Program-made: the position numbers and the translations under genes
The notes under the pieces: model-generated
The model's input: the letters and a program-made list of their open reading frames with translations, nothing else
What the model was told of the DNA's origin: nothing
Database searches by the model: none
Shown here: positions 1-64,000 of the stretch, one piece after another
Layout of the letters: each line of letters opens with the position of its first letter
Position numbering within the stretch: position 1 is the first letter of the stretch
From: Peredibacter starrii
GTDB taxonomy: Bacteria; Bdellovibrionota; Bacteriovoracia; Bacteriovoracales; Bacteriovoracaceae
Direction of reading: 5' to 3'
Length of the DNA stretch: 64,000 bases
Assembly: GCF_034259205.1 (NCBI RefSeq)
Contig: NZ_CP139487.1
Span: 434,001-498,000, forward strand

Positions 1-193
1 TAATCCGGAAGACATCAACCACACTGTCTTTGCGAATTCCCTGACCTGTGCCCATGTTAATGTAGTAGTTCTTACGAACAACTTCATTCTCCACACCCAT
101 TGGTAGATCTTGCGCCATACTGAAAATGACAAAAGACTTTGCCCAAAGTGACTGGCACAAAAGTAATGTAGTAAGCAGGGTTAACAGTTTCAT
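1..193 (-). CDS. Exported protein, 3' part cut off by window edge
   Basis: Only the first 64 codons are inside the window. The ATG (191-193) follows a GAGGA ribosome site by about six bases. The start of the protein is a clear Sec signal peptide (MKLLTLLTT..., then a hydrophobic core ending in LWA before KS). The visible mature part carries INMGTGQGIRKDSVVDVFR, a small glycine-rich turn followed by a V-DV-R strand. Similar stretches occur in FlgT C-terminal-like domains and other exported proteins of predatory deltaproteobacteria, but 45 mature residues are too few for a firm family. It is separated from the next gene on the same strand by about 95 bases holding a hairpin, so it is probably its own unit. 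Confidence 0.75.
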   Translation of the reverse strand, partial: MKLLTLLTTLLLCQSLWAKSFVIFSMAQDLPMGVENEVVRKNYYINMGTGQGIRKDSVVDVFRI

Positions 194-254
194 TGGATCC
201 TCGCAGGTGTCTCCAATGTACTTATCGACGGATCGTGGGGGAAATTAAGAGGAA

Positions 255-280
255 GACCATGATACCGAAGCATCATGGTC
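255..280 (-). terminator. Possible terminator hairpin after the binding-protein gene
   Basis: GACCATGAT (255-263) and ATCATGGTC (272-280) form a perfect 9-bp stem with an 8-base loop just past the stop codon at 290. On the minus strand the sequence after it is only moderately T-rich, so it may be a weak terminator or simply a 3' end stabiliser. Confidence 0.45.
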
Positions 281-289
281 GGGTAAGGA

Positions 290-2005
290 CTATTTGCCCT
301 CTAATCTTAGGTACTTAAAGTTATTATTGATGATATCTGAATAGCGGTAGTTTTTCAGATAGTTGTGAAACAGTACATAGTTTCGCGAATAGTACTGCAT
401 GGCCCATGGAAGCTCTTGGTTTACGATTTCTTCCATCTGCTTCATTAAAGCGAATTTTTTCTCACCATCTTCCAGCTCTCTTACTTGCAGGAAAAGCTTA
501 TCAAATTCTGGATTAGAGAATTGTGATGAGTTTGGTCCTGGAGGAAGATTCGCTGTCGTTAGGAGCTGAAGCACGTTCTCTGCATCCGGGTAATCCAGGA
601 TCCAGCCACCTTGCCAAAACTGAAGTTCACCATTACGTGACTTCTCTAGGAATGCTGGGAAAGTGTTTGTGCGAACTTCAATGTTAATCCCAAGAGGACG
701 AAGTTCTTGCTGGATGAATTCGCCCATCTGACGTTTACGAGAATCAGTTCCACGTACGTCATACTTAAGTGTGGGAAGACCTTTTCCTTCAGGGTAACCC
801 GCTTTCGCTAGATATTCTTTAGCAAGCTTCACATCGTACTTAAAAGGGACTTCCGTCGAAGGAGAGTAACCCGGAACACCCGGAGGATAAATCGAGTTGG
901 CCTTCTGGGCGATGTTGTAAGTGAAAAGTTCAATGAACTTATCGTTATTCACACCGTGAGCGATCGCTTTTCTCAGATTTAGATTCTTACCAATGATTGG
1001 ATCTTTCATATTGAAAGACAACCACCAGTAAGTCAGAGTCGGAGCAGCGTAGAGTTGAATCTTCTGTTCAGTGATTTCTGGTTTAAGTTTTCCTTCTAAA
1101 GTCAAAGCGAGTGGGAAGTGATCTTTCGTGAGGTTAACGATATCGATCTTTTTTCCCATGAAGTTCAACCAATCAGTCTGAGCTTCTTTAATCACTACCA
1201 GGCGAACATTTTCAACGAAAGGAAGCTTCTTACCAGCATCTTTCAAAAGACCATTTTCATGGGCATAGCGGTCACCCTGAGCAGGATAAACACTTGTGAT
1301 GTAGTTAGCGTTCTTTTTTAAAACTACTTCCTGAGCAGAGTTATAGTCTGTGATGTAGTAGGCACCAGTTCCAATGCTCTTAAGTGACAGATCATTGTTT
1401 GTGGCGCGAATCGCTTCTTCCGGAACCGGTGAAGTGAAGTTCATGGCCATGGCAAACAAGAGCTGAGGATAAGGACGGATAAGATCCACTACTAACGTGT
1501 AATCATCCGGAGCTGTGACCCCAGAGATTTCCGTCTTAAACATCAAGTCCAGATCAGTTCCTACTTTATCGCGGAACTCGTTAATGCCTTTGATCTTATT
1601 ATCAAAAAGCCACCAACCTTGAGAGCGCGTGCCGTGGAAAGCAAGACGCTTAATCTGGTTTACGATATCACGGGCCTTAACTTCGCGACCTTCTTCCACG
1701 AATTCAGACTTGTGATACTTAATGCCTTTTTTAAGTTTGAACGTATAACGAAGACGGTCCTTCGAGACCATCGGCATCCCTTCCGCCAGAAGCGGACGGA
1801 GAGTGTAGGGACGCTTATGATATTCATACTCGTACAGCGTTTCATAAACAGGTGTCACTGCCATGTAGCAAACCTGGTCAAAGCAGTTCGCAGGATCGAG
1901 AGTCGAGATATCACTTGGGATAGAAATCTCGATACGATCCGACTTGTTCTTGCTTTTGGTACAACCAACAACAGCAAGAGTGAGAGCTAGAAGAAGGAAT
2001 TTCAC
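290..2005 (-). CDS. Peptide ABC transporter substrate-binding lipoprotein (SBP family 5, OppA/DppA-like)
   Basis: This is a 571-residue family 5 solute-binding protein, the periplasmic receptor of an oligopeptide/dipeptide ABC importer. It has a lipoprotein signal with lipobox VVGC (Cys15), the N-terminal strand with STLDPA and the family signature region further on (GAYYITDYNS, then LRKAIAHGVNND), and a C-terminal half with AKEYLAKAGYPEGKG, all typical of SBP_bac_5. The start is GTG at 2003-2005, overlapping the alaS stop by four bases (GTGA) with AAGGAG eight bases upstream, so it is translationally coupled to alaS. No permease or ATPase genes are adjacent, so it works with subunits encoded elsewhere. 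Its substrate cannot be told from sequence; peptide uptake would suit a predator digesting prey protein. Confidence 0.93.
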   Translation of the reverse strand: MKFLLLALTLAVVGCTKSKNKSDRIEISIPSDISTLDPANCFDQVCYMAVTPVYETLYEYEYHKRPYTLRPLLAEGMPMVSKDRLRYTFKLKKGIKYHKSEFVEEGREVKARDIVNQIKRLAFHGTRSQGWWLFDNKIKGINEFRDKVGTDLDLMFKTEISGVTAPDDYTLVVDLIRPYPQLLFAMAMNFTSPVPEEAIRATNNDLSLKSIGTGAYYITDYNSAQEVVLKKNANYITSVYPAQGDRYAHENGLLKDAGKKLPFVENVRLVVIKEAQTDWLNFMGKKIDIVNLTKDHFPLALTLEGKLKPEITEQKIQLYAAPTLTYWWLSFNMKDPIIGKNLNLRKAIAHGVNNDKFIELFTYNIAQKANSIYPPGVPGYSPSTEVPFKYDVKLAKEYLAKAGYPEGKGLPTLKYDVRGTDSRKRQMGEFIQQELRPLGINIEVRTNTFPAFLEKSRNGELQFWQGGWILDYPDAENVLQLLTTANLPPGPNSSQFSNPEFDKLFLQVRELEDGEKKFALMKQMEEIVNQELPWAMQYYSRNYVLFHNYLKNYRYSDIINNNFKYLRLEGK

Positions 2006-4614
2006 TTAAGAGCTCCTTCAACCGCTTTAATAAGTTCCTGAGTTTTTGCAGCATCACCTGAACCTTGTGCATTGTCTGGTTTACCACCGCCACGACCATT
2101 CACGATCGGCATGACACCTTTGAGAATGTCGGAACAGTTCACCGAAGAGTTTGCACGGTTAGTTTTCATGATGAATGAAACCTTGTCGCCTTCAATTGCG
2201 TAAAGGAACAACACGCCTTGTGGGAACTTTTCAACAAAGATATCACCCAGCTTTCTCATGTTACCCTGATCAGCTGATGCGGCCTTGGCAATAGTAAGAG
2301 TCAGTCCACCTTTAATATCTTGTTTGTCTTTAAAGAGGTTCTGAGACTCAAAGCTTTGAACTTTATCGTTCAATGTTTCAATTTGTTTTGATTTATCTTT
2401 AACGTCCGCGAATAGAGCAGTTAGTTTCTCCAAAACTCTTTCTTCTTTCACTGCGAAGTTCTTCTCAACTTCGGCAAGAATCTTAGAACGGTTAAGAAGG
2501 TAGTTAATCGCCGTGGTTGAAGTGATCGCCTCAATACGACGAACACCTGAAGCAAGAGATGTTTCAACGATGATTTTAAATAGTCCAATCTCACCAGTGT
2601 TAGAAACGTGAGTACCTCCACAAAGCTCAACTGAGAAATCACCCATTTCTAGTACGCGAACTTCATCGCCGTATTTTTCACCGAAAAGTGCCATCGCACC
2701 TTTCTTCGTCGCTTCGTCTTTCGACATATTGCTGGCAGTAACTTTGAGTGAAGAAGCAACCGCTGAGTTTACAAGTTCTTCAACTTGTAGAAGTTCTTCT
2801 GGTTTCACCGCTTCGTTATGAGTGAAGTCAAAACGTAGACGATCCGGACCAACTGAAGAACCCGCTTGTTTCACGTGGTTACCAAGAACTTTAATCAGAG
2901 CTGATTGAAGTAAGTGAGTCGCAGAGTGGTTACGTTTCGTAAGCTCGCGCTCCTCGTGATTCACCTTTAAGGTATAGCTTTCACCAACTACTAGCGCATC
3001 AGCGTCTGATGAGATGTGGACGTGTAGACCATCAACCGGCTTCTGAGTATCAGTGATGGTAGCAAGTTTTCCTTCTTTCGAATCGATCTCACCTTTATCA
3101 CCAACCTGACCACCGCCTTCGCCGTAGAAAGGAGTTTTGTCGAACACAAGGTAGAACTGACCATCAACTTCTTCTTTCGCTAGAAGTTTAGCGTTACCAG
3201 TAACTTCTTCGTAGCCAGTGAACTTAGTTGCACCAAACTTCTCTTTGATGCCGTAGAAAACTTTTACGTTATCTTCCTGAACTTTGAACTTCGAGTTCTT
3301 TTTAGAAAGTTCTTTTTGTTTTGCCATCGCTTCTTCAAAACCTTTGCTGTCTAGCTCAAGGTTCTTCTCACGAAGGATCACTTCAGTCAGATCCAGTGGG
3401 AAACCGAAAGTGTCATAAAGCTTGAAAGCAACATCACCCGGAAGCTTTTGACCGGCCTTAAGTTTGCCCAGCTCTTCATTGATAAGAGCAAGACCAGTAT
3501 CAAGGGTCTTACGGAATTTTTCTTCTTCAAGTTTTAGAAGTTTTTCAGCAAGAGCGGCGTTGTGAGCGTTGTCTGGATATTCTTCGCCCAGAGATTCAAC
3601 CACTGCAGGCACTAGTTTGTAGAAAGAAATGTCTTTCAATCCAAGAAGTGAAAGGTGACGAACAGCTCGGCGAATAATACGACGTAGAACATAACCACGG
3701 CCGTCGTTAGATGGAATCACACCATCAGTGATGAGCATCGTACATGAACGGATGTGATCGGCCACAACGCGGAAAGAAGATTTTACGTCTTCAGATGTTG
3801 TTGTGTAGTAATCCTGGCCTGTGAGTTTTCCAATCGCTTTCATGATTGGTTCAAAAATGTCTGTATCGTAGTTAAAGTATTTACCTTGAAGAACAGCGGC
3901 CACGCGCTCTAGACCCGCACCTGTATCAACTGATGGTTTCGGAAGAGGCTTGCGCTTAATCTCATTACCATCTTTGTATTTTTCAAATTGCATGAATACC
4001 AGGTTCCAGATTTCTACGTAGCGACCTTCATCATCAATTTCCTGATGACCGGCCGGAACACCTGTTGAACGACCAGGACCATGATCATAGAAAATTTCCG
4101 TACAAGGACCGCATGGGCCAACGTCACCCATTTCCCAGAAGTTTGATTTATCACCAAGTTTAAAAATGCGCTCACGAGGCACACCCATATCTTTGTGCCA
4201 GATCTCAAGCGCTTCATCGTCGGAGTCGTGAACTGTTACAAGAAGTTTGTCTTTAGGAATTTTCAGATCAACTGTGAGAAGTTCCCAAGCAAAACGAATG
4301 GCGTCTTTCTTGAAGTAATCACCGAAAGAGAAGTTCCCAAGCATTTCAAAGAATGTATGGTGACGGGCAGTGAAGCCCACGTTTTCTAGATCGTTATGTT
4401 TACCACCGGCGCGAACACATTTTTGAATGGTCACAGCACGGCGATGTGAAGGAACAGCTTTGCCGGTGAAGAAATCCTTGAACTGGTTCATTCCCGCGTT
4501 GGCGAAAAGAATAGTTGGGTCATTATGGGGAGCAAGGCTCGATGACTTGTGTTTCTCGTGGCCATTCCGGATGAAATAATTTGAAAAAGCATTACGGATT
4601 TCTTGGGCGCGCAT
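2002..4614 (-). CDS. alaS: Alanyl-tRNA synthetase
   Basis: Class II synthetase that charges tRNA-Ala in the cytoplasm. At 870 residues it has the usual full length: N-terminal catalytic domain (ALAPHNDPTILFANAGMNQFKD start, RHHTFFEMLGNFSFGDYFK), tRNA-recognition region, editing domain with the zinc-binding HSATH (about residue 561) and CGGTH (about 665), and a C-terminal C-Ala domain preceded by a coiled segment. The ATG at 4614 has AGAGGA upstream. The gene's tail overlaps the following peptide-binding lipoprotein gene. Nothing unusual was seen; the identification is secure. Confidence 0.99.
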   Translation of the reverse strand: MRAQEIRNAFSNYFIRNGHEKHKSSSLAPHNDPTILFANAGMNQFKDFFTGKAVPSHRRAVTIQKCVRAGGKHNDLENVGFTARHHTFFEMLGNFSFGDYFKKDAIRFAWELLTVDLKIPKDKLLVTVHDSDDEALEIWHKDMGVPRERIFKLGDKSNFWEMGDVGPCGPCTEIFYDHGPGRSTGVPAGHQEIDDEGRYVEIWNLVFMQFEKYKDGNEIKRKPLPKPSVDTGAGLERVAAVLQGKYFNYDTDIFEPIMKAIGKLTGQDYYTTTSEDVKSSFRVVADHIRSCTMLITDGVIPSNDGRGYVLRRIIRRAVRHLSLLGLKDISFYKLVPAVVESLGEEYPDNAHNAALAEKLLKLEEEKFRKTLDTGLALINEELGKLKAGQKLPGDVAFKLYDTFGFPLDLTEVILREKNLELDSKGFEEAMAKQKELSKKNSKFKVQEDNVKVFYGIKEKFGATKFTGYEEVTGNAKLLAKEEVDGQFYLVFDKTPFYGEGGGQVGDKGEIDSKEGKLATITDTQKPVDGLHVHISSDADALVVGESYTLKVNHEERELTKRNHSATHLLQSALIKVLGNHVKQAGSSVGPDRLRFDFTHNEAVKPEELLQVEELVNSAVASSLKVTASNMSKDEATKKGAMALFGEKYGDEVRVLEMGDFSVELCGGTHVSNTGEIGLFKIIVETSLASGVRRIEAITSTTAINYLLNRSKILAEVEKNFAVKEERVLEKLTALFADVKDKSKQIETLNDKVQSFESQNLFKDKQDIKGGLTLTIAKAASADQGNMRKLGDIFVEKFPQGVLFLYAIEGDKVSFIMKTNRANSSVNCSDILKGVMPIVNGRGGGKPDNAQGSGDAAKTQELIKAVEGALK

Positions 4615-4679
4615 AGGGTCCTCTTGAGAGTTAAAAAGTGCTCAAAAAGAATATCATGAGTGCGGCGTGCCAAGAGAGG

Positions 4680-4709
4680 AAAAAAAGGTGCCGATTCTTA
4701 GGCCGGCAC
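4680..4709 (-). terminator. Intrinsic terminator of the 4716-5315 gene
   Basis: On the minus strand GTGCCG (4709-4704) pairs with CGGCAC (4693-4688) around a 10-base loop and is followed, after CC, by seven T residues (4686-4680). It separates this gene from alaS downstream. Confidence 0.85.
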
Positions 4710-4715
4710 TCTGGC

Positions 4716-5315
4716 TTACTTAATGGTCACTTTGAGTGCATTTACGATGGTTGTCGCTGGACGGTAACGGATGTCTTCCACGCAACCTGGACGTGGTTCA
4801 CCTGATTCTCCCTCTTGGCAAAGGCGAGAGTTACGAACGTCCACCACTTGAATGGTACGGGGCTCTTTCTTGGCAGTTAGCTGAAGATGCTTTTTCACGA
4901 AGGCCTTACGGGCTCGAAACTTTCTTCCTGAAAAATCCCAAAGACTAGTGTTCGCGGCAAGTCGTGCGATCTCTGCCTCTGGAAACTTGGCAGTATCCAG
5001 ATAGAAATATGTCCAAGCGCGACCACGATTTTCGTGATGAGGATTAATACCGTCACGGTATTCCACTTCAACTTTAACTACCGCTTTGCTTTCAAGCACA
5101 CGAGTCTCAGTACAAACTCGTGAGGCCTCACCATCTTCACGACAGCCGGGAATTCGTACGGTTTCAGTTCTAGTTGGAATCAGCCAATAAGTTGCATCAG
5201 AGAGATGAAAATTACTGTGTTCACGAGGAAGATCCTGAGAGTCAGTGTAAGTGATTTGAGCGAAAGCAGATGTGACAGAGAGAGCAAGACCAAAGACCAA
5301 AGCGAGAGTTTTCAT
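4716..5315 (-). CDS. Exported Cys-containing protein of unknown function
   Basis: A 199-residue protein with a clean signal peptide (MKTLALVFGLALSVTSAFA then QITYTD). The mature part contains two similar patches, TETVRIPGCREDGEASRVC and VRNSRLCQEGESGEPRPGC, each with two Cys about ten residues apart and acidic/Gly residues between. This suggests two disulphide-closed loops on a repeated beta module. No known domain is recognised. The ATG is preceded by AGGAG at good spacing, but that ribosome site is complementary to an upstream segment of the leader (see 5320-5371). It has its own terminator and appears monocistronic. Confidence 0.85.
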   Translation of the reverse strand: MKTLALVFGLALSVTSAFAQITYTDSQDLPREHSNFHLSDATYWLIPTRTETVRIPGCREDGEASRVCTETRVLESKAVVKVEVEYRDGINPHHENRGRAWTYFYLDTAKFPEAEIARLAANTSLWDFSGRKFRARKAFVKKHLQLTAKKEPRTIQVVDVRNSRLCQEGESGEPRPGCVEDIRYRPATTIVNALKVTIK

Positions 5316-5319
5316 GAGA

Positions 5320-5371
5320 GATTCTCCTGTGGGTTACTTCGAGATTGAAGTCGAAACCTTATAGGAGAATC
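5320..5371 (-). promoter_or_regulatory. Leader hairpin that would mask the ribosome site of the 4716-5315 gene
   Basis: AGGAGAATC (5363-5371 on the plus strand) and GATTCTCCT (5320-5328) are perfect 9-base complements. In the minus-strand mRNA the 3' arm contains the AGGAG ribosome site four to nine bases before the ATG. A smaller stem, ACTTC (5336-5340) with GAAGT (5347-5351), sits inside the loop. The arrangement would hide the ribosome site unless opened. This is structure by eye, not a known family. Confidence 0.5.
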
Positions 5372-5405
5372 CTGGATTAGTGTAAATCAGTGGAGAGTCA
5401 GACTC

Positions 5406-6173
5406 TTAAAGCTTGAAGCCTTGAGCCTCAGCTGTTTCTTGTTGAAGGGCCGCATCGTAAGCAACTTCTGAAGTTGCTTCACCGAAGTTTCCAACTTCTA
5501 CGTTGTGATTCTGAGCAAGAGTCTCTTGAGTTTGCTGCTGGTCAACAGAAGGAGTCTCAGTCGAGAAACGTAGACGCGTACCTTCAAGTGGACCGTTAGA
5601 AAGAGTAACCATATAAGCGTGCTGGTCAACTTGGTACATCATTCCAGTGAATTTCTCACCGTTCATATCATATTCAAAAACGTTACCTGTCATTTCTGAG
5701 AATGAAACCGAAACGCCTTCACCATTTGGTAGTGAAACTGAAAGTGATTCAATCACACCATTATTTGAAGCAAGTGAACCTGAAAATTGAGAAGCATTTA
5801 GACCTTTCTCAAATTTCTTAGGGTTAATAACTTCTACAAGTGTAAGAGTTAAATCATCCTGAACTGCGGCCGCTTCTTCAACGATTTGAGCAGCAGTTGG
5901 AACCGGAGTATTTTCAATTTTAGGAGCTACAGCAACAGCAGCTTCTACTTGCTTAGGCATTACTTTAGAAGGTGAAAGCTTTTGCCAAGAAGAAGCAATG
6001 GCACGGCCTTCAATAGTTACACCATTTCTTTCATCCAAACGCTTAACGAATTTAGCATCTGAACCATTAAGGTGAGATTCTGTGTTGATTACAACAGCGT
6101 TGTAACAACCAACTAGAACAAATAGTCCAAAAGCTGCTAGTGCGATTCTTTTATTCTGTTTTGTTAAGTTCAT
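5406..6173 (-). CDS. Lipoprotein of unknown function under a sigma-54 promoter
   Basis: A 255-residue lipoprotein: KQNKR, a hydrophobic stretch and lipobox LVGC, then NAVVINTESHLNG. An Ala/Pro/Val-rich segment (roughly residues 70-105) looks like a linker to the envelope domain. The C-terminal half repeats short beta-like phrases (SVSLPNGEGVSVSFSEMTGN, YMVTLSNGPLEGTRLRF). The start is taken at the second ATG (6173): AAGGGG lies 7 bases before it but only 1-2 bases before the upstream ATG at 6179. A near-perfect -24/-12 promoter lies 26 bases upstream with a palindromic enhancer-like site beyond it. No domain family is recognised. Confidence 0.85.
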   Translation of the reverse strand: MNLTKQNKRIALAAFGLFVLVGCYNAVVINTESHLNGSDAKFVKRLDERNGVTIEGRAIASSWQKLSPSKVMPKQVEAAVAVAPKIENTPVPTAAQIVEEAAAVQDDLTLTLVEVINPKKFEKGLNASQFSGSLASNNGVIESLSVSLPNGEGVSVSFSEMTGNVFEYDMNGEKFTGMMYQVDQHAYMVTLSNGPLEGTRLRFSTETPSVDQQQTQETLAQNHNVEVGNFGEATSEVAYDAALQQETAEAQGFKL

Positions 6174-6198
6174 AATCATTCCCCTTGCCCTTAATAAA

Positions 6199-6213
6199 GC
6201 AAGGTGAGTGCCA
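6199..6213 (-). promoter_or_regulatory. rpoN-dependent promoter: Sigma-54 (-24/-12) promoter of the 5406-6173 lipoprotein gene
   Basis: The minus strand reads TGGCAC-TCACC-TTGC, matching the TGGCACG-N4-TTGC consensus in all invariant positions and spacing. The start of transcription should fall near 6187, giving a leader of about 15 bases that just includes the AAGGGG ribosome site. Confidence 0.85.
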
Positions 6214-6269
6214 AAATTTAAGAGGCTAAATAGGGGATTTCTCGAAGGAGAGTGAAGAAAGTACAGACA

Positions 6270-6288
6270 GTGTCTAAAGTTTAGACAC
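6270..6288. promoter_or_regulatory. Palindromic enhancer-like site GTGTCTA-N5-TAGACAC
   Basis: GTGTCTA (6270-6276), AAGTT, TAGACAC (6282-6288) sits inside a longer perfect inverted repeat (6269-6289). Its centre is 68 bp upstream of the -24 GG of the sigma-54 promoter at 6199-6213, or about -92 from the predicted start. This is the usual place for an upstream activator site of a bacterial enhancer-binding protein. The same motif recurs at 34296-34314 and, degenerate, at 33935-33953. Confidence 0.7.
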
Positions 6289-6329
6289 TAGAATTTGTAC
6301 ATCCATCCGCTTAAGTCCCTGTGGCAACT

Positions 6330-6350
6330 TTTGACACACTTTGTGTCAAA
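6330..6350. promoter_or_regulatory. 21-bp palindrome upstream of the TIGR02147-type regulator
   Basis: TTTGACACA (6330-6338), CTT, TGTGTCAAA (6342-6350) is a perfect inverted repeat that includes a TTGACA -35-like hexamer. It lies 41 bases before the 6392 start codon. It may be an operator for autoregulation of the divergent regulator gene, or a second activator site for the lipoprotein promoter. Its half-site order (GACA...TGTC) is the opposite of the 6270 site, so it is probably bound by a different protein. Confidence 0.55.
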
Positions 6351-6391
6351 GAGGCTAGGCGGTACAGATACACTTGTTCTAATTTCTTTCT

Positions 6392-7156
6392 ATGAACACG
6401 GAACATAATTTTAGAAATGCCCTATGTGATGAATTTTTAAAGCGGACCAAGAAAAATCCTAATTTTTCAATCCGATCTTTTGCCCGGCAATTGGATATTG
6501 AGCCTTCCTCCTTGGCCCAACTCCTCTCAGGCAAACGAAAGTTCACAGACAAGATGTGTGTGCGCTTAGGAACGAAATTAGGCTTCAATCCGGCCAAGAT
6601 TAAAAGTCTCACCAAGACCAAGGTGATGAAGGAGAACTTTAAGTCTTTCGGCCGAATGGAAGCGGATGCCTTCAAAGTTATTTCTGACTGGCATTATTAC
6701 GCCATTTTGGAACTTACTCAGTGTGATGACTTCAAAGGAAGCCCTTTGTGGATATCACGAGTGCTGGGTCTTTCATTTGCTGAAACTCTGGACGCGATTG
6801 AGCGACTTAAGCGTCTCAATTATCTCGAGATAACTCCAGAGGGAAAGTGGATAGATCGCCTGGGTGACTTTAACAATCTAGGAAATGAATTCATGGCCCC
6901 GGCCTTTACGGAACACCAGCGACAGGTGGTAAAGAAGGCACTCGAAGCTTTGGATAAAACGTCTTATGAGAAGAGGGTTCAATCATCAATGACTGTGGCA
7001 GTTTCTAAAAAGCGAGTGGCAGAGGCGAAATCAATGATTTTGAATTTCATTGAAGAGTTGAATGATCATTTGCGAACCGGTGATTCAAAAGACGAAGTTT
7101 ATAATATTTCAGTTTCATTATACCCATTAACGACGATTGGAGATTCTCATGAATAA
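6392..7156 (+). CDS. TIGR02147/DUF4423-type regulatory protein
   Basis: A 254-residue protein. Its N-terminus (residues about 20-65, with SIRSFARQLDIEPSSLAQLLSG) is a helix-turn-helix similar to Cro/C1 types. The following winged region (FKVISDWHYYAILELTQC...WISRVLGLSFAETLDAIERLKRLNYLE) matches the TIGR02147/DUF4423 family that is expanded in Bdellovibrio and Fibrobacter. These proteins are usually encoded immediately before a small exported protein. That holds here: the stop codon overlaps the next start by eight bases (ATGAATAA). The role is probably transcriptional control of the partner gene. A 21-bp palindrome lies just upstream. Confidence 0.85.
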   Translation: MNTEHNFRNALCDEFLKRTKKNPNFSIRSFARQLDIEPSSLAQLLSGKRKFTDKMCVRLGTKLGFNPAKIKSLTKTKVMKENFKSFGRMEADAFKVISDWHYYAILELTQCDDFKGSPLWISRVLGLSFAETLDAIERLKRLNYLEITPEGKWIDRLGDFNNLGNEFMAPAFTEHQRQVVKKALEALDKTSYEKRVQSSMTVAVSKKRVAEAKSMILNFIEELNDHLRTGDSKDEVYNISVSLYPLTTIGDSHE

Positions 7157-8099
7157 GTTTTTATTAGCATTAGTAATGGTGCCTGCAATTTCATTTGCTG
7201 CCATTAAGTCAGATTCAAAAGGCGGCGGCGGCGGAAGTGTGGTTGCTTGTTACACTCCGGATGGTGATCTCAAATCAGTAGAACTTTTAGATGTCTACGA
7301 AGGTAAAACGAGAGGCCTAAAATTCCTAAATTTCAGTGGTGATCTCAATCAGGATGTTAGAACAATTGTAGAAAGATTTGATAAATCCGTTTTAGGGAAA
7401 GAGTGGCTCATAGAAGATATGGTTCAACTTGAATCAAAGTTTCAAGAGATTCCGAGAGATGCAGAACTAGAATTAATTCAAGATGCTTGGCCGGTTTATC
7501 TTCCTCGTGGATGCAAAATTAAACAGCTTGCGAACTATTATAATAAGAATGTGATTTATATTGATGGGAACCTCTACGATAAAATGGATTATTTTAATCG
7601 TCTTGCTCTAGTCATTCATGAAGTCATTTACGCCAAAGAGAGATTTGGAAAAGTCACTGACTCTCGTTACGCAAGATGGATCACGGCCCTCGCTCTGAGT
7701 GAAAAAAACCTTTTTACGCCCATCAAGGACTATCCTTCGACTCATATTTGCTATTCAGAAGATTCTCGAACAGTCTTTATGGCAATGCCTTTAAATGAGG
7801 TCAAGGACAAGTGGCGTTTTAGCTTTATAAACCTGAATGGTCATAAGATTTACTCAGAGAAAACGGTTGATTTGTTTTTAACAAGCTCACCGTTGTCTGA
7901 TGCGATTTCAGATAGAAACCCATCCTTTGATGGAAAGGCACATGGGACTTTAAGTTCTTTGATTAATCCTGATGAAGACATCACGGTAATTTCTAATCAA
8001 ACTTCTATGATGCTGTCTTGGACAGGAAGTGATCCAGGTGACTCATTTGAAAAAGTGCCGATGACTTGCAAGGAATTTCAAACTTATCCAGAACGATAA
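7149..8099 (+). CDS. Secreted protein with Gly-rich N-terminus and HExxY-type motif
   Basis: A 316-residue exported protein coupled to the upstream regulator. The ATG at 7149 is preferred because GGAG sits six bases upstream and a good signal peptide follows (MNKFLLALVMVPAISFA). The open frame extends to a TTG at 7137 with no ribosome site. The mature protein begins with a run of five glycines and SVVACYTPDG, a start seen in other exported proteins of this bacterial group. In the middle, LALVIHEVIYAKERFG, a DSRYARW segment and LALS resemble a half-zincin helix, but no second metal-binding His is obvious, so protease activity should not be assumed. Three Cys are spread through the protein. Function unknown. 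Confidence 0.85.
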   Translation: MNKFLLALVMVPAISFAAIKSDSKGGGGGSVVACYTPDGDLKSVELLDVYEGKTRGLKFLNFSGDLNQDVRTIVERFDKSVLGKEWLIEDMVQLESKFQEIPRDAELELIQDAWPVYLPRGCKIKQLANYYNKNVIYIDGNLYDKMDYFNRLALVIHEVIYAKERFGKVTDSRYARWITALALSEKNLFTPIKDYPSTHICYSEDSRTVFMAMPLNEVKDKWRFSFINLNGHKIYSEKTVDLFLTSSPLSDAISDRNPSFDGKAHGTLSSLINPDEDITVISNQTSMMLSWTGSDPGDSFEKVPMTCKEFQTYPER

Positions 8100-8669
8100 T
8101 TATTCAAAGTCAGCGGTAGATTGATTACCAAAGAATTGATTGATCGCCTTCTTTGCATCACTAAAATCATGACCCTTCGAGATGAGGAACCTTAAAACCT
8201 TGTCTCGAAGTTTTTGTTTCTCGAGTGGGTTTTTAGGAATTTCTTTCGAGCGAAGTTTCTTCGCCACGAGCTTTTCAATCGAATCTTCATCCGTGATGCC
8301 CAATTCTTGTTCCACCATACGAAACTCTTCGGCCTCGAAAGTGAGTTTTTCCTGAGAACCTCTACGACGGATTTTGTCCTCAGACTCACCCTTCATCATC
8401 CATTTACGAATAAATAAACGGCGGTAGCTTTCTTCCCGAAGTAATCCGCGCTCTTTTAGCTTCGGAATAACTTCATCAATCATATGAGGGAGATTTTGAG
8501 GCTTAGAGCGAAGTTTTTGACGAAGCTTGTACTCAGAGTAATCCTGGCGCGCGAGAAGATGTATGCAGTAATTATAAATTCTGCGAGCGTCGCCGGCCTC
8601 TTCAGCAAGTACCGAAGTGCCCTTAGCTTGCTTTACTTTTTCTCTGAGTTTTTCTAGTTCTTCATTCAT
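8100..8669 (-). CDS. recX: Regulatory protein RecX
   Basis: A RecX-family protein of three-helix repeats that binds and restrains RecA filaments. Typical features are YNYCIHLLARQDYSEYKLRQKL, LLREESYRRLFIRKWMMKG and the C-terminal KVLRFLISKGHDFSDAKKAI. The ATG at 8669 gives 189 residues. The frame extends to a GTG at 8687; neither start has a good ribosome site. It lies directly after recA, beyond a strong terminator hairpin, so its expression probably depends on read-through, as known for recA-recX in other bacteria. Confidence 0.93.
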   Translation of the reverse strand: MNEELEKLREKVKQAKGTSVLAEEAGDARRIYNYCIHLLARQDYSEYKLRQKLRSKPQNLPHMIDEVIPKLKERGLLREESYRRLFIRKWMMKGESEDKIRRRGSQEKLTFEAEEFRMVEQELGITDEDSIEKLVAKKLRSKEIPKNPLEKQKLRDKVLRFLISKGHDFSDAKKAINQFFGNQSTADFE

Positions 8670-8697
8670 CTTAAGATTGGCCGCCACCAGCGGAAGT

Positions 8698-8724
8698 AAA
8701 AAAAAAGCCGCCCGAAGGCGGCTT
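8698..8724 (-). terminator. Strong intrinsic terminator between recA and recX
   Basis: On the minus strand, AAGCCGCC-TTCG-GGCGGCTT forms an eight-pair stem closed by a UUCG tetraloop, followed by a run of nine T (8706-8698). It ends the recA message just before recX and would limit RecX relative to RecA. Confidence 0.93.
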
Positions 8725-8734
8725 AGTTATCAAA

Positions 8735-9841
8735 TTACTGTTTAACAGTCTTTTTGGCCGGAGCTGCTTTCTCTTCTTTGATCTCGCCCGTAGACATATC
8801 TACGTTCGCCATCTCAGCAGATTTAATGATTCCGTGCTTAGCAAGAACCTTCTGACGGATTTCGTTCATTAGCTCAACGTTGTTCTTTAAGAACTCTTTT
8901 GAAGCTTCACGGCCTTGGCCAAGTTTCGAATTATTGTAAGAGTACCAAGCACCAGCTTTCTCTACGATGCCTTCGTTAGCGGCAACATCAAGAAGATCGC
9001 CTTCTTTCGAAATACCCTGACCGTACATGATATCGAATTCAACTTCACGGAAAGGAGGAGCAACTTTGTTCTTAACGATTTTAACTTTAGTACGGTTACC
9101 GATAACTTCTTCACCGTCTTTAAGAGCACCAGTACGACGGATATCCATACGAACTGAAGCGTAGAATTTAAGAGCATTACCACCAGTCGTTGTTTCAGGG
9201 TTACCGAACATAACACCGATTTTCATACGAAGTTGGTTAATGAAGATAACTGTACAGTTCGAACGAGCGATTGAACCAGTTAGCTTACGAAGAGCTTGAG
9301 ACATAAGACGAGCTTGTAGACCCATGTGAGAGTCACCCATGTCGCCTTCAAGTTCAGCTTTCGGCGTAAGAGCAGCAACTGAGTCTACGATAAGTAGATT
9401 AACTGCGCCCGAACGAACAAGCATATCTGTGATTTCTAGGGCCTGCTCACCAGAATCTGGTTGAGAGATAAGAGTGTTAGGAATATCAACACCAAGCTTA
9501 GCAGCGTATACAGTATCAAGCGCGTGCTCAGCATCGATGAAAGCAACTGTTCCACCAGCTTTTTGGCATTCAGCTGCAATGTGAAGAGTCATTGTTGTTT
9601 TACCAGAAGATTCAGGTCCGTAGATTTCAATGATACGGCCTTGAGGAATACCACCCACACCTAGGGCAAGGTCAATTCCAAGAGATCCAGTAGAGATCGC
9701 AGGAACTTTTTCAGCTGCTTCAGCTGAATCTAGGCGCATGATTGCACCTTTACCGAATTGCTTTTCAATTGTTGAAAGGGCCAGGTCTAGCGCTTTCTTT
9801 TTGTTCGCAGCGTCTGCAGTGTTCGCGTGATTCAATGACAT
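8735..9841 (-). CDS. recA: Recombinase RecA
   Basis: A 368-residue RecA that catalyses ATP-dependent strand exchange and SOS co-protease activity. Visible are Walker A GPESSGKT (residues 75-82), Walker [11 protein letters not shown], loop L1 ([16 protein letters not shown]), loop L2 with [16 protein letters not shown], and the [14 protein letters not shown] strand. The C-terminal tail ([14 protein letters not shown]) is basic, unlike the acidic E. coli tail. The ATG has GAGGGAGAA upstream. The 150 bases upstream to pgpA presumably hold the promoter; no convincing LexA box was recognised. Confidence 0.99.
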
Positions 9842-9995
9842 GAGATTCTCCCTCTAAATAACAGTTATGAAGGTGTGTGTTATACATTTGAAGCTAACAT
9901 CGCCCTTCGTTTTCGACAACGTGTTTTCTGCAAATTTTACGGAAAAATTACGGATAACTAAGAATTTGAAATACTTAGATTTTTAACGGCGCGTG

Positions 9996-10475
9996 TTAAA
10001 TAAATCTCTGGAGAATAAACGTAAAAATTCCCGCATAAATTCCACTTACAGCATCGTCCATGATGGTTCCAAAACCATGTTCCATGCGATCGAAGTAAGA
10101 GGCGGGCCAGAATTTTACAATGTCGAAGAAGCGAAAACTTCCGAAGACGAGAAAGAGAGTAGGAAAGTCCACCGTCATAGCGAATGCCCAAGTGATAAGC
10201 ATGCCAATCACTTCATCAATCACAATCCACTGTGGATCATGGAGGTGATACTTCTGCTGCACCTTCTCTGTAACCACGACGGCCGCAACAAAAAGTGTAG
10301 CAATAAGTGCAATCAAACTATAAATGTTTATTTGAAGGTAATGCAGAAGATAAATCAGGGGAATCGTTGCTAAGCTTCCAATAGTCCCTGGGGCCTTCGG
10401 AGATTTTCCGGTGTAAAACCAAGATAAGAAGAGGACTGCGGGAATAGAAGGGCCCTGAATTTTTTGCTCTTTCAT
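9996..10475 (-). CDS. pgpA: Phosphatidylglycerophosphatase A
   Basis: A 159-residue membrane enzyme that removes the phosphate from phosphatidylglycerophosphate in phosphatidylglycerol synthesis. It has the family's motifs in order: GKSPKAPGTIGSL near the N-terminus, HDPQWIVIDEVIGML, FRFFDIVKFWP and GTIMDDAVSGIYAG, with hydrophobic segments between. Length fits the family (about 160-170). Its start at 10475 is divergent from the next gene, with only a weak ribosome site visible. Confidence 0.88.
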   Translation of the reverse strand: MKEQKIQGPSIPAVLFLSWFYTGKSPKAPGTIGSLATIPLIYLLHYLQINIYSLIALIATLFVAAVVVTEKVQQKYHLHDPQWIVIDEVIGMLITWAFAMTVDFPTLFLVFGSFRFFDIVKFWPASYFDRMEHGFGTIMDDAVSGIYAGIFTFILQRFI

Positions 10476-10535
10476 AATATTTACGTTAGTTTGCCTTTTC
10501 TAAACTTTAAACGCGATTCGAGAGATTGGCAAAAT

Positions 10536-11777
10536 ATGACCCAACGTCCAAGCTACCTTTCTGAATATGGATTTAACTGGGAAACATTTGATGTCGTTTG
10601 TAGTGGTAAATCATCACTAGATGCCACCAACTACTTCACTGAACTTGGAGACAAAAGCCAAGTTGCTAATTTTTTAAACGGTTATGGATTTGATATTTCA
10701 GATCCAGTTGAAAGTGCCGAGCTTTTCGGGATTTTCCAGGAAGCAGTTCAATTCATTAAGCGCTACTTCTTGATTGAAGGAAACCCTGAGGGTTTAGATC
10801 TTCGCGTACCGCACTATCTTTTTACCATCACCAATATTTCTGAACTTTTCCTCGCGGCCACTGGTCACTCATCAGTGAAGCTGAAAAAAGAAGAAGAACT
10901 TTGGGCCGGTGTGGTTTTGAAGGTCATGCATACTCTTCTTCACACTGATAAAGATCTCCGTTATCGATATTTCTCAACTATTCAGCAGCAGATTTTCGAT
11001 CGTTTTTATAAGTTCACTCATCGTGATGAGCAGAACCGTTTGTTTTTGAAAAACGACGCTGGAACTTCGATTCCTCTGTACGATTTTCAGACGAAAGCGA
11101 AAAAGACCCGTGACTCAATTGTGATTAAACTTCTTCATAAGCAAGAGAACGTTGCCGAAGAGCTGTTTGACAGAATTGGGGTGAGAATCATCACGTACAA
11201 TAAGCTCGATGCTTTACGAGTGATTAAATTTCTTCACCGTAATCACGTGATCATGATTAACAACATTAAACCAAGTCGTTCTCAGAACACTTTGGTGGAT
11301 CTTCCTCGTCTTCGCACGCGTATGTTCTCTCTCTATAAAGAGGCGATTCGTAACAATATGCCGGAAGATGTTTTTTATCAGCGCCTAAATGCCCTGATTG
11401 ATGATTGTCCAACTGGGAAGTCTCATCACGATAATCGTCATACTTCTGATGAGTACCGCGCGATTCACTTCACTGGCCGACAATTAATTAAGTATCGTAA
11501 CCCGTTTATGTCTTCTTTTAATGAAGTGAGAAAGTTGGCATTGAAGGACCGTGAAAATCCGGTTTCTCAAGCTCTCCTGCATCTTGATACTTCGGCCATT
11601 TCTCGAGATGTACGTTTCTTTTATCCATTCGAAGTTCAGGTCACAGATTATGAGAGCCACCTGAAAAATACTCAGGGCGAGGCCTCACATAATGAGTACA
11701 AGAAGTCTCAGCTTCGTTCAGCAATGAAGCGTATCTTCCGTCCAATCATTGAATTGAATAACCTTAAAGTCGATTAA
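10536..11777 (+). CDS. RelA/SpoT-like nucleotidyltransferase-fold protein (possible TIGR04552 family)
   Basis: A 413-residue protein when started at the ATG at 10536; the frame opens earlier at 10464, but that would overlap the divergent pgpA start. The centre (AEELFDRIGVRIITYNKLDALRVIKFL) matches the core strand-helix of the (p)ppGpp synthetase fold, where xDrxGvRii...D...v...l is typical. The following DEYRAIHFTGRQLIKYRN region and FPFEVQV-like strand (YPFEVQVTD) resemble the substrate and EVQ strands of RelA/SpoT. It lacks an HD hydrolase and TGS domain. I recall uncharacterised Bdellovibrio/myxobacterial proteins (TIGR04552) of this type. Whether it makes (p)ppGpp is unknown. Confidence 0.7.
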   Translation: MTQRPSYLSEYGFNWETFDVVCSGKSSLDATNYFTELGDKSQVANFLNGYGFDISDPVESAELFGIFQEAVQFIKRYFLIEGNPEGLDLRVPHYLFTITNISELFLAATGHSSVKLKKEEELWAGVVLKVMHTLLHTDKDLRYRYFSTIQQQIFDRFYKFTHRDEQNRLFLKNDAGTSIPLYDFQTKAKKTRDSIVIKLLHKQENVAEELFDRIGVRIITYNKLDALRVIKFLHRNHVIMINNIKPSRSQNTLVDLPRLRTRMFSLYKEAIRNNMPEDVFYQRLNALIDDCPTGKSHHDNRHTSDEYRAIHFTGRQLIKYRNPFMSSFNEVRKLALKDRENPVSQALLHLDTSAISRDVRFFYPFEVQVTDYESHLKNTQGEASHNEYKKSQLRSAMKRIFRPIIELNNLKVD

Positions 11778-12657
11778 GATTCTGCTTGATGAAGAGATCA
11801 ATGCGCTCGTTTACCATCGCCGGATAATCCGCCTGGGGAACGTGTGAGCCATCCTTCATGAAATAAGTCTCAGCATTTGGCAGGAGAGTCGCGAGAGTTC
11901 TCTGAACGTGATTTGGAATCACATTATCTTTATGTCCACCCATTACCAGGGCCGGCATCGACATTTGTTCTAAGCTACCTGTGATGTTCTGACGAGTCAT
12001 CTCATTGAAGAGTTGGAAGAAGACTTCGGCCCCTAGTTGGCCAACTCGATTGAGGTAAATCTCGATGAACTCTTTTGAAACTTTGCCCTTATTAAATCCT
12101 GTGGTGTGAATAATTTCACGCACGATTGGATTCATCCCACCTGAGCTCCAGATCTTATTAAAGACGCCTGGGTACTTTTCCATTCCTAAATTTAAGAACG
12201 GAGTGATGAATTCCATAAGGTTTGAATCAAACATCACGTCTTTGACGTTAATAAATGTTCCCGAAATAAGAACCATGCCGCTCACTAAAGACGGATAGTC
12301 TTTCGCAAGTTGAAGACAAACGTTCACACCCATACTGTGACCAAGCATCACTGCTTTGTGGATTCCTAAAAATTCACAAAGGTCATGAACATCCTTCGCC
12401 ATTTGTTGAAAAGTGATCTTTTTTACATCGGCCGCACCAGTGGACTGGAAGTGACCGCGGTAATCGTGAATAAGAATTTGATAACCTAAGTTATCAAAAT
12501 ATTCAGTCTGAAATTTCCAGTGATGATTACTGCACACGAGACCATAGTTGAAAACCAACACCGGTTTAGCTGGATCAATTTTGGTGAAGTTTTTCACGAA
12601 GAAGATCTGTTCATGGTCAGATGTGCGAAAAAAGTTGGCGTCACTGTTTTTAAACAT
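11764..12657 (-). CDS. Alpha/beta hydrolase
   Basis: A 297-residue alpha/beta-hydrolase fold enzyme. The nucleophile elbow is GHSMG (Ser at about residue 107). The acid is in GGHKDNVIP and the catalytic His in DGSHVPQADYP, giving a complete triad. An oxyanion region lies near VFNYGLVCSNHHWKFQTEYF. There is no signal peptide, so it is cytoplasmic. The substrate cannot be inferred. Its end overlaps the convergent RelA-like gene by 14 bases, and its start abuts the FHA gene with one base between. Confidence 0.88.
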   Translation of the reverse strand: MFKNSDANFFRTSDHEQIFFVKNFTKIDPAKPVLVFNYGLVCSNHHWKFQTEYFDNLGYQILIHDYRGHFQSTGAADVKKITFQQMAKDVHDLCEFLGIHKAVMLGHSMGVNVCLQLAKDYPSLVSGMVLISGTFINVKDVMFDSNLMEFITPFLNLGMEKYPGVFNKIWSSGGMNPIVREIIHTTGFNKGKVSKEFIEIYLNRVGQLGAEVFFQLFNEMTRQNITGSLEQMSMPALVMGGHKDNVIPNHVQRTLATLLPNAETYFMKDGSHVPQADYPAMVNERIDLFIKQNLNRL

Positions 12658-12658
12658 A

Positions 12659-13066
12659 CTATTTCATCTTTCTCGTTAGGCCCTCAATCACTGGAAGGCG
12701 AGGAGAGTTAGTATCTACGAGCTGAGAAAGCTTTTTATCCAGGATATTTTTTTTGCTATCACGAACGGTGTCTTCAAAGCCCAGGACTTTGAAAGTGGTT
12801 TTACCAATCAACACCTGATCATTAGGTTTTAATTTTCGAATGACCGATGCGCGCTTTCCATTGATGAGATAAAACTCAACTCCGCGCTGAGGATGAATCA
12901 GAAGTTCATTCCCAATCACTTCCAGCATCACATGAGACGCTGAAAGTTCATTGTCCTTAATCCAAAGGTCGCCAGTACTTGCTCCCAGATAAATCTGGTT
13001 CTGATAATACTTAAAAGTCGAAACGACATTTAAGTCCGGGCTTTGGGTGATTTCAATCTGAATCAT
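12659..13066 (-). CDS. FHA-domain protein
   Basis: A 135-residue protein made mostly of one forkhead-associated domain, which binds phosphothreonine peptides. Visible are the GASTG-DLWIKDNELSASHVMLEV stretch (Ser and His as in the binding loop of FHA) and the closing INGKRA...LKPNDQVLIGKTTFKVLG. It sits in a recG-FHA-hydrolase run on the minus strand with gaps of one to two bases, so it is probably co-transcribed. Its kinase partner is not in this run. Confidence 0.85.
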   Translation of the reverse strand: MIQIEITQSPDLNVVSTFKYYQNQIYLGASTGDLWIKDNELSASHVMLEVIGNELLIHPQRGVEFYLINGKRASVIRKLKPNDQVLIGKTTFKVLGFEDTVRDSKKNILDKKLSQLVDTNSPRLPVIEGLTRKMK

Positions 13067-13068
13067 AC

Positions 13069-15165
13069 CTAGATAGTATCGAGGATTTTCTGATCTTTTG
13101 CGAGTCTTTCAAAATGAGGAGCAAGGAGTTCCGGATGGGTCTGTTGCAGACGCTCAACATCGGCCACCACCTTCTCTAAAATAGCGGTATGAGTAAGGAA
13201 ATTCGCGAGTTTTTTGCTGGTTGTTGTTCCTGATTGATCTACTCCAAAAAGGTCACCTTCACCGCGGAATTTCAAGTCTTCCTCTGCAATGACGAACCCA
13301 TCCAGATTTTTCTCGATGACTTCAAGGCGTTGATGGGCCTCAGGTGAGACCTCTTTATCTAAAACTAAAAAGCAGAATCCTGGTTTATCACCACGACCCA
13401 CACGACCTCTTAATTGATGAAGTGAAGAGAGGCCGAAGCGCTCAGGATTATAAATACTCATGATCGTAGCATTCGGAACGTTGATACCGACTTCAATGAC
13501 GCTGGTAGAAACCAGGATATTCACCTTCTTCTCACGGAAGGCCTGCACCACTTGGTCTTTTTCTTCTGGCTTCATCTGGCCATGAAGCATCTCTACCTTG
13601 AAGCCTTTGAAGGTTTCCTGATAGCGCTTAAGACTTTCTTTTACGTTTTGCAGATCTAAAGTTTCTGATTCATCGATGGCGGGGAAAACAAAGTAGGCCT
13701 GCTCACCAAGCATCAGGCGACTCTTTACAAATTCCACGTACTTCCCGTAATTCACTTTTTCAGTGATACGAGTCTTAATACCTTTACGGCCCGCTGGCAT
13801 CATCTTGATAGAAGAAATATCAAGATCGCCATATTGAGCGAGTGAAAGTGTTCTTGGAATCGGAGTGGCAGTCATAATTAAACTATGAGTGCCTTCACCC
13901 TTGGCAACTAATCTCAGACGCTGTTCCACGCCGAATTTATGTTGTTCATCAATGATCGCAAGACCCAGTTTTTTAAAAACCACAGAGTCTTGAAAGAGAG
14001 CGTGAGTACCAACGACAATTTCCGTCTCGCCGCTGGCAAGTTTCGCTAAAATTGCTTTCTTTTCTTTGGCCTTAGTTGATCCAAGCAGAAGCTCAATATT
14101 AAGAGCAGGGTTTAGTTCTTTAAAAGAATTGTAGTGCTGAGTTGCCAATGCTTCGGTTGGACACATCATCCCGACTTGAAATCCACTCTTGTTGGCTACT
14201 CTCGCCGCAAGCCACGCCACAATGGTTTTCCCACAACCCACGTCACCTTGAACCATTCTCATCATCGGGTGACCAGACTTAAAGTCCTTCACGATTTCTT
14301 CGAACACTTTAAGTTGATCAGTGGTGAGTTCAAATGGCAGATGCTTTACGAGATCATTGACCTTGCTTGGTTCAAGACTGATCACCGGAGCGTCTTTGCG
14401 TTTAATGTACTTACGACGAGTCTGAATCTTTAATTGATCGATTAAAAACTCTTCGTAAATAAGACGTTCTTCGGCTGCATCTTTCTTTTTCAGATCAAAA
14501 CTCGCAGCAGGAATTCTTCCATGGATGACCTTGAAAGCGTCACCCAGACTCATTTTTGAGTCATAACCCAGTTCCGGAAGAGTCTGCGGAATGTTCTGCC
14601 AGAGAGTAGGGGGAACAAGATCGAAGACTTTCTTTAAATGATTGCCGGCGATCTTATTTACGGTCGGGTATTCCAGAATGTAATCTGAGTTACCTTCATC
14701 GTTCACAATGATTTGTGGATTGATGATTTGTTTCTGGGCCTTATATTCCTGCATTTGTCCCAGGAACGTGATGCTCTCAAGGCCTTCAATCTGTTTTTTC
14801 TGATTAGGATAAAGATTAAACCAACGAAGACCCAAGGTTTCTGATGAGTGATGATCTTTTAGGACAACATAACCGTTATACAAAAGAATGTTCCCCCGAC
14901 CGCGACGACCGAATGCGGGCTTCACTTCAACATGAATGACTTTTCCTGAGCCTTTAAAAAACTGATTCATCACCGCTTCTCGAAACGGTTGAACAGCTGG
15001 CATTTTGTGAATTCTTAGAGGAAGGATCCATAACAGATCATGAAGAGTCGAAAGCCCTACTTCTTCCAATTTTTCAATTGTAGGAGAGGGCTTTTTGCCT
15101 TTGGCGAGATCGCTTACAGGTGAAAGCCAGCTTAGATTAGCTGTACTTAACGTCTTGGACCTCAT
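13069..15165 (-). CDS. recG: ATP-dependent DNA helicase RecG
   Basis: A 698-residue superfamily 2 helicase that remodels stalled forks and Holliday junctions. An N-terminal wedge/OB domain is followed by motor motifs: Walker A GDVGCGKT (about residue 310), DEQHKFGVEQR, MTATPIPRTLSLAQYGDLD, STSVIEVGINVPNA and QLRGRVGRG. The C-terminal FRGEGDLFGVDQSG is the RecG-specific TRG-like region. The start at 15165 lies inside the 3' end of greA (29-base overlap), so the two are translationally linked. Confidence 0.98.
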   Translation of the reverse strand: MRSKTLSTANLSWLSPVSDLAKGKKPSPTIEKLEEVGLSTLHDLLWILPLRIHKMPAVQPFREAVMNQFFKGSGKVIHVEVKPAFGRRGRGNILLYNGYVVLKDHHSSETLGLRWFNLYPNQKKQIEGLESITFLGQMQEYKAQKQIINPQIIVNDEGNSDYILEYPTVNKIAGNHLKKVFDLVPPTLWQNIPQTLPELGYDSKMSLGDAFKVIHGRIPAASFDLKKKDAAEERLIYEEFLIDQLKIQTRRKYIKRKDAPVISLEPSKVNDLVKHLPFELTTDQLKVFEEIVKDFKSGHPMMRMVQGDVGCGKTIVAWLAARVANKSGFQVGMMCPTEALATQHYNSFKELNPALNIELLLGSTKAKEKKAILAKLASGETEIVVGTHALFQDSVVFKKLGLAIIDEQHKFGVEQRLRLVAKGEGTHSLIMTATPIPRTLSLAQYGDLDISSIKMMPAGRKGIKTRITEKVNYGKYVEFVKSRLMLGEQAYFVFPAIDESETLDLQNVKESLKRYQETFKGFKVEMLHGQMKPEEKDQVVQAFREKKVNILVSTSVIEVGINVPNATIMSIYNPERFGLSSLHQLRGRVGRGDKPGFCFLVLDKEVSPEAHQRLEVIEKNLDGFVIAEEDLKFRGEGDLFGVDQSGTTTSKKLANFLTHTAILEKVVADVERLQQTHPELLAPHFERLAKDQKILDTI

Positions 15166-15610
15166 AAGTCAGATCACCTTTAGGGGCCTTAACAATTACT
15201 TCATCTCCATTCTCTTTGCCGATCAAAGCGCGGCCCAACGGAGAGTTGTATGAAATTTTATTTGGATCAGTCATCGCCTCGTCTTCACCAACGATTTGAT
15301 AAGTGAAAGTGACTTCTTTTTGATTATCAAAAATAGTCACAGTAGCACCGAATACGATTTTATCAGTATTAAGAGTGGCAACGTCGATTACGCGAGCACG
15401 CGCAATTTTACTTTGCACATCTAGGATACGACCTTCAATGATTGATTGACGTTCTTTAGCGGCAGCGTATTCAGCATTTTCTTTTAAGTCACCAAGATCG
15501 CGGGCCTCAGAAATTGCTTGTTTAATTTGTTCACGCTCAACTCGGATCAGATGACTTAGTTCATCTTCCAAAAGTTTGCGGCCTTTTAATGTCATTGGAC
15601 AATCGCTCAT
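15137..15610 (-). CDS. greA: Transcription elongation factor GreA
   Basis: A 157-residue GreA, the usual length. It is the secondary-channel factor that induces cleavage of backtracked RNA. The N-terminal coiled coil carries the catalytic acidic tip (EARDLGDLKENAEYAAAKERQ), and the C-terminal FKBP-like domain ends in SPLGRALIGKENGDEVIVKAP. It is followed by recG with overlap and preceded, 13 bases away, by a zinc-ribbon protein gene. Confidence 0.97.
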   Translation of the reverse strand: MSDCPMTLKGRKLLEDELSHLIRVEREQIKQAISEARDLGDLKENAEYAAAKERQSIIEGRILDVQSKIARARVIDVATLNTDKIVFGATVTIFDNQKEVTFTYQIVGEDEAMTDPNKISYNSPLGRALIGKENGDEVIVKAPKGDLTYEVQDVKYS

Positions 15611-15623
15611 ACTCTTCCTTCAA

Positions 15624-15914
15624 CTACTTCTTAAACAAAGCCGCGGCCTTTGCCAGGGCATCCTGTCGTTCTTTATCTGGATTACTACCAGGAGAGCCTA
15701 TCTTAAAATAATCACAAAAGTTAGCCTTCTCTTTATCCTGGACGCGATCAGCAGAGGTTTCCCGGCACTCGTTATAGGCCTTAGGATCATAGAACTGACA
15801 CATTTTGCAGCAGCGAAGGTCGGTATTGCAAGAAGGACATACATCTCTTCTTCCAACCATGATTTTGTATGTATCTGAAAGCGGTTTCCCACATTTATAG
15901 CAAGTTAGTGACAC
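15624..15914 (-). CDS. Small zinc-ribbon-type protein
   Basis: A 96-residue protein with two zinc-ligand pairs at the N-terminus (CYKCGKPL and CPSC, as in a rubredoxin-like knuckle). A second Cys cluster follows (CCKMCQFYDPKAYNEC...NFCDYF), which recurs in small uncharacterised proteins of many bacteria. It probably binds one or two zinc ions. It sits between an exported protein gene (zero gap) and greA (9-base gap after the stop) and is likely co-transcribed with greA. Function unknown. Confidence 0.8.
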   Translation of the reverse strand: MSLTCYKCGKPLSDTYKIMVGRRDVCPSCNTDLRCCKMCQFYDPKAYNECRETSADRVQDKEKANFCDYFKIGSPGSNPDKERQDALAKAAALFKK

Positions 15915-16421
15915 TTAAAACTCCTGGCCCACGCCAACTCCCAGGCCCATTCCATTCTTATCGCCCACAGGGGAGAAATAAATCTTCGGTGTATTACGCT
16001 TGTTATATTCTTCAACCGACTTCGAAAGTAAATACTCGTTGTTGTAGGTCTCAGTTTTTGAAACAAGGTAGCTAATGGCAATTAAGCCTGCACCGCCAAA
16101 AAGAAGAAAGTTTTTGCTGGTGAAACTTTCGTTCTCGCCATCGTTCGGACGCATAAGACTACCCAGAATCATCACTGTTCCCAGTGTACTCATGGCAGCA
16201 CTTTTCCAAGATGAGCGGTTGTTGGCCTGATACTCATCAAGGAGACCCTTCGCCACTTCATCTTTTTCCAGATAATAGCGCAGGCCCTCGCCCTTATTAT
16301 TGCTACTGACATCCACTAAGACCTCTTGGTAATTAATGGTGGCCACTCGACTGCACGTCTCTGCCGCCCAAGCAAGTTGGGTCGTAAGAAGATACGTAAT
16401 CAAAACAGTCAGCTTTAGCAT
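15915..16421 (-). CDS. Exported/membrane protein of unknown function
   Basis: A 168-residue protein if started at MLKLTVLITYLL (16421), which gives a standard signal peptide ending in QLAWA before AETC. The frame opens 15 codons earlier at 16466, and the ribosome site does not decide between them. Residues about 80-125 hold two hydrophobic segments (AAMSTLGTVMILGSLM and FLLFGGAGLIAISYLV) that may anchor it in a membrane. The C-terminus (FSPVGDKNGMGLGVGVGQEF) resembles the final strand of an outer-membrane protein. No family recognised. Confidence 0.75.
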   Translation of the reverse strand: MLKLTVLITYLLTTQLAWAAETCSRVATINYQEVLVDVSSNNKGEGLRYYLEKDEVAKGLLDEYQANNRSSWKSAAMSTLGTVMILGSLMRPNDGENESFTSKNFLLFGGAGLIAISYLVSKTETYNNEYLLSKSVEEYNKRNTPKIYFSPVGDKNGMGLGVGVGQEF

Positions 16422-16504
16422 GGGGTAAATTAGTTCTCTAGTTCTTAACTTTGGTTCTATCGGCATTTTAACTTACCATAAAATAAAAAGCGACCTTGTA
16501 ATTT

Positions 16505-18217
16505 ATGGACTTAATTAAGACAAGTATAGGAATTTCCAAAACGATCAAAAACGTTTCTCGTTTTAGAGAGATTCTTAATGTCTTGAGTCGCCATGGTTTC
16601 TCTGAACTCATCATCAAATCTGGTCTTGATAAAGTCATTCCTGGATTCGTGCTTCCGGCACGAGTTTCAGAATTACGTAGTGAAGACATGTCTAATGAAG
16701 AGTGGTGGCAGGTCTTTGGGGAACAGCTTCGAAAAAGTTTTGAAGAACTCGGACCAAGTTTTATTAAGCTCGGCCAGCTTATGGCGACCCGTGAAGACAT
16801 TCTTGATCCCGCACTTATTCGAGAATTAAAACTCCTCCAAAATAAAGTGAAAGGCATTCCGTTTGAGACCGCTCAAAAAGTCATTGAAGATAACCTCGGA
16901 AAGCGCCTAAGTGATATCTTTCTCACAATAGATGAGGAAGCGATTGGGACCGCATCCATTGGTGTTGTGTATAAAGCACAACTTCACAATGGCCAGAAAG
17001 TCGTAGTTAAGGTCCGTCGTCCTGGAATTGCCAAACTTATTCATACTGATTTTGAAATTCTTCTTTTCATCGTTCAGAAACTTGAAAAGGTCTCATCTGA
17101 GATCAAGTTCCTGGGCATGTCGAAGATGATTTCTGATTTTTTCAAAAGCACTCAAAACGAACTCAATTTCATGATTGAGGCACAGAACTGTGATCGCCTT
17201 CGAAAAAATCTGGAATTGATTGATAAAGATCAGTATCTGGTTGTGCCGAAAGTTTACCGAGAATTTACGACGGAAGAAGTTTTGGTGCTTGAGTATCTGG
17301 ATGGGCGACCATTCAATGAGTTCAGATCGATGGAAGAGCTTGGCTCTGACATGGTAGTGAAGCTAGAGAAGAGTATTGAGCTATTCACACACACTCTACT
17401 AGCGGATGGATTCTTCCATGCCGATCTTCATGGCGGGAATTTCTTCGTTCTCGAGAACCGTAAAATCGGAATCATTGATTTTGGTTTGATGGGAACCCTC
17501 TCAAAGAAGAACCGCGCCAATCTCATTTCTATTCTCTACGCCGTTATCACTTATAATTTTGATAATCTAGTTTATGAGTTTTTGGATGTGGCCGAGTATG
17601 AATCAGTACCTGATCACGAAGAGTTAATCCGTGACATTAAGGATTCCATCTCTCCTTATATTGGTCTCAGTGTAAAAGAAACCAATATGACGGAACTGGT
17701 GCGAAATCTTATTCGCACGTTGAGTAAGCACGAACTTTATCTTCCACGCGAGTGGTTTATCATTTTCCGTGCTCTCATGACATTGGATGGAGTCGGTAAG
17801 TCGATTGGAATGGATTTAAACATCTTCAAGGTGCTGGAGAAGGATCTTCCAAATCTAGTATCAGAACTTCTATCAAGAAAGAATGCTCAAGAAGAACTTA
17901 TGTGGGTGGCGAAGGACGTAGTGACGTCGCTTCGAATTGTTCCAAAACATCTAAAGTGGTTCCTGAAAGAGATCTCGCAGAATAATTATTCTCTTGAGCT
18001 TAGAATCCGCGATCTGGATAAATTATCCAAAGGTCTCAATCGCTCTTTATATTCTCTGGGCCTTTCTCTTATGGCCTGTATTTTTATTCTCTGCGGCGCT
18101 ATCTTCGTGAGGAACGTCAATGTCCTCAGTTTTTATGACATTCCTCTCTTAACTTGGATCTTTTGGGCCTTTGGTGGTTACCTTATGATCCGGATTGCGA
18201 TGCTCCGGAAGTTCTAG
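16505..18217 (+). CDS. ubiB: ABC1/UbiB/AarF-family atypical kinase
   Basis: A 570-residue member of the UbiB (AarF/ADCK) family, membrane-bound atypical kinases needed for isoprenoid quinone synthesis or lipid homeostasis. In order: the KxGQ motif in FIKLGQLMATR, EAIGTASIGVVYKAQL (modified P-loop), KVRRPG, LEYLDGRPFNEF, the catalytic HADLHGGNFF and the metal-binding IIDFG. The C-terminus has two membrane segments (about 512-532 and 545-565). The gene is monocistronic and divergent from the minus-strand greA cluster, with no strong ribosome site. ubiB is the conventional name; the quinone could be menaquinone. Confidence 0.88.
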   Translation: MDLIKTSIGISKTIKNVSRFREILNVLSRHGFSELIIKSGLDKVIPGFVLPARVSELRSEDMSNEEWWQVFGEQLRKSFEELGPSFIKLGQLMATREDILDPALIRELKLLQNKVKGIPFETAQKVIEDNLGKRLSDIFLTIDEEAIGTASIGVVYKAQLHNGQKVVVKVRRPGIAKLIHTDFEILLFIVQKLEKVSSEIKFLGMSKMISDFFKSTQNELNFMIEAQNCDRLRKNLELIDKDQYLVVPKVYREFTTEEVLVLEYLDGRPFNEFRSMEELGSDMVVKLEKSIELFTHTLLADGFFHADLHGGNFFVLENRKIGIIDFGLMGTLSKKNRANLISILYAVITYNFDNLVYEFLDVAEYESVPDHEELIRDIKDSISPYIGLSVKETNMTELVRNLIRTLSKHELYLPREWFIIFRALMTLDGVGKSIGMDLNIFKVLEKDLPNLVSELLSRKNAQEELMWVAKDVVTSLRIVPKHLKWFLKEISQNNYSLELRIRDLDKLSKGLNRSLYSLGLSLMACIFILCGAIFVRNVNVLSFYDIPLLTWIFWAFGGYLMIRIAMLRKF

Positions 18218-18312
18218 ACAGCAGCTAATTCTTACATTTACTAATCTTGTATTTTCACTGCGGACTCTCATTGGTATGACTTCTTATAAGACCTATCAAC
18301 GAGGAAAATTTA

Positions 18313-18930
18313 ATGAAATTCGTAATGATGATTGCTGTTCTACTTTCGGGCCTGTCAGCTTTCGCGCAAACAGATGCTCTTTCTCAATGTCGTGCTCAAA
18401 ACGACAGACTTCAATTCCAACTTAGAGACCTAACTGCACGTTTAAGAACGTGTGAGCAAGGTACTGGTGGTGGTTATGGAGAAGTTGAATACCTTCGCCA
18501 GGAAAACTACCGTCTAACTGAACAAAACCGTCAGCTTCAGTTCCGTATCGATGAGCTTGAAGGTCGTGGTTATCAGCAATTTTACTGTGTAGCTGGTTGT
18601 TACGATGTGAATAGCCGTATCGACACTCGTTATATGGAAGCTGCTTCAGCTCCAACTCAACTTGAAGCTGAAATGTTGGCCAAGCAACTTACTCACAAGA
18701 CCTACTCTTGTAACTTCGGTGTGAAGACTTATAAGTGTGAAGCGATGAGAGGGGAAGCTCAAATGAACTACTGTACAGTGGCTTGTTCAGACGTGAACGG
18801 CCGCGCAGACGAGAGATTCTCTGCAGGCGCTCGCGGTCGCAATACAGTGGAAGCAGAAATGCTTGCCATCAAGGAACTTAAAAAGACCTACGCTTGTAAT
18901 TTCGGTATTAAAGTTACAGCTTGTAACTAA
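18313..18930 (+). CDS. Exported protein: coiled coil plus duplicated four-Cys domain
   Basis: A 205-residue secreted protein. A signal peptide (MKFVMMIAVLLSGLSAFA) is followed by a Gln/Arg/Leu-rich coiled coil broken by GTGGGYG (residues about 25-90). Two copies of a domain of about 50 residues then share the pattern YC-xxx-C-DVN-R-D-R...EAEMLA...L-TY-CNFG-K...C. Each copy has four Cys, suggesting two disulphides per domain. A ribosome site (GAGG) precedes the ATG and a strong terminator follows, so it is a single-gene unit. A surface or periplasmic adhesin-like role is possible but unproven. Confidence 0.88.
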   Translation: MKFVMMIAVLLSGLSAFAQTDALSQCRAQNDRLQFQLRDLTARLRTCEQGTGGGYGEVEYLRQENYRLTEQNRQLQFRIDELEGRGYQQFYCVAGCYDVNSRIDTRYMEAASAPTQLEAEMLAKQLTHKTYSCNFGVKTYKCEAMRGEAQMNYCTVACSDVNGRADERFSAGARGRNTVEAEMLAIKELKKTYACNFGIKVTACN

Positions 18931-18937
18931 GAGATAG

Positions 18938-18960
18938 GGCCCTCTTCGGAGGGCCTTTTT
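18938..18960 (+). terminator. Intrinsic terminator after the duplicated-Cys protein
   Basis: GGCCCTC (18938-18944), UUCG tetraloop, GAGGGCC (18949-18955), then five T. The stop codon is only a few bases upstream. It may also serve the convergent gene ending at 18964. Confidence 0.93.
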
Positions 18961-18963
18961 ATT

Positions 18964-19974
18964 TCAAATACTATCTAATCCAGATAGAAAAATCGTCGGC
19001 ATATCAATCTCTTCAAAAGTCCCTGGTCCAAACAGCCCTCTCAAGAACTCATCCAGATCAAGCCCCAGAAGTTCCTCATTATAATCAAAGTACACTTCTT
19101 GCTTCATAGGATTGATATTACGAATGCTGACCTTATTATCTGTGAAGGCGAGAGTGAATTCAGTGAAGAGTCTTAAATCACCAGGAGTCATGAAGAACTG
19201 ATACTGAAGGCTCTCAGTCTCAACCAGAGGTTTCCCCATCCAGACCTTACCAAAAGCTCCGATCTCTTTAATAAAGGCATTCATATCTTCTTTAGTGCCG
19301 TATTCGTAGATGATCTCAGGTAGGTCCTGACCCTTATTCATGAAGTAATAATGAGAGATTCTCCCATTATGCTTCTTAATAAAGAGATCAGCAGACGAAA
19401 TCTTCTCAATTAACTTCCAGTCTGCGTCTTTACGATTCAGAGTCAGATATGTTTTTGCGAATGATTCTTTATAGAGCGCTTGAATTTCTTTTTGTTCTGT
19501 TTCAGAGAGATCTTTGTATTTCGTTTTAATGAAATGACTCTCTTCTCGCTCTGAAGAATACTCAAATTGATTCCCACAAAGATGAAACCCAAATTTGTTA
19601 TAGAGTTTTTCCATGTCACTCCAGAGTAGAAAGAGAGTGGTATCACTTCTTTTCTCTGCCAGAACATCTTGCAGGAGAGTTTGAAAATGTCCTTCTCCTC
19701 TGCGAGCTTCATCAACTGCAATTCCACCTAACATCGTAATGGGAAATTGCTTGTTTCCTAGAGTGAGAAACTGATCTTTCGCACCAATATGAGCGAGCAC
19801 ATTTTCATTCTCATCTAGCATGATGAAACAATTCTTGTGATTACTCTTATCAATAAGAGGAGCGAAGTCGATTTCGAAGGAATTTGGCCTCTTATAGTGG
19901 AACGACTTCTCAATTAACTTAACTGTGGCCTCAAAACATGAGGGCTTATCACTTAAGGGGAAAATCTTGCCCAT
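18964..19974 (-). CDS. GNAT-family N-acetyltransferase
   Basis: A 336-residue acetyltransferase. The acetyl-CoA site is visible as ITMLGGIAVDEARRGEGHFQTLLQDVL (a variant of the R/Q-x-x-G-x-G/A loop, here RRGEGH). It is followed by LFLLWSDMEKLYNKFGFHLCG, the usual beta5 and the YxxxGF ending. The C-terminal 150 residues form a second domain, so the size is nearer Eis-like or FemAB-like double-domain GNATs than single-domain ones. No signal peptide. The substrate is unknown. Confidence 0.85.
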   Translation of the reverse strand: MGKIFPLSDKPSCFEATVKLIEKSFHYKRPNSFEIDFAPLIDKSNHKNCFIMLDENENVLAHIGAKDQFLTLGNKQFPITMLGGIAVDEARRGEGHFQTLLQDVLAEKRSDTTLFLLWSDMEKLYNKFGFHLCGNQFEYSSEREESHFIKTKYKDLSETEQKEIQALYKESFAKTYLTLNRKDADWKLIEKISSADLFIKKHNGRISHYYFMNKGQDLPEIIYEYGTKEDMNAFIKEIGAFGKVWMGKPLVETESLQYQFFMTPGDLRLFTEFTLAFTDNKVSIRNINPMKQEVYFDYNEELLGLDLDEFLRGLFGPGTFEEIDMPTIFLSGLDSI

Positions 19975-20045
19975 ACTTAAAACTCCATGATTTCAATAAT
20001 TTAACCCCGTTTTTCAAAAATTGTCGAATTTTTTTACATTCATTC

Positions 20046-20072
20046 TCAAGTCTTTTGCTGCGATGTCGAAAA
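20046..20072 (+). promoter_or_regulatory. Sigma-28 (FliA) promoter of the first flagellin gene
   Basis: TCAAGTCT (20046-20053), 11 bases, GTCGAAAA (20065-20072). Against TAAAGTTT-N11-GCCGATAA this is 6 of 8 and 6 of 8 with exact spacing. It lies about 80 bases before the flagellin ATG, which is the right class of promoter for a late flagellar gene. Confidence 0.75.
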
Positions 20073-20081
20073 GTTTTGCAT

Positions 20082-20132
20082 GAGAGACACAAATGTCTTT
20101 CATCACTCCTCTCAAGGATCGAGAACGAGTGA
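20082..20132 (+). promoter_or_regulatory. Structured 5' leader of flagellin 1
   Basis: Two stems lie in the leader: GAGAGACA (20082-20089) with TGTCTTTC (20094-20101), eight pairs with one G-U and a four-base loop, and TCACTC (20103-20108) with GAGTGA (20127-20132). They sit between the sigma-28 promoter and the AAGGAGG ribosome site and could stabilise the abundant flagellin message. Confidence 0.4.
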
Positions 20133-20152
20133 AGCCCAATCAAGGAGGATTT

Positions 20153-21001
20153 ATGGGTTTAAGGATTAACACTAACGTTTCGTCGCTAAACGCGCAAAGA
20201 AACTTAGGTCAAACACGTGGTGCTCAACAGAAAGTGTTAGAGCAACTATCTTCTGGTCAGCGTATTAACCGTGCTGGTGACGATGCTGCAGGTCTAGCAA
20301 TCTCTGAAAACTTAAAAGCGCAAATCCGCGGTCTAGGCCAAGCGGAAAGAAACGCTCAAGACGGTGTGTCTCTAGTACAAATCGCTGAAGGTGCTTTAGC
20401 GGAAGTAGGGAACATCATGATTCGTCTTCGCGAACTAGCAGTACAGGCCGCTTCTGATACTATCGGGCCAACAGAACGTAAGTTCCTTAACGTTGAATTC
20501 GAGCAATTGATGTCAGAGGTTGACCGTATCGCAAACTCAACTGAGTTTAACCGCGTTCCACTTCTAAACGGTACAGGATCTGTATTTGATATCCAGATCG
20601 GTACACGAAATGACCCTTTATCTGACCGTTTGACGTTCGATGCTTCATCAGCAGACGTTAACGTAGCAGCTCTTGGTCTTAACCTTGCTTCTGTTTCTGA
20701 CAAAATTTCTGCTCAGAACTCACTAGCAGCGATCGACCAAGCTATTCAAAGTGTTTCTGGTATCCGTGCTGACTTCGGTGCTCTTCAGAACCGTCTTCAG
20801 TCGACCATTAACAACATCCAGATCTCGAATGAAAACTTGTCAGCTGCGAATTCTCGAATCCGTGATGCAGACATTGCTTCAGCGACTTCTGAATTAACTA
20901 GAACGAACATCTTGATGCAAGCAGGTACTTCAGTATTGGCACAAGCGAACCAGTCTACGACGAACGCTCTCAGCCTTATTAATGCCGCTTCTCAGGGTTA
21001 A
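20153..21001 (+). CDS. fliC: Flagellin
   Basis: A 282-residue flagellin, the filament subunit. The start is the ATG at 20153, with AAGGAGGA three bases upstream; the open frame extends to 20093 but that part is untranslated leader. The conserved N-terminal D0/D1 (MGLRINTNVSSLNAQRNLG, LSSGQRINRAGDDAAGLAISE) and C-terminal D1/D0 (SRIRDADIASATSELTRTNIL...QANQSTTNALSLI) are intact. There is almost no variable domain, so the filament would be smooth. A sigma-28 promoter precedes it. A second flagellin gene follows. Confidence 0.98.
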   Translation: MGLRINTNVSSLNAQRNLGQTRGAQQKVLEQLSSGQRINRAGDDAAGLAISENLKAQIRGLGQAERNAQDGVSLVQIAEGALAEVGNIMIRLRELAVQAASDTIGPTERKFLNVEFEQLMSEVDRIANSTEFNRVPLLNGTGSVFDIQIGTRNDPLSDRLTFDASSADVNVAALGLNLASVSDKISAQNSLAAIDQAIQSVSGIRADFGALQNRLQSTINNIQISNENLSAANSRIRDADIASATSELTRTNILMQAGTSVLAQANQSTTNALSLINAASQG

Positions 21002-21070
21002 TCCCTGAGAACGGCCGAATAGGCCGACACCAACAACTGACGTAAAACGAAATCCTGCAAAACCTTGCAG
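20989..21070 (+). other. Cluster of hairpins spanning and following the flagellin 1 stop codon
   Basis: TTCTCAGGG (20989-20997) pairs perfectly with CCCTGAGAA (21003-21011) across the stop codon. CGGCC/GGCCG (21012-21026) and CTGCAA/TTGCAG (21055-21070) follow. None is followed by a T run, so these are more likely mRNA 3' stabilisers or processing sites than terminators. Transcription could continue into the second flagellin. Confidence 0.5.
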
Positions 21071-21172
21071 TGAGTGTGTAGAGAAGTAATCAGTTTTTAA
21101 GGTTGATTTTTTTACTCAAAAAATAACAACCAATTTGAGCATGAAGCTCATAAACGAACATGGAGGTTCACT

Positions 21173-21190
21173 ATGACAACGAAGGACTAA
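21173..21190 (+). other. Five-codon leader ORF ahead of flagellin 2
   Basis: ATG ACA ACG AAG GAC TAA has its own GGAGG five to nine bases upstream and ends three bases before the flagellin 2 ATG. The flagellin's own ribosome site (AAGGA) lies inside this mini-ORF. It could couple ribosome loading to flagellin translation. It may also be chance, so the confidence is low. Confidence 0.35.
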
Positions 21191-21193
21191 ATT

Positions 21194-22027
21194 ATGGGAA
21201 TGAGAATTAATACAAATATCTCGAGCATTGCAGCTCAGCGTGCTCTAGGAATTACGAAGAATAATCTGGACAACAACCTTAGGAAGATGTCCAGCGGTGA
21301 AAGGATAACTCGCGCGTCGGATGATGCTGCTGGATTGGCGATTAGTGAAAAACTAAAAGCTCATATCAGAGGACTCAGACAAGCGAAAAGGAACTCAGAT
21401 GACGGCGTATCACTCATTCAGACAGCAGAAGGCGCAATCAATGAGATTTCTAACATTATCATTCGCCTCAGAGAGCTTTCTATCCAAGCAGCCTCTGATA
21501 CTGTTGGCGACACTGAAAGAGGGTTTTCAAACATTGAATTCCAGAATCTTCTCGAAGAGATTCAACGTATCTCAAAAGGTACAGAATTCAACGGCAGAAA
21601 GCTTCTTGATGGAACAGGTGGCATGGTTGAAATCCAAGTTGGGATTCACAACGATCCGATGCAAGATCGAATCAAGTATGACTCAACCGACACGGACACA
21701 ACTGTTGAAAGCCTGGCACTTACTGGCGAAGGTATCGCAAGTAAAGAGAGCGCACAGTTATCACTCGCTAAGCTGGACGATGCATTGGTGCGAATTAACG
21801 GGACTCGCGCTAATCTTGGTGCCCTACAGAACCGTCTGCAATCAGCAAGTAACACAATTGCAATTGCAGAAGAGAACTTTAGTGCCGCCAACTCTCGAAT
21901 TCGCGATGTGGATGTAGCGGCAGAAACAGCGGACATGGCCAAGAATAACATTCTTACTCAGGCCGGTGTTTCAGTCCTAGCACAAGCGAACCAGGCCCCG
22001 AACGCAGCTTTAAAGCTGATTGGCTAA
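21194..22027 (+). CDS. Flagellin (second copy)
   Basis: A 277-residue paralogue of the preceding flagellin with the same D0/D1 ends (MGMRINTNISSIAAQRALG, KMSSGERITRASDDAAGLAISEKLKAHIRGL, and SRIRDVDVAAETADMAKNNILTQAG) and a similarly minimal middle. Predatory bacteria often have several flagellins that occupy different parts of a sheathed filament. Here the two copies are clearly diverged, so they probably differ in position or timing rather than being redundant. The sequence upstream has a GCTCATAA -10-like element but no matching -35. A strong terminator follows. Confidence 0.97.
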   Translation: MGMRINTNISSIAAQRALGITKNNLDNNLRKMSSGERITRASDDAAGLAISEKLKAHIRGLRQAKRNSDDGVSLIQTAEGAINEISNIIIRLRELSIQAASDTVGDTERGFSNIEFQNLLEEIQRISKGTEFNGRKLLDGTGGMVEIQVGIHNDPMQDRIKYDSTDTDTTVESLALTGEGIASKESAQLSLAKLDDALVRINGTRANLGALQNRLQSASNTIAIAEENFSAANSRIRDVDVAAETADMAKNNILTQAGVSVLAQANQAPNAALKLIG

Positions 22028-22042
22028 TCACACACTCACTAC

Positions 22043-22076
22043 ACCTTCCCCCGAATGGGGGAAGGTTTTTCTTTTT
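22043..22076 (+). terminator. Intrinsic terminator after flagellin 2
   Basis: ACCTTCCCCC (22043-22052), loop GAAT, GGGGGAAGGT (22057-22066): ten perfect pairs followed by a T-rich run to 22076. It ends the flagellin transcription unit. Confidence 0.95.
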
Positions 22077-22109
22077 GTCTAAAACCAAATCTCCGCTAGA
22101 ATTTACCTT

Positions 22110-23024
22110 ATGAAGAAAACCATCCTGATCTTTGGAGTGTCCTCTTTCGTTGGCTCAAATTTACTAGAGTCACTGAAGGACGAGTTTCGTATAATCGGGA
22201 CCTACCATACTACTCCAGTCAGTATTCCAGGAGTTACTTGTCTACCTTGTGATGTTCTCAGAAAAGACTACGTTTCAAATCTCACCGCTATTTTTCGGCC
22301 TGATATAACAATTTACGCCGCTGGTATGAGTTCCTTGAAGGAATGTCAGTTGTATCCTAAGCAATCAGACGCTTTGAATTCTGCAGGTGCCGTAAACTGT
22401 TGTGTAGCGGCCGAAAGATATGGCTCGAAATTCATTTACCTCTCATCTGGTTTCGTCCTGGGTGGAGAGGACACACTCTATCGTGAGGGGGACACGCCGT
22501 TTCCTGCCACCAGCTACGGTAATTCACTTTCAACGACCGAATTTTATATTCAGCGATCATGTTTGAATTATTTGATCTTCAGATGCGCGCCTCTTTATGG
22601 CAGAAGCTTCAATCCAACTCACGCTAATTGGTTTGAGACATTGCAAACGGCATTTGCCAAAGGTGAACCAGTGTATGCGGATGATACAGTGACAACTGGA
22701 TTTTTAGATATTCAGTTATTAGGCAAAGTAATCAAGGCCACACTTGCAAAAGGTGTGACGAATCGCTTGTTGCAAATCACTACGAAAGACACCATGACTC
22801 GCTATGAGTTTGCTAAACTCTATGCCAAAATTTTCAAAAAAGATGAAGGCCTCATTCAGAAGACAACCGGTCTCTTCCCGGCAGAGTCTCCAAAGAACAA
22901 TAACAAGAATCAAACTTCTCACCATTTCCGTATGGACACTTCAAATATCGAAGAGATTTTGGGCGTACAGATGCCAAAGATCGAAGAGTCTTTGATGCTC
23001 ACTTATAAGAGATTAAACGCTTAA
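22110..23024 (+). CDS. RmlD-like extended SDR, catalytic Lys replaced
   Basis: A 304-residue NAD(P)-binding Rossmann protein most like dTDP-4-dehydrorhamnose reductase (RmlD) and other sugar-nucleotide SDRs. The dinucleotide loop is FGVSSFVGSNLLE, followed by AAGMSSLKECQ and FIYLSSGFVLGG with substrate-like Ser residues. At the active site the usual Y-x-x-x-K reads Y136-G-N-S-L140, so the lysine is leucine. Tyr and Ser remain. The C-terminal substrate part (GFLDIQLLGKVI...) is intact. It is placed after the flagellins, possibly for filament or surface glycosylation, but no other glycosylation genes are near. It may be catalytically impaired. Confidence 0.8.
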   Translation: MKKTILIFGVSSFVGSNLLESLKDEFRIIGTYHTTPVSIPGVTCLPCDVLRKDYVSNLTAIFRPDITIYAAGMSSLKECQLYPKQSDALNSAGAVNCCVAAERYGSKFIYLSSGFVLGGEDTLYREGDTPFPATSYGNSLSTTEFYIQRSCLNYLIFRCAPLYGRSFNPTHANWFETLQTAFAKGEPVYADDTVTTGFLDIQLLGKVIKATLAKGVTNRLLQITTKDTMTRYEFAKLYAKIFKKDEGLIQKTTGLFPAESPKNNNKNQTSHHFRMDTSNIEEILGVQMPKIEESLMLTYKRLNA

Positions 23025-23025
23025 A

Positions 23026-23556
23026 TTAACGAGACGATTGTTTTACGAACTCAGTGAGGTAGTACTTCACCAGAGCTTCCACTTCAACCGGTTCACCTTG
23101 GAATCTCCAAGAGATGGTGTTGAATGGACCAACATGAGCTTTGATCTCATGAATGGCGTGAATCGATTGATTTTCATTCGCAAGACGAGCAGAAAATAAT
23201 CCACCGTTATTTGCCAGGAAACCAATGCTCACAACATCCGGAGCACGACGAGCAACAATCAGCTTCAGAGAGTTTCTGAAGAGAATGAAGTCATTCACAG
23301 TGTTTGAAATGCGGAAGATTTTGATTGAGCGAGATGTGTCTCGGTTACTGCGATACTGATTAAACAGGGCCACGTAAAACTCAAAACGATCTTTCAGCTT
23401 ATTCACGAAATTCAGTGAAGATTCTTCAAGAAGTTGTTGGGTATTCAGGTGATCATTGAAACGGATGATTCCGGACTCCTCCATATTCACTTCTTCAAGT
23501 GCTAGAGATTCGATCCATGAGACATTTTGGTAATCATTGACGTTAATAGTATCCAT
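23026..23556 (-). CDS. Conserved hypothetical protein
   Basis: A 176-residue soluble protein without signal peptide or membrane segment. The N-terminal third is acidic (SLALEEVNMEESGIIRFNDHLN). The rest looks alpha/beta with a basic patch (RFEFYVALFNQYRSNRDTSRSIKIFR, LKLIVARRAPDVVSIGFLANNGG). No domain recognised. It converges with the SDR gene, one base apart. Coding character is good and the length makes a chance ORF unlikely. Confidence 0.75.
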   Translation of the reverse strand: MDTINVNDYQNVSWIESLALEEVNMEESGIIRFNDHLNTQQLLEESSLNFVNKLKDRFEFYVALFNQYRSNRDTSRSIKIFRISNTVNDFILFRNSLKLIVARRAPDVVSIGFLANNGGLFSARLANENQSIHAIHEIKAHVGPFNTISWRFQGEPVEVEALVKYYLTEFVKQSSR

Positions 23557-23628
23557 TCTTTAATTGTTTGGTTTTAGGCCAGTCTCGTCAAGGATAAATG
23601 AATGAAAGTACGAGAGGAAAGTAAGAAA

Positions 23629-23812
23629 GGTCTGGGGGAAGGCTTAATACGGTTTCGCGCCCCTAGAAAACTAGGTGGGCGCAATTAGTAATCACTTTAG
23701 GCTTCTCACATTCTGGCACAATACTGAGCCAGGCAAGCATGCACACCATGATCAGGGACCGCTCCCGAAAATAAAATCGTAGGGGCGAAACTTTATGGCT
23801 TCGTCCCAGACC
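23629..23812 (+). ncRNA. Putative structured non-coding RNA (about 184 nt), family unknown
   Basis: This stretch without genes can fold into one closed structure. GGTCTGGG (23629-23636) pairs with CCCAGACC (23805-23812), GAAG (23638-23641) with CTTC (23799-23802), and GTTTCG (23652-23657) with CGAAAC (23786-23791). Inside are a long hairpin GCGCCC-CTAG-AAAA-CTAG-GT-GGGCGC (23657-23682), a compound stem (ATCA/TGAT, GCTT/AAGC, CTGGC/GCCAG; 23691-23752) and GGGA-CCGC-TCCC (23755-23766). CCCCTA (23660-23665) could instead pair with TAGGGG (23780-23785), so two exclusive folds exist. A-rich loops favour the plus strand. Size and long closing stem recall 6S RNA, but I cannot match any family consensus. 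Confidence 0.5.
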
Positions 23813-24039
23813 CACATCCATCATATCTCATTTTTGGTGGTATCAGGAGAGGCAAAGTTAGCAAAATTTATTCTAAAAGAGCTAAAAAAGGCTAATAAAA
23901 TCGTTGACTTGTAAAAGTAAACGGAAAAAAGCCAGTTTTACGACAATGGGTGTTATAATTAGTTTGTGAATTACCAAAAGGTACTAAAGTTTTTAAGGAC
24001 TAAGGTCGATAAGACTTAAGTATCCTTTAAGGGGGATTT
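23813..24039 (+). promoter_or_regulatory. Promoter and leader of the Tad/Flp pilus operon
   Basis: No gene is seen here. TGTTATAAT at 23951-23959 is an extended -10 element (TGnTATAAT) with a start expected near 23966, giving a leader of about 75 bases. In the leader AAGGA (23995-23999) and TAAG (24001-24004) can pair with CTTA (24015-24018) and TCCTT (24023-24027). This places a bulged hairpin directly before the AAGGGGG ribosome site of the first pilin gene. No clear -35 hexamer is present, consistent with an extended -10 promoter. Confidence 0.6.
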
Positions 24040-24249
24040 ATGAAAGACAAGCTTATCGCTTATCTTAAAGACGAAACGGGGCAGACATCTACAGAGTACA
24101 TTCTACTCGTAGCTGTAGTTGCAACGATCGTTATTAAGTTTAAAGGCGCGATTGTTAAGAAGCTCTTTGGTGAGGGCGGAGACGGTAACGGGGGTATCCT
24201 CGGTACAGTTCTAAATGAAAGCAACTTCTCAGATTTCGCTAACCCGTAG
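24040..24249 (+). CDS. flp: Flp-type pilin (type IVb major pilin candidate)
   Basis: A 69-residue class III prepilin. A short basic leader ends in TG, with cleavage before QTSTEYILLVAVVATIVI; Glu at +5 and the Tyr after it are the Flp signature. A hydrophobic helix follows, then a Gly-rich tail (FGEGGDGNGGILG). It is the first gene of the Tad locus with the strongest ribosome site (AAGGGGG), fitting the major pilin. The prepilin peptidase is encoded two genes downstream. Confidence 0.9.
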   Translation: MKDKLIAYLKDETGQTSTEYILLVAVVATIVIKFKGAIVKKLFGEGGDGNGGILGTVLNESNFSDFANP

Positions 24250-24307
24250 GCTTCTAGTCAGTTTCTAGAAGCTTTACGGTTATCCGGCCCTTCGCTATCA
24301 TAATCTG

Positions 24308-24532
24308 ATGGTAGCGCTCAAAAGCTGTGGTCAAGCCACAGTCGAATACATTTTCATTCTTGCTTTCGCAGTCATGTTGGGATTCCAATTTGTAAACCGA
24401 TTTACTGAGTTTTTCCGCGATTCATTGGGAAGCGTTGGTCACGTGCTATCGACTCATCTCACAACCGGAATGTGTAAGCAGGACTGTTGGTATGAAGGCT
24501 ATAAGAACTCCTTCGTAGGTGAGGGTCCATGA
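24308..24532 (+). CDS. Class III prepilin-like protein (TadE-type minor pilin)
   Basis: A 74-residue protein with cleavage motif CG before QATVEYIFILAFAVMLG and Glu at +5, then an amphipathic segment and two Cys (CKQDC). It is probably a minor pilin or pseudopilin processed by the adjacent peptidase, whose start codon overlaps this stop (ATGA). The ribosome site before 24308 is poor, so it may be translated at low level or start slightly differently. Confidence 0.8.
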   Translation: MVALKSCGQATVEYIFILAFAVMLGFQFVNRFTEFFRDSLGSVGHVLSTHLTTGMCKQDCWYEGYKNSFVGEGP

Positions 24533-25023
24533 CCCCCATTATTTTTGGCCTTATCCTCATTCAACTCCTGGCAGTTGCCTGGATTGATTTAAAGACCCAT
24601 AAAATTTCTAATCGTTGGGCCATGCTGAATGTATTGCTTTCAGTAGTACTGCATTTATTTTTTCGCTCTCATTATCCATTAGACTGGGAAGTTCTGCTTT
24701 TTCCGGTTGGTTTCATTGTGATTGGTTTCTTCTTATTTTTGGTCAACATCATGGGAGCAGGGGATTCTAAATACCTCGCTTCACTTTTTCTGATTGTGCC
24801 AGTTGAACTTCACTTAGGATTCTTTGAACGCCTCATTCTAAGCACCATGCTTGTGGGTGCTTTCTTATTAAGTGCCAAGGTCATCAAAAACTTTGCGCAA
24901 CTCAGGGCCTACTTCATTGGACACTATTGGAGCGGGATAAAAGGAATAATTAAGTCTCGTTTTAGTTATGCACCGGTTATTCTGATTGCATGGATTATTC
25001 TGGGAGTTAATCAATGGAGATAA
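24529..25023 (+). CDS. cpaA: Prepilin peptidase CpaA/TadV
   Basis: A 164-residue membrane aspartic peptidase of the TadV/CpaA type (A24 family) that cleaves Flp prepilins. The two catalytic Asp are in AWIDLKTHKISN and MGAGDSKYLAS (GxGD motif). About five membrane segments are visible. It lacks the N-methylase domain of PilD, as expected for TadV. Translationally coupled to the preceding minor pilin and overlapping the next gene by ten bases. Confidence 0.9.
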   Translation: MTPIIFGLILIQLLAVAWIDLKTHKISNRWAMLNVLLSVVLHLFFRSHYPLDWEVLLFPVGFIVIGFFLFLVNIMGAGDSKYLASLFLIVPVELHLGFFERLILSTMLVGAFLLSAKVIKNFAQLRAYFIGHYWSGIKGIIKSRFSYAPVILIAWIILGVNQWR

Positions 25024-25331
25024 AAAATCAACGTGGTCAAACCATGGTTGAATATATTCTCCTCTTGGCAGTGGTGGTTTCACTGGTTCTGACTTTTTAT
25101 AATAGTGAGGCCTACAGAAGACTATTTGGAAGTCAGGGAAAATTTGGAACTAAGATTAAACAGGACAGTGAGTTTGCTTACCGTCATGCTTATCTTTCTA
25201 AAAACCAAGATGGCTCAATTGATCCGGATGTTTCGATTGGCGAGAAGGACATAACGGCGCATCCTTCCTATTATGACATTAAAAATAGCGGGACTAGATT
25301 TTTTGGTCCAAAAGATCCTTACGGTCAATGA
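25014..25331 (+). CDS. Class III prepilin-like protein
   Basis: A 105-residue protein with basic leader KNQRG cut before QTMVEYILLLAVVVSLVL (Glu +5). It has a long soluble tail rich in Tyr, Asp and Lys (HAYLSKNQDGSIDPDVSIGEKD). The tail is longer than in Flp pilins and short for TadE, so it is probably a minor pilin or tip protein. It overlaps the neighbours on both sides, indicating one operon. Confidence 0.82.
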   Translation: MEIKNQRGQTMVEYILLLAVVVSLVLTFYNSEAYRRLFGSQGKFGTKIKQDSEFAYRHAYLSKNQDGSIDPDVSIGEKDITAHPSYYDIKNSGTRFFGPKDPYGQ

Positions 25332-25852
25332 AAGCAAATAATCAAACCGGACAATCTACCATTGAGTTCATCTTCACCTTCGTATTTGGGGTGAGCATGA
25401 TTCTAATGATTTTTAATTCTTCGATGAATTATATTTCTGGTTATCTTGCCCATTATGCGACCTTCATGGCGAGTCGAGTTTATCTGACTGCTGATTCTCA
25501 TCTCGTGACTCCTGAAGGTTCTTTGAATGGAGCGGAGGAGAGGGCCCGTCAAACCTTCAACAATTACGCGCTTGGAATTTTTAAAATTCCGGAGGGCAGT
25601 TTTAAGATTAATCCTGCCGGTCAAACGACTCCTCAAACTTACTTAACAGTGGGTGCATACACGGCCTTTAGTTTAAGTATTGATGTCATGGGTAAAATCG
25701 CAGGTCAAAGTAAGCTCGACTATGTTTCAGAGTCTTTTCTAGGAAAAGAACCAACACGCGCTGAATGTTTTATTCGAACCTGTAAGGCCATTACGGGAAG
25801 AGATAATTGTACAATTAATGACGATATAACTGTTTTCGATGATGGTTGCTAA
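25328..25852 (+). CDS. TadE-like pseudopilin
   Basis: A 174-residue protein with the class III site TG before QSTIEFIFTFVFGVSMIL, with Glu at +5, Phe in place of the usual Tyr, and a long hydrophobic helix. The soluble domain has three C-terminal Cys (CFIRTCKAITGRDNC) plus a final Cys, probably disulphide-bonded in the periplasm. Size and composition fit TadE/TadF pseudopilins that help assemble Flp pili. Start overlaps the previous stop by four bases (ATGA). Confidence 0.83.
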   Translation: MKANNQTGQSTIEFIFTFVFGVSMILMIFNSSMNYISGYLAHYATFMASRVYLTADSHLVTPEGSLNGAEERARQTFNNYALGIFKIPEGSFKINPAGQTTPQTYLTVGAYTAFSLSIDVMGKIAGQSKLDYVSESFLGKEPTRAECFIRTCKAITGRDNCTINDDITVFDDGC

Positions 25853-26356
25853 ATGAAAGATCAAGACCAGGAATCAGGCCAGGCCCTGATTGAGCTCATT
25901 ATCTTTTTGCCACTTCTTTTCACCCTCTATACGGTGATCAGTGGTTTTGCGAACGCTATTAACGGTTCTATCAATCAACAGAAAGTCACCCGCGCGTATT
26001 TTTATTATAGAGTACAGAATAACTCGACTATTCCTAAACCGGATCCATCACCGGCCCCTTATGAAAGCTGGAGTCGATTTGGGATGTTCTTCATTGGTTG
26101 GAAATTAGAGTTCCAAAATGGCGAGCAACCGGTAATGCCTTGTTACCGGATCAGTATTCCCCTGGCCTCGGCCCCCACCGATAAGTGTGAAGACCAATAC
26201 ACCGATACAAATACTCTCTTCATCCGGGTGGGAACTGTATACGGAATGTGTGGCGCCACCTTCGTCAACCTCAATCGATCTACCTATTTCGCACCAGATG
26301 CAACTGGCATGTCTTTTAGAGAAGTAGTTGATCCTGGCAGTTGCTTAATCCAGTAG
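25853..26356 (+). CDS. TadE/TadG-like pseudopilin
   Basis: A 167-residue protein. Acidic leader DQDQESG is cut before QALIELIIFLPLLFTLY (Glu +5). The helix is followed by a periplasmic domain with four Cys (CYRISIP..., KCEDQY, MCGATF, GSCLIQ) and Pro-rich PKPDPSPAP. It starts on the base after the previous stop. It is the last of five prepilin-like proteins and probably a minor pilin. Confidence 0.82.
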   Translation: MKDQDQESGQALIELIIFLPLLFTLYTVISGFANAINGSINQQKVTRAYFYYRVQNNSTIPKPDPSPAPYESWSRFGMFFIGWKLEFQNGEQPVMPCYRISIPLASAPTDKCEDQYTDTNTLFIRVGTVYGMCGATFVNLNRSTYFAPDATGMSFREVVDPGSCLIQ

Positions 26357-26440
26357 GTAAAAAACGTCATTTTCCTCTACGCTTGGGAAAATCTGATATC
26401 ATTAAGTCATCGAAACTCCATTCAAAGTTTAGGATGAACA

Positions 26441-27271
26441 ATGAATAGCCGGGCATTTACTACCAGTCTAATTTTAGCAGCAGTCGCTGTGTTGATGATC
26501 TATTCATATATCTCAAGCCGTGAAACAGAACTTCAAAGTGAATACGGACAACAAACACCGGTTGTTGTGGCGAAAGAAGACATCAAAGAACTTGAAATCA
26601 TCGATGATAGAAAAGTTCAATTGATCAACGTTCCTTCAAAGTTTCAGATGCCTGGTAACTTCAAGCGAGTGGAAGATCTTTATAACACGATTGCGGCCGT
26701 TCCTATTAAGAAAGGTGAACAAATCACTGCTCCCAGAGTGACTTATCCAGGTGCTCAATCAGGTCTATCAAGACAAATTTCAATTGGTAAACGTGCGCTT
26801 TCAATTCGTGTGACAGAGGACTCTGCTGTCAGCCGTCTACTAAAACCAGGCGATCGTGTTGATGTACTTGCTCTGGTTGACTATGCCTCAGGTAAGAAAG
26901 AAAGACTGAAAGTTAAAACGGTTCTTCAAGACGTTCTGGTTTTATCAACAGGTCTGTTTGTTACGAACTCAGTTCCACTGGTTAACTTGAAGAGTGATAA
27001 TGACACTCGTCAGATGAAACTTAACAGCTACACAAACTACAATACTGTGACGCTGGAACTAACTCCTTTTGAAGTACAAAAAATGGTGTTTCTTGTTTCT
27101 GCCGGAAACGGAATCAGCCTTTCTCTTAGAAATAACGACGATAAGTCCATCGAGCGTATCAGTGCCACTCGTCTCTATGACGTATTAGGGGAAGATGCGG
27201 CCGAAGCGAAAACTTATTTCGCTGAACAGATGGCCAAAGAAACGAAAAGGACCGGACCGGGTGGCCGTTAG
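26441..27271 (+). CDS. cpaB: Flp pilus assembly protein CpaB/RcpC
   Basis: A 276-residue periplasmic protein with an N-terminal membrane anchor (SLILAAVAVLMIYSYI). An SAF/beta-clip domain follows (VVVAKEDIKELEIIDDRKV...IKKGEQITAPRV), then the RcpC domain (LSIRVTEDSAVSRLLKPGDRVDVLALVDY). CpaB is thought to gate or link the secretin to peptidoglycan. The ATG has AGGATG upstream, and the downstream cpaC start overlaps its end. Confidence 0.92.
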   Translation: MNSRAFTTSLILAAVAVLMIYSYISSRETELQSEYGQQTPVVVAKEDIKELEIIDDRKVQLINVPSKFQMPGNFKRVEDLYNTIAAVPIKKGEQITAPRVTYPGAQSGLSRQISIGKRALSIRVTEDSAVSRLLKPGDRVDVLALVDYASGKKERLKVKTVLQDVLVLSTGLFVTNSVPLVNLKSDNDTRQMKLNSYTNYNTVTLELTPFEVQKMVFLVSAGNGISLSLRNNDDKSIERISATRLYDVLGEDAAEAKTYFAEQMAKETKRTGPGGR

Positions 27272-28820
27272 ATTTCTCTCTCTCTTATTACTCCTGACAT
27301 TATCAAGTATGGCCTTAGGCCAGGATTCTTCAACTGCGCCTGCGACCACAACCACGGGTGGGGCATCGACCTCTGGACCGGTTGCTGAGAAAGAACTCGA
27401 AGTAGCGATGGGGATTGATGCCATCGAGAAATTGGATTTCGACTACAGCACCAAGATGACCATTGGTAACGACCAGCTTCTGAAACTGGTTCTGGTTCCG
27501 CAAAAGAAAGAAGTAATTTTTAAAGGTCTTAAACCGGGAAGAACTACGGTCCTTATCCGGGATAACTTAGGAGACATTCGTCTTCGTTATACCGTAGTGG
27601 TGACTGCCACCGGTAAATCCAATACTGTTTCTGAACTTCGCGAACTGATTGGTGACGTTGAAGGTCTAGAGATCGGTATTAAAGGTGGAAAGGTCTTCGT
27701 TGGCGGTGAAATTGTGGTACCGGATGATATCGGGAGAGTTTCACAAGTTCTTGCCAACTATCAGGATGTTCTGACTTTGATTGAACTTTCTCCGCAAACT
27801 CAGCGAGTGATCGCTCGTAAGATGAGTGATGAACTGGCAAAAAACAACTTAAAAGACGTTTCAGTTCGAGTGGTGAATAAGGTCTATTGGCTTGAAGGTG
27901 TCGTGAGTAGTGGTGATAAGAAGAAGCTCGCGGTAACAATCGCAAAAGCTTATCTTCCGCCAAAAATTATAAACCTTTCGGCCAACAGTAATCGCTATGC
28001 GACTCCGCAATCCGAAGACATCATCGATTTCATTGCGGTAAACGAAAAGAAAGACCCACAACCAGCACCGAAGATGGTGAAGATCACTTCACAATTTGTT
28101 GAATTGTCGAAAAGTTACAATAAAATTTTCGCCTTTAAATGGGCCCCCTTAATGGGTGAAGATGGTTCACAGATTTCTTTCGGTCAGACTGAATCTGGTA
28201 ACGTGACTTCAACTTCATCGGGAACATTGAGTGCCACGATTTCCAATCTCTTCCCGAAACTGAACTCTGCGAAGAGTGCCGGTTATGCTCGCGTGATTCA
28301 ATCCGGTATGGTGATTGTACGTGACGGTTTCGAGCAAGGTGGAGATATCAACAAGCAAACAACCATTCCATTCGCTGTTGGTACCGGAGACTTTACTAAG
28401 GCAACGGAGGCCAAGGTCGGTCTTTCAATGAACGTGAAACCAAAAGTTCTTGAGCAGGAAAAAATTGAGCTTGGGATTAACATGAGTGTAAACACTCAGG
28501 TGAGTGGTGGTAGTGCGCCTATCGTAACTTCTAACAGTGTGAACACCAACTTGATCTTAAAATCAAAAGAATCTGCCGCCATCGGTGGTGTGGTTCAAAG
28601 TCAATCAGTCACTGATTATGACAACACCGGAAACGATCCGGCCCCTCAACAGTCATCCACAGGTGGAGCAGGAGCAGGTTCTCCATTGTTCCGTCTATAT
28701 AGAGCAAAAAGTTATACGACTAACAAAAGTCAGTACGTGATTTTTGTGACTCCTGAAATTATTGAATCGGCCTCAGCAGGTTCAGAAGAAATCAGGAAGA
28801 AATTTAGAAGAAGAGAGTAG
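27261..28820 (+). CDS. cpaC: Tad outer-membrane secretin CpaC/RcpA
   Basis: A 519-residue secretin forming the outer-membrane pore for Flp pili. The start is taken at GTG 27261, which gives a signal peptide (MAVRFLSLLLLLTLSSMALG) and overlaps cpaB by 11 bases; the frame opens at 27195 without such features. An N-domain is followed by a BON-like module (LIGDVEGLEIGIKGGKVFVGGEIV), and the C-terminal secretin core carries EQEKIELGINMSVNTQVSG and NTNLILKSKESAAIGGVVQS. It ends with the VIFVTPEII strand typical of secretins. Confidence 0.93.
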   Translation: MAVRFLSLLLLLTLSSMALGQDSSTAPATTTTGGASTSGPVAEKELEVAMGIDAIEKLDFDYSTKMTIGNDQLLKLVLVPQKKEVIFKGLKPGRTTVLIRDNLGDIRLRYTVVVTATGKSNTVSELRELIGDVEGLEIGIKGGKVFVGGEIVVPDDIGRVSQVLANYQDVLTLIELSPQTQRVIARKMSDELAKNNLKDVSVRVVNKVYWLEGVVSSGDKKKLAVTIAKAYLPPKIINLSANSNRYATPQSEDIIDFIAVNEKKDPQPAPKMVKITSQFVELSKSYNKIFAFKWAPLMGEDGSQISFGQTESGNVTSTSSGTLSATISNLFPKLNSAKSAGYARVIQSGMVIVRDGFEQGGDINKQTTIPFAVGTGDFTKATEAKVGLSMNVKPKVLEQEKIELGINMSVNTQVSGGSAPIVTSNSVNTNLILKSKESAAIGGVVQSQSVTDYDNTGNDPAPQQSSTGGAGAGSPLFRLYRAKSYTTNKSQYVIFVTPEIIESASAGSEEIRKKFRRRE

Positions 28821-28822
28821 AG

Positions 28823-30943
28823 ATGCCAGGACATATTATTACAGTCATCGGTGGTAAGGGAGGCGTGGGGAAATCTCAGGTCGCGGCCAACCTCGCCCTT
28901 GCCTATGCGGGAGAAATTCGCGCAAAAACCTTGCTTTTGGATTTTGACCAGAAAGCATGTGGTGATCAGAATATTATTACTGGTCTGAAATCAAAAAAAA
29001 ACGTGAAGGAACTGGCGGACTTCTCAGGTGCCATTGATCCACGTTCAATTCAGCTTTTCACGGCCGATCATAAGGCAGGAATTTCTTTTATCGGTATGCC
29101 GACTGAGCCTATTGCTGCTAACCAGATCAATGAAGAGGGTCTCGGGAAAGCACTTAAGGCAATGGTAAATATCTATCCATTAATTGTGATCGATGCCGGA
29201 AGTGAGATCAGTCCTCTTGCACTAAAAGCAATGGAATTTTCTACCCTCATTTTCATCGTGGCCTCACCGGATCTTCTGGCAGTGAACCAGTGTAAGCGTA
29301 TGTACACTGATCTCATCACGATGCTTTTTCCAAAAGACATGATTCAAATTCTCGTTAACCAAGCAGTTAACGGTCACCCGGTAAGTCCGGACGTGATTGG
29401 GAAGCAGATTGGTAAACCTGTTTTTCATGCCATCCCTCGTGACGATGCCAGTTGTATTGCTGCCCTTTCTCGCTCGACACCTGTGGTAGTGGGCGCCAAA
29501 AACTCGCCATTTGGAACAGGTGTTGTAGATTGTGCACGAAAACTTATTCAGAAAAACGTTCTAAAGACCTTAGAGAAGCTGACGAAACCACAGGACGCTG
29601 GAGCAAAAGCGGCCAACGGTAATTCTACCAATGGTGAAGGTGGGGCCTCAGATGAGAAGAAACGTGATCATTGGACGGATTTAAAAAGCCGTATTCACAA
29701 ATCTCTTGTGGAAGAGATGGATCTTAAGAAACAAGACGATAGTGATCCAAAGGCAAAGATTATTCTTCGTGAGCAAACGAAGAAGATGGTCGTAGAACTT
29801 CTCGGGAAAGAGGACACAAAAAATATTCTTCCCACTCGTGATGATATGAACCGCATCGTGAAAGAAATTCTCGATGAGGCCCTGGGGCTTGGACCTCTGG
29901 AAGATATGCTTGCGGACAAATCCATCTCCGAGATCATGGTGGTGGGCCCGAAGAAAATTTATTATGAACAAAAAGGGAAAGTGAAGAAATCCGAAATCAC
30001 TTTCACCAATGACCGTCAGGTAATGAACGTTATTGAACGTATCGTGGCCCCGATTGGTCGCCGTATTGATGAAAAAACTCCTTACGTAGATGCTCGTCTA
30101 GCAGATGGTTCCCGTGTACACGCGATCATTCCACCCTGTGCGATTGATGGTTGTTGTATCACCATTCGTAAGTTCCCGGACAAACGCCTCACGTATAAAG
30201 ATCTTGTGAACTTTGGTGCCATGACTGAAGAGATGGCGGATTTCTTGCGTATCTCGGTTGAAGCTCACCGAAACATCGTTGTTTCCGGTGGTACCGGTTC
30301 CGGTAAAACAACACTCATTAACATGCTCGGCGGATTCATTCAGTCGAACGAACGTATTATTACCTGCGAGGACTCGGCGGAATTGAACTTCCCACAAGAC
30401 CACGTGGTACGTCTTGAAACACGTCCTCCTTCGCTTGAAGGTGATGGTGAAATTGATATTCGTTGTCTTGTAAAGCAGACCCTTCGTATGCGTCCTGACC
30501 GAATTGTGGTGGGTGAGTGTCGAGGCGGTGAAACTCTCGATATGTTACAAGCAATGAACACTGGTCACGATGGTTCGATGACGACAGTTCACTCAAATAC
30601 TCCGCGTGATGCGATTTCTCGTCTGGAAACTCTGGTTCAGTACGCTGGTGCCGGTCTTCCTCAAAAGGCGATTAAAGAAATGATCGCTTCTGCTGTTCAC
30701 ATGATTATTCAGCAATCTCGTCTTGATGATGGTTCACGTAAGTGTCTTTACATCACTGAGATCGGCGGTATCCAAGGTGAAGTGGTGACTCTTCAGGACA
30801 TCTTTGTCTTTAAACAAGAAGGGATGAATAAAGAAGGGAAGATCGTAGGGAAATTCATGGCCACCGGATTCATTCCGAAGTTCATCGAGACCCTGGAGAA
30901 AAAAGGCTACAAAGTTCCGAGAGGATTATTCATTAACAAATGA
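28823..30943 (+). CDS. cpaF: Fused TadZ/CpaE-like ParA ATPase and CpaF/TadA secretion ATPase
   Basis: A 706-residue fusion. Residues 1-255 are a MinD/ParA-type ATPase (deviant Walker A GGKGGVGKS at 10-18, LLLDFDQKACGDQN, LIVIDAGSEIS, FIVASPDLLAVNQCKRMY), the role of CpaE/TadZ in placing the pilus machine. After a Gly/Asn/Ala linker (about 256-285), residues 290-706 are the CpaF/TadA hexameric ATPase: GGTGSGKT with Lys495, ITCEDSAELNF (Asp box), RMRPDRIVVGECRGGET (Walker B) and MTTVHSNTPRDAISRLE (His box). Both active sites look intact, so localisation and motor functions are on one chain. It starts two bases after cpaC and overlaps tadB by four. Confidence 0.94.
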   Translation: MPGHIITVIGGKGGVGKSQVAANLALAYAGEIRAKTLLLDFDQKACGDQNIITGLKSKKNVKELADFSGAIDPRSIQLFTADHKAGISFIGMPTEPIAANQINEEGLGKALKAMVNIYPLIVIDAGSEISPLALKAMEFSTLIFIVASPDLLAVNQCKRMYTDLITMLFPKDMIQILVNQAVNGHPVSPDVIGKQIGKPVFHAIPRDDASCIAALSRSTPVVVGAKNSPFGTGVVDCARKLIQKNVLKTLEKLTKPQDAGAKAANGNSTNGEGGASDEKKRDHWTDLKSRIHKSLVEEMDLKKQDDSDPKAKIILREQTKKMVVELLGKEDTKNILPTRDDMNRIVKEILDEALGLGPLEDMLADKSISEIMVVGPKKIYYEQKGKVKKSEITFTNDRQVMNVIERIVAPIGRRIDEKTPYVDARLADGSRVHAIIPPCAIDGCCITIRKFPDKRLTYKDLVNFGAMTEEMADFLRISVEAHRNIVVSGGTGSGKTTLINMLGGFIQSNERIITCEDSAELNFPQDHVVRLETRPPSLEGDGEIDIRCLVKQTLRMRPDRIVVGECRGGETLDMLQAMNTGHDGSMTTVHSNTPRDAISRLETLVQYAGAGLPQKAIKEMIASAVHMIIQQSRLDDGSRKCLYITEIGGIQGEVVTLQDIFVFKQEGMNKEGKIVGKFMATGFIPKFIETLEKKGYKVPRGLFINK

Positions 30944-31911
30944 GAAAGCATTTTGTTTCACTCATTCTTCTTTTGGCCAGCATCCAGGTCTATGCTCAGG
31001 ATGTGGCACCGAAACGCCAGGTTGATTTCTGGTTGGATGTGCTCGGTCTAAAAGGTGTGTTGTTTGGAATTGGTCTGGCGGTATTTGCTTACGCTTATGT
31101 AAATAGTGTGAAGCTCTTTGCTTGGATTGATGATCAGACCTACGGGACCCGAGATTACATTCTAAAGAAATTCGAAATCATGTTTATCGAAGTCGACCCG
31201 AATAAGATCACTATTGGTCTTCTTATCATGTCATTCGGTATGGGAATTTTAGTTTTCTGTATTCTGGCCTTCATTGGAAAACTTCTACTCGGAACAATTG
31301 CAGGCATCGCAGTTCTTATTGCTGGTTGGAAATCACCTCGTCCCATTGTTGATTATTTTGAGGCCCGTCGTAAGAAGAAATATCAGATGCAGATGGTGGA
31401 TGCGCTTAACCTTCTGGCCAACGGTCTCAGAGCTGGTTTGACCATGCCTCAGGCGATCGGGATGGTGGTGGATGAGCTTCCGGCACCTGTGAGCCAGGAA
31501 TTCAATCTGGTTCTTCAACAAGCAAAGATCGGTGTTCCTCTGGATGAGGCCCTCGAGAACCTAAAGAAAAGAGTTTATACAGAAGACAACGAGATGTTCG
31601 TCACAAGTGTCAACATTTTGCGCGAAACCGGGGGTAATCTTGCCGAAGTTTTCGACACTATTGTGCTTGTGATTCGTGAACGTGTTCGTCTTCAACTGAA
31701 AATCGATACATATGTGGCCTCCGGTAAGATCCAGGCCTACATCATCGGGGCCATGCCGTTTGCCATGATCTTGATGTTTGGTAGTGGTGATCCGGACTAC
31801 TTTCCTCTTCTGTTTGGTACCGTTTTAGGAGTGATCGCTTTGATCGTGATTTGCGGGATGGTAGCTCTGGGAATGTGGATTATTATGAAGATTATTAATA
31901 TTAAAGTTTAG
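30940..31911 (+). CDS. tadB: Tad inner-membrane platform protein TadB
   Basis: A 323-residue T2SS-F family platform protein with an N-terminal signal-like helix, two early membrane segments (about 37-55 and 85-120), a cytoplasmic GspF domain (MQMVDALNLLANGLRAGLTMPQAIGMV, ILRETGGNLAEVFDTI) and two C-terminal membrane segments. Tad systems normally have two such proteins, TadB and TadC. Only one is encoded here, and the operon ends after it, so TadC is elsewhere or TadB acts as a homo-oligomer. Confidence 0.92.
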   Translation: MRKHFVSLILLLASIQVYAQDVAPKRQVDFWLDVLGLKGVLFGIGLAVFAYAYVNSVKLFAWIDDQTYGTRDYILKKFEIMFIEVDPNKITIGLLIMSFGMGILVFCILAFIGKLLLGTIAGIAVLIAGWKSPRPIVDYFEARRKKKYQMQMVDALNLLANGLRAGLTMPQAIGMVVDELPAPVSQEFNLVLQQAKIGVPLDEALENLKKRVYTEDNEMFVTSVNILRETGGNLAEVFDTIVLVIRERVRLQLKIDTYVASGKIQAYIIGAMPFAMILMFGSGDPDYFPLLFGTVLGVIALIVICGMVALGMWIIMKIINIKV

Positions 31912-31966
31912 TGGTAAATATACCGATACTTATAACGGATGTAACTGTCTGGAAAAAGGTGGAAAT

Positions 31967-33595
31967 ATGATGTTTATGAAACGACTCGCTCTGGCCCTCG
32001 TTGCGCTCATGATTGCAACGTTTGCTCATGCCGGAGTGAATTTAAAGAATGGAAACTTTTACATTTCATACACGGACATTGTGGTTCCGGGCGGTGGTAA
32101 AAAATTGGAAATCACCCGTACCTACAACTCTAAATCAACAGAAGTCGGCTGGTTCGGTTTCGGTTGGGGTAGTGAATATGAAACTCGTCTTGAAGTTTCG
32201 GCCGATGGTTCAATCATTGTGCATGAACACGGATCAGGTGCGAAAACACGCTTTACTCCAAAGACAGAAGTTGATGCTGTAGCGGCCTCTACAAAAATCG
32301 TAAATGAGATGAAAAAGAAAACGGCCCTAACTGAAAAGGCGGCGGCCGATCTGGTTCAAAAACTTGCAACAAACGCTGAACTTCGTCACACATACGCAAT
32401 GAACTTTGGTGTTCAGGCAGCTGTGGCCCCAGGAACAGTTCTTTATTCAAATGACCGTGGTCCTCAAGAGCTTTCTGTAACGAAAGAAGGTTACCGTCGT
32501 TCTCACAGTGATGGTAAGCAAGACTTCTTCAATAACGAAGGTCAACTAGTGAAGATGGCGGACAAGTCTGGCTACTTCATTTCTTTCGCTTATAAGAACG
32601 GTAATCTTGATTCAATTAAAGATTCACAAGCTAAGCAAATTTTCTTCTCTTGGTACCCGGATGGAATGGTAAAAGAAATCTGGTCTGCTGGTGACAAGAA
32701 AACTCTTTATAAGTATCAGGACTCAGATCTTGTTTACTCAAAAGACATTGGTGAAAACGTTTATGAGTTTGGTTATGACAAGTCTCACAACCTTTCTTCA
32801 ATCAGCTATGCTGATAAAACAAAACTTTCTATCGGTTATGACCAGAAGACTTTCTTCGTAACAAGCGTAACTGATCGTAACGGTGAAAATACAAAGTACC
32901 AGTATGGTTCTGATCCTAAGAGACCAGATGATCACTACTGGACTGTAGTAACTAAGCCAGGCTTCGATGGTAAGCCAGTTGCTAACCGTTATGAATATGA
33001 AATTAAGGCGAAGACAGATGGCTCTCGTTATACATACCGTATTCTGACTGAGATCAACGGTATCAAGACTGACACTATCTATGGTGACAACTCACTTCCA
33101 ATCAAAATTGCTCGTGGTAATCACGTAACAAATTTTGAATACAATGCTCAAGGTCTTCTTACAAAGAAATCTTCTACAAAAGGTGACTTTGTTAACATCG
33201 AATACGATGACAAGATCAACAAGATCAAAAAAGTTGTGAACAACGAAGGTACGACTGATTTCGAATACGATCCAAAAGGGAACCTTGTTAAAGCTGCCAA
33301 TAACCAAGGTAAGACTGTGTTCCTTATTTACGATACGAAAGGCAAGATCTCTAAGATGGTTGATCAAGAGTCTGCAAGCTCACGTCGCGTACTTGCTTTC
33401 AAGTACAATGCTCTTGGTAAGCCGGTAGAAATCGAAATGGAAAAAGTCGGTAAAATCAATGTTGCTTACGATAACTATGGTGAGATCAAGAAAGTTGAAT
33501 CGAGTGCCGGTCACAAGATGGCCCTTCAGGTAACTCAGGCTTTCCAAAACTTACTAACTATCGTTAAGCCTGCTGGCGTAAATCTAAACATGTAA
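31967..33595 (+). CDS. Exported RHS/YD-repeat protein, short form
   Basis: A 542-residue exported protein (signal ending ATFAHA). It begins with the DUF6531-like start common to RHS proteins (DIVVPGGGKKLEITRTYNSKSTEVGWFGFGWGSEYETRL) and continues with about a dozen YD-type strands (FEYNAQGLLTKKSS, FEYDPKGNLVKAANNQG, LIYDTKGKISKMVD, FKYNALGKPVEIEM). It lacks the hyperconserved RHS core and any C-terminal toxin domain. The ATG follows AGGTGG, and two further in-frame ATGs lie within ten bases. It is 56 bases after tadB and 11 before a tiny secreted protein gene. Possibly a surface shell or pilus-associated protein. Confidence 0.85.
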   Translation: MMFMKRLALALVALMIATFAHAGVNLKNGNFYISYTDIVVPGGGKKLEITRTYNSKSTEVGWFGFGWGSEYETRLEVSADGSIIVHEHGSGAKTRFTPKTEVDAVAASTKIVNEMKKKTALTEKAAADLVQKLATNAELRHTYAMNFGVQAAVAPGTVLYSNDRGPQELSVTKEGYRRSHSDGKQDFFNNEGQLVKMADKSGYFISFAYKNGNLDSIKDSQAKQIFFSWYPDGMVKEIWSAGDKKTLYKYQDSDLVYSKDIGENVYEFGYDKSHNLSSISYADKTKLSIGYDQKTFFVTSVTDRNGENTKYQYGSDPKRPDDHYWTVVTKPGFDGKPVANRYEYEIKAKTDGSRYTYRILTEINGIKTDTIYGDNSLPIKIARGNHVTNFEYNAQGLLTKKSSTKGDFVNIEYDDKINKIKKVVNNEGTTDFEYDPKGNLVKAANNQGKTVFLIYDTKGKISKMVDQESASSRRVLAFKYNALGKPVEIEMEKVGKINVAYDNYGEIKKVESSAGHKMALQVTQAFQNLLTIVKPAGVNLNM

Positions 33596-33605
33596 GGAGA
33601 TCTTT

Positions 33606-33848
33606 ATGAAAATACTTTTCGCATTAATGATTGCCGTTTCTGCCTCTGCTTTCGCTAACAATGAGAAGGCCATGGTTGGTGAGAATGCCAGCCCTGAATA
33701 TAAAAACTGTCTTGGCGAAGACAAGTGTCCATCTCAGATGTGTCAGAACTCTTGTGCCATGATCAACCGTGCCCAGTTTAAAGAAGACAGAAGCACGGCA
33801 AGCTCTCAGCCTAAAAGGGGCGGTAAGAGCAAAGCTTCAGCCCAATAA
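33606..33848 (+). CDS. Small secreted protein A of a tandem trio (ends KASAQ)
   Basis: An 80-residue protein with a signal peptide (MKILFALMIAVSASAFA) leaving a mature peptide of about 63 residues with five Cys (NCLGEDKCPSQMCQNSCAM) and a basic tail ending SKASAQ. The start has AAGGAG upstream and lies 11 bases after the RHS gene, so the two are probably co-transcribed. The C-terminus matches the small protein at 34425 and resembles the one at 34079 (SSATAQ). The opening NEKAMVGENAS also resembles NEEQSELGETAT of 34079. Function unknown. Confidence 0.85.
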   Translation: MKILFALMIAVSASAFANNEKAMVGENASPEYKNCLGEDKCPSQMCQNSCAMINRAQFKEDRSTASSQPKRGGKSKASAQ

Positions 33849-33874
33849 TCTCGTTTAAAATCGATTTTGATAGG

Positions 33875-33900
33875 AAGGCCCCTCTTGAAGGGGCCTTTTT
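33875..33900 (+). terminator. Intrinsic terminator after small protein A
   Basis: AAGGCCCCT (33875-33883), loop CTTGA, AGGGGCCTT (33889-33897) and T run. It ends the RHS/small protein A transcript and isolates the sigma-54 promoter downstream. Confidence 0.93.
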
Positions 33901-33934
33901 ATTTCTGTTCAAATAGACCAGCAAATCGAACAAT

Positions 33935-33953
33935 CTGACTATTTCTTAGACAC
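33935..33953. promoter_or_regulatory. Degenerate copy of the GTGTCTA-N5-TAGACAC enhancer-like site
   Basis: CTGACTA (33935-33941), TTTCT, TAGACAC (33947-33953): the right half is exact and the left half matches in 5 of 7 positions. The centre lies 80 bp upstream of the -24 GG at 34023-34024. That is about one helical turn further than the 68-70 bp at the two perfect sites, so it keeps the same face of the helix. Confidence 0.55.
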
Positions 33954-34021
33954 TTTTTCGGCCCTGTCTGAACTTTTAACACCCTTTGAACACATTTCAG
34001 TGACTTGGCCCTATTAGGTGT

Positions 34022-34036
34022 TGGCACGCTGATTGC
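34022..34036 (+). promoter_or_regulatory. Sigma-54 promoter of small protein B
   Basis: TGGCACG-CTGA-TTGC is a perfect match to the -24/-12 consensus. The transcription start should be near 34048, leaving a leader of about 30 bases with the GGGGGAAG ribosome site. Confidence 0.9.
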
Positions 34037-34078
34037 TTCACTAGTTGGTACATAGATTCATTTCCTAGGGGGAAGTAT

Positions 34079-34279
34079 ATGAAACATCTATTAGCATTCG
34101 CACTGGTATTTACATTCTTAACTAGCCTCAGCTTCGCTAATGAAGAACAAAGCGAACTAGGTGAAACAGCAACAGACTGCCCGATGATGGCAGAACGTAA
34201 CGAGAGAAGTAATCCGAAAGCAAATACCGGCTCTCAAGAAGTTAAGGTTCAAACTAAATCTTCAGCTACAGCTCAGTAA
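34079..34279 (+). CDS. Small secreted protein B of a tandem trio (sigma-54 driven)
   Basis: A 66-residue precursor with a signal peptide ending SLSFA, giving a mature peptide of about 47 residues: acidic start NEEQSELGETAT, the motif DCPMMAERNERS, then a polar Lys/Ser/Thr tail ending SSATAQ. The CP-M-E-R-E core is shared with protein C (ECPAMNESREK) and the tail with A and C. It has a single Cys, which could dimerise or anchor it. A perfect sigma-54 promoter lies upstream. No family recognised; too small for structural prediction by eye. Confidence 0.85.
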   Translation: MKHLLAFALVFTFLTSLSFANEEQSELGETATDCPMMAERNERSNPKANTGSQEVKVQTKSSATAQ

Positions 34280-34295
34280 TCTTTTTATTTCCAGG

Positions 34296-34314
34296 GTGTC
34301 TACTTGTTAGACAC
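34296..34314. promoter_or_regulatory. Palindromic enhancer-like site GTGTCTA-N5-TAGACAC (second perfect copy)
   Basis: GTGTCTA, CTTGT, TAGACAC lies within a larger inverted repeat (CAGGGTGTCT 34292-34301 with AGACACCCTG 34309-34318). Its centre is 70 bp upstream of the -24 GG of the next sigma-54 promoter. It also could act as a terminator hairpin for protein B, but no T run follows it, and the match to the site at 6270 supports a protein-binding role. Confidence 0.65.
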
Positions 34315-34372
34315 CCTGAAAATCTTTACACAATCACCCTTCCAGAAATCACACATTTATCACTCTTAAAAC

Positions 34373-34387
34373 TGGCACGAGACTTGG
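34373..34387 (+). promoter_or_regulatory. Sigma-54 promoter of small protein C
   Basis: TGGCACG-AGAC-TTGG matches the -24 element exactly and the -12 element except for its last base (consensus TTGC). Transcription should start near 34399, and a GAGGGGG ribosome site follows before the ATG at 34425. Confidence 0.75.
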
Positions 34388-34424
34388 ATATTAAATTACA
34401 AATATCAAAACTCGAGGGGGTTTT

Positions 34425-34586
34425 ATGAAAGCACTTATTTTTATCGTTTGTATGTGTATCGTTTCAGTATCAATGGCAGCAGAAACAGAAACAGAATGTC
34501 CGGCGATGAATGAGAGCCGTGAGAAAATCGTTAAAACAGAAAAACCGAAGACCACTCAAAGCCGAAGCAAAGCATCAGCTCAGTAA
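34425..34586 (+). CDS. Small secreted protein C of a tandem trio (53 residues, sigma-54 driven)
   Basis: A short gene easily missed by length filters. ATG at 34425 follows GAGGGGGTTTT and the frame closes with TAA at 34584-34586. A signal peptide (KALIFIVCMCIVSVSMA) is followed by AETETECPAMNESREK and a basic tail ending SRSKASAQ. The core ECPAMNESREK parallels DCPMMAERNERS of protein B, and the last six residues SKASAQ are identical to protein A. It is flanked by its own sigma-54 promoter and terminator, which supports a real gene. Function unknown; secretion is expected. Confidence 0.85.
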   Translation: MKALIFIVCMCIVSVSMAAETETECPAMNESREKIVKTEKPKTTQSRSKASAQ

Positions 34587-34593
34587 AATAAGA

Positions 34594-34621
34594 AAGGCCC
34601 CGATTAATTGGGGCCTTTTTT
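34594..34621 (+). terminator. Intrinsic terminator after small protein C
   Basis: AAGGCCCC (34594-34601), eight-base loop, GGGGCCTT (34610-34617), then T to 34621. Its end overlaps the stop codon of the convergent gene at 34620. Confidence 0.92.
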
Positions 34622-34952
34622 AATGGTTCTTGATGAGAGCATCGAGCTCTTTCTTTTCTTGTTCAGTAATTCTCTCGGCCGGCTCTTCAATGAGGATCTT
34701 CTTCTGGGCCGCTAATTTTGACTTCACAGAATCCTTAACTTTTGGAACTGAATTATCAAAAAGCTTCTTAGAATAAGTTTCGGTTTTGTTCACTGAGCGA
34801 GAGAAAAAATCTTCCGTAGTGTTCTGAGCATATTGAGTTGCCGGTGAGATGACCCCGTAGATGTGGGCGAAAATCGGTTTATCTTTAATTTCAATCGATA
34901 GGAAAAGTAGGAATCCAAAAAGAAGACCTGTGATCTTCAGAGCAGTTTTCAT
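34620..34952 (-). CDS. Membrane-anchored protein of unknown function
   Basis: A 110-residue protein with one N-terminal membrane helix (ALKITGLLFGFLLFLSI) and a largely helical, charged C-terminal part (VPKVKDSVKSKLAAQKKILIEEPAERITEQEKKELDALIKN) outside the membrane. AAAGGT precedes the ATG. It follows the CheX-like gene by nine bases and is probably co-transcribed with the CheY/CheX pair, which hints at a signalling or structural role that the sequence does not specify. Confidence 0.8.
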   Translation of the reverse strand: MKTALKITGLLFGFLLFLSIEIKDKPIFAHIYGVISPATQYAQNTTEDFFSRSVNKTETYSKKLFDNSVPKVKDSVKSKLAAQKKILIEEPAERITEQEKKELDALIKNH

Positions 34953-34961
34953 TTAATACCT

Positions 34962-35408
34962 TTAGTTCAGTGCCGTGAGATTATATTCAATCAGAACGTT
35001 AAAAATTTGTTCTTCTAGTTCCAGGTCATACTTCTGAGTCAGAGCGCGAAGGGATGTATTGATCTCTTTAGCAATCATACTTAGCTTAGGCGACGATAGG
35101 TTTAGTTTGAAGTTACTTAGTTCGTCATCCAGAGTGATCTGGCGACCAATCAGGATGTTCATTGATTCCACAAACAAAGGAAGAATGTAGTTTCTTTCTG
35201 CTTGAGTCAGCTCATGTCCATCCAGGCAAAGGTAACATGTGATGCCACCACGGATTTCTCCGCTGATGTCAAACTGCACTCTTAAATTGTCTTTTGAGTA
35301 AATAGGGTTCAGATCCAGTTTATGGATCAGCCTTACGTTATGAAGGATCTTAATTTCTGAAATTCTTGCGAGCTCAATCGGTTTAGAAACGTCCATGTTT
35401 TCCGCCAA
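34962..35408 (-). CDS. CheX/CheC-like CheY phosphatase-type protein
   Basis: A 148-residue protein. Its middle, LPLFVESMNILIGRQITLDDELSNFKLNLSSPKLS, has the CheC/CheX hallmark E-x-x-N (ESMN) followed by an I-G segment and the later S-S-P strand. In CheX these Glu and Asn residues dephosphorylate CheY-P. The surrounding strand ISGEIRGGITCYLCLDG also fits the fold. It lies six bases after the CheY-like gene, the expected partner. Moderate confidence, since the sequence is divergent. Confidence 0.7.
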   Translation of the reverse strand: MAENMDVSKPIELARISEIKILHNVRLIHKLDLNPIYSKDNLRVQFDISGEIRGGITCYLCLDGHELTQAERNYILPLFVESMNILIGRQITLDDELSNFKLNLSSPKLSMIAKEINTSLRALTQKYDLELEEQIFNVLIEYNLTALN

Positions 35409-35414
35409 TGTTTT

Positions 35415-35795
35415 TTAATCTTGCGTAATAATTTTTTCCAGTGAGTCTATGAGTTGCTGCTTTTGAATAGGTTTTGCAATGAAGTCACTTGCCCCGGCAC
35501 CGATCGCCTCAAGCACAATGTGCTCTTGAGATAGCGAAGAAACCACAATCACTGAAATGTCTTCATAACTCTTAGTGATTCTTTCAGTGAGTTCAATGCC
35601 ACTTACTTCCGGCATCACGATATCAGTAATAACGATGTTTGGCTTCTTGCTCTTGATGACTTGCAGTGCCGCTTCGGCGCCATTGGCCTCACCCACAATT
35701 TCAATTCCTTCCTCGATAAGCATTCTTCTAATAATGCTGCGGGAGAAATCTGAATCATCAACGATAACTACTTTAATATCTGCTTTGTCACTCAT
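35415..35795 (-). CDS. CheY-like single-domain response regulator
   Basis: A 126-residue receiver domain. Acidic pair in VVIVDDSDFSRSII, phosphoacceptor Asp in IVITDIVMPEVSG, Ser switch in VIVVSSLSQ and Lys in FIAKPIQK are all present. No output domain, so it acts through protein contacts. The ATG at 35795 is chosen because the receiver begins there (MSDKADIKVVIVDD); the frame runs on upstream into the lon end but that part is not domain-like. The CheX-like gene follows directly, suggesting a dedicated phosphorylation/dephosphorylation pair. Confidence 0.92.
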   Translation of the reverse strand: MSDKADIKVVIVDDSDFSRSIIRRMLIEEGIEIVGEANGAEAALQVIKSKKPNIVITDIVMPEVSGIELTERITKSYEDISVIVVSSLSQEHIVLEAIGAGASDFIAKPIQKQQLIDSLEKIITQD

Positions 35796-35831
35796 GCAGA
35801 TTAGGATATCAAATTTAAGGAAGTTGAAAAG

Positions 35832-35858
35832 AAAAAGGGCCCTCAGAAGAGGGCCCTT
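35832..35858 (-). terminator. Intrinsic terminator after lon
   Basis: On the minus strand AAGGGCCCTC-TTCT-GAGGGCCCTT makes a ten-pair stem followed by T. It lies between the lon stop codon and the CheY-like gene, so the latter must have its own promoter or rely on read-through. Confidence 0.92.
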
Positions 35859-35862
35859 ATTT

Positions 35863-38298
35863 TTATGCGGCGACTTGGTCGTTTTTAGTACGGGGTTTGG
35901 TGGTCTTCTCGTCCTTACGTTTCGTCTGGTCAAGGTCTAGTTGACGATTCCAGTCTACTAAGGCGATCTCGAGCACTTCTTGAATGTTCTTCACCGGAAT
36001 AAAGTTAAGCTTCTTGCGGTATGCGGCCGGGATCTCCAGTACATCTTTTTGGTTTTTCCAAGGGATGATTACTGTTTCAATTCCCGCTCTCATGGCCGCA
36101 AGAGCTTTCTCTTTAATACCACCTACTGGAAGTACCTTACCAGTAAGAGTGATTTCACCAGTCATCGCAATATCCTTACTGATGTAAGTGTTCGTGATAA
36201 GCGATGTGATTACTGTTGCTAATGTAATACCTGCTGAAGGACCGTCTTTAGGGATGGCACCTGCTGGCAAGTGGATATGAATTTCGTTCTCTTCAAAGAA
36301 CTTATCTTCAATTCCCAGTTCAGCTGCGTGGCTACGGATGAAACCCATTGCTGCGTGCGCTGATTCTTTCATGACGTCACCAAGTTGACCTGTCAGCGTG
36401 ATACCGCGACCTTTCATCTTAGTTGCTTCGATGTGAAGAATTTCACCACCACCGGCCGTCCAGGCAAGACCTGTAGCAACACCCACTTCATCGTACTCGT
36501 TTGAGTCTTCGTGAGAGTAGATTGCCGGTCCAAGTAGTTCTTCAACCGTAGCAGAAAGAATGTGCGTTTTGTCGCCATGGCCAGAAGCGATCTTCTTTGC
36601 CACTTTTCTACAAAGAGCACCTACTTGTCTCTCTAGGTTACGAAGGCCCGCTTCACGAGTGTAACCTGAGATGACAAATTCAACACCTTCATCATGGAAC
36701 TCAATGTGTTCGTCAGTGATTCCATGCTCATCCATTTGTTTTGGAATGAGGTATTTTTTAGAAATTTGTACTTTTTCTTCCTGACTGTAACCAGCAAGGT
36801 TAATCACTTCCATACGGTCACGAAGTGGACCTGGGATTTGATCAAGCATGTTGGCAGTTGCAATGAACATGATCTTAGAAAGGTCATAGTTCATGTTCAG
36901 GTAGTTATCTCTGAACGTAAAGTTCTGCTCTGGATCCAATACTTCAAGTAGTGCTGAAGATGGATCACCTTTGAAATCAGAACCAAGCTTATCGATCTCA
37001 TCGAGAAGGATAATAGGGTTTGTTGTTTTACATTGCTTCATGGCCTGGATGAAACGACCTGGCATTGCACCTACGTATGTACGACGGTGACCACGGATTT
37101 CTGATTCATCTTTTACACCACCAAGAGCGATTCTTACGAACTCACGTCCTGTTGCTTTGGCAATTGATTTACCAAGAGAAGTTTTACCAACACCTGGAGG
37201 ACCAGAGAAACAAAGGATAGGTCCTTTGGCCTTGGCTCCTTTAAGTGAACGAACTGCAAGGTATTCAAGAATACGTTCTTTAACTTTTTCCAGATCAAAG
37301 TGATCTTCATCGAGTACGTCTTTTGCGTATTGAAGATCTGTCACTTCTTTTGATTCTTCAGACCATGGAATATCGCATACCCATTCAAGGTAAGAGCGAA
37401 GAATACTTGCCTCAGAAGAATCCGGGTGCATTCTTTCTAAGCGACCAAGTTGCTTAAGCGCTTCTTTCTCAGCATCTGCTGGAAGTGCTTTTGCCGTAAG
37501 TTTTTCGCGGATCTCCGCAAACTCATCGTTCTTATCGCCGTTCTCATCATTAAGTTCTTGTTTCATGGCCTTGATCTGCTCGCGTAGGAAGAACTCTTTT
37601 TGGTTCTTGGCAAGATCATCTTTATTATTGGCCTTAAGCTTCGCTTGTTGAACCAGAACATCCAGTTCGTTTACCAGAACTTGATTGATGTGGCCCAAAC
37701 GCTCAACCGGATCAAGGATCTCTAAAACTTTTTGAGCTTCAGATACTTTTAGATTTAGGTTAGAAGCGACCAGATCAGCAAGGCGGCCTGGATCCTGGAT
37801 ATCTTCAAGCACCATCAGAATGTCTGGTGAAAGAACTTTTCCAAGAGAAATAACTTTTTCCAGATTTTCTTTTACTGTACGAGCAAGAGCTTCAATCGTC
37901 GCCGGTGCAGCAGTTACTTGTTGAGTTTCTACTTTCTCAACTTTCACTTGATAGAAAGGTTCTGTGCCAACGAACTCTTTGATACGAGCTTTTGCCAGAC
38001 CCTGAATTAAGATTTTAATTCTACCATCGGGTAGTTTGCGCATACGCATGATCATCGCCACTGTTCCCATCTCATAAATCTCAGATGGTGAAGGTGTCTC
38101 GGCAGTGATGTCTTTCTGAGAAGAAAGTAGGATCAGCCTGTCTGTGTTATTCAGAGATTCTTCTACTGCTTTAATAGAAGTCTCACGACCCACAAACAAA
38201 GGCAGGATCATAAAAGGGTATACCACAAGATCGCGAACCGGCAGGAGAGGGAGCGTTTCCTTGAATTCAATTGCTTCGCCCTCATAATTCGTTACCAT
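35863..38298 (-). CDS. lon: ATP-dependent Lon protease
   Basis: An 811-residue Lon of bacterial LonA type that degrades misfolded and regulatory proteins. Order: N-terminal LON substrate-binding domain ([24 protein letters not shown]), coiled middle, AAA+ module with Walker [10 protein letters not shown] and Walker [13 protein letters not shown], then the Ser-Lys protease domain ([13 protein letters not shown] with Ser at about 688 and [14 protein letters not shown] with the Lys at about 731). A C-terminal basic tail ([15 protein letters not shown]) is slightly longer than usual. AGAGGAG precedes the ATG. Divergent from glmU. Confidence 0.99.
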
Positions 38299-38518
38299 AC
38301 ATTGTCTCCTCTAGCGTATGTCTCTTCCGTGAACATTTACAAAAGCCAAATCGGGATAATTAAAGGGGCGCTTTAAAGAAATTTGCGCTAAAATGAAGAA
38401 ATATTTATAAAGAAAATTCAAATGTTACGGCTTAAATTACTAAGGTTCTCATAGCTAATTCGTTTAAATTTTCATGATATTCATTACTTATTTTTTTTGA
38501 TCAAAAAGGTATGTTTTT

Positions 38519-39925
38519 ATGAGCGACTCAATCGGTATAGTAATCCTTGCAGCTGGTAAGGGTACCAGGATGAAAATTGAGACCCCAAAGGCCCTGGCAA
38601 AAACTGCGGGTAGGCCCCTTTTGGAATATGTGGTCGATGCTGCTCTTAATTTTGCCTCTCATTCCTCTCTGAAAGCAGAGATTGGATTGGTAGTAGGTCA
38701 CAAGAAAGAATTACTAGAGGAATGGCTAAGTACTCACAGTCAAAAACAATTTCTAAAAACCGCCTGGCAGAAAGAGCAAAACGGAACTGCTGACGCTCTG
38801 AAATCTTGCTTCCACGATCAACCTCATTTTTGGGACTACACTTACACATTAGTTGCATGTGCAGATACTCCGCTCTTAGAAGAAGCAGAATTCAACAAAC
38901 TTTTTGAAGTACTAAAGGCCGATCCAAAATTAGTAGGAGTGGCCGCTACATTCGAGGCACATGATCCAACCGGTCTCGGAAGAATTGTTCACGGCAAGAA
39001 TGGCTTTCAGATCGTTGAAGAGAAAGATGCCTCTCCTGAACAAAGAAAAATCACAGAGGTAAATTCTGGTGTTTATATTCTTAAAACGTCACACGTTAAA
39101 GAAGTGCTAGGAACAATTTCGAATAACAATAAATCTGGTGAATTCTATCTCACTGATTTATTCCAAGATAAATATTCTGTGAAGCCCGTGAAGTTTCCCT
39201 CGGAAGTTCCATTTTTGGGAATCAATACGCTTGAACAGCTTGCCGAAGTAACGAAACTTTTCAGAGCTAAAAAGCTTAAAAAGCTTTTTACGGAGGGGGT
39301 TGAGTTTTTGAATCCCGATTCAGTTCATATCGATGATGCCGTCACGATTGGTGTTGGCTCGATTATTTATCCAGGAGTGACTCTTCTGGGGAATACTAAA
39401 ATTGGTAATGGGGTAGTGGTTGAAACTGGCTCATTTATCCGAGACAGTATTGTTCACGATGGGGCAGAAATTCTTGCTCATAGCTATCTCGAGGGCGCTT
39501 TGGTACACAAAGATGCAACCATTGGTCCTATGGCCCGTCTTCGCCAAGGTGCTGACATTGGTCCAGAGGCCAAGATAGGAAACTTCGTTGAAGTTAAAAA
39601 ATCAAAACTTGATAAAGGTGTGAAGGTCTCTCACTTAAGTTACGTGGGCGATGCTGAGATTGGCGAGAACACAAACATTGGTTGTGGTTTCATCAGCTGT
39701 AACTATGATGGGGCCAATAAGCACAAGACTAAAATCGGTAAGAATTCATTCATCGGCTCTGATGTTCAGATGATTGCTCCGATTGAAATCGGCAATGACG
39801 CATTCGTAGCAGCAGGGTCAACTATCAGTAAAAGTGTCCCTGACGGCGCCTTTGCTATAACCCGAGCACAACAGGTCACTAAAGAAGGGGCCGCCAAGCG
39901 ATTCATCAAGACGAAAAAGTCCTAA
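38519..39925 (+). CDS. glmU: Bifunctional GlmU (UDP-GlcNAc pyrophosphorylase / GlcN-1-P acetyltransferase)
   Basis: A 468-residue GlmU that makes UDP-GlcNAc for peptidoglycan and lipopolysaccharide. The N-terminal uridyltransferase has VILAAGKGTRMKIETPKALAKTAGRPLLEYV, EQNGTADAL and ACADTPLL. The C-terminal left-handed beta-helix shows many hexapeptides (GVGSIIYPGVTLLGNTKIG, GPMARLRQGADIGPEAKIG, NYDGANKHKTKIG). glmS follows 84 bases downstream, so the two consecutive steps of amino-sugar synthesis are linked. The 220 bases between lon and glmU hold divergent promoters that I cannot assign. Confidence 0.97.
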   Translation: MSDSIGIVILAAGKGTRMKIETPKALAKTAGRPLLEYVVDAALNFASHSSLKAEIGLVVGHKKELLEEWLSTHSQKQFLKTAWQKEQNGTADALKSCFHDQPHFWDYTYTLVACADTPLLEEAEFNKLFEVLKADPKLVGVAATFEAHDPTGLGRIVHGKNGFQIVEEKDASPEQRKITEVNSGVYILKTSHVKEVLGTISNNNKSGEFYLTDLFQDKYSVKPVKFPSEVPFLGINTLEQLAEVTKLFRAKKLKKLFTEGVEFLNPDSVHIDDAVTIGVGSIIYPGVTLLGNTKIGNGVVVETGSFIRDSIVHDGAEILAHSYLEGALVHKDATIGPMARLRQGADIGPEAKIGNFVEVKKSKLDKGVKVSHLSYVGDAEIGENTNIGCGFISCNYDGANKHKTKIGKNSFIGSDVQMIAPIEIGNDAFVAAGSTISKSVPDGAFAITRAQQVTKEGAAKRFIKTKKS

Positions 39926-40009
39926 GGAACCACGCGTTAAACTAGTAAGATCCCCTCTGAAATGTTAGATTGTAGCCCTTAAGTTTCACTCTAATATTTC
40001 GGAGATTTT

Positions 40010-41821
40010 ATGTGCGGAATCGTAGGCTATTCCGGACCACAAAATTCTGTGGGTCCTATCATTGAAGGTTTATCGCGTCTTGAATATCGCGGATACGATT
40101 CGGCCGGGATCTGTCTCAAGATCAACAACGAACTTCAAATCGTTAAAAAAGAAGGTAAGCTCGATAATTTAAAAGCACTTTTAAATGAGAGTAAGCCTTT
40201 TTCAAATACAGGTATCGGTCACACTCGTTGGGCCACCCACGGTGCAGTTACCACTGACAACGCTCACCCACACGGAAATGAGATCTTCGCAGTTGTTCAC
40301 AACGGTATTATCGAAAACGCTCCATCACTTAAAAAAGATCTTATTGCTGAAGGTTTTCAGTTTAAATCTCAAACCGATTCAGAAGTGTTCTTAGTTTTGT
40401 TAACAAAATTTTACAAACAAACCGGAAACACTCTTCAATCAATTTCAAAAGCTTTCAACCTCATCACTGGTAACTCAGCTTTCGTAATCACAGAGAAGGC
40501 AAGTGATAAACTTTACGCCATCAAGCGTTCAGCTCCACTGGTAGTGGGAGAGAACAAAGACAATCGTGAAGCATTCGTATCTTCGGATCCTTTCGCACTG
40601 GTTGGCTTTGCTCCAAGAATTTATTTCCCCCAAGACGGCGTGATCTGTGAAGGTGTTGTTACTGCAAATGATGTAACAATCAATTTCTATGAACTAGATC
40701 TTACTCCATCAAGCCGTTATAAGTTTCAAGCAAACTCAATGTCGATGGACACAACAACAAAAGGTCCATACGAGCACTACATGCTTAAAGAAATCCATGA
40801 GCAACCAGCTCTTGTGGATAAGCTTGCTGCTTTCTACATCAAGAACGAAGGTAGAAAAGAGCTTGATTCACTTAAAGGTTTCAAGGCCCCGGCATGGCAC
40901 TTAACTGCTTGTGGTACTGCTTGGCACGCGGGTCTTGTGATTAAGAACTACTTTGAACAAATCAACCGTCAGCGCGCTGATGTGGATATTGCTTCTGAGT
41001 TCCGTTACCGCGAACCCATTCTTAACAAAGGTGAAGTAGGTCTTTTCATTTCTCAATCAGGTGAAACTGCCGACACGCTTGCTTGTCAGGAACTTTGTAA
41101 AGAAAAAGGTATCGAGACTTTCTCAATCGTGAACACTGAAGGTTCTACTCTTTTCAGAAACTCAGATAAAAACTTCCTGATCCACGCTGGTGTAGAAATC
41201 GGTGTTGCTTCTACGAAGGCCTTCACGCTTCAGGCTCTGACTGGTTATCTTATGAGCCGTGCGATGGAAGGAACTCTTGATGATCCAAAACTGTTCTCTG
41301 AGATCCAGCTTCTTTCAAACCGCATTGGCGAACTTTGTGCTCAATCGGATTCACTAAAAGAAGTGGCAGAGAAAATTTATACGAAGAAAGGCTTCATCTT
41401 CACTGGCCGTGGGAAGTATTTCCCAATCGCTCTTGAAGGTGCACTTAAACTTAAAGAGATCGCTTACGTTCATGCTGAAGGCTATGCGGCCGGTGAACTT
41501 AAACACGGTCCGATCGCCCTGATCGATGAGAACATCGTAAACATCGCAGTGGTCGGTCCTGAGCTTCTTGAGAAGACAGTATCAAACGTTGAAGAAGTTA
41601 AAGCTCGTCGCGGAATCATGGTTGTTGTTGGTCCTAAGAATTCACCAGAGATTGAGCACCTTGCTGATGCTTATATCCCGCTTGATTTCAACGGCCTTCC
41701 AAACCTAAGCCCGTTATACGTGAACGTGGCGTTGCAGTTCCTTGCTTATCACATTGCCAAACTTAAAGGCACAGACATTGATAAACCAAGAAACCTCGCG
41801 AAGTCAGTTACGGTAGAATAA
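40010..41821 (+). CDS. glmS: Glutamine-fructose-6-phosphate aminotransferase (isomerizing)
   Basis: A 603-residue GlmS producing glucosamine-6-phosphate. After Met removal Cys2 is the glutaminase nucleophile (CGIVGYSG). The glutaminase domain shows GHTRWATHG, and two SIS sugar-isomerase domains follow (LFISQSGETADTLACQELCKEKG, GVASTKAFTLQALTG). The C-terminal LAKSVTVE is the conserved tail. TAATG links its stop to the next gene start. No glmS ribozyme is seen in the 84-base leader. Confidence 0.99.
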   Translation: MCGIVGYSGPQNSVGPIIEGLSRLEYRGYDSAGICLKINNELQIVKKEGKLDNLKALLNESKPFSNTGIGHTRWATHGAVTTDNAHPHGNEIFAVVHNGIIENAPSLKKDLIAEGFQFKSQTDSEVFLVLLTKFYKQTGNTLQSISKAFNLITGNSAFVITEKASDKLYAIKRSAPLVVGENKDNREAFVSSDPFALVGFAPRIYFPQDGVICEGVVTANDVTINFYELDLTPSSRYKFQANSMSMDTTTKGPYEHYMLKEIHEQPALVDKLAAFYIKNEGRKELDSLKGFKAPAWHLTACGTAWHAGLVIKNYFEQINRQRADVDIASEFRYREPILNKGEVGLFISQSGETADTLACQELCKEKGIETFSIVNTEGSTLFRNSDKNFLIHAGVEIGVASTKAFTLQALTGYLMSRAMEGTLDDPKLFSEIQLLSNRIGELCAQSDSLKEVAEKIYTKKGFIFTGRGKYFPIALEGALKLKEIAYVHAEGYAAGELKHGPIALIDENIVNIAVVGPELLEKTVSNVEEVKARRGIMVVVGPKNSPEIEHLADAYIPLDFNGLPNLSPLYVNVALQFLAYHIAKLKGTDIDKPRNLAKSVTVE

Positions 41822-44067
41822 TGAATTTAGATTTTCTGAACGAATCTCAAAGACAAGCAGTACTCATGACCGATGGACCGGTCATGATACTTGCTGGTGC
41901 AGGTTCTGGTAAAACCAGAACGCTGGTAGCACGAATTCAGTACTTACTGGAAGAGAAGCGTGTCAGCCCATATCAAATCCTGGCAGTAACGTTTTCGAAC
42001 AAGGCCGCTCGTGAAATGCGTGAGCGTCTGGCGGTCAATACTTCGGTGAATGTTGGAACTCTACAGGTAACGACCTTCCACGCTTTTTGTGCGAAGGTTC
42101 TCCGCATGGAAGCGACCTACTTAGGTCTAAGTAAAAACTTCACCATCTACGATGACGGTGAGTCTCAATCCATTATCAAAGCAATTCTCACTAAGCGTGG
42201 GATCAATCAAAAAGAGCTTTCACCGTATACGGTGGCGGCCTTCATTGATGGTCTAAAGAATCTTGGTTACTACATGGGCCTTGCCCGCAATGCAGATGTT
42301 GAGAAATATGCTGAAGACAAGCGTCTCTTTGATATTTTCATGGAGTACGAAGCTGAGCTTCATCGTTCAAATGCCGTGGACTTTGGTGGACTAATTACTG
42401 GTGTTTTAAATCTGTTCCGTTCTTATCCTGAAGTACTACAAAAGTATCAACAGAAGTTTAAATACGTTCTGGTGGATGAGTATCAAGATACTAACCGGGC
42501 CCAGTTTGATCTGATTCTTCAATTAAGCCAAACTCACCGCAATCTGTGCGTAGTAGGTGATGAAGATCAGTCCATCTATTCTTGGCGTGGAGCTGATATT
42601 AGAAATATCCTGGATTACGAATCAGTTTTCCCGGAAGCAAAACTCATTAAGCTTGAGCAAAACTACCGTTCTTCGAAAAAGATCATTGAGGCCGCATCAG
42701 AAGTTATTTCCCGAAACCTTGCCCGTAAAGGTAAGCAGATGTGGACAGACAATGATGAAGGTGAAGAGATCCGTATCGTTGAATGTCGTGATGATAAAGC
42801 GGAAGCGGACTTTGTGGGTCAGCAAATCAGGCATTTGGTTCAAGAAGGCGTTTCATTAAAAGATATTGCTGTCTTCTACCGAAACAACGCTCACTCGAGA
42901 ACCATCGAGGACGCTTTAAGAAAAGAAAAGTTTCCATACAGAGTTGTGGCAGGGATCAAGTTCTACGACCGTAAAGAGATCAAAGATATGATTTCTTATA
43001 TGCGTGTAGTGGTGAACAAAAAAGACTCCCTGGCGCTCACTCGTATTATCAATACTCCTGCTCGTGGGGTAGGTGCTACATCACTTCGAAAACTTGAAGA
43101 CGAGGCCGTTCGCCTTCAGCTTTCATTATTTGAACTTTTAGAAAAGATCGTGGAGTCTCCTGCGGAGTTCAAACATCTTTCTCTTTCTGGAAAAGTTCAA
43201 AGTGCAGTTTATCAACTCGTTCATTTAATTCAAGAGGTTCAGGTCCTTGAGACCCAGAACCATTCTCCAAGCTTTAGCTATGAGAAACTCTTAAATGAAT
43301 CAGGTTATTATGAAGTTCTTCGCGCGGACAAAAGTTACGAGGGTGCAGCTCGCTTAGAGAACTTAGAAGAACTTATGAGTGCCATTAAGCAGTTTGAGGA
43401 CTCGGAGAATGAACCAAATATGGTGAAGTTCCTTGAGACCATCACGCTTGATACCACTGTTTCAGAAGATGGTTCAACTGATCAAGTATCACTCATGACC
43501 GTTCACGGCTCTAAAGGTCTTGAATATCCCTACGTATTCTTAATTGGAATTGAAGAAAATATTTTTCCTTCTTATAAGAGTTTAGAAGTGGGTCCAGTCG
43601 CACTTGAAGAAGAGCGTCGTCTTTTCTACGTGGCGATGACCCGAGCGATGAAACAATTAACAATTACCTTCGCCCAAAGCAGACTTTTGTGGGGAAGTAT
43701 CAAATTTAATGGCCCAAGCCAGTTCTTACATGAGATTCCGGCGCAGTACTACAGATGGGACTTCTTTCAAACTGGTTCCAAGAAGGCCCAATTCGATAAT
43801 TACTCTCAATCATATGATGATTGGGACCAATCTAATCATTCTTCTGATGATCAGGTCTTCTACAAAGAGAAAGTCTATCAGACGAAGAAGGCGGTCGCGA
43901 ATCTCTCAAACTATCCGTCAGGTTCTAAAATTGTTCACGCCCTCTATGGGGAAGGAACCGTTTTAGATACTGAAGGACTGGGACAAGATGAAAAAGTCAC
44001 CATTCTTTTCCGTGATGGAGTACGAAAGAAATTCATGGTGAAATTTGCTCCACTTCAAAAGGCATAA
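41821..44067 (+). CDS. pcrA: UvrD/PcrA-type DNA helicase
   Basis: A 748-residue superfamily 1A helicase for repair and replication-conflict resolution. Motifs: Walker A LAGAGSGKTRTLV, AVTFSNKAAREMRERL, VVGDEDQSIYSWRGAD, LEQNYRSS, MTVHGSKGLEYPYVFLIG and EERRLFYVAMTRA. The C-terminal GSKIVHALYGEGTVLDTEG...VRKKFMVKFAPL is the PcrA/UvrD tail that binds RNA polymerase. Its start shares one base with the glmS stop. PcrA versus UvrD naming is arbitrary here. Confidence 0.95.
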   Translation: MNLDFLNESQRQAVLMTDGPVMILAGAGSGKTRTLVARIQYLLEEKRVSPYQILAVTFSNKAAREMRERLAVNTSVNVGTLQVTTFHAFCAKVLRMEATYLGLSKNFTIYDDGESQSIIKAILTKRGINQKELSPYTVAAFIDGLKNLGYYMGLARNADVEKYAEDKRLFDIFMEYEAELHRSNAVDFGGLITGVLNLFRSYPEVLQKYQQKFKYVLVDEYQDTNRAQFDLILQLSQTHRNLCVVGDEDQSIYSWRGADIRNILDYESVFPEAKLIKLEQNYRSSKKIIEAASEVISRNLARKGKQMWTDNDEGEEIRIVECRDDKAEADFVGQQIRHLVQEGVSLKDIAVFYRNNAHSRTIEDALRKEKFPYRVVAGIKFYDRKEIKDMISYMRVVVNKKDSLALTRIINTPARGVGATSLRKLEDEAVRLQLSLFELLEKIVESPAEFKHLSLSGKVQSAVYQLVHLIQEVQVLETQNHSPSFSYEKLLNESGYYEVLRADKSYEGAARLENLEELMSAIKQFEDSENEPNMVKFLETITLDTTVSEDGSTDQVSLMTVHGSKGLEYPYVFLIGIEENIFPSYKSLEVGPVALEEERRLFYVAMTRAMKQLTITFAQSRLLWGSIKFNGPSQFLHEIPAQYYRWDFFQTGSKKAQFDNYSQSYDDWDQSNHSSDDQVFYKEKVYQTKKAVANLSNYPSGSKIVHALYGEGTVLDTEGLGQDEKVTILFRDGVRKKFMVKFAPLQKA

Positions 44068-45951
44068 ATGAGAATCTCTTTAAAGTTTTTGGCGATTGCG
44101 TGGTTAGTTCTTCTCATGATTGTAGGAGGACTTCTCTATAACGCTTATTCAAAGCTCAAACCTGAAACTTTCATTGCGATTATAACTGAGCAAGTTCAGA
44201 AAAATTATCCAAACACGAAACTGGAAGTTGGAACCATAGATTATGGTTTCTCTTTGGATTTTAATCTAACTCTTAAAAACATTCAGTTAAGAAGATCGGG
44301 CAAACTATTAGGCAGTATTGGGGAAGTAGAATTGAAAGTTCCTTGGTGGCTCATTTTTATGAATCGCGGGAACGCTCAGATCAATCTTTCAAAGCTAGAC
44401 ATCTTCATCGATCACCATGAGACTCACGAGATGAAGGGTGTAAGTGATGGTGCGTCTCACGCCAAACATATGATCTCGGTGAATCTTCCAAGTTACCTGA
44501 CTGAAGCAAGATACACCTTAAGGGCCAAAGAAATTTCGATTAAAGATATTCATAATGAACGTCGTTATTTCCGAGTTTCTAAATTACTTGTTCGTGAGTT
44601 TCAATACGGTAAGAATTCTGCTTTTGAGATTAATATCCCAATCGAAATCACTCATGGTAGCAACGCCTTCCGTTCTGATCTTTGGCTTTTTGGAGATGTA
44701 ACTCCTGATCCTGCCTCGTGGAAGCTCAACTACCGTGGTGAGTTCCGTACCATTGATAATAACGACAAGTTTCAAATTGAAGATCTTGTTATCAACGGTA
44801 AAGCAAGTTTCAAACCGAGCAACCTGGACATCAATTCCAAGGTAGAACTTTTCATTGAGAAGGATATGATCGGTGAAGGTGGCCTTGATGCCACCCAGGA
44901 TTCTTTGAAGCTGGGAATGAATTTTACCAAGCTTCCAATGAGCTACTTCAATTTTATGTATGATCAAATCAAGAACCCGTATCTGGCCAAACTTGAAGGT
45001 GAGGCACAGGGTAAAATTGATTTTCAAAAGCAATTTGATATAGAGCAAGCGAGCATCAAAGGGAAACTCACTTTCGAAGGTCCGTTTCAATTTTCTCCTG
45101 AATTAAAACTAGATGGTAAATGGCAAATTGGATTAGATGACTCTCGTTGGGAGACTTCTTTTATTACCCCAAAAGGCGAGGCCAGCTTCTTCCGTCGTTC
45201 CGTGGTGGACATGAAGAAAAACATCATTACTCAGTATACGGAAGAGCTGGGTTTCTCAGGACTTGATTTGACTCATGCCCTGGCCCCGGTAAAATCTCTC
45301 TCCGCCTTGGTTAACGAACCAGATGGACCTTTTTACACGACAAATATTTCCTATAAAAAAGCTCTCCTTGGGGAAAAAGTCATTGATGGTCAATTCCAGT
45401 TCGGCCGCTCACCTGATCATAAATTTTATCAGGCCCGTCTGATTGATCAAACCAATACCTTTGATATGAATTACTCTAACAAGGGTGTTCAGAATGCTCT
45501 GGATATTCATTTTGCTAAATTCCCATGGGCAGCTCAGTATAAATTCCTGGCGCCATTTTTTAGCGCTCAAACGGCAATCATCAATGGAAAAGTTGAAGGT
45601 CGCTGGCTAAGTGGCGAATGGGAAGCGGGCCAATGGCTAATGCAGTTAAACGCTTCAGATGTGGCCGAAATTCAAGGCACAGTACCTGACTTTGTTCAGC
45701 AAACTGCAGCTTTATTCGAAATCGACAGTAGAACTGCTAAACAACAAACAATCAATGTTTCCAACAAGAATAACGTCATCACGTTGAATTCTTTAATGTT
45801 AGAAACAAATGAATCTGCTAACATCACGGGTTCTTTAAGTTCACAACCAAAACATAAGTCTTATGTTACTCTGGCCTATCCAAAAAACAAAAAGTGGAAG
45901 CCCGTACGTAAAGAAGTTTTGGCACCTTATTGGAAGAAGGAAGAGAAATGA
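44068..45951 (+). CDS. AsmA-like inner-membrane-anchored protein
   Basis: A 627-residue protein with a single N-terminal membrane helix (FLAIAWLVLLMIVGGLLYNAY) and a long periplasmic beta-rich part (FSLDFNLTLKNIQLRRSGKLLGSIGEVELKVPW near the start). This is typical of AsmA/TamB-like proteins that move lipid between membranes. The AsmA signature is weak, so the family is an inference from architecture. It starts directly after the helicase stop and overlaps mtnA by four bases (ATGA). Confidence 0.7.
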   Translation: MRISLKFLAIAWLVLLMIVGGLLYNAYSKLKPETFIAIITEQVQKNYPNTKLEVGTIDYGFSLDFNLTLKNIQLRRSGKLLGSIGEVELKVPWWLIFMNRGNAQINLSKLDIFIDHHETHEMKGVSDGASHAKHMISVNLPSYLTEARYTLRAKEISIKDIHNERRYFRVSKLLVREFQYGKNSAFEINIPIEITHGSNAFRSDLWLFGDVTPDPASWKLNYRGEFRTIDNNDKFQIEDLVINGKASFKPSNLDINSKVELFIEKDMIGEGGLDATQDSLKLGMNFTKLPMSYFNFMYDQIKNPYLAKLEGEAQGKIDFQKQFDIEQASIKGKLTFEGPFQFSPELKLDGKWQIGLDDSRWETSFITPKGEASFFRRSVVDMKKNIITQYTEELGFSGLDLTHALAPVKSLSALVNEPDGPFYTTNISYKKALLGEKVIDGQFQFGRSPDHKFYQARLIDQTNTFDMNYSNKGVQNALDIHFAKFPWAAQYKFLAPFFSAQTAIINGKVEGRWLSGEWEAGQWLMQLNASDVAEIQGTVPDFVQQTAALFEIDSRTAKQQTINVSNKNNVITLNSLMLETNESANITGSLSSQPKHKSYVTLAYPKNKKWKPVRKEVLAPYWKKEEK

Positions 45952-47003
45952 GCCAATCATACCGTCCGATTATCTGGAAAGACGACACACTATTACTTTT
46001 AGACCAGCGCCTTTTACCACAAACGGAAACGTTTGTTGAAGTGAAGGACCTGAAAGGCTGTGCTCTTGCCATCAAAGACATGATTGTTCGTGGTGCTCCT
46101 TGTATTGGTTTCACAGCTATTTACGGCATGGCCCTGTGGGTGAAGGCCCAGTCATCTCTAACAGTTGCTTCTTGTAGAAATGCCTGTGATGAAATGATTA
46201 GTGCTCGTCCAACTGCTGTAAACCTTTCGTTTGAAGTGAACCGTTGTTTTGAAATCATGAAAAACGGCCTTGCTGAGAATCAAAGCAAGGAAGATCTTTA
46301 TAAGAAGCTTGTTGCCTTCGGTGACCTTCAAATTAAAGAGAGTCATGAGAAAAATACCGCCATGGCGAAAATTGGTTTTGAAGAACTGAAAAAGAAAGTC
46401 GGAGATAAAAAATGGCGTCTAATGACTCATTGTAATACTGGCTTCCTTGCATGCGGCAGTCTTGGTACTGCCCTTGGTGTAATTTCTTACGCCAATTCTC
46501 AAGGCCAGGTTGAATACGTTTACGCAGATGAGACTCGTCCTTATATGCAAGGGACTCGTTTGACTGCATTTGAACTAAGTAAAGAAAATATCCCATATAG
46601 CATTGTAGTTGAAGGTGCGGCCTCGTATCTTCTTTCTCATAATAAAGTCGACGCAATTTTCGTGGGTGCAGATCGTATTGCTGCTAATGGTGATACGGCC
46701 AACAAGGTTGGTACATCAACTCTTGCCATCGTAGCTAAGCACTACAACATTCCTTTTTATGTTGTGGCCCCGGTGAGTTCATTCGATGTGACCATCCCTG
46801 ACGGCTCACATATTGAAATTGAAATGCGTCCTATTAATGAAATTACCGAACTAAAAGGTATTAAACTTGCTCCGGAAGGAGCGAATGCTGTGAACCCAAG
46901 TTTTGATGTTACTGATCATCAGTTCATCACAGGGATCATCTGCGAAAAAGGTTTCATTAATCCTAAAAATCCCGGTGAATTAGTAAGAGTGGTGCAATCA
47001 TGA
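45948..47003 (+). CDS. mtnA: Methylthioribose-1-phosphate isomerase
   Basis: A 351-residue enzyme of the methionine salvage pathway converting MTR-1-P to MTRu-1-P. The ATG at 45948 (AAGGAAG upstream) is preferred over the frame opening at 45930. Family motifs: KDMIVRGAPCIGFTAIYG, LMTHCNTGFLACGSLGTALGVI (catalytic Cys), YADETRPYMQGTRLTAFEL, VGADRIAANGDTANKVGT (catalytic Asp) and FYVVAPVSSFD. It is co-transcribed from the helicase run into Ppx/GppA. No mtnK or mtnP is adjacent. Confidence 0.95.
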   Translation: MSQSYRPIIWKDDTLLLLDQRLLPQTETFVEVKDLKGCALAIKDMIVRGAPCIGFTAIYGMALWVKAQSSLTVASCRNACDEMISARPTAVNLSFEVNRCFEIMKNGLAENQSKEDLYKKLVAFGDLQIKESHEKNTAMAKIGFEELKKKVGDKKWRLMTHCNTGFLACGSLGTALGVISYANSQGQVEYVYADETRPYMQGTRLTAFELSKENIPYSIVVEGAASYLLSHNKVDAIFVGADRIAANGDTANKVGTSTLAIVAKHYNIPFYVVAPVSSFDVTIPDGSHIEIEMRPINEITELKGIKLAPEGANAVNPSFDVTDHQFITGIICEKGFINPKNPGELVRVVQS

Positions 47004-47932
47004 TGAGCGACATTCGTGCCTCAATCGATATTGGTTCTAACAGCGTTCTCCTTTTAGTTGCTGACGTTTCTAATGGAAAGCTAAAAGAGATTTCTAAGCG
47101 AAGCGAGATCACGCAACTTGGTAAAGACCTGGACAAGAACAAGGCCTTCCATGCGGATTCGATGAAGGCAACTTATGAGGCGATTAAGTCTTATGCGGAA
47201 GACTGTGATAAGCACGGGGTTCCAAGAGAGAAGATCATTGCCACTGCAACTGAAGCGGCACGTGTGGCCGGTAATGCAGCAGAGTTTTTCCAGAAAATCG
47301 AAGATGAATTAAAAGTTCATATCAATATTATTACTGCCGAAGCAGAGGCCTATTTCTCAACAAAAGGGATTCTCTTTGACTCGAAATTTGATTCAGAAAT
47401 CATCACCATTATGGACATTGGTGGTGCTTCAACTGAGCTTATCAAAGTTAACACTAAAAATTTCCAGATTCTGGAAACAATTAGTATGCCAATCGGTGCC
47501 GTGAGATCTACTCAGTGGCTTCATGATGATTTGTTTGTTCAGAACCTTCAGAAGGTATTCCTGGATTTCCGTACTTCAATTGATAAGTTCCAAACGAAAG
47601 AACTTTTCTGTGTAGCGGGGACCGTGACTTCTCTCGGTAATATGCATCTTCAAAGAAAAGAGTTCGAAGAGGACGAGGTTCACGGTCTAAAGCTTAAAGT
47701 TGAAGACATTGATAATCTCTTCAAGAAATACTCAAACTCAAACCCTGAGCAGTTTTTAGAGCAGTTCCCGTTCTTACAAAAACGTTCTCAAAGTATCCGC
47801 GGCGGCCTGCACCTGGTTTATCACCTGGCCCACCGTCTTTTGGTCAAAGAAATTACTATTTCCACATATGGACTCCGTTTTGGTACGCTTTTAGAAGGCA
47901 AAATCAAAAAGGAATTCCTGAATGGAAAATAA
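47000..47932 (+). CDS. Ppx/GppA-family phosphatase
   Basis: A 310-residue exopolyphosphatase/guanosine pentaphosphatase of the actin-like ATPase fold: RASIDIGSNSVLLLVADV, EITQLGKDLD, ATATEAARVAGNAAEF, MDIGGASTELIKV and CVAGTVTSLGNM are all present. It hydrolyses polyphosphate and/or pppGpp. The C-terminal HD domain of long Ppx enzymes is absent, so it is the short form. Start overlaps mtnA (ATGATGA) and end overlaps the next gene. Confidence 0.9.
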   Translation: MMSDIRASIDIGSNSVLLLVADVSNGKLKEISKRSEITQLGKDLDKNKAFHADSMKATYEAIKSYAEDCDKHGVPREKIIATATEAARVAGNAAEFFQKIEDELKVHINIITAEAEAYFSTKGILFDSKFDSEIITIMDIGGASTELIKVNTKNFQILETISMPIGAVRSTQWLHDDLFVQNLQKVFLDFRTSIDKFQTKELFCVAGTVTSLGNMHLQRKEFEEDEVHGLKLKVEDIDNLFKKYSNSNPEQFLEQFPFLQKRSQSIRGGLHLVYHLAHRLLVKEITISTYGLRFGTLLEGKIKKEFLNGK

Positions 47933-48350
47933 CAGCGTTCTTGGACCTCATTCCGTTGTCTTTAAAGAGGGCACACCTGCCTCTAAGCTTTACCTGGTTA
48001 AGAACGGTGAAGTCCTCTGTTTAAAGGCCTCTAAAGATCGTTTGATTCCAGTTTTTATGGCCAAGGAAGGGGACATTATTGGGGAAAGTGCCATTATTCA
48101 GGATCTGAATCACACTTACTCCGCTGTTGTACCTCAATACGCCCATTTGATTGAAATACCGGCGGATAATTTACAGATTGTCATGGAGAAGGGCCCGGAT
48201 TGGCTAACGGAACTTGCGACGACGATGATCTTGCGTTTTCAGAATACATCAAACTTGATAGCCGAAAACCGAGTCATTCATCCGTCAATTATTGATGAAG
48301 ATCAGTTCACTTCGGCCATCGAAGTTGAATTCAAGAAATTATTATCTTAG
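47922..48350 (+). CDS. Cyclic-nucleotide-binding-domain protein without DNA-binding domain
   Basis: A 142-residue protein consisting of one cNMP-binding/Crp-like beta-roll (FKEGTPASKLYLVKNGEVLCLKASKDRLIPVFMAKEGDIIGESAIIQ). The phosphate-binding cassette region is partly kept (GDIIGESAII in place of G-E-hydrophobic-A). A helical tail ends it; there is no HTH. It overlaps the Ppx/GppA gene by 11 bases and converges with the FliG-like gene. Probably a ligand-sensing subunit for another protein. Confidence 0.78.
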   Translation: MENNSVLGPHSVVFKEGTPASKLYLVKNGEVLCLKASKDRLIPVFMAKEGDIIGESAIIQDLNHTYSAVVPQYAHLIEIPADNLQIVMEKGPDWLTELATTMILRFQNTSNLIAENRVIHPSIIDEDQFTSAIEVEFKKLLS

Positions 48351-48778
48351 TAAAATTGAATTATGCGGTTACGGTGAAGGTTCAGAGCTAGCTCCAGTAC
48401 CTTCTGCTGAGCACGGAAACACTCATTGCGGTTTCCTGTCAGATCTTTTTGCATAATATCGAATGCCTTCAATGCCATCTCACGTGAAATAAGTGATAGG
48501 GCACGACGCTGATTCTTTACATGAACTAAACTAAGAGCAAGTCCTAGGATAGCAGGTTGAACCTGAGACACTACGGTCTTTAAGCATGAATCGTCCAAGT
48601 CCCAGATGCTTTCAAATGAAATACAAGACTCAGTAAGTTCTTTTGCTAGAGCAGGGTTACGAGTGCGGAGATTTTTTAGAAGGCGCGCTTTATCGGCAGA
48701 ATCCATCTTTTGAAGAAGCTCGATCACTTGTCTCTTGCCGTTAATATAAACACCATTTTCTGAATTCTTCTGACTCAT
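48347..48778 (-). CDS. FliG-like helical domain protein
   Basis: A 143-residue protein resembling one domain of the flagellar switch protein FliG. RTRNPALAKELTESCISFESIWDLDDSCLKTVVSQVQPAILGLALSLV corresponds to the FliG middle-domain pattern (P-x-LA-x-x-I...F-E/D-x-I...LDD...q-x-V...LA-x-AL). It has no charged torque helix visible and no N-terminal FliF-binding domain, so it is a stand-alone module. Related single-domain proteins occur in predatory deltaproteobacteria. Its target is unknown. Confidence 0.65.
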   Translation of the reverse strand: MSQKNSENGVYINGKRQVIELLQKMDSADKARLLKNLRTRNPALAKELTESCISFESIWDLDDSCLKTVVSQVQPAILGLALSLVHVKNQRRALSLISREMALKAFDIMQKDLTGNRNECFRAQQKVLELALNLHRNRIIQFY

Positions 48779-48824
48779 CTATTCTCCTTCCTGGATTGAG
48801 ATGTCGGGGACCAAAATATCTAAC

Positions 48825-49307
48825 TTACGCTTCTTCTAGCTTGGCTTTTTCTTGTTCAAATTTCTGACGAGCTTTCTCTAGGTACTCGCGGTGTTTTGTT
48901 TCCTGATTTGCAATCTGTTGCTCGTTACCCATCTGTTGTTCAGAAATACGATCAGATTGTGATTGTTTTAAATCGGCCATCAGTTTTTCAAATCGCTGAG
49001 TTTCTTCTTCGATTCTCTTTGAATATTGATTTCTTACTTTCGTAAGTTTTACTTCAGCATCGGTCTTTTCTTTATTGAGTTGGACCTCGTAGTCTTTTTT
49101 GACCTTGGCCACTTCCTTCTCATTCTTTTCTTGAACTTCTTTTAGCTCTTTCTCATAGTTGTCGCCCAACTTTCGTAATTCGAAAGTTTGACGTTTATGC
49201 ATCATCTCTTTAGTCGATGCGGCCTTGGCCTGTGCTACTCCATCTGACATAGACAACTTTTCCTTGTTATGAAAGCTAATGCCTTTCATGGCATTATTCA
49301 TTATCAT
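48825..49307 (-). CDS. Coiled-coil protein
   Basis: A highly charged, probably entirely helical protein of about 160 residues, with long Glu/Lys heptads (KELKEVQEKNEKEVAKVKKDYE, RIEEETQRFEKLMADLKQ, EKARQKFEQEKAKLEEA). The frame opens upstream at 49373, but the downstream starts (49307 or 49301) avoid overlap with the divergent thiolase gene and suit a promoter region; GAGGGAG lies about 12 bases before 49307. No signal peptide in this form. Function unknown. Confidence 0.7.
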   Translation of the reverse strand: MIMNNAMKGISFHNKEKLSMSDGVAQAKAASTKEMMHKRQTFELRKLGDNYEKELKEVQEKNEKEVAKVKKDYEVQLNKEKTDAEVKLTKVRNQYSKRIEEETQRFEKLMADLKQSQSDRISEQQMGNEQQIANQETKHREYLEKARQKFEQEKAKLEEA

Positions 49308-49341
49308 ACTGGTATAAGCTCCCTCACAAGGCAGGCAAAAA

Positions 49342-50523
49342 ATGATGGGTAACCATCCAGGGAAAGTTTTCATAGTTCAGGGAAAACGAACTCCATTTGG
49401 GAAGTTCGGCGGCTCCTTGAGCAATGTAACTCCGGTGGAACTAGCAGTAATTGCTACAATGGCCCTGCTTGAAGAGACCAAACTTTCACCTGAGTCTCTT
49501 GATCAAGTAATCTTTGCCAATGTGATCCCTTCAACTCCAGACACCTTATATGCCGGTCGCCACTTGGGTCTTAAAAGCGGGATGAAGGTTGAATCTCCGG
49601 GTATTGTGATCAACCGTTTATGTGGTTCAGGCATTCAAAGCTTAATCGATGCTTCTCGTTTAATCAGAACTCAAGAGGCCAATGCCGTTTTAGTGGCCGG
49701 GGCTGAAAATATGAGTATGGTTCCTCATCTTACTTATGGAGCTCGTTTCGGAACGAAGTATGGTGGACTTGGAAGTAAGGACCTCCTTCTTGATACGCTC
49801 TATGATAAGCACGCCAATATGCCGATGGGTCAGACCGCAGAAAATCTTGCTCACGAATATACCGTTACGAAAGAAGAGTCTGATGCCTATGCTTTCGAAT
49901 CACATCAAAAGGCCAACCAGGCATACGCAGCGGGTTTAATTCAACCGGAATTGGCCCCCGTTAAATTTGATCGTGTGGATTGCTCAAAAGATGAGCATCT
50001 GCGTGAAGATGTATTACTGGGTGAAATGCAGAAGTTAAAACCAACTTTCAAAAAGGACGGAACTGTTACAGCAGGCTCGGCCTCAGGAATTGTTGATGGT
50101 GCTTGCGCCATGATTGTGGCGAGTGAAGAGTATGTAAAAAAACATAATCTAAAACCCATCGCTGAAATTATCGCCGGTGAAGTCGTCGGGGTAGATCCGT
50201 CTAAGATGGGCATTGGCCCGGTACCTGCGATTCAAAATCTTCTTAAAAAACAAAATTTGAAAATCACTGATATTGATCTTTTTGAAATCAACGAGGCCTT
50301 TGCTCCTCAGGTGATTGCTTGCCGTAAGGCACTTGAGATCTCTCCTGATAAACTTAATATTTGGGGAGGAGCGGTCGCTCTTGGACATCCATTGGGTGCC
50401 ACTGGATTAAAAATTACTCTGACTCTGGCGCGCCAGCTCCAGCATCTTCACAAAAACTATGGTATTTCTTCTGCATGCATTGGTGGCGGGCAGGGAATTG
50501 CTCTACTTATTAAAAGAATATGA
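49342..50523 (+). CDS. Acetyl-CoA C-acetyltransferase (thiolase)
   Basis: A 393-residue thiolase. The acyl-binding Cys is in INRLCGSGIQS (Cys94), GHPLGATG holds the His and CIGGGQG the second catalytic Cys. FEINEAFAPQ and SAGSASGIVDGACAM-like segments are as in AtoB/PhaA and FadA. Whether it is biosynthetic or degradative cannot be told. It overlaps the next gene by four bases (ATGA). Confidence 0.92.
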   Translation: MMGNHPGKVFIVQGKRTPFGKFGGSLSNVTPVELAVIATMALLEETKLSPESLDQVIFANVIPSTPDTLYAGRHLGLKSGMKVESPGIVINRLCGSGIQSLIDASRLIRTQEANAVLVAGAENMSMVPHLTYGARFGTKYGGLGSKDLLLDTLYDKHANMPMGQTAENLAHEYTVTKEESDAYAFESHQKANQAYAAGLIQPELAPVKFDRVDCSKDEHLREDVLLGEMQKLKPTFKKDGTVTAGSASGIVDGACAMIVASEEYVKKHNLKPIAEIIAGEVVGVDPSKMGIGPVPAIQNLLKKQNLKITDIDLFEINEAFAPQVIACRKALEISPDKLNIWGGAVALGHPLGATGLKITLTLARQLQHLHKNYGISSACIGGGQGIALLIKRI

Positions 50524-51821
50524 CATTAGTACGAACTGATTTTGAACATTTTAAGAACTGGTTAGACCTCGATATCAACTCTATCGCTTGGGAAGGCCGT
50601 TACGCGGATTCTTTTAGTGGTTTCTGGGACTCTTTCTTTAAAGATAAGATTGAGCCTTTAGAGCTGGCGGACAGATTTAATTACGCCAAAAGAATCGCTA
50701 AATCGGGCCCTTTGATTTCATGGTTAAACTGGCTGTTTGAAAAATTCGTGGTCTTTTCTTTTATTCACCAAGGTCGCTCAGTTCGTGAAATCGCATTTCA
50801 ATTCGATCTTCAAGAAAAATATATCTCTACTGTTCTTCGTGATCACCTGATCAAGGTTTATCCCGCGTTTGAAGATTACATCAACGAGAACTTCCAAATT
50901 AGTAACGTTAGTTCAAAAAACCTCTTTTTAAAGTTCGAAGATCTGGAACCAGTATTAGGTGCTGAGGCAAGGAATAAAGGAACTTTTGAAGACGATATCC
51001 TGGCCCATATGGAAGTCACTCTTTATCCAGATTGGCCAAATCTCGTGAAAGAGCTTCGTAAGGACATGCTGTCGCTTAAAGTTGACTTCGAAAACTTCAA
51101 AAAGAAGACCGCTTTCCGAAAGCAACTTCGCTTCTTCCAGGAAGTGATCATCCTGCTTTTGATTTTAAGTGTGATCGTTTTCGCTCTTAAGAATTTCAAC
51201 AAATGGTATGAAAATAATCTTGTGAACAAGATCACGCTTTTTGAGCCAAACTTCTTCTGGCTCGATAAAACGCTTTCCTACCAGGAACAAGATCTTCTGG
51301 CGAAACAGCAGATCGATCTTTCAAATAAAGAACTAGAAGAACTCGAAAGAATCGAGGCCCAACAAGTATTCACAGATGAACGTCTTGGTTCTCGTTATGA
51401 TCCAGAGTCAGATGTGGTAGTTCTAGATTCTGTGGAAAATGTTCCCAAGAGTTTTGGTGAAGCCGAAACCGAGCAGTCTGAATACGAAGAGAAGTCAAAG
51501 GGTGGCTACCGCGACAGCGCATACGCCGCTTCAAATAAGAAGGCCTATCGAATCCTGATGGCCTCAGTTGAACCAGCAGCCATCAGAAACAAGATTTTAC
51601 CTTTAATGAAGAAATTCGGCATTGCTCAAGTGGATAACGTAAGACCCGGGATGCAGATTCCTGGCGGGCTTTATTTCAACCTTATGGTGCCTTCGAATAA
51701 CCTCAAAGATTTCATGACAAAAGTATCCACACTTGGTGAGGCCACGATCTTTGAAAGTCGCTCACAAGGAGGAGATCAGGCCGGTAAGAACCGAGTTTTT
51801 ATTTGGGTGAAGTCGATCTAG
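50520..51821 (+). CDS. Bitopic membrane protein: N-terminal HTH-like domain, membrane segment, periplasmic domain
   Basis: A 433-residue protein. Residues about 85-115 (SVREIAFQFDLQEKYISTVLRDHLIK) look like a helix-turn-helix. Residues about 208-228 (FFQEVIILLLILSVIVFAL) are one membrane helix. The second half is acidic and ends in a compact alpha/beta domain (YRILMASVEPAAIRNKILPLMKKFGIAQVDNVRPG...LYFNLMVPSNNLKDFMTKVSTLGEATIFESR) resembling DUF4349-like domains. A cytoplasmic HTH plus a periplasmic sensor is ToxR-like in plan, but no homology is claimed. It is coupled to the thiolase gene and converges with the next gene, sharing four bases. Confidence 0.75.
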   Translation: MTLVRTDFEHFKNWLDLDINSIAWEGRYADSFSGFWDSFFKDKIEPLELADRFNYAKRIAKSGPLISWLNWLFEKFVVFSFIHQGRSVREIAFQFDLQEKYISTVLRDHLIKVYPAFEDYINENFQISNVSSKNLFLKFEDLEPVLGAEARNKGTFEDDILAHMEVTLYPDWPNLVKELRKDMLSLKVDFENFKKKTAFRKQLRFFQEVIILLLILSVIVFALKNFNKWYENNLVNKITLFEPNFFWLDKTLSYQEQDLLAKQQIDLSNKELEELERIEAQQVFTDERLGSRYDPESDVVVLDSVENVPKSFGEAETEQSEYEEKSKGGYRDSAYAASNKKAYRILMASVEPAAIRNKILPLMKKFGIAQVDNVRPGMQIPGGLYFNLMVPSNNLKDFMTKVSTLGEATIFESRSQGGDQAGKNRVFIWVKSI

Positions 51822-53608
51822 TTTCCGGATTTCCCTAAAATATTGTCGAGGATCACAGCATCTTCAAACAATCCACCTTTTACAGTTGATTCGCCATCTA
51901 CGCTGGTCTTGAGATTTTCAAATAGAGAACTGTCGACATTGGCAGTTTCTAAACCTTGAGTTTCTTTTTTAAGCACGTTGATGTTTCGTCCGAGAGTTTC
52001 GCCTTTCTTATTCGATAGTCCGATGTAACCCGTAATGATGTTATTAAACATGACGACTTGAGCGAGGCGAGTGCGTTCTTCTTTTGATTCTTGAACGTTG
52101 GCCTTGATGGCATCTGCTTTTTTATTTCCTTCTTTTGCCTGGTCCGCAGTCATCTGGCGGCTACCCATTTTATTTTTAAGCTCTGCCAGAGCGGCCTCTC
52201 GGCGTGCCTCGTAGACGTTCCCAATCTCTTTTTCAATATTCAGATTTGGGTCCTTCTTTAATTTCTCTAATAGATCCAAATATCCATTTTCAGTGAGGTA
52301 TTCTTCGAGTTTCTTTTTATCGTCCGCGACTAGTGCTTTCACGCGGGCGATCTCGACTTCTTTTTTCATTCGAAGATCCATGTCCATCGTATGTTCTACT
52401 TTTGCCAATGAATCATCCACTACAATGAAATCTTCGCAACCAGAGTTTTCTGGATTTTGAGCACACTCATCTTGTTTCTTAGTTAATTGAGAATCTTTCG
52501 GAGAGCCATCGCCTACGAAATCAGCCGAAGTATAGTTTGTAAGGCTGTCGATAGAGTTCTCTCCTTCGGCAGTTGGATCATAGAAAGTAACATCCGCAAC
52601 TTTCATCCCCGAACTACTTCCGTCCATATTTTTTTCCATGCCTTCAATGATTTTTTTAGCATCAGCAATGGCCTTACGGTATTTTTGAGTTTTGTCTTTC
52701 GCCAGACAGGCATTAGCACCGGTCTTTTCGTTTTTAGGATCTGCTTCAAATATTTTACAAAGCGGAACAATCTGCATGGCACAGTTCATGAAGAAAGTCT
52801 CAACGATTTTGAACTTGTCGGGCTGGTTTACATCCAGACTTTGAAAAATATTCTGGTAGATGGCCTCTTTAGAGCCAGTATCAGAAAAAGTTCCAAAACC
52901 CTTTGAGCCAGTGTCTGTGAATAGTTTAGCGTAAGCGGCTTTGTCAGTTTCAGATGCACTCTGGTCAGGAGCGGGATGTTTATTGAAAAATCCAATCCAG
53001 TATTCCCCAAAGCTCTTCCCAGTAGAACTAACTTCTTTACCCTCAGTATCGGCCTGACGAAAGTTCTCAAAACAAAAACGCGAAACTTCAAACATACTGT
53101 TCTTCATCAACTGTGTTCGATAAAGCTGAATGAAAACTTTCTGATCCACCATCTTGCGATTTTTGAACTTCATCGCTTCGGCCATTTTCTTATAATCTTT
53201 TTCGTCGCGATCTACACCCGTCAGCGCCTTGTACATCTTGTTACCAAAGTACTCAGTGATGTCTTTGGTAGATTTTGAACCAACAAGTCCATAGGACTGC
53301 AGTCCAAGCGCATCTGAGAGTTTTGCCAACTCATCAGCATTTTTTTTCTTTGAGAGTTTTTCTTTAATACAATCAACTGCCTTTTGAGCATTTGATTCTT
53401 TTTGTGTGGGGCTTAGAGATGCATCGAACTTATTTTGTTCCTTACAATCTTTGAACTCAGCAGAGCCTTCAAGAGCACCTTCAACTTCGAAGTCTTTAAT
53501 CGTTGAGATAAGTTTCTTGTTTAATTCATCATCGCTGATTTCTTTGATTTCATCAGCAGACCAGGCATGAGTGGAGAGTAGGAGGAGAGTTAAAATAAGC
53601 TTTTTCAT
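51818..53608 (-). CDS. Large exported protein of unknown function
   Basis: A 596-residue secreted protein: signal peptide MKKLILTLLLLSTHAWS, then a long, lysine- and aspartate-rich, mostly helical protein with a dozen scattered Cys (KDCKEQNKF, FMNCAMQIVPLC, NACLAKDKTQK, CAQNPENSGC). The C-terminal third (REAALAELKNKMGSRQMTADQAKEGNKKADAIKANVQESKEERTRLAQ) is probably coiled coil. No domain recognised. The start codon lies in the loop of a potential hairpin (53592-53619) and has no clear ribosome site. Confidence 0.85.
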   Translation of the reverse strand: MKKLILTLLLLSTHAWSADEIKEISDDELNKKLISTIKDFEVEGALEGSAEFKDCKEQNKFDASLSPTQKESNAQKAVDCIKEKLSKKKNADELAKLSDALGLQSYGLVGSKSTKDITEYFGNKMYKALTGVDRDEKDYKKMAEAMKFKNRKMVDQKVFIQLYRTQLMKNSMFEVSRFCFENFRQADTEGKEVSSTGKSFGEYWIGFFNKHPAPDQSASETDKAAYAKLFTDTGSKGFGTFSDTGSKEAIYQNIFQSLDVNQPDKFKIVETFFMNCAMQIVPLCKIFEADPKNEKTGANACLAKDKTQKYRKAIADAKKIIEGMEKNMDGSSSGMKVADVTFYDPTAEGENSIDSLTNYTSADFVGDGSPKDSQLTKKQDECAQNPENSGCEDFIVVDDSLAKVEHTMDMDLRMKKEVEIARVKALVADDKKKLEEYLTENGYLDLLEKLKKDPNLNIEKEIGNVYEARREAALAELKNKMGSRQMTADQAKEGNKKADAIKANVQESKEERTRLAQVVMFNNIITGYIGLSNKKGETLGRNINVLKKETQGLETANVDSSLFENLKTSVDGESTVKGGLFEDAVILDNILGKSGN

Positions 53609-53619
53609 ATGCTTATTTT
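53592..53619 (-). promoter_or_regulatory. Start-codon hairpin of the 51818-53608 gene
   Basis: AAAATAAGC (53592-53600) and GCTTATTTT (53611-53619) are perfect 9-base complements whose 10-base loop contains the ATG (53608-53606). No Shine-Dalgarno is visible in the preceding bases. The structure may expose the start codon or block initiation; A-T rich, so stability is modest. Confidence 0.4.
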
Positions 53620-53629
53620 ATCGGAAGAA

Positions 53630-53665
53630 TAGGGGGCGAGGCTTACATCTATATATGGCCCCCTA
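53630..53665 (-). terminator. Possible terminator after the 4-TM protein gene
   Basis: TAGGGGGC (53630-53637) pairs with GCCCCCTA (53658-53665) around a 20-base loop, just past the stop codon of the 53684 gene on the minus strand. The sequence that follows (TTCTTCCG) is only weakly T-rich. Confidence 0.5.
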
Positions 53666-53683
53666 ATAATCTTGAAAAATCAA

Positions 53684-54229
53684 TTACATAGCGTCGCGAG
53701 AGATACCGAAAAGGGCCTTCATTTCGCCCAACAATTTATGGCTTTTACCTAAGTAGATCCACTGGCGAACAAACCCAATCAACATGGCGGCAATAAAGCC
53801 ATAGGCAACACCAGAGTGTACGACCTTCGTCACAAGACCAGTATCGTGTGCTCCACCAAGAAGAAATGCAATTGTTCCAAGGATCAGCATTAACATGGTC
53901 CAAGGAATAGTTTGTCGCTTACAAAGTTGTGACTCATGAACATAACGGGCCACTTTCTTTTTATAAGGCTCAAGATCCATTGGTGGTTCATCAAATAATT
54001 CTGAGAGATTGGCCTCACTGTTTAAGGCGTTCCAAACATTCTCAACTAATCTGGCCACTCCAATGAAATAGAACATCACGAAAGCTTGAATAAAAATCAC
54101 ATACATGAAGGTTGGAATGGCCAATTGAATATGACCAAAATCAATATTGATCCAACCCAGGGCCACACTCGCAGTGAGGGCAATCCCGAGAACCATAATC
54201 ACTAATAAAAAACGCAGAAGATAGGCCAT
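53684..54229 (-). CDS. Four-helix membrane protein next to the bc complex genes
   Basis: A 181-residue integral membrane protein with about four membrane helices (residues 5-25, 38-60, 108-126, 137-157) and a cytoplasmic loop with LFDEPPMDLEPYKKKVARYVHESQLCKRQT. Short motifs such as HDTG and HSGVAYGF are present, but no haem-ligand pattern is convincing. It is divergent from the respiratory cluster, with 75 bases between. The neighbourhood suggests an assembly or accessory role, not shown by sequence. Confidence 0.8.
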   Translation of the reverse strand: MAYLLRFLLVIMVLGIALTASVALGWINIDFGHIQLAIPTFMYVIFIQAFVMFYFIGVARLVENVWNALNSEANLSELFDEPPMDLEPYKKKVARYVHESQLCKRQTIPWTMLMLILGTIAFLLGGAHDTGLVTKVVHSGVAYGFIAAMLIGFVRQWIYLGKSHKLLGEMKALFGISRDAM

Positions 54230-54304
54230 TAGACTTCCAATTTGAGCTTCATTTTGTTAATTTCCCCCGTACATTTACCGCCTTTTTCGTCATAAGGAAA
54301 TCAA

Positions 54305-55180
54305 ATGTCCGAACAAAATCAGGGCAACCAAGCTCCTGCAAAAAAAATGCTCGAGAGTTCGCCTCTTTCGGGTATCGCTGTACCTATCGCCATCGTTCTT
54401 GTTGGTGCGCTAATTATTTTTGGCGTGACCAAGATGCTTTCTACTGGAAAGAACCACCGAGACCTTGTTGAAGAGATGAACTCTAAGACGTTTGGTAACC
54501 GTTGGGTTGCTGCCTATGAGTTGTCGAAGTTTTTGGCCTCTCAGAAAATCCCGGCCGAAGATATGCCTTGGGTGATTGAAAACCTTGGTCGCGTGTATAA
54601 AGAGTCGGTTGATGCTCGTACAAGAAATTTTGTTGTGCTGGCACTCGGCAGTCTAAACAATCCTCTTTCATTAAATGTTTTAAATGCTGCGTTATCTGAT
54701 CCTGATCCTCAGGTTCGCTTTAACGCGGTTGTGTCCGTTGGGAATATGTCTCAAGGCTCGGCGATCGAGTGGGACAAAGTTGAAGCATTGTTCAATGAAA
54801 ACGAAGATGCCGGTATGAAGCAAGTGGCCTTGTTGACGATGGCGGCGCACAATCGCCCAACCACGCAAGAAAAGGCGCTTTCGCTAATCAATTCTGCTGA
54901 AAAAACACTTCGATACTCAGCAGCAATTGTTTTGATCCAGTACAAATCAGCGGACGCAATCCCGGTGTTAGAAGAGATCCTTAACTTAAGATATGACGTG
55001 GCGCAGGCCGGGGAACTAAACGGTGCCCAAGTTGAAGGTCTGAAAGTAAACGTTTTGGAAAATTTGGAAAAATCCAAATGGAATGAATTGTCGAAACTGG
55101 TTGAAAAAGTCGAACAAGACGACACAAACGTGAAGGTCACGACAAAAGCAAAACAGGTTCTAAAAGTATTGAAAAATTAG
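54305..55180 (+). CDS. Membrane-anchored HEAT-repeat protein
   Basis: A 291-residue protein with an N-terminal membrane helix (IAVPIAIVLVGALIIFGVTKM) preceded by a short polar tail. About five HEAT-like repeats follow (NRWVAAYELSKFL, ARTRNFVVLALGSLNNPLSLNVLNAAL, DPQVRFNAVVSVGNM, KQVALLTMAAHN, LRYSAAIVLIQYKSADAIPVLEEIL). It is first in the operon before the Rieske gene and is probably a scaffold or assembly factor of that complex. It lacks a haem motif. Confidence 0.85.
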   Translation: MSEQNQGNQAPAKKMLESSPLSGIAVPIAIVLVGALIIFGVTKMLSTGKNHRDLVEEMNSKTFGNRWVAAYELSKFLASQKIPAEDMPWVIENLGRVYKESVDARTRNFVVLALGSLNNPLSLNVLNAALSDPDPQVRFNAVVSVGNMSQGSAIEWDKVEALFNENEDAGMKQVALLTMAAHNRPTTQEKALSLINSAEKTLRYSAAIVLIQYKSADAIPVLEEILNLRYDVAQAGELNGAQVEGLKVNVLENLEKSKWNELSKLVEKVEQDDTNVKVTTKAKQVLKVLKN

Positions 55181-55271
55181 AAGTTTACACCCATAATGGG
55201 TGAAAACAAATAGCCCCCATTTCTAGCGCCAAATTTTTGGCCTAGATTTTTTTATTTCCGGAGAATCTCTC

Positions 55272-55775
55272 ATGAGTGAAGAGACCAAAACCAGTCTTAA
55301 CCGCCGCGAGTTCTTCAGCTTCTTAGCTGTTGGATGGATCACATTCGGTGCTGCTACCGCAGGTATGGCGAGTTTAATCTTTAGATTTCTTTATCCAAAC
55401 GTTGTGTTTGAACCCGCGATGGATTTCATTGCTGGTTTCCCTGATGATTACGCTGAAGGTGTAGACGAGCGTTGGAAAAACGGATTCGGTGTTTGGATCT
55501 ATAAAAAAGATGGTCGCCTCGTAGCGATGTCGAACATCTGTACTCACCTTGGTTGTATTCCAACTTGGCTTCCAGCTGAATCAAAATTCAAATGTCCATG
55601 TCACGGATCTGGTTACTACCCGAATGGTATTAACTTCGAAGGTCCGGCCCCACGTCCGCTAGAGCGTTTTAAAATTCTTCGCAATCCTGAAGGGAAAATC
55701 ATCGTCGATAAGACAAAAGTTTTCCGTTACGAGAAAGGCGAATGGAACAACGACGGCGCTTACATTGATGTCTAA
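55272..55775 (+). CDS. Rieske iron-sulphur protein of a cytochrome bc-type complex
   Basis: A 167-residue Rieske subunit that takes electrons from quinol and passes them to a c-type cytochrome. The twin-arginine-like NRREFFSFLAVGWITFG starts a membrane anchor. The 2Fe-2S ligands are in CTHLGC (Cys90, His92) and CPCHGSG (Cys108, His111), with Cys95 and Cys110 for the disulphide. AGGAGAAT-type ribosome site (GGAG). The next genes encode cytochrome b in two parts. Confidence 0.96.
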   Translation: MSEETKTSLNRREFFSFLAVGWITFGAATAGMASLIFRFLYPNVVFEPAMDFIAGFPDDYAEGVDERWKNGFGVWIYKKDGRLVAMSNICTHLGCIPTWLPAESKFKCPCHGSGYYPNGINFEGPAPRPLERFKILRNPEGKIIVDKTKVFRYEKGEWNNDGAYIDV

Positions 55776-55791
55776 TTAGTAGAGGATATAT

Positions 55792-56571
55792 ATGTCTGAA
55801 GGTTTTGCTAAAAAAGTTGCTAATACCCAAGTCTGGAAAGCGATTTTCCGTCACGGTCCACCAAACAACGCTCGTAACAGAGCCGCTGTTGTTGCTGGTA
55901 ACGTGTTCCTACATCTTCACCCAATCAAGTTGAAAAAATCAGGCGTTCAGCTTGGTTACACTTGGTGTATGGGTGGTCTTACATTTTTCGTGTTCCTGGC
56001 ACTAACAGTGACTGGTGTACTTCTTATGTTCTATTACCGTCCAACTGCTGAATACGCATTCACAGATATCATCGGTCTTCGCGAACACGTACCTCTAGGG
56101 ATCATGCGTGAGCTTCACCGTTGGGGCGCCCACTTAATGGTAATTACTGTTTGGATTCACATGTTCCGTGTATTCATGACTGGTTCATACAAACCACCTC
56201 GCGAGTTCAACTGGGGTGTGGGTGTAGTTCTTCTTATTCTTACAATGCTTCTGTCGTTCACAGGATACCTTCTTCCTTGGGATCAGCTTGCTATTTGGGC
56301 GATTACCGTAGGTTCGAACATGGCGAAAGCAACTCCGTTCGCAGGTCACGGTGGTCCAGGTGCCGCCCTTGCTAAGATCGGTGACTTCGTTATGGTTTCT
56401 GATAAAAACGACGTTCGTTTCCAACTTCTTGGTGGTCGTTTCGTAGGTGAAGCAGCATTGCTTCGTTTCTACATTCTCCACTGCGTATTCATTCCACTAG
56501 TTGTTGCAATCCTGATTGCAGTCCACTTCTGGCGCGTACGTAAAGACGGCGGAATTTCAGCTCCACTATAA
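55792..56571 (+). CDS. Cytochrome b, N-terminal (b6-like) subunit
   Basis: A 259-residue four-helix subunit binding the two b haems. The His pairs lie in the helix with [20 protein letters not shown] and near the C-terminus ([19 protein letters not shown]); [15 protein letters not shown] and [17 protein letters not shown] are conserved b/b6 segments. The separation from the C-terminal half follows b6f and many delta-type bc complexes. Confidence 0.95.
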
Positions 56572-56589
56572 AGAAAGAATAGGAAATAT

Positions 56590-57666
56590 ATGATTAAGGC
56601 AGCGATTAACTACCTTTCCGATCCTCTTTACTCGTTTACTTTGTTTATCATTCTTTTCGTTCTTGCAATGAAGAGAATGGATATCGTTGGGACGAAGAAG
56701 TTCGGACTTGCTCTACTTATCGGCGTACTGGCCATCTTCGGATGGATGGTAACAGATCCGGTATTCTTCTCAGTAATTTCACTTCCAGATAACATTCCTA
56801 TCATTATCCTGAATGGTCTGGTTTTCTGGTCTACCTGGTATGCATTATATAGAGGTCACCAAAACGATCTACGAATCGCTGCCGGTGAACAACCGATTGA
56901 AGGTACTCCTGAGAACCGTGAAAAAGTTTGGGCATGGCCTAACCTTGTTTATACAGAACTTTTCTGCGGTATCCTTTGTACGATCTTCCTCATTGTGTGG
57001 GCGATTTTCTTCAAAGCTCCTCTAGAAGAACCGGCCAACCCAACTTGGGCACCAAACCCAGCGAAAGCTCCTTGGTACTTCCTTGGTCTACAAGAAATGC
57101 TTGTATACTTCGATCCATGGATGGCCGGTGTGGTACTTCCTGGTTTCATTATCGTTGGTCTAATCGCAATTCCTTTCATCGATATCAACCCGAAAGGAAA
57201 CGGTTACTACACTTTTAAAGAGAGAAAATTCGCCATCGCGGGCTTCCTTTTTGGATGGCTTGCTCTTTGGGTTTACCTCATTCAAGTAGGTACGTTCCTT
57301 CGTGGTCCAAACTGGACGTTCTATGGTCCGTTTGAGTACTGGGACTTCCACAAAGTTGTGGCCGAAAACAACGTTAACTTATCTGAATACTTCTGGATCA
57401 AGATGCTTAACGTTGGTCTCCCTAAGAACATCTTCCTTCGCGAAATCGTAGGGATCATCTTCATGGGACTATATTGCGTGGCCTCGGTTCCATTTATCAC
57501 TAAGAAGTGGGGATACAAGTACCTGCCTCGTATGGGTGCTATCCGTTACTACTTAATGGTGTTCTTACTTCTTGGTATGGCCCTACTTCCACTGAAAATG
57601 TACCTTCGTTGGTTCTTTACTCTGAAGTACATCGTGGCAATGCCAGAATTTGAATTAAACCTCTAA
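56590..57666 (+). CDS. Cytochrome b, C-terminal (subunit IV-like) part, extended
   Basis: A 358-residue membrane protein. ANPTWAPNPAKAPWYFLGLQEMLVYFDPW carries the Qo-site region; the PEWY motif of other bc complexes reads APWYF here. Two helices lie before it and at least four after, so it is longer than the 160-residue subunit IV of b6f. It shares the operon with the Rieske protein and cytochrome b (18-base gap). Confidence 0.92.
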   Translation: MIKAAINYLSDPLYSFTLFIILFVLAMKRMDIVGTKKFGLALLIGVLAIFGWMVTDPVFFSVISLPDNIPIIILNGLVFWSTWYALYRGHQNDLRIAAGEQPIEGTPENREKVWAWPNLVYTELFCGILCTIFLIVWAIFFKAPLEEPANPTWAPNPAKAPWYFLGLQEMLVYFDPWMAGVVLPGFIIVGLIAIPFIDINPKGNGYYTFKERKFAIAGFLFGWLALWVYLIQVGTFLRGPNWTFYGPFEYWDFHKVVAENNVNLSEYFWIKMLNVGLPKNIFLREIVGIIFMGLYCVASVPFITKKWGYKYLPRMGAIRYYLMVFLLLGMALLPLKMYLRWFFTLKYIVAMPEFELNL

Positions 57667-57691
57667 TCGTTATTATATAAGGTAGCTCTAA

Positions 57692-60529
57692 ATGAAACGT
57701 GAACCTGGAATGGCATATGACACTAAAGTCCTGAATAAGGTCTTTGCTGTTGTTTCCGTAGTTTTCCTCTTAGTTGTGATTTGGATGGTTTTTGATGACT
57801 ACATCCGTCCATGGAAAGCTGTACAAGTTAAAGCTCTTGATATCGAAAAACAAAAGATTCAGGAAAAAATCAAAGAGATCGATGGATCTATTGATGGCAA
57901 TAAGCTGAAAGAAATTAAGGCGAAAATTGCTGAAGCTGAAAAAGGTGTTGCTTCTCACGAAGAGCAAATCTCTAAGATTAACGAAAAGATCACTGGAATC
58001 CAGCGCGAAATCTACGTTCAAAACATGGTAAACGGTGTGAACGGATCAAAAGCTGCTGAGCTTCAGTTTAAGTATGAACACGCGATGATGGAGAACCATC
58101 CAGAAGACGCGAAGAAACTTAAAGTTAAATTCGACGATTCGAAGAAAAAAGAAATTGAAGGGAAAGACCACCTTAAAGCTCTTCAAGCTCAAGAAGCTGC
58201 TGCTAACGATGAACTTAAAGCTATTATGGCCAACAAAACTGCGGCCGAGAAAGAACTTAAGAACATGGTTGGTGATAAAGAAAGAATGCTTCAGGCAATG
58301 GCATCTACGGAAAAGAATCCAATTTGGGCCCTTCGTAACGCTCCTTTCATCGATTACCTAGATCCAACTATTAAAATTCGTCAGTTCGTAATTCAAAAAG
58401 CGACTAACGATTTCTATTTCCAACAAGTTCCTAAGATCGACCGTTGTACTACTTGTCACGTATTCATTGATAAGCCAGGTTACGAAGATCAAGCGAACCC
58501 ATATAAGACTCACCCGAAAGTTGATTCACTTGCTGTTGGCGTAAGCTCTGCTCACCCAATCAAGGACTTCGGTTGTACTTCTTGTCACGGTGGTGTTGGT
58601 GACCGTGTAAACGATTTCAATTCTCCTGCTCACATCCCTCAGAACGCTGAACAAGCTAAAGAGTGGAAAGAGAAATACCACTGGCATGAACCACACAAGA
58701 TTCCGCAGCCGATGGTTCCACTTCAATACGCAGAAGGTATGTGTATGAAGTGTCACAAAGAACAAGAACGTATTCCAATGGCAGACAAACTGAACCACGG
58801 TCGTCAGCTTGTTGAGAACTACGGATGTTACGCTTGTCACAAAATCGAAGGATGGCAGCACCTGAAAAAACCAGGTCCTTCTCTTCAAAAGGTTTCTGGC
58901 AAACTTTCGAAAGAATTCATTAAGAACTGGATCTGGTCTCCAAAGACTTTCAATCCTAAGTCGAAAATGCCTTCTTTCTTCAACCAGGAAAACAACTCAA
59001 CTCCTGAGTTCAGAAATAAGAACATGGCCGAAGTTAATGCTATGGCCGAATACATTTACCAAACTTCTCGCGACTACAAGCCGTTCCAGAAATTCTCGGC
59101 CGGTAACGCTGAAAAAGGTAAAGAGCTTATCGAAACTATCGGTTGCGTAGGCTGTCACATGGTTGAAGGCATCGACGATAAGTGGAACGCAGTAGGCGCC
59201 AAGAAAGGAACTTACCTAACTGGTGTAGGTTCTAAAGTAGATGGCGACTGGCTAGTTTCATGGTTGAAGAAGCCATCCCACTACCAAGAAGACACGGCAA
59301 TGCCTTCATTCCGTCTAACTGACGGTGAAGCAAATGATATTGCTACTTACTTAATGAGCCTTAAGAATCAACGTTTTGCTGATCTTCAGTTCCCTGAAAT
59401 CAACAAAGCTGTTCGTGATGAAATCCTGGTTGATTACTTCTCAGCTTTCGAAACTGTTAAAGCTGCGAAAGGCAAACTAGAGAAGCTATCTGATGCTGAA
59501 AGAACAATGGAGCTTGGCCGCCGTTCAATTAACAAGTACGGCTGTTACTCTTGTCACAACATCAATGGATTCGAAGGTGACCTTCCTCAGATCGGTCCAG
59601 AACTTACAAAAGAAGGTTCTAAACCAATCGAGCAGTTCGGTTTCGGTCAGCAGAAACAAGTTCCTCATACACGTCAGGGCTGGATTACTCAGCACTTAAA
59701 AACACCGCGTATCTGGGATGTTGGTGTACCTAAGCCGTTTAAAGACCTTAACCGTATGCCTAACTTCTACTTAACTGATGAAGAAGTTGAGTCGATGGTT
59801 GGTGTGATCCTTGGTCTTGTATCTGATAAAGTTCCTCTTGCTGGTATGAAACGTCTATCAGCTGGTGAGAAGCAGTACTACGAAGGTATGAAAGTTGCTA
59901 ACCAGTACAACTGTTACGGTTGTCACAAAATCGATGGTATCGGCGGTAAATTGTCTGAAGCTTTCGACGATCAGAACTATGGTCCTCCTTACTTAACGAA
60001 AGAAGGTCTACGTGTTCAAACTGATTGGTTGTATGACTTCCTTCAGAACGTTCACCCAATTCGTCCATACGTGAAAGTAAGAATGCCAACATTCAACTTC
60101 AAGCATGACGAACTTAATAAACTTGTAACTGGCTTCCAGGGTGGTTCTGACCAGCCTACATTTGAAGCTCCACAAACAGTTGAATGGGAACCAGGCGAGA
60201 AAGAGGCCGCTCAGAAAATCTGGAACGAGCTAGCATGTACAACATGCCACACTCTAGGTTTCAACAGCGATGCTCCTCAGGCTCCGAACCTTCACTATGC
60301 GAAGAAACGTCTACGTCCAGCTTTCATGGATGCTTGGATCACAAATCCTCAGTCGTTCCTTCCATACACATCAATGCCAGCATTCTGGGATGATGGAAGT
60401 GGTAACCTGATCCCTGCAGTAGACGGCGTTCTTGATAACGATCCGAAACGTCAGATCCGTGCAGTTAGAAAACTGGTTCAAGAGTTCGGCTACAACACAA
60501 GCCCAGCTCCTTTCCCAAAGAACAACTAA
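57692..60529 (+). CDS. Membrane-anchored coiled-coil octahaem cytochrome c
   Basis: A 945-residue protein with an N-terminal membrane helix (FAVVSVVFLLVVIWMVF), a Lys/Glu coiled coil (about 45-205) and a periplasmic part with eight CxxCH haem sites at Cys 252, 295, 351, 379, 485, 618, 741 and 849 (CTTCH, CTSCH, CMKCH, CYACH, CVGCH, CYSCH, CYGCH, CTTCH). The last sites are in cytochrome c-like domains with distal Met candidates (KMPSFF, AMPSFR, RMPNFY, RMPTFN, SMPAFW). It is the last gene of the Rieske/cyt b operon and would be the electron acceptor of the complex. The coiled coil before the haem part is unusual. Confidence 0.94.
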   Translation: MKREPGMAYDTKVLNKVFAVVSVVFLLVVIWMVFDDYIRPWKAVQVKALDIEKQKIQEKIKEIDGSIDGNKLKEIKAKIAEAEKGVASHEEQISKINEKITGIQREIYVQNMVNGVNGSKAAELQFKYEHAMMENHPEDAKKLKVKFDDSKKKEIEGKDHLKALQAQEAAANDELKAIMANKTAAEKELKNMVGDKERMLQAMASTEKNPIWALRNAPFIDYLDPTIKIRQFVIQKATNDFYFQQVPKIDRCTTCHVFIDKPGYEDQANPYKTHPKVDSLAVGVSSAHPIKDFGCTSCHGGVGDRVNDFNSPAHIPQNAEQAKEWKEKYHWHEPHKIPQPMVPLQYAEGMCMKCHKEQERIPMADKLNHGRQLVENYGCYACHKIEGWQHLKKPGPSLQKVSGKLSKEFIKNWIWSPKTFNPKSKMPSFFNQENNSTPEFRNKNMAEVNAMAEYIYQTSRDYKPFQKFSAGNAEKGKELIETIGCVGCHMVEGIDDKWNAVGAKKGTYLTGVGSKVDGDWLVSWLKKPSHYQEDTAMPSFRLTDGEANDIATYLMSLKNQRFADLQFPEINKAVRDEILVDYFSAFETVKAAKGKLEKLSDAERTMELGRRSINKYGCYSCHNINGFEGDLPQIGPELTKEGSKPIEQFGFGQQKQVPHTRQGWITQHLKTPRIWDVGVPKPFKDLNRMPNFYLTDEEVESMVGVILGLVSDKVPLAGMKRLSAGEKQYYEGMKVANQYNCYGCHKIDGIGGKLSEAFDDQNYGPPYLTKEGLRVQTDWLYDFLQNVHPIRPYVKVRMPTFNFKHDELNKLVTGFQGGSDQPTFEAPQTVEWEPGEKEAAQKIWNELACTTCHTLGFNSDAPQAPNLHYAKKRLRPAFMDAWITNPQSFLPYTSMPAFWDDGSGNLIPAVDGVLDNDPKRQIRAVRKLVQEFGYNTSPAPFPKNN

Positions 60530-60537
60530 TTCTCTAG

Positions 60538-60573
60538 GTGCGGGGTAGGAGTAATCCTACTTCGCACTCTTTT
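60538..60573 (+). terminator. Intrinsic terminator of the respiratory operon
   Basis: GTGCGGGGTAGGA (60538-60550) pairs with TCCTACTTCGCAC (60555-60567), 13 pairs including two G-U, with loop GTAA and a TCTTTT tail. The stop codon of the convergent radical SAM gene is inside the stem. Confidence 0.92.
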
Positions 60574-61501
60574 CAAACCAATCCAATAAATTTTTAAATC
60601 CGCTACAACTGGTCGATTCAAAATCGTTGATGGGTTTTAAGTGTTCGCTAAGGCAATGTCCCAGGAAGCGACATTCTTGGCAGTGAGGATCTATGGTGTA
60701 GGTCGCTTTCTCATTTTTTGCCCAGGACTGATATTCATTCAAATCCTGTAAATGTAAGAAGTATTCACGTCCCTGTTGATCAAAGTCCAGTACGGCCCAT
60801 CTATTGGCTGGGGTCAGATATATGTGATTATCACTCCAGCTGCGGCGATTTTTTTCAATCGCATTTTGCAGTTCGTGAAGATTAGTGAAGCTGAAGTTCC
60901 AGCTACGAGACCGATAAATTTCCACATAACTTTGAATGAGCTTTTCATAGGCGCGGTGAGAAATTTTTAAGGCATTACCCTGATTCTGGTTATAGGGCTT
61001 AATCTCAAAGGCACTGAGAAAGGGGAGCTGATTCAAAATCTTCAGTATTTCGAGAGGAGAAAAAGTCATAAACTCCGGAGATGCAAGTGAGAGGACAGTG
61101 AAGTCCCTGCTCAAGGTTTTCATCTTTTCATAGATAGCCTCATGTCCCTGCCGGGCCCTATAATCCCAACTAACTGAAAGAGTAAAATCGTTCCCCCGAT
61201 GGTGTATAAATGGCGAATTTACATTGGATAAATTGGTCACCAGATTAAGAGAACAACTGAGGCCCGCGAGATATCCCAGTAATTCGTACTGATAATCAAT
61301 TGGGAGAATGGTGATTTCCCCTCCGTAGAGATCGATATGTTCCAGTTGGGCTTGTTGCTCTAGCTCCGTAACTCTGGCAGATATGTCCTTTACGTCCAAA
61401 ATTTTTGGATCACTCAACTGAGAACTCGTGAGGTAGCAGGTCTCAGCACATTTGCCGTTCCTAAAATTACAATAATAGGTCGGGTTGAGGCTGAGAATCA
61501 T
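60557..61501 (-). CDS. Divergent radical SAM/SPASM-like protein
   Basis: A 314-residue protein, last of the four-gene run. The N-terminus has LNPTYYCNFRNGKCAETCYLT, where three Cys are spaced C-x6-C-x3-C in place of the canonical C-x3-C-x2-C, followed by IDLYGGEITILP (the GGE motif of radical SAM enzymes) and later TLSRDFTVLSLASPEF. The C-terminus has a SPASM-like set (CQECRFLGHC...STSC). The GGE motif and SPASM tail support the family; the altered cluster loop may be a real variant. It begins three bases after the preceding gene's stop. Confidence 0.8.
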   Translation of the reverse strand: MILSLNPTYYCNFRNGKCAETCYLTSSQLSDPKILDVKDISARVTELEQQAQLEHIDLYGGEITILPIDYQYELLGYLAGLSCSLNLVTNLSNVNSPFIHHRGNDFTLSVSWDYRARQGHEAIYEKMKTLSRDFTVLSLASPEFMTFSPLEILKILNQLPFLSAFEIKPYNQNQGNALKISHRAYEKLIQSYVEIYRSRSWNFSFTNLHELQNAIEKNRRSWSDNHIYLTPANRWAVLDFDQQGREYFLHLQDLNEYQSWAKNEKATYTIDPHCQECRFLGHCLSEHLKPINDFESTSCSGFKNLLDWFEKSAK

Positions 61502-61504
61502 GGC

Positions 61505-62584
61505 TTAGTTTAGATCTTTAAACTTACGAGGGAATAAACAGTTCTTAATTCCCTTGTTTTGCATGTAGTTTAAGACCTTTCTTCCTACGCAGGCAGTGAG
61601 GTACTGACAATCTGAGCATTCAGTAGTTTTGTCAGCATAAGCAAAGCCCTTCGTTTGAAGTTCAATGTGCTGATTCATGATGGAATGAGCATCCATCGCC
61701 TCAAGTTTAAATACATTATGAGTATCGATGATCTGCTCATAAATGAACGGACTGAAATAAACATCATTTTCAATGAGATTTAAGCAGATGGTATTGCTGG
61801 TATTGTGGTGCTTATCAATGTTGGTGAGATAGATATTACGATAATCGTTCTTCTCCAGAATATCCTGCAAGAACCCTTTCCAGTAAGAAAGATTCTTATC
61901 AATTAAGGTATTGTTCTGACTGCGGAAGAACCCAGGATTAAATTCCAGAATGGTGTTGAATTCACTCTTAATAGTTTCAATCACTTCCATATAGTTTTCT
62001 TTCAGAAGTTCATTGTTGTGAATATTCACTACATAAGACCAATCGATGATTTTAGGAGAGTGGTTTTTGAAGTAGTCCAACGCCCACTTGTTGTCCTCCA
62101 TATATTTGGTCTCTTTAGCGAGCATCTTTTTTGTGTTAAGCGGGACGAGAAATTCCAAAATCATTTTTTCCCGGAAGAGCTCATTGTTATCCAGAATGCT
62201 AAACAGCTCCTTAAAGTGTTCGCGATTGAGATTATCAAACACACAAGCGGCCGTGATACGCGTCTTCTCGTTTAGCTGCAGGAGTTTTTGAAATGTCGGA
62301 TGAAGCAGCACTTCTTTTGTATTGTGAGCACTAAAGAACTCAGTGGGGGCAAGAATGATTTCGCGAAAGCGAAGCCCTTCGCCGGCCAGGCCTTTAGCAA
62401 TGGTATAAGCTCTCTCCAGGGCCTCTTCCCAATTATTTACATCTCGAACCTTCCGGACATAACAGCCTTCACAGGAATGGATACAGCCATTCAGGATATC
62501 CAGACTCAGTACAAAATCCATGTTCTCAATATTATCAAGATTGGTTTTGGACATTTTTTCCAGGAAGTTGGTTTCAATTGTCAT
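61505..62584 (-). CDS. Radical SAM protein with SPASM-like C-terminus (paralogue 3 of the array)
   Basis: A 359-residue radical SAM protein. The start MTIETNFLEK (62584) is chosen since GGAG of the previous gene's end sits eight bases upstream; the frame opens earlier at 62638 inside that gene. Cluster loop GCIHSCEGCYVRK is the canonical C-x3-C-x2-C, with LAPTEFF beyond. The C-terminus CSDCQYLTACVGRKVLNYMQNKGIKNC matches the neighbouring genes. FNPGFFRSQNNTLIDKN parallels INPSFARAKNAALIEKQ of the next gene upstream. Likely an auxiliary-cluster enzyme acting on a peptide or protein. Confidence 0.85.
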   Translation of the reverse strand: MTIETNFLEKMSKTNLDNIENMDFVLSLDILNGCIHSCEGCYVRKVRDVNNWEEALERAYTIAKGLAGEGLRFREIILAPTEFFSAHNTKEVLLHPTFQKLLQLNEKTRITAACVFDNLNREHFKELFSILDNNELFREKMILEFLVPLNTKKMLAKETKYMEDNKWALDYFKNHSPKIIDWSYVVNIHNNELLKENYMEVIETIKSEFNTILEFNPGFFRSQNNTLIDKNLSYWKGFLQDILEKNDYRNIYLTNIDKHHNTSNTICLNLIENDVYFSPFIYEQIIDTHNVFKLEAMDAHSIMNQHIELQTKGFAYADKTTECSDCQYLTACVGRKVLNYMQNKGIKNCLFPRKFKDLN

Positions 62585-62585
62585 A

Positions 62586-63695
62586 TCAGTACTCCACTGT
62601 TTTATACGAAGATCGATAAAGCTTTTTAGGTACCACACAACTCGTGATCTGATTCATTTTCATGAATTGAATATGGTTCCGGGAAACACAATTCGGTAGA
62701 AACGGACAGCCCGCGCACTCAGGAAGGTCTTCGGCGTGAGCATATTGCTGAATAGTCAATTCTTCACGTTTCGCAAAGACATCACCCATATAAAAGCGAC
62801 CATCTTCACGTGCTCTGATTTCCAGTTCCGGCTTTTTCAGGGCCACGAATTCATAAAAGTACGGGGCTATAAAAAGACGCCCATCGGTGTAAGAGAGAGG
62901 GTGGAAAGTGTCCCCACCGAAATAAATATCAATCATGTTCATGAAAACATTTCGGATTTTGCTGTCATCAATCTGATTTTCAAGAAGATGGCTCAATGTT
63001 TTTGACTGCTTTTCAATTAAAGCTGCATTTTTGGCACGAGCAAAAGAAGGATTGATTTTAAATTTAGTACCGTAATCGGAGCGTATCCGGGCATTAAGCT
63101 CAGTGATACTGATATTGTCGAACATCTCTGGATAGAAATTTGCGATGAAAAAGATGTTTACCTGCTTCTTCAAGCGGCCATCAATATCAGCGATGACTTT
63201 CAGGTTTCGATCAAATTGTTCCAGATATTCTTTGTCGCCTGCGTGATACTTTTCAATATCCAGAATCACGAACAACTCGAATCTCTTTCCGTATGGGGCC
63301 ATGATATTGGAGAGTTTCTTTACCCGACGCTTTAATTCCTCATGTTCGGTCAACATGGTTGAAGTGAAAGTCAGGGCGGCATACTGCTCTACCAGGCGGT
63401 CAAATAGAGGAGCATCGACTAATTGATCGAAGTTACCGGCCTCAAAAATGTCAGTCGGGCCCAAAAAAAGTTCATTGGCATCAATTCCTTGATTCAAAAA
63501 CTCCTGAGTCAATATATGGATGTTTTCCAAATCCCGTGTGGTGAATTTGTTCTTTCTTTCCACAAAACATCCCGGACATTTCATGTCACATCCGTCCAGG
63601 ACATCAAAAATGATATCTAGTTCCACGGTTGGAGTGTATTTCAGTGGCTTCGTTCCGCTAATGTGCTTTCGATAAGCATCAAACAGCACGGCCAT
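62586..63695 (-). CDS. Radical SAM protein with SPASM-like C-terminus (paralogue 2 of the array)
   Basis: A 369-residue radical SAM protein. Canonical cluster loop GCDMKCPGCFVERK; LGPTDIFEAGNF follows where other enzymes have GGEP. The C-terminus CAGCPFLPNCVSRNHIQFMKMNQITSC gives four Cys for a SPASM-type auxiliary cluster. The start at 63695 has GGAGAGG about six bases upstream; an upstream ATG at 63707 has poorer spacing. It overlaps the gene before it and abuts the one after it by a base, so the array is one operon. Confidence 0.87.
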   Translation of the reverse strand: MAVLFDAYRKHISGTKPLKYTPTVELDIIFDVLDGCDMKCPGCFVERKNKFTTRDLENIHILTQEFLNQGIDANELFLGPTDIFEAGNFDQLVDAPLFDRLVEQYAALTFTSTMLTEHEELKRRVKKLSNIMAPYGKRFELFVILDIEKYHAGDKEYLEQFDRNLKVIADIDGRLKKQVNIFFIANFYPEMFDNISITELNARIRSDYGTKFKINPSFARAKNAALIEKQSKTLSHLLENQIDDSKIRNVFMNMIDIYFGGDTFHPLSYTDGRLFIAPYFYEFVALKKPELEIRAREDGRFYMGDVFAKREELTIQQYAHAEDLPECAGCPFLPNCVSRNHIQFMKMNQITSCVVPKKLYRSSYKTVEY

Positions 63696-64000
63696 GGGCC
63701 TCTCCATTTCCTAACCCCAAAAAGCAGTCTTTGATTTCGTTTGCTTCCATATAGGTCAGGACGTTTTTATAAGTGCAGGACACCAGATATTCACAGCCTT
63801 CACAGTGATTCGTTTTGGATGAATAGTTCATTTGTTTAACAAATGAGTTCTCCTTAGATTCTAAAAGATCAGACAATGTGTATTCCGATTGCTGCTTTTG
63901 AATTAAAAAGGAGTCTTCATAGGAAAAGACGTTTTCGTAGATGAAGGGACACAGATAGAAATTCCCTTCCCTAAAATTCACCACCAGATTATTCATACCG
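63679..64000 (-). CDS. C-terminal part of another radical SAM/SPASM paralogue (runs off the right edge)
   Basis: About 106 codons are visible and the frame is open to the window end, so the N-terminal radical SAM domain lies outside. The end CEGCEYLVSCTYKNVLTYMEANEIKDC aligns with the C-termini of the two following genes (C-x2-C...YL-x2-C...VL-YM...N-IK-C). FYLCPFIYENVF parallels VYFSPFIYEQII and LFIAPYFYEFVA in them. It is therefore the first visible member of a tandem array of paralogues. Confidence 0.83.
   Translation of the reverse strand, partial: GMNNLVVNFREGNFYLCPFIYENVFSYEDSFLIQKQQSEYTLSDLLESKENSFVKQMNYSSKTNHCEGCEYLVSCTYKNVLTYMEANEIKDCFLGLGNGEAHGRAV

Follow-up and report, generated by a model that had tools for sequence, protein, structure and literature searches.

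Why should several very small secreted proteins, encoded one after another in a predatory bacterium, end in nearly the same residues? The question is raised by a window of 64,000 nucleotides from Peredibacter starrii (contig NZ_CP139487.1, positions 434,001 to 498,000), the whole stretch of DNA analysed here. An earlier note on this DNA had pointed out three tiny proteins of 80, 66 and 53 residues, each with a signal peptide, ending in SKASAQ, SSATAQ and SKASAQ. These open frames, hereafter A, B and C, and their tails were verified, and their coordinates are given in Table 1 together with those of the surrounding features.

Table 1. Coordinates of the features discussed, in the window unless a genome and contig are indicated.
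Feature	Position	Strand	Remarks
Tad/Flp pilus cluster	24040..31911	+	Flp-like ORFs, prepilin peptidase-like ORF, minor pilin candidates, RcpC, secretin, CpaE-CpaF fusion, TadB-like
CpaE-CpaF fusion	28823-30943
Bd0109 orthologue	31967..33595	+	secreted Rhs/YD-repeat protein
Protein A	33606..33848	+	80 aa, secreted, 4 Cys, Bd0108 position
Tail of A (KASAQ)	33831..33845	+
Hairpin 3' of A	33875..33901	+	terminator-like
Sigma-54-type site of B	34022..34036	+	TGGCACGCTGATTGC
Protein B	34079..34279	+	66 aa, secreted, one Cys
Tail of B (SATAQ)	34262..34276	+
Hairpin 3' of B	34292..34318	+	read from sequence
Sigma-54-type site of C	34373..34387	+	TGGCACGAGACTTGG
Protein C	34425..34586	+	53 aa, secreted, one mature-part Cys, B paralogue
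Tail of C (KASAQ)	34569..34583	+
Hairpin 3' of C	34589..34622	+	terminator-like
Convergent neighbours	34620-35933	-
137-aa protein ending RSASAQ	G000:C1:814187-814597	-	elsewhere in the window genome
Protein D	e.g. G282:C118:27869-28636		loci L293-L313; ~255-300 aa, secreted, unlinked

The identity of the locus was established from the gene that precedes A. It codes for a secreted Rhs protein of 542 residues with a DUF6531 domain, Tad genes being located upstream of it. The predicted structure of this protein (pLDDT 84) matches Rhs shells, teneurins and TcC proteins; with 542 residues, there is no room for the toxin-bearing C-terminus of these matches. The Rhs protein is present in 279 of the 291 genomes of the phylum, and that of the window is 35% identical to the protein encoded at positions 97203-98849 of a relative genome (G105), which we take to be Bdellovibrio bacteriovorus HD100. 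There, the Rhs match is followed by a 101-residue protein ending in GTGRQ, which agrees with Bd0108 in length and terminal residues (101 residues, Q101 and the cloning primer given in PMC4267844). This succession in HD100 identifies the window locus as the hit locus, with A in the place of Bd0108. The trio thus makes up the distal section of the host-interaction (hit) locus found in predatory Bdellovibrionota and lies 3' of the Tad pilus genes, a context that had escaped the earlier note. The start of A lies 10 bases past the Rhs stop codon, as throughout the genus, and in most other genomes examined a small secreted protein is encoded directly 3' of the Rhs gene, sometimes about 100-200 bases further on.

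According to PMC3818213 and PMC4267844, in HD100 the Tad/Flp genes and the Rhs gene bd0109 are likewise followed by a gene for a small, secreted, disordered protein of CxxC type; Bd0108 binds Bd0109, and its loss leads to host-independent growth. However, A has no sequence homology to Bd0108, and its candidacy as a direct homologue was rejected at a profile-profile probability of 0.3%. The window also differs from HD100 in carrying two further peptides preceded by sigma-54-type sites and a single genome-specific tail on all three, features that are not reported in the available parts of the two papers. In Halobacteriovorax marinus SJ, BMS_0183 and BMS_0184 are two small signal-peptide neighbors of the Bd0109 homologue BMS_0182; only their non-homology to Bd0108 is noted in the available text of PMC4267844, where tails and promoters are not discussed. 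A literature search for Bd0107 found nothing.

How the three proteins relate to one another was then assessed by profile comparison. B and C are homologous (hhalign probability of 99.3%), and the CP-x-M core that they had been said to have in common was found genus-wide as T-[ED]-C-P-x-M. No relatedness of A to B or C was detectable at the sequence level; of the mature N-terminal pattern previously attributed to A and B, a [VL]GE motif stood and nothing beyond it. None of the three proteins had a match above cut-off in Pfam or NCBIfam, and no RNA family was found in the trio region. The AlphaFold model of A has a mean pLDDT of 62, and CGPC-like pairs are present in many A homologues, the window protein having CPSQMC. 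A, B and C are best explained as Bd0108-position proteins of the hit locus, secreted, Cys-bearing and probably largely disordered.

In the genus of the window, the Rhs gene was found in 25 of the 26 genomes searched, and A, B and C occur in the same order in every contig extending far enough. The absence of the trio from relatives, which the earlier note had considered, is thus not the case. Strong matches to the B/C profile in the genus are confined to the locus, two per genome, and unlinked paralogues were dismissed. Upstream of B and C, but not of A, lies a TGGCAC-N5-TTGC-type element, a near-consensus candidate sigma-54 site about 50 bases 5' of the start codon. Numbering the genes 1 to 3 in the order of the locus, such a site precedes gene 2 in 95% of the genus representatives, 76% of the rest of the family, 5 of 7 Bdellovibrio-type genomes and 93% of the others, and gene 3 in 55-75% wherever cases suffice; for gene 1 the figure is 0-13%. 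Shuffled sequences gave 0-2%. The suggestion that B and C have their own sigma-54 promoters is therefore supported by putative sites conserved across the phylum. In HD100, a second secreted ORF of 66 residues ending in SKGWN lies about 0.5 kb on, 3' of bd0108 and 520-720 bases after the end of the Rhs gene (Bd0109), and has the sigma-54-type site TGGCACACGCGATGCA. It is not mentioned in the available parts of the hit-locus papers (PMC3818213, PMC4267844), and homology of gene 2 to this peptide was undetectable.

The common C-terminus proved to be of another kind than previously supposed. A conserved motif K-x-S-A-x-A-Q had been proposed, with the absence of conservation among orthologues as the observation that would speak against it; the orthologues do not have this motif, which was dropped, and their tail identity is no more than 23-34% even where the Rhs proteins of two genomes share 85-96% of their residues. 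Instead, tails are alike within a genome and different between genomes. This is illustrated by SKVRGQ/SKVRSQ/SRVVRQ, RAVKR/KAIRK/AAIKK, DSKERG/GSKERG, SSTIDG/SSSIDG and THVAPR/VPVAPR, each set coming from one genome. Within one genome, the tail identity between genes 1 and 2, which are unrelated, is 33%, vs. 23% for gene-1 orthologues at 85-96% Rhs identity.

To score this coupling, the five C-terminal residues of gene 1 and gene 2 were compared with BLOSUM62, the gene 2 tails being shuffled among genomes. Over all 91 representatives, the score was 4.87 vs. -0.44 after shuffling (z 11.4). The hypothesis was formed on loci L030-L105 and validated on L106-L225, with Rhs proteins less than 95% identical to the first set; the statistics of the first set are post hoc, and the validation set and the protein D result described below are the cleaner tests. 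In the 42 validation representatives not used to form the idea, the coupling persisted (z 5.5), and windows 5, 10 and 15 residues upstream gave z values of 1.0, -0.1 and -0.7. When tails were shuffled solely inside clades with 75% or more Rhs identity, z was still 5.6, and contrasts between sister pairs were 30 for and 9 against (P 5e-4), compared with 20:18 for the control window at 10 residues. The coupling is strongest in the family of the window (z 10.5); a set of 19 other genomes shows it more weakly (z 2.6, P 0.008), and it is suggestive in 7 Bdellovibrio-type genomes (P 0.015). Small genes were identified with rules (signal-peptide heuristics and a ribosome site), and many of the compared genomes are metagenome assemblies. 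Some of the pairs are probably miscalled, an error expected to dilute the signal rather than create it.

A clear signal per position is limited to residues -1 to -5, and the register is exact: z is 10.8 at shift 0 and -1.2 to 1.8 at shifts 1-4, a displacement of one residue either way giving -1.2 and 0.5. Matching tail residues are encoded by different codons in 55 of 114 cases, and the 3' flanks of the tail genes are at background identity, which rules out gene conversion as the source of the tails. The A-C pair, also unrelated, shows the likeness too. As judged from the compared sequences, these results show that the C-terminal ends of several secreted, mutually unrelated proteins are held alike by selection in each genome, while they change from one genome to the next. 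The idea that the shared end is a functional tag is thus strongly supported for the last five or so residues, which are under selection and locked to the free end, and abandoned in the form of a conserved motif.

Some genomes mismatch in their tails, as do the sister genomes G010 and G004 (loci L041 and L048), where the tails look exchanged between genes (GAIQG/GVTAQ/SVTRE vs. KATAQ/SAVRG/GAIRG). At locus L105, the first protein ends in GTTGIGE and the second has GTVGIGE followed by the eight-residue extension GNTSSNNY, as would result from the loss of a stop codon.

Carriers of the tails outside the locus were sought with degenerate patterns in six genomes. In two of them (G170 and G301), only members of the locus were found. 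In G145, searched with [ST]IDG, the two members already known were joined by a third secreted peptide some 3 kb further on, and a looser pattern in G023 returned protein A together with two large ORFs that are difficult to interpret. In the window genome, the trio was accompanied by one 137-residue secreted Cys-repeat protein ending in RSASAQ; it has few relatives, of which the only one whose end can be read does not carry the local tail, so the likeness is probably due to chance and the protein was rejected as a tag carrier. In G300, the same genome as G282, the search returned the trio and an unlinked secreted protein of 256 residues, protein D, which ends in SSNTSK exactly as genes 2 and 3 of this genome do. 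Relatives of D occur in 21 of 125 genomes of the family; no match at E<=1e-5 was obtained in the window genus. The D tails vary in step with the trio tails of the respective genome: TNVSK occurs with TNISK/KNVSK, VISK with VLTK/VLTK, TIER with ATVR/TIVR and TSGQ with GTGQ/GSAQ. By shuffling, the coupling of D reached z values of 4.9 with gene 1, 5.4 with gene 2 and 4.6 with gene 3, the upstream control windows being null. A sigma-54-like site about 50-75 bases 5' of the start was seen in most relatives outside the discovery genus, in several genera, and not clearly inside it. For D, neither a Pfam match above cut-off nor a convincing sequence match in the PDB was obtained.

What could such tails do? 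The shared tail points to a common partner. We give an even chance to a mechanism in which genome-specific tags of about five residues, one at the extreme C-terminus of each of A, B and C, would all bind one extracytoplasmic partner through the free C-terminus, partner and tags co-evolving. A, which lacks a sigma-54 site, would follow the Tad and Bd0109 genes, whereas sigma-54 would turn on B, C and part of the D genes. Because the putative sites precede B, C and some D genes but not A, the simplest model is one of exchange or competition when the sigma-54 activator is on: with the tag, B, C and those D proteins could bind the partner alongside A, in competition with it or in its place, which would tune the Bd0108/Bd0109 switch of pilus and growth mode. 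The competition and the regulatory role are deduced from the promoters and from published work that concerns Bd0108 alone. By NMR, it was found that residues 24-66 of Bd0108 mediate its binding to Bd0109, with residues 89-101 unaffected (PMC4267844). The tail would hence be available to another partner, which fits a two-ended adaptor holding the Rhs protein by its core and a second partner by its tail. No partner of the tail was found; alignment columns of the Rhs protein showed no convincing covariation with the tail, and the Rhs protein was set aside as a candidate since no clear outliers beyond phylogeny emerged. The genomes with mismatching tails, the weaker coupling outside the family and the lack of D matches in the window genus likewise speak against this mechanism. 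PDZ-type ligands, ssrA-like tags and the outer-membrane beta-signal offer analogies, each consisting of a few residues locked to the free C-terminus, carried by unrelated proteins and recognized by one partner; the tails, too, are a free-end-locked motif on unrelated proteins. These known signals are largely conserved between species and usually have hydrophobic ends, whereas the present tails are mostly polar and differ between sister species.

Among other readings, the tail could serve sorting or stability. A general envelope factor, either the outer-membrane export machinery or a tail-specific protease, would recognize it with a preference that varies from genome to genome. The tag on an unlinked secreted protein would also fit; a general factor should, however, mark many proteins, and the near-absence of other carriers in the exact-tail searches of six genomes makes this reading fairly unlikely. 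Alternatively, the tails could bind each other, similar C-terminal strands pairing so that the peptides co-assemble on the cell surface or the pilus. This would explain alike tails without a co-evolving receptor, for proteins that are polar, probably disordered, and have Cys able to link them. We regard it as unlikely, the exact last-residue register pointing rather to recognition of the free carboxyl end and the tail being also carried by the much larger protein D.

It is quite improbable that the tail is released as a species-specific signaling peptide controlling growth mode between kin. As in Phr/PapR-type propeptides, a signal peptide and a short variable pro-region precede a variable C-terminal peptide, here a pentapeptide; the tails differ between sister species, and PMC4267844 notes a quorum-like character of host-independent growth. 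Yet neither a processing site nor a receptor is known, the conserved Cys cores, a difference from such propeptides, suggest that the whole protein matters, and D bears the tail on 256 residues. Finally, the likeness might be functionless and due to gene conversion, recent common descent or biased composition, to which we attach a very small probability. B and C being paralogues, their likeness taken by itself could be descent; the coupling, however, holds for the unrelated pairs A-B and A-C and for D with each, synonymous codons and flanks differ, and upstream windows and shifted registers are null. As a full account, absence of function is refuted by the register, codon and D results.

Returning to tags read by one co-evolving partner, a wider form of this mechanism appears possible, if somewhat less than probable: a genome-specific address code, in which a fast-evolving five-residue tag on several unrelated secreted proteins, at the hit locus and elsewhere, would be read by a dedicated co-evolving receptor, making the Bd0108-type switch private to a species and possibly serving kin recognition. 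It has long been asked how Bd0108 and Bd0109 move predators from prey-dependent to free growth and back. Nearly the whole phylum has a set of secreted peptides in the place of Bd0108, with extra members preceded by putative sigma-54 sites. Bd0108 has been described as specific to Bdellovibrio and without homology to known families, and to our knowledge there is no other description of a short, fast-changing C-terminal tag that is kept in step on unrelated secreted proteins.

Besides, several features of the surroundings were noted. In the Tad cluster, MinD/CpaE-like and CpaF-like (T2SSE) domains are fused in one protein of 706 residues. In the window Rhs protein, the sequence AGVNL directly follows the signal peptide and recurs at the extreme C-terminus (PAGVNLNM); the alignments show hardly any variation in either stretch. 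The convergent neighbors of the trio are proteins of 110 and 148 residues without NCBIfam match and a CheY-like regulator, and a response regulator lies near the locus in 64 of 71 representatives from outside the genus.
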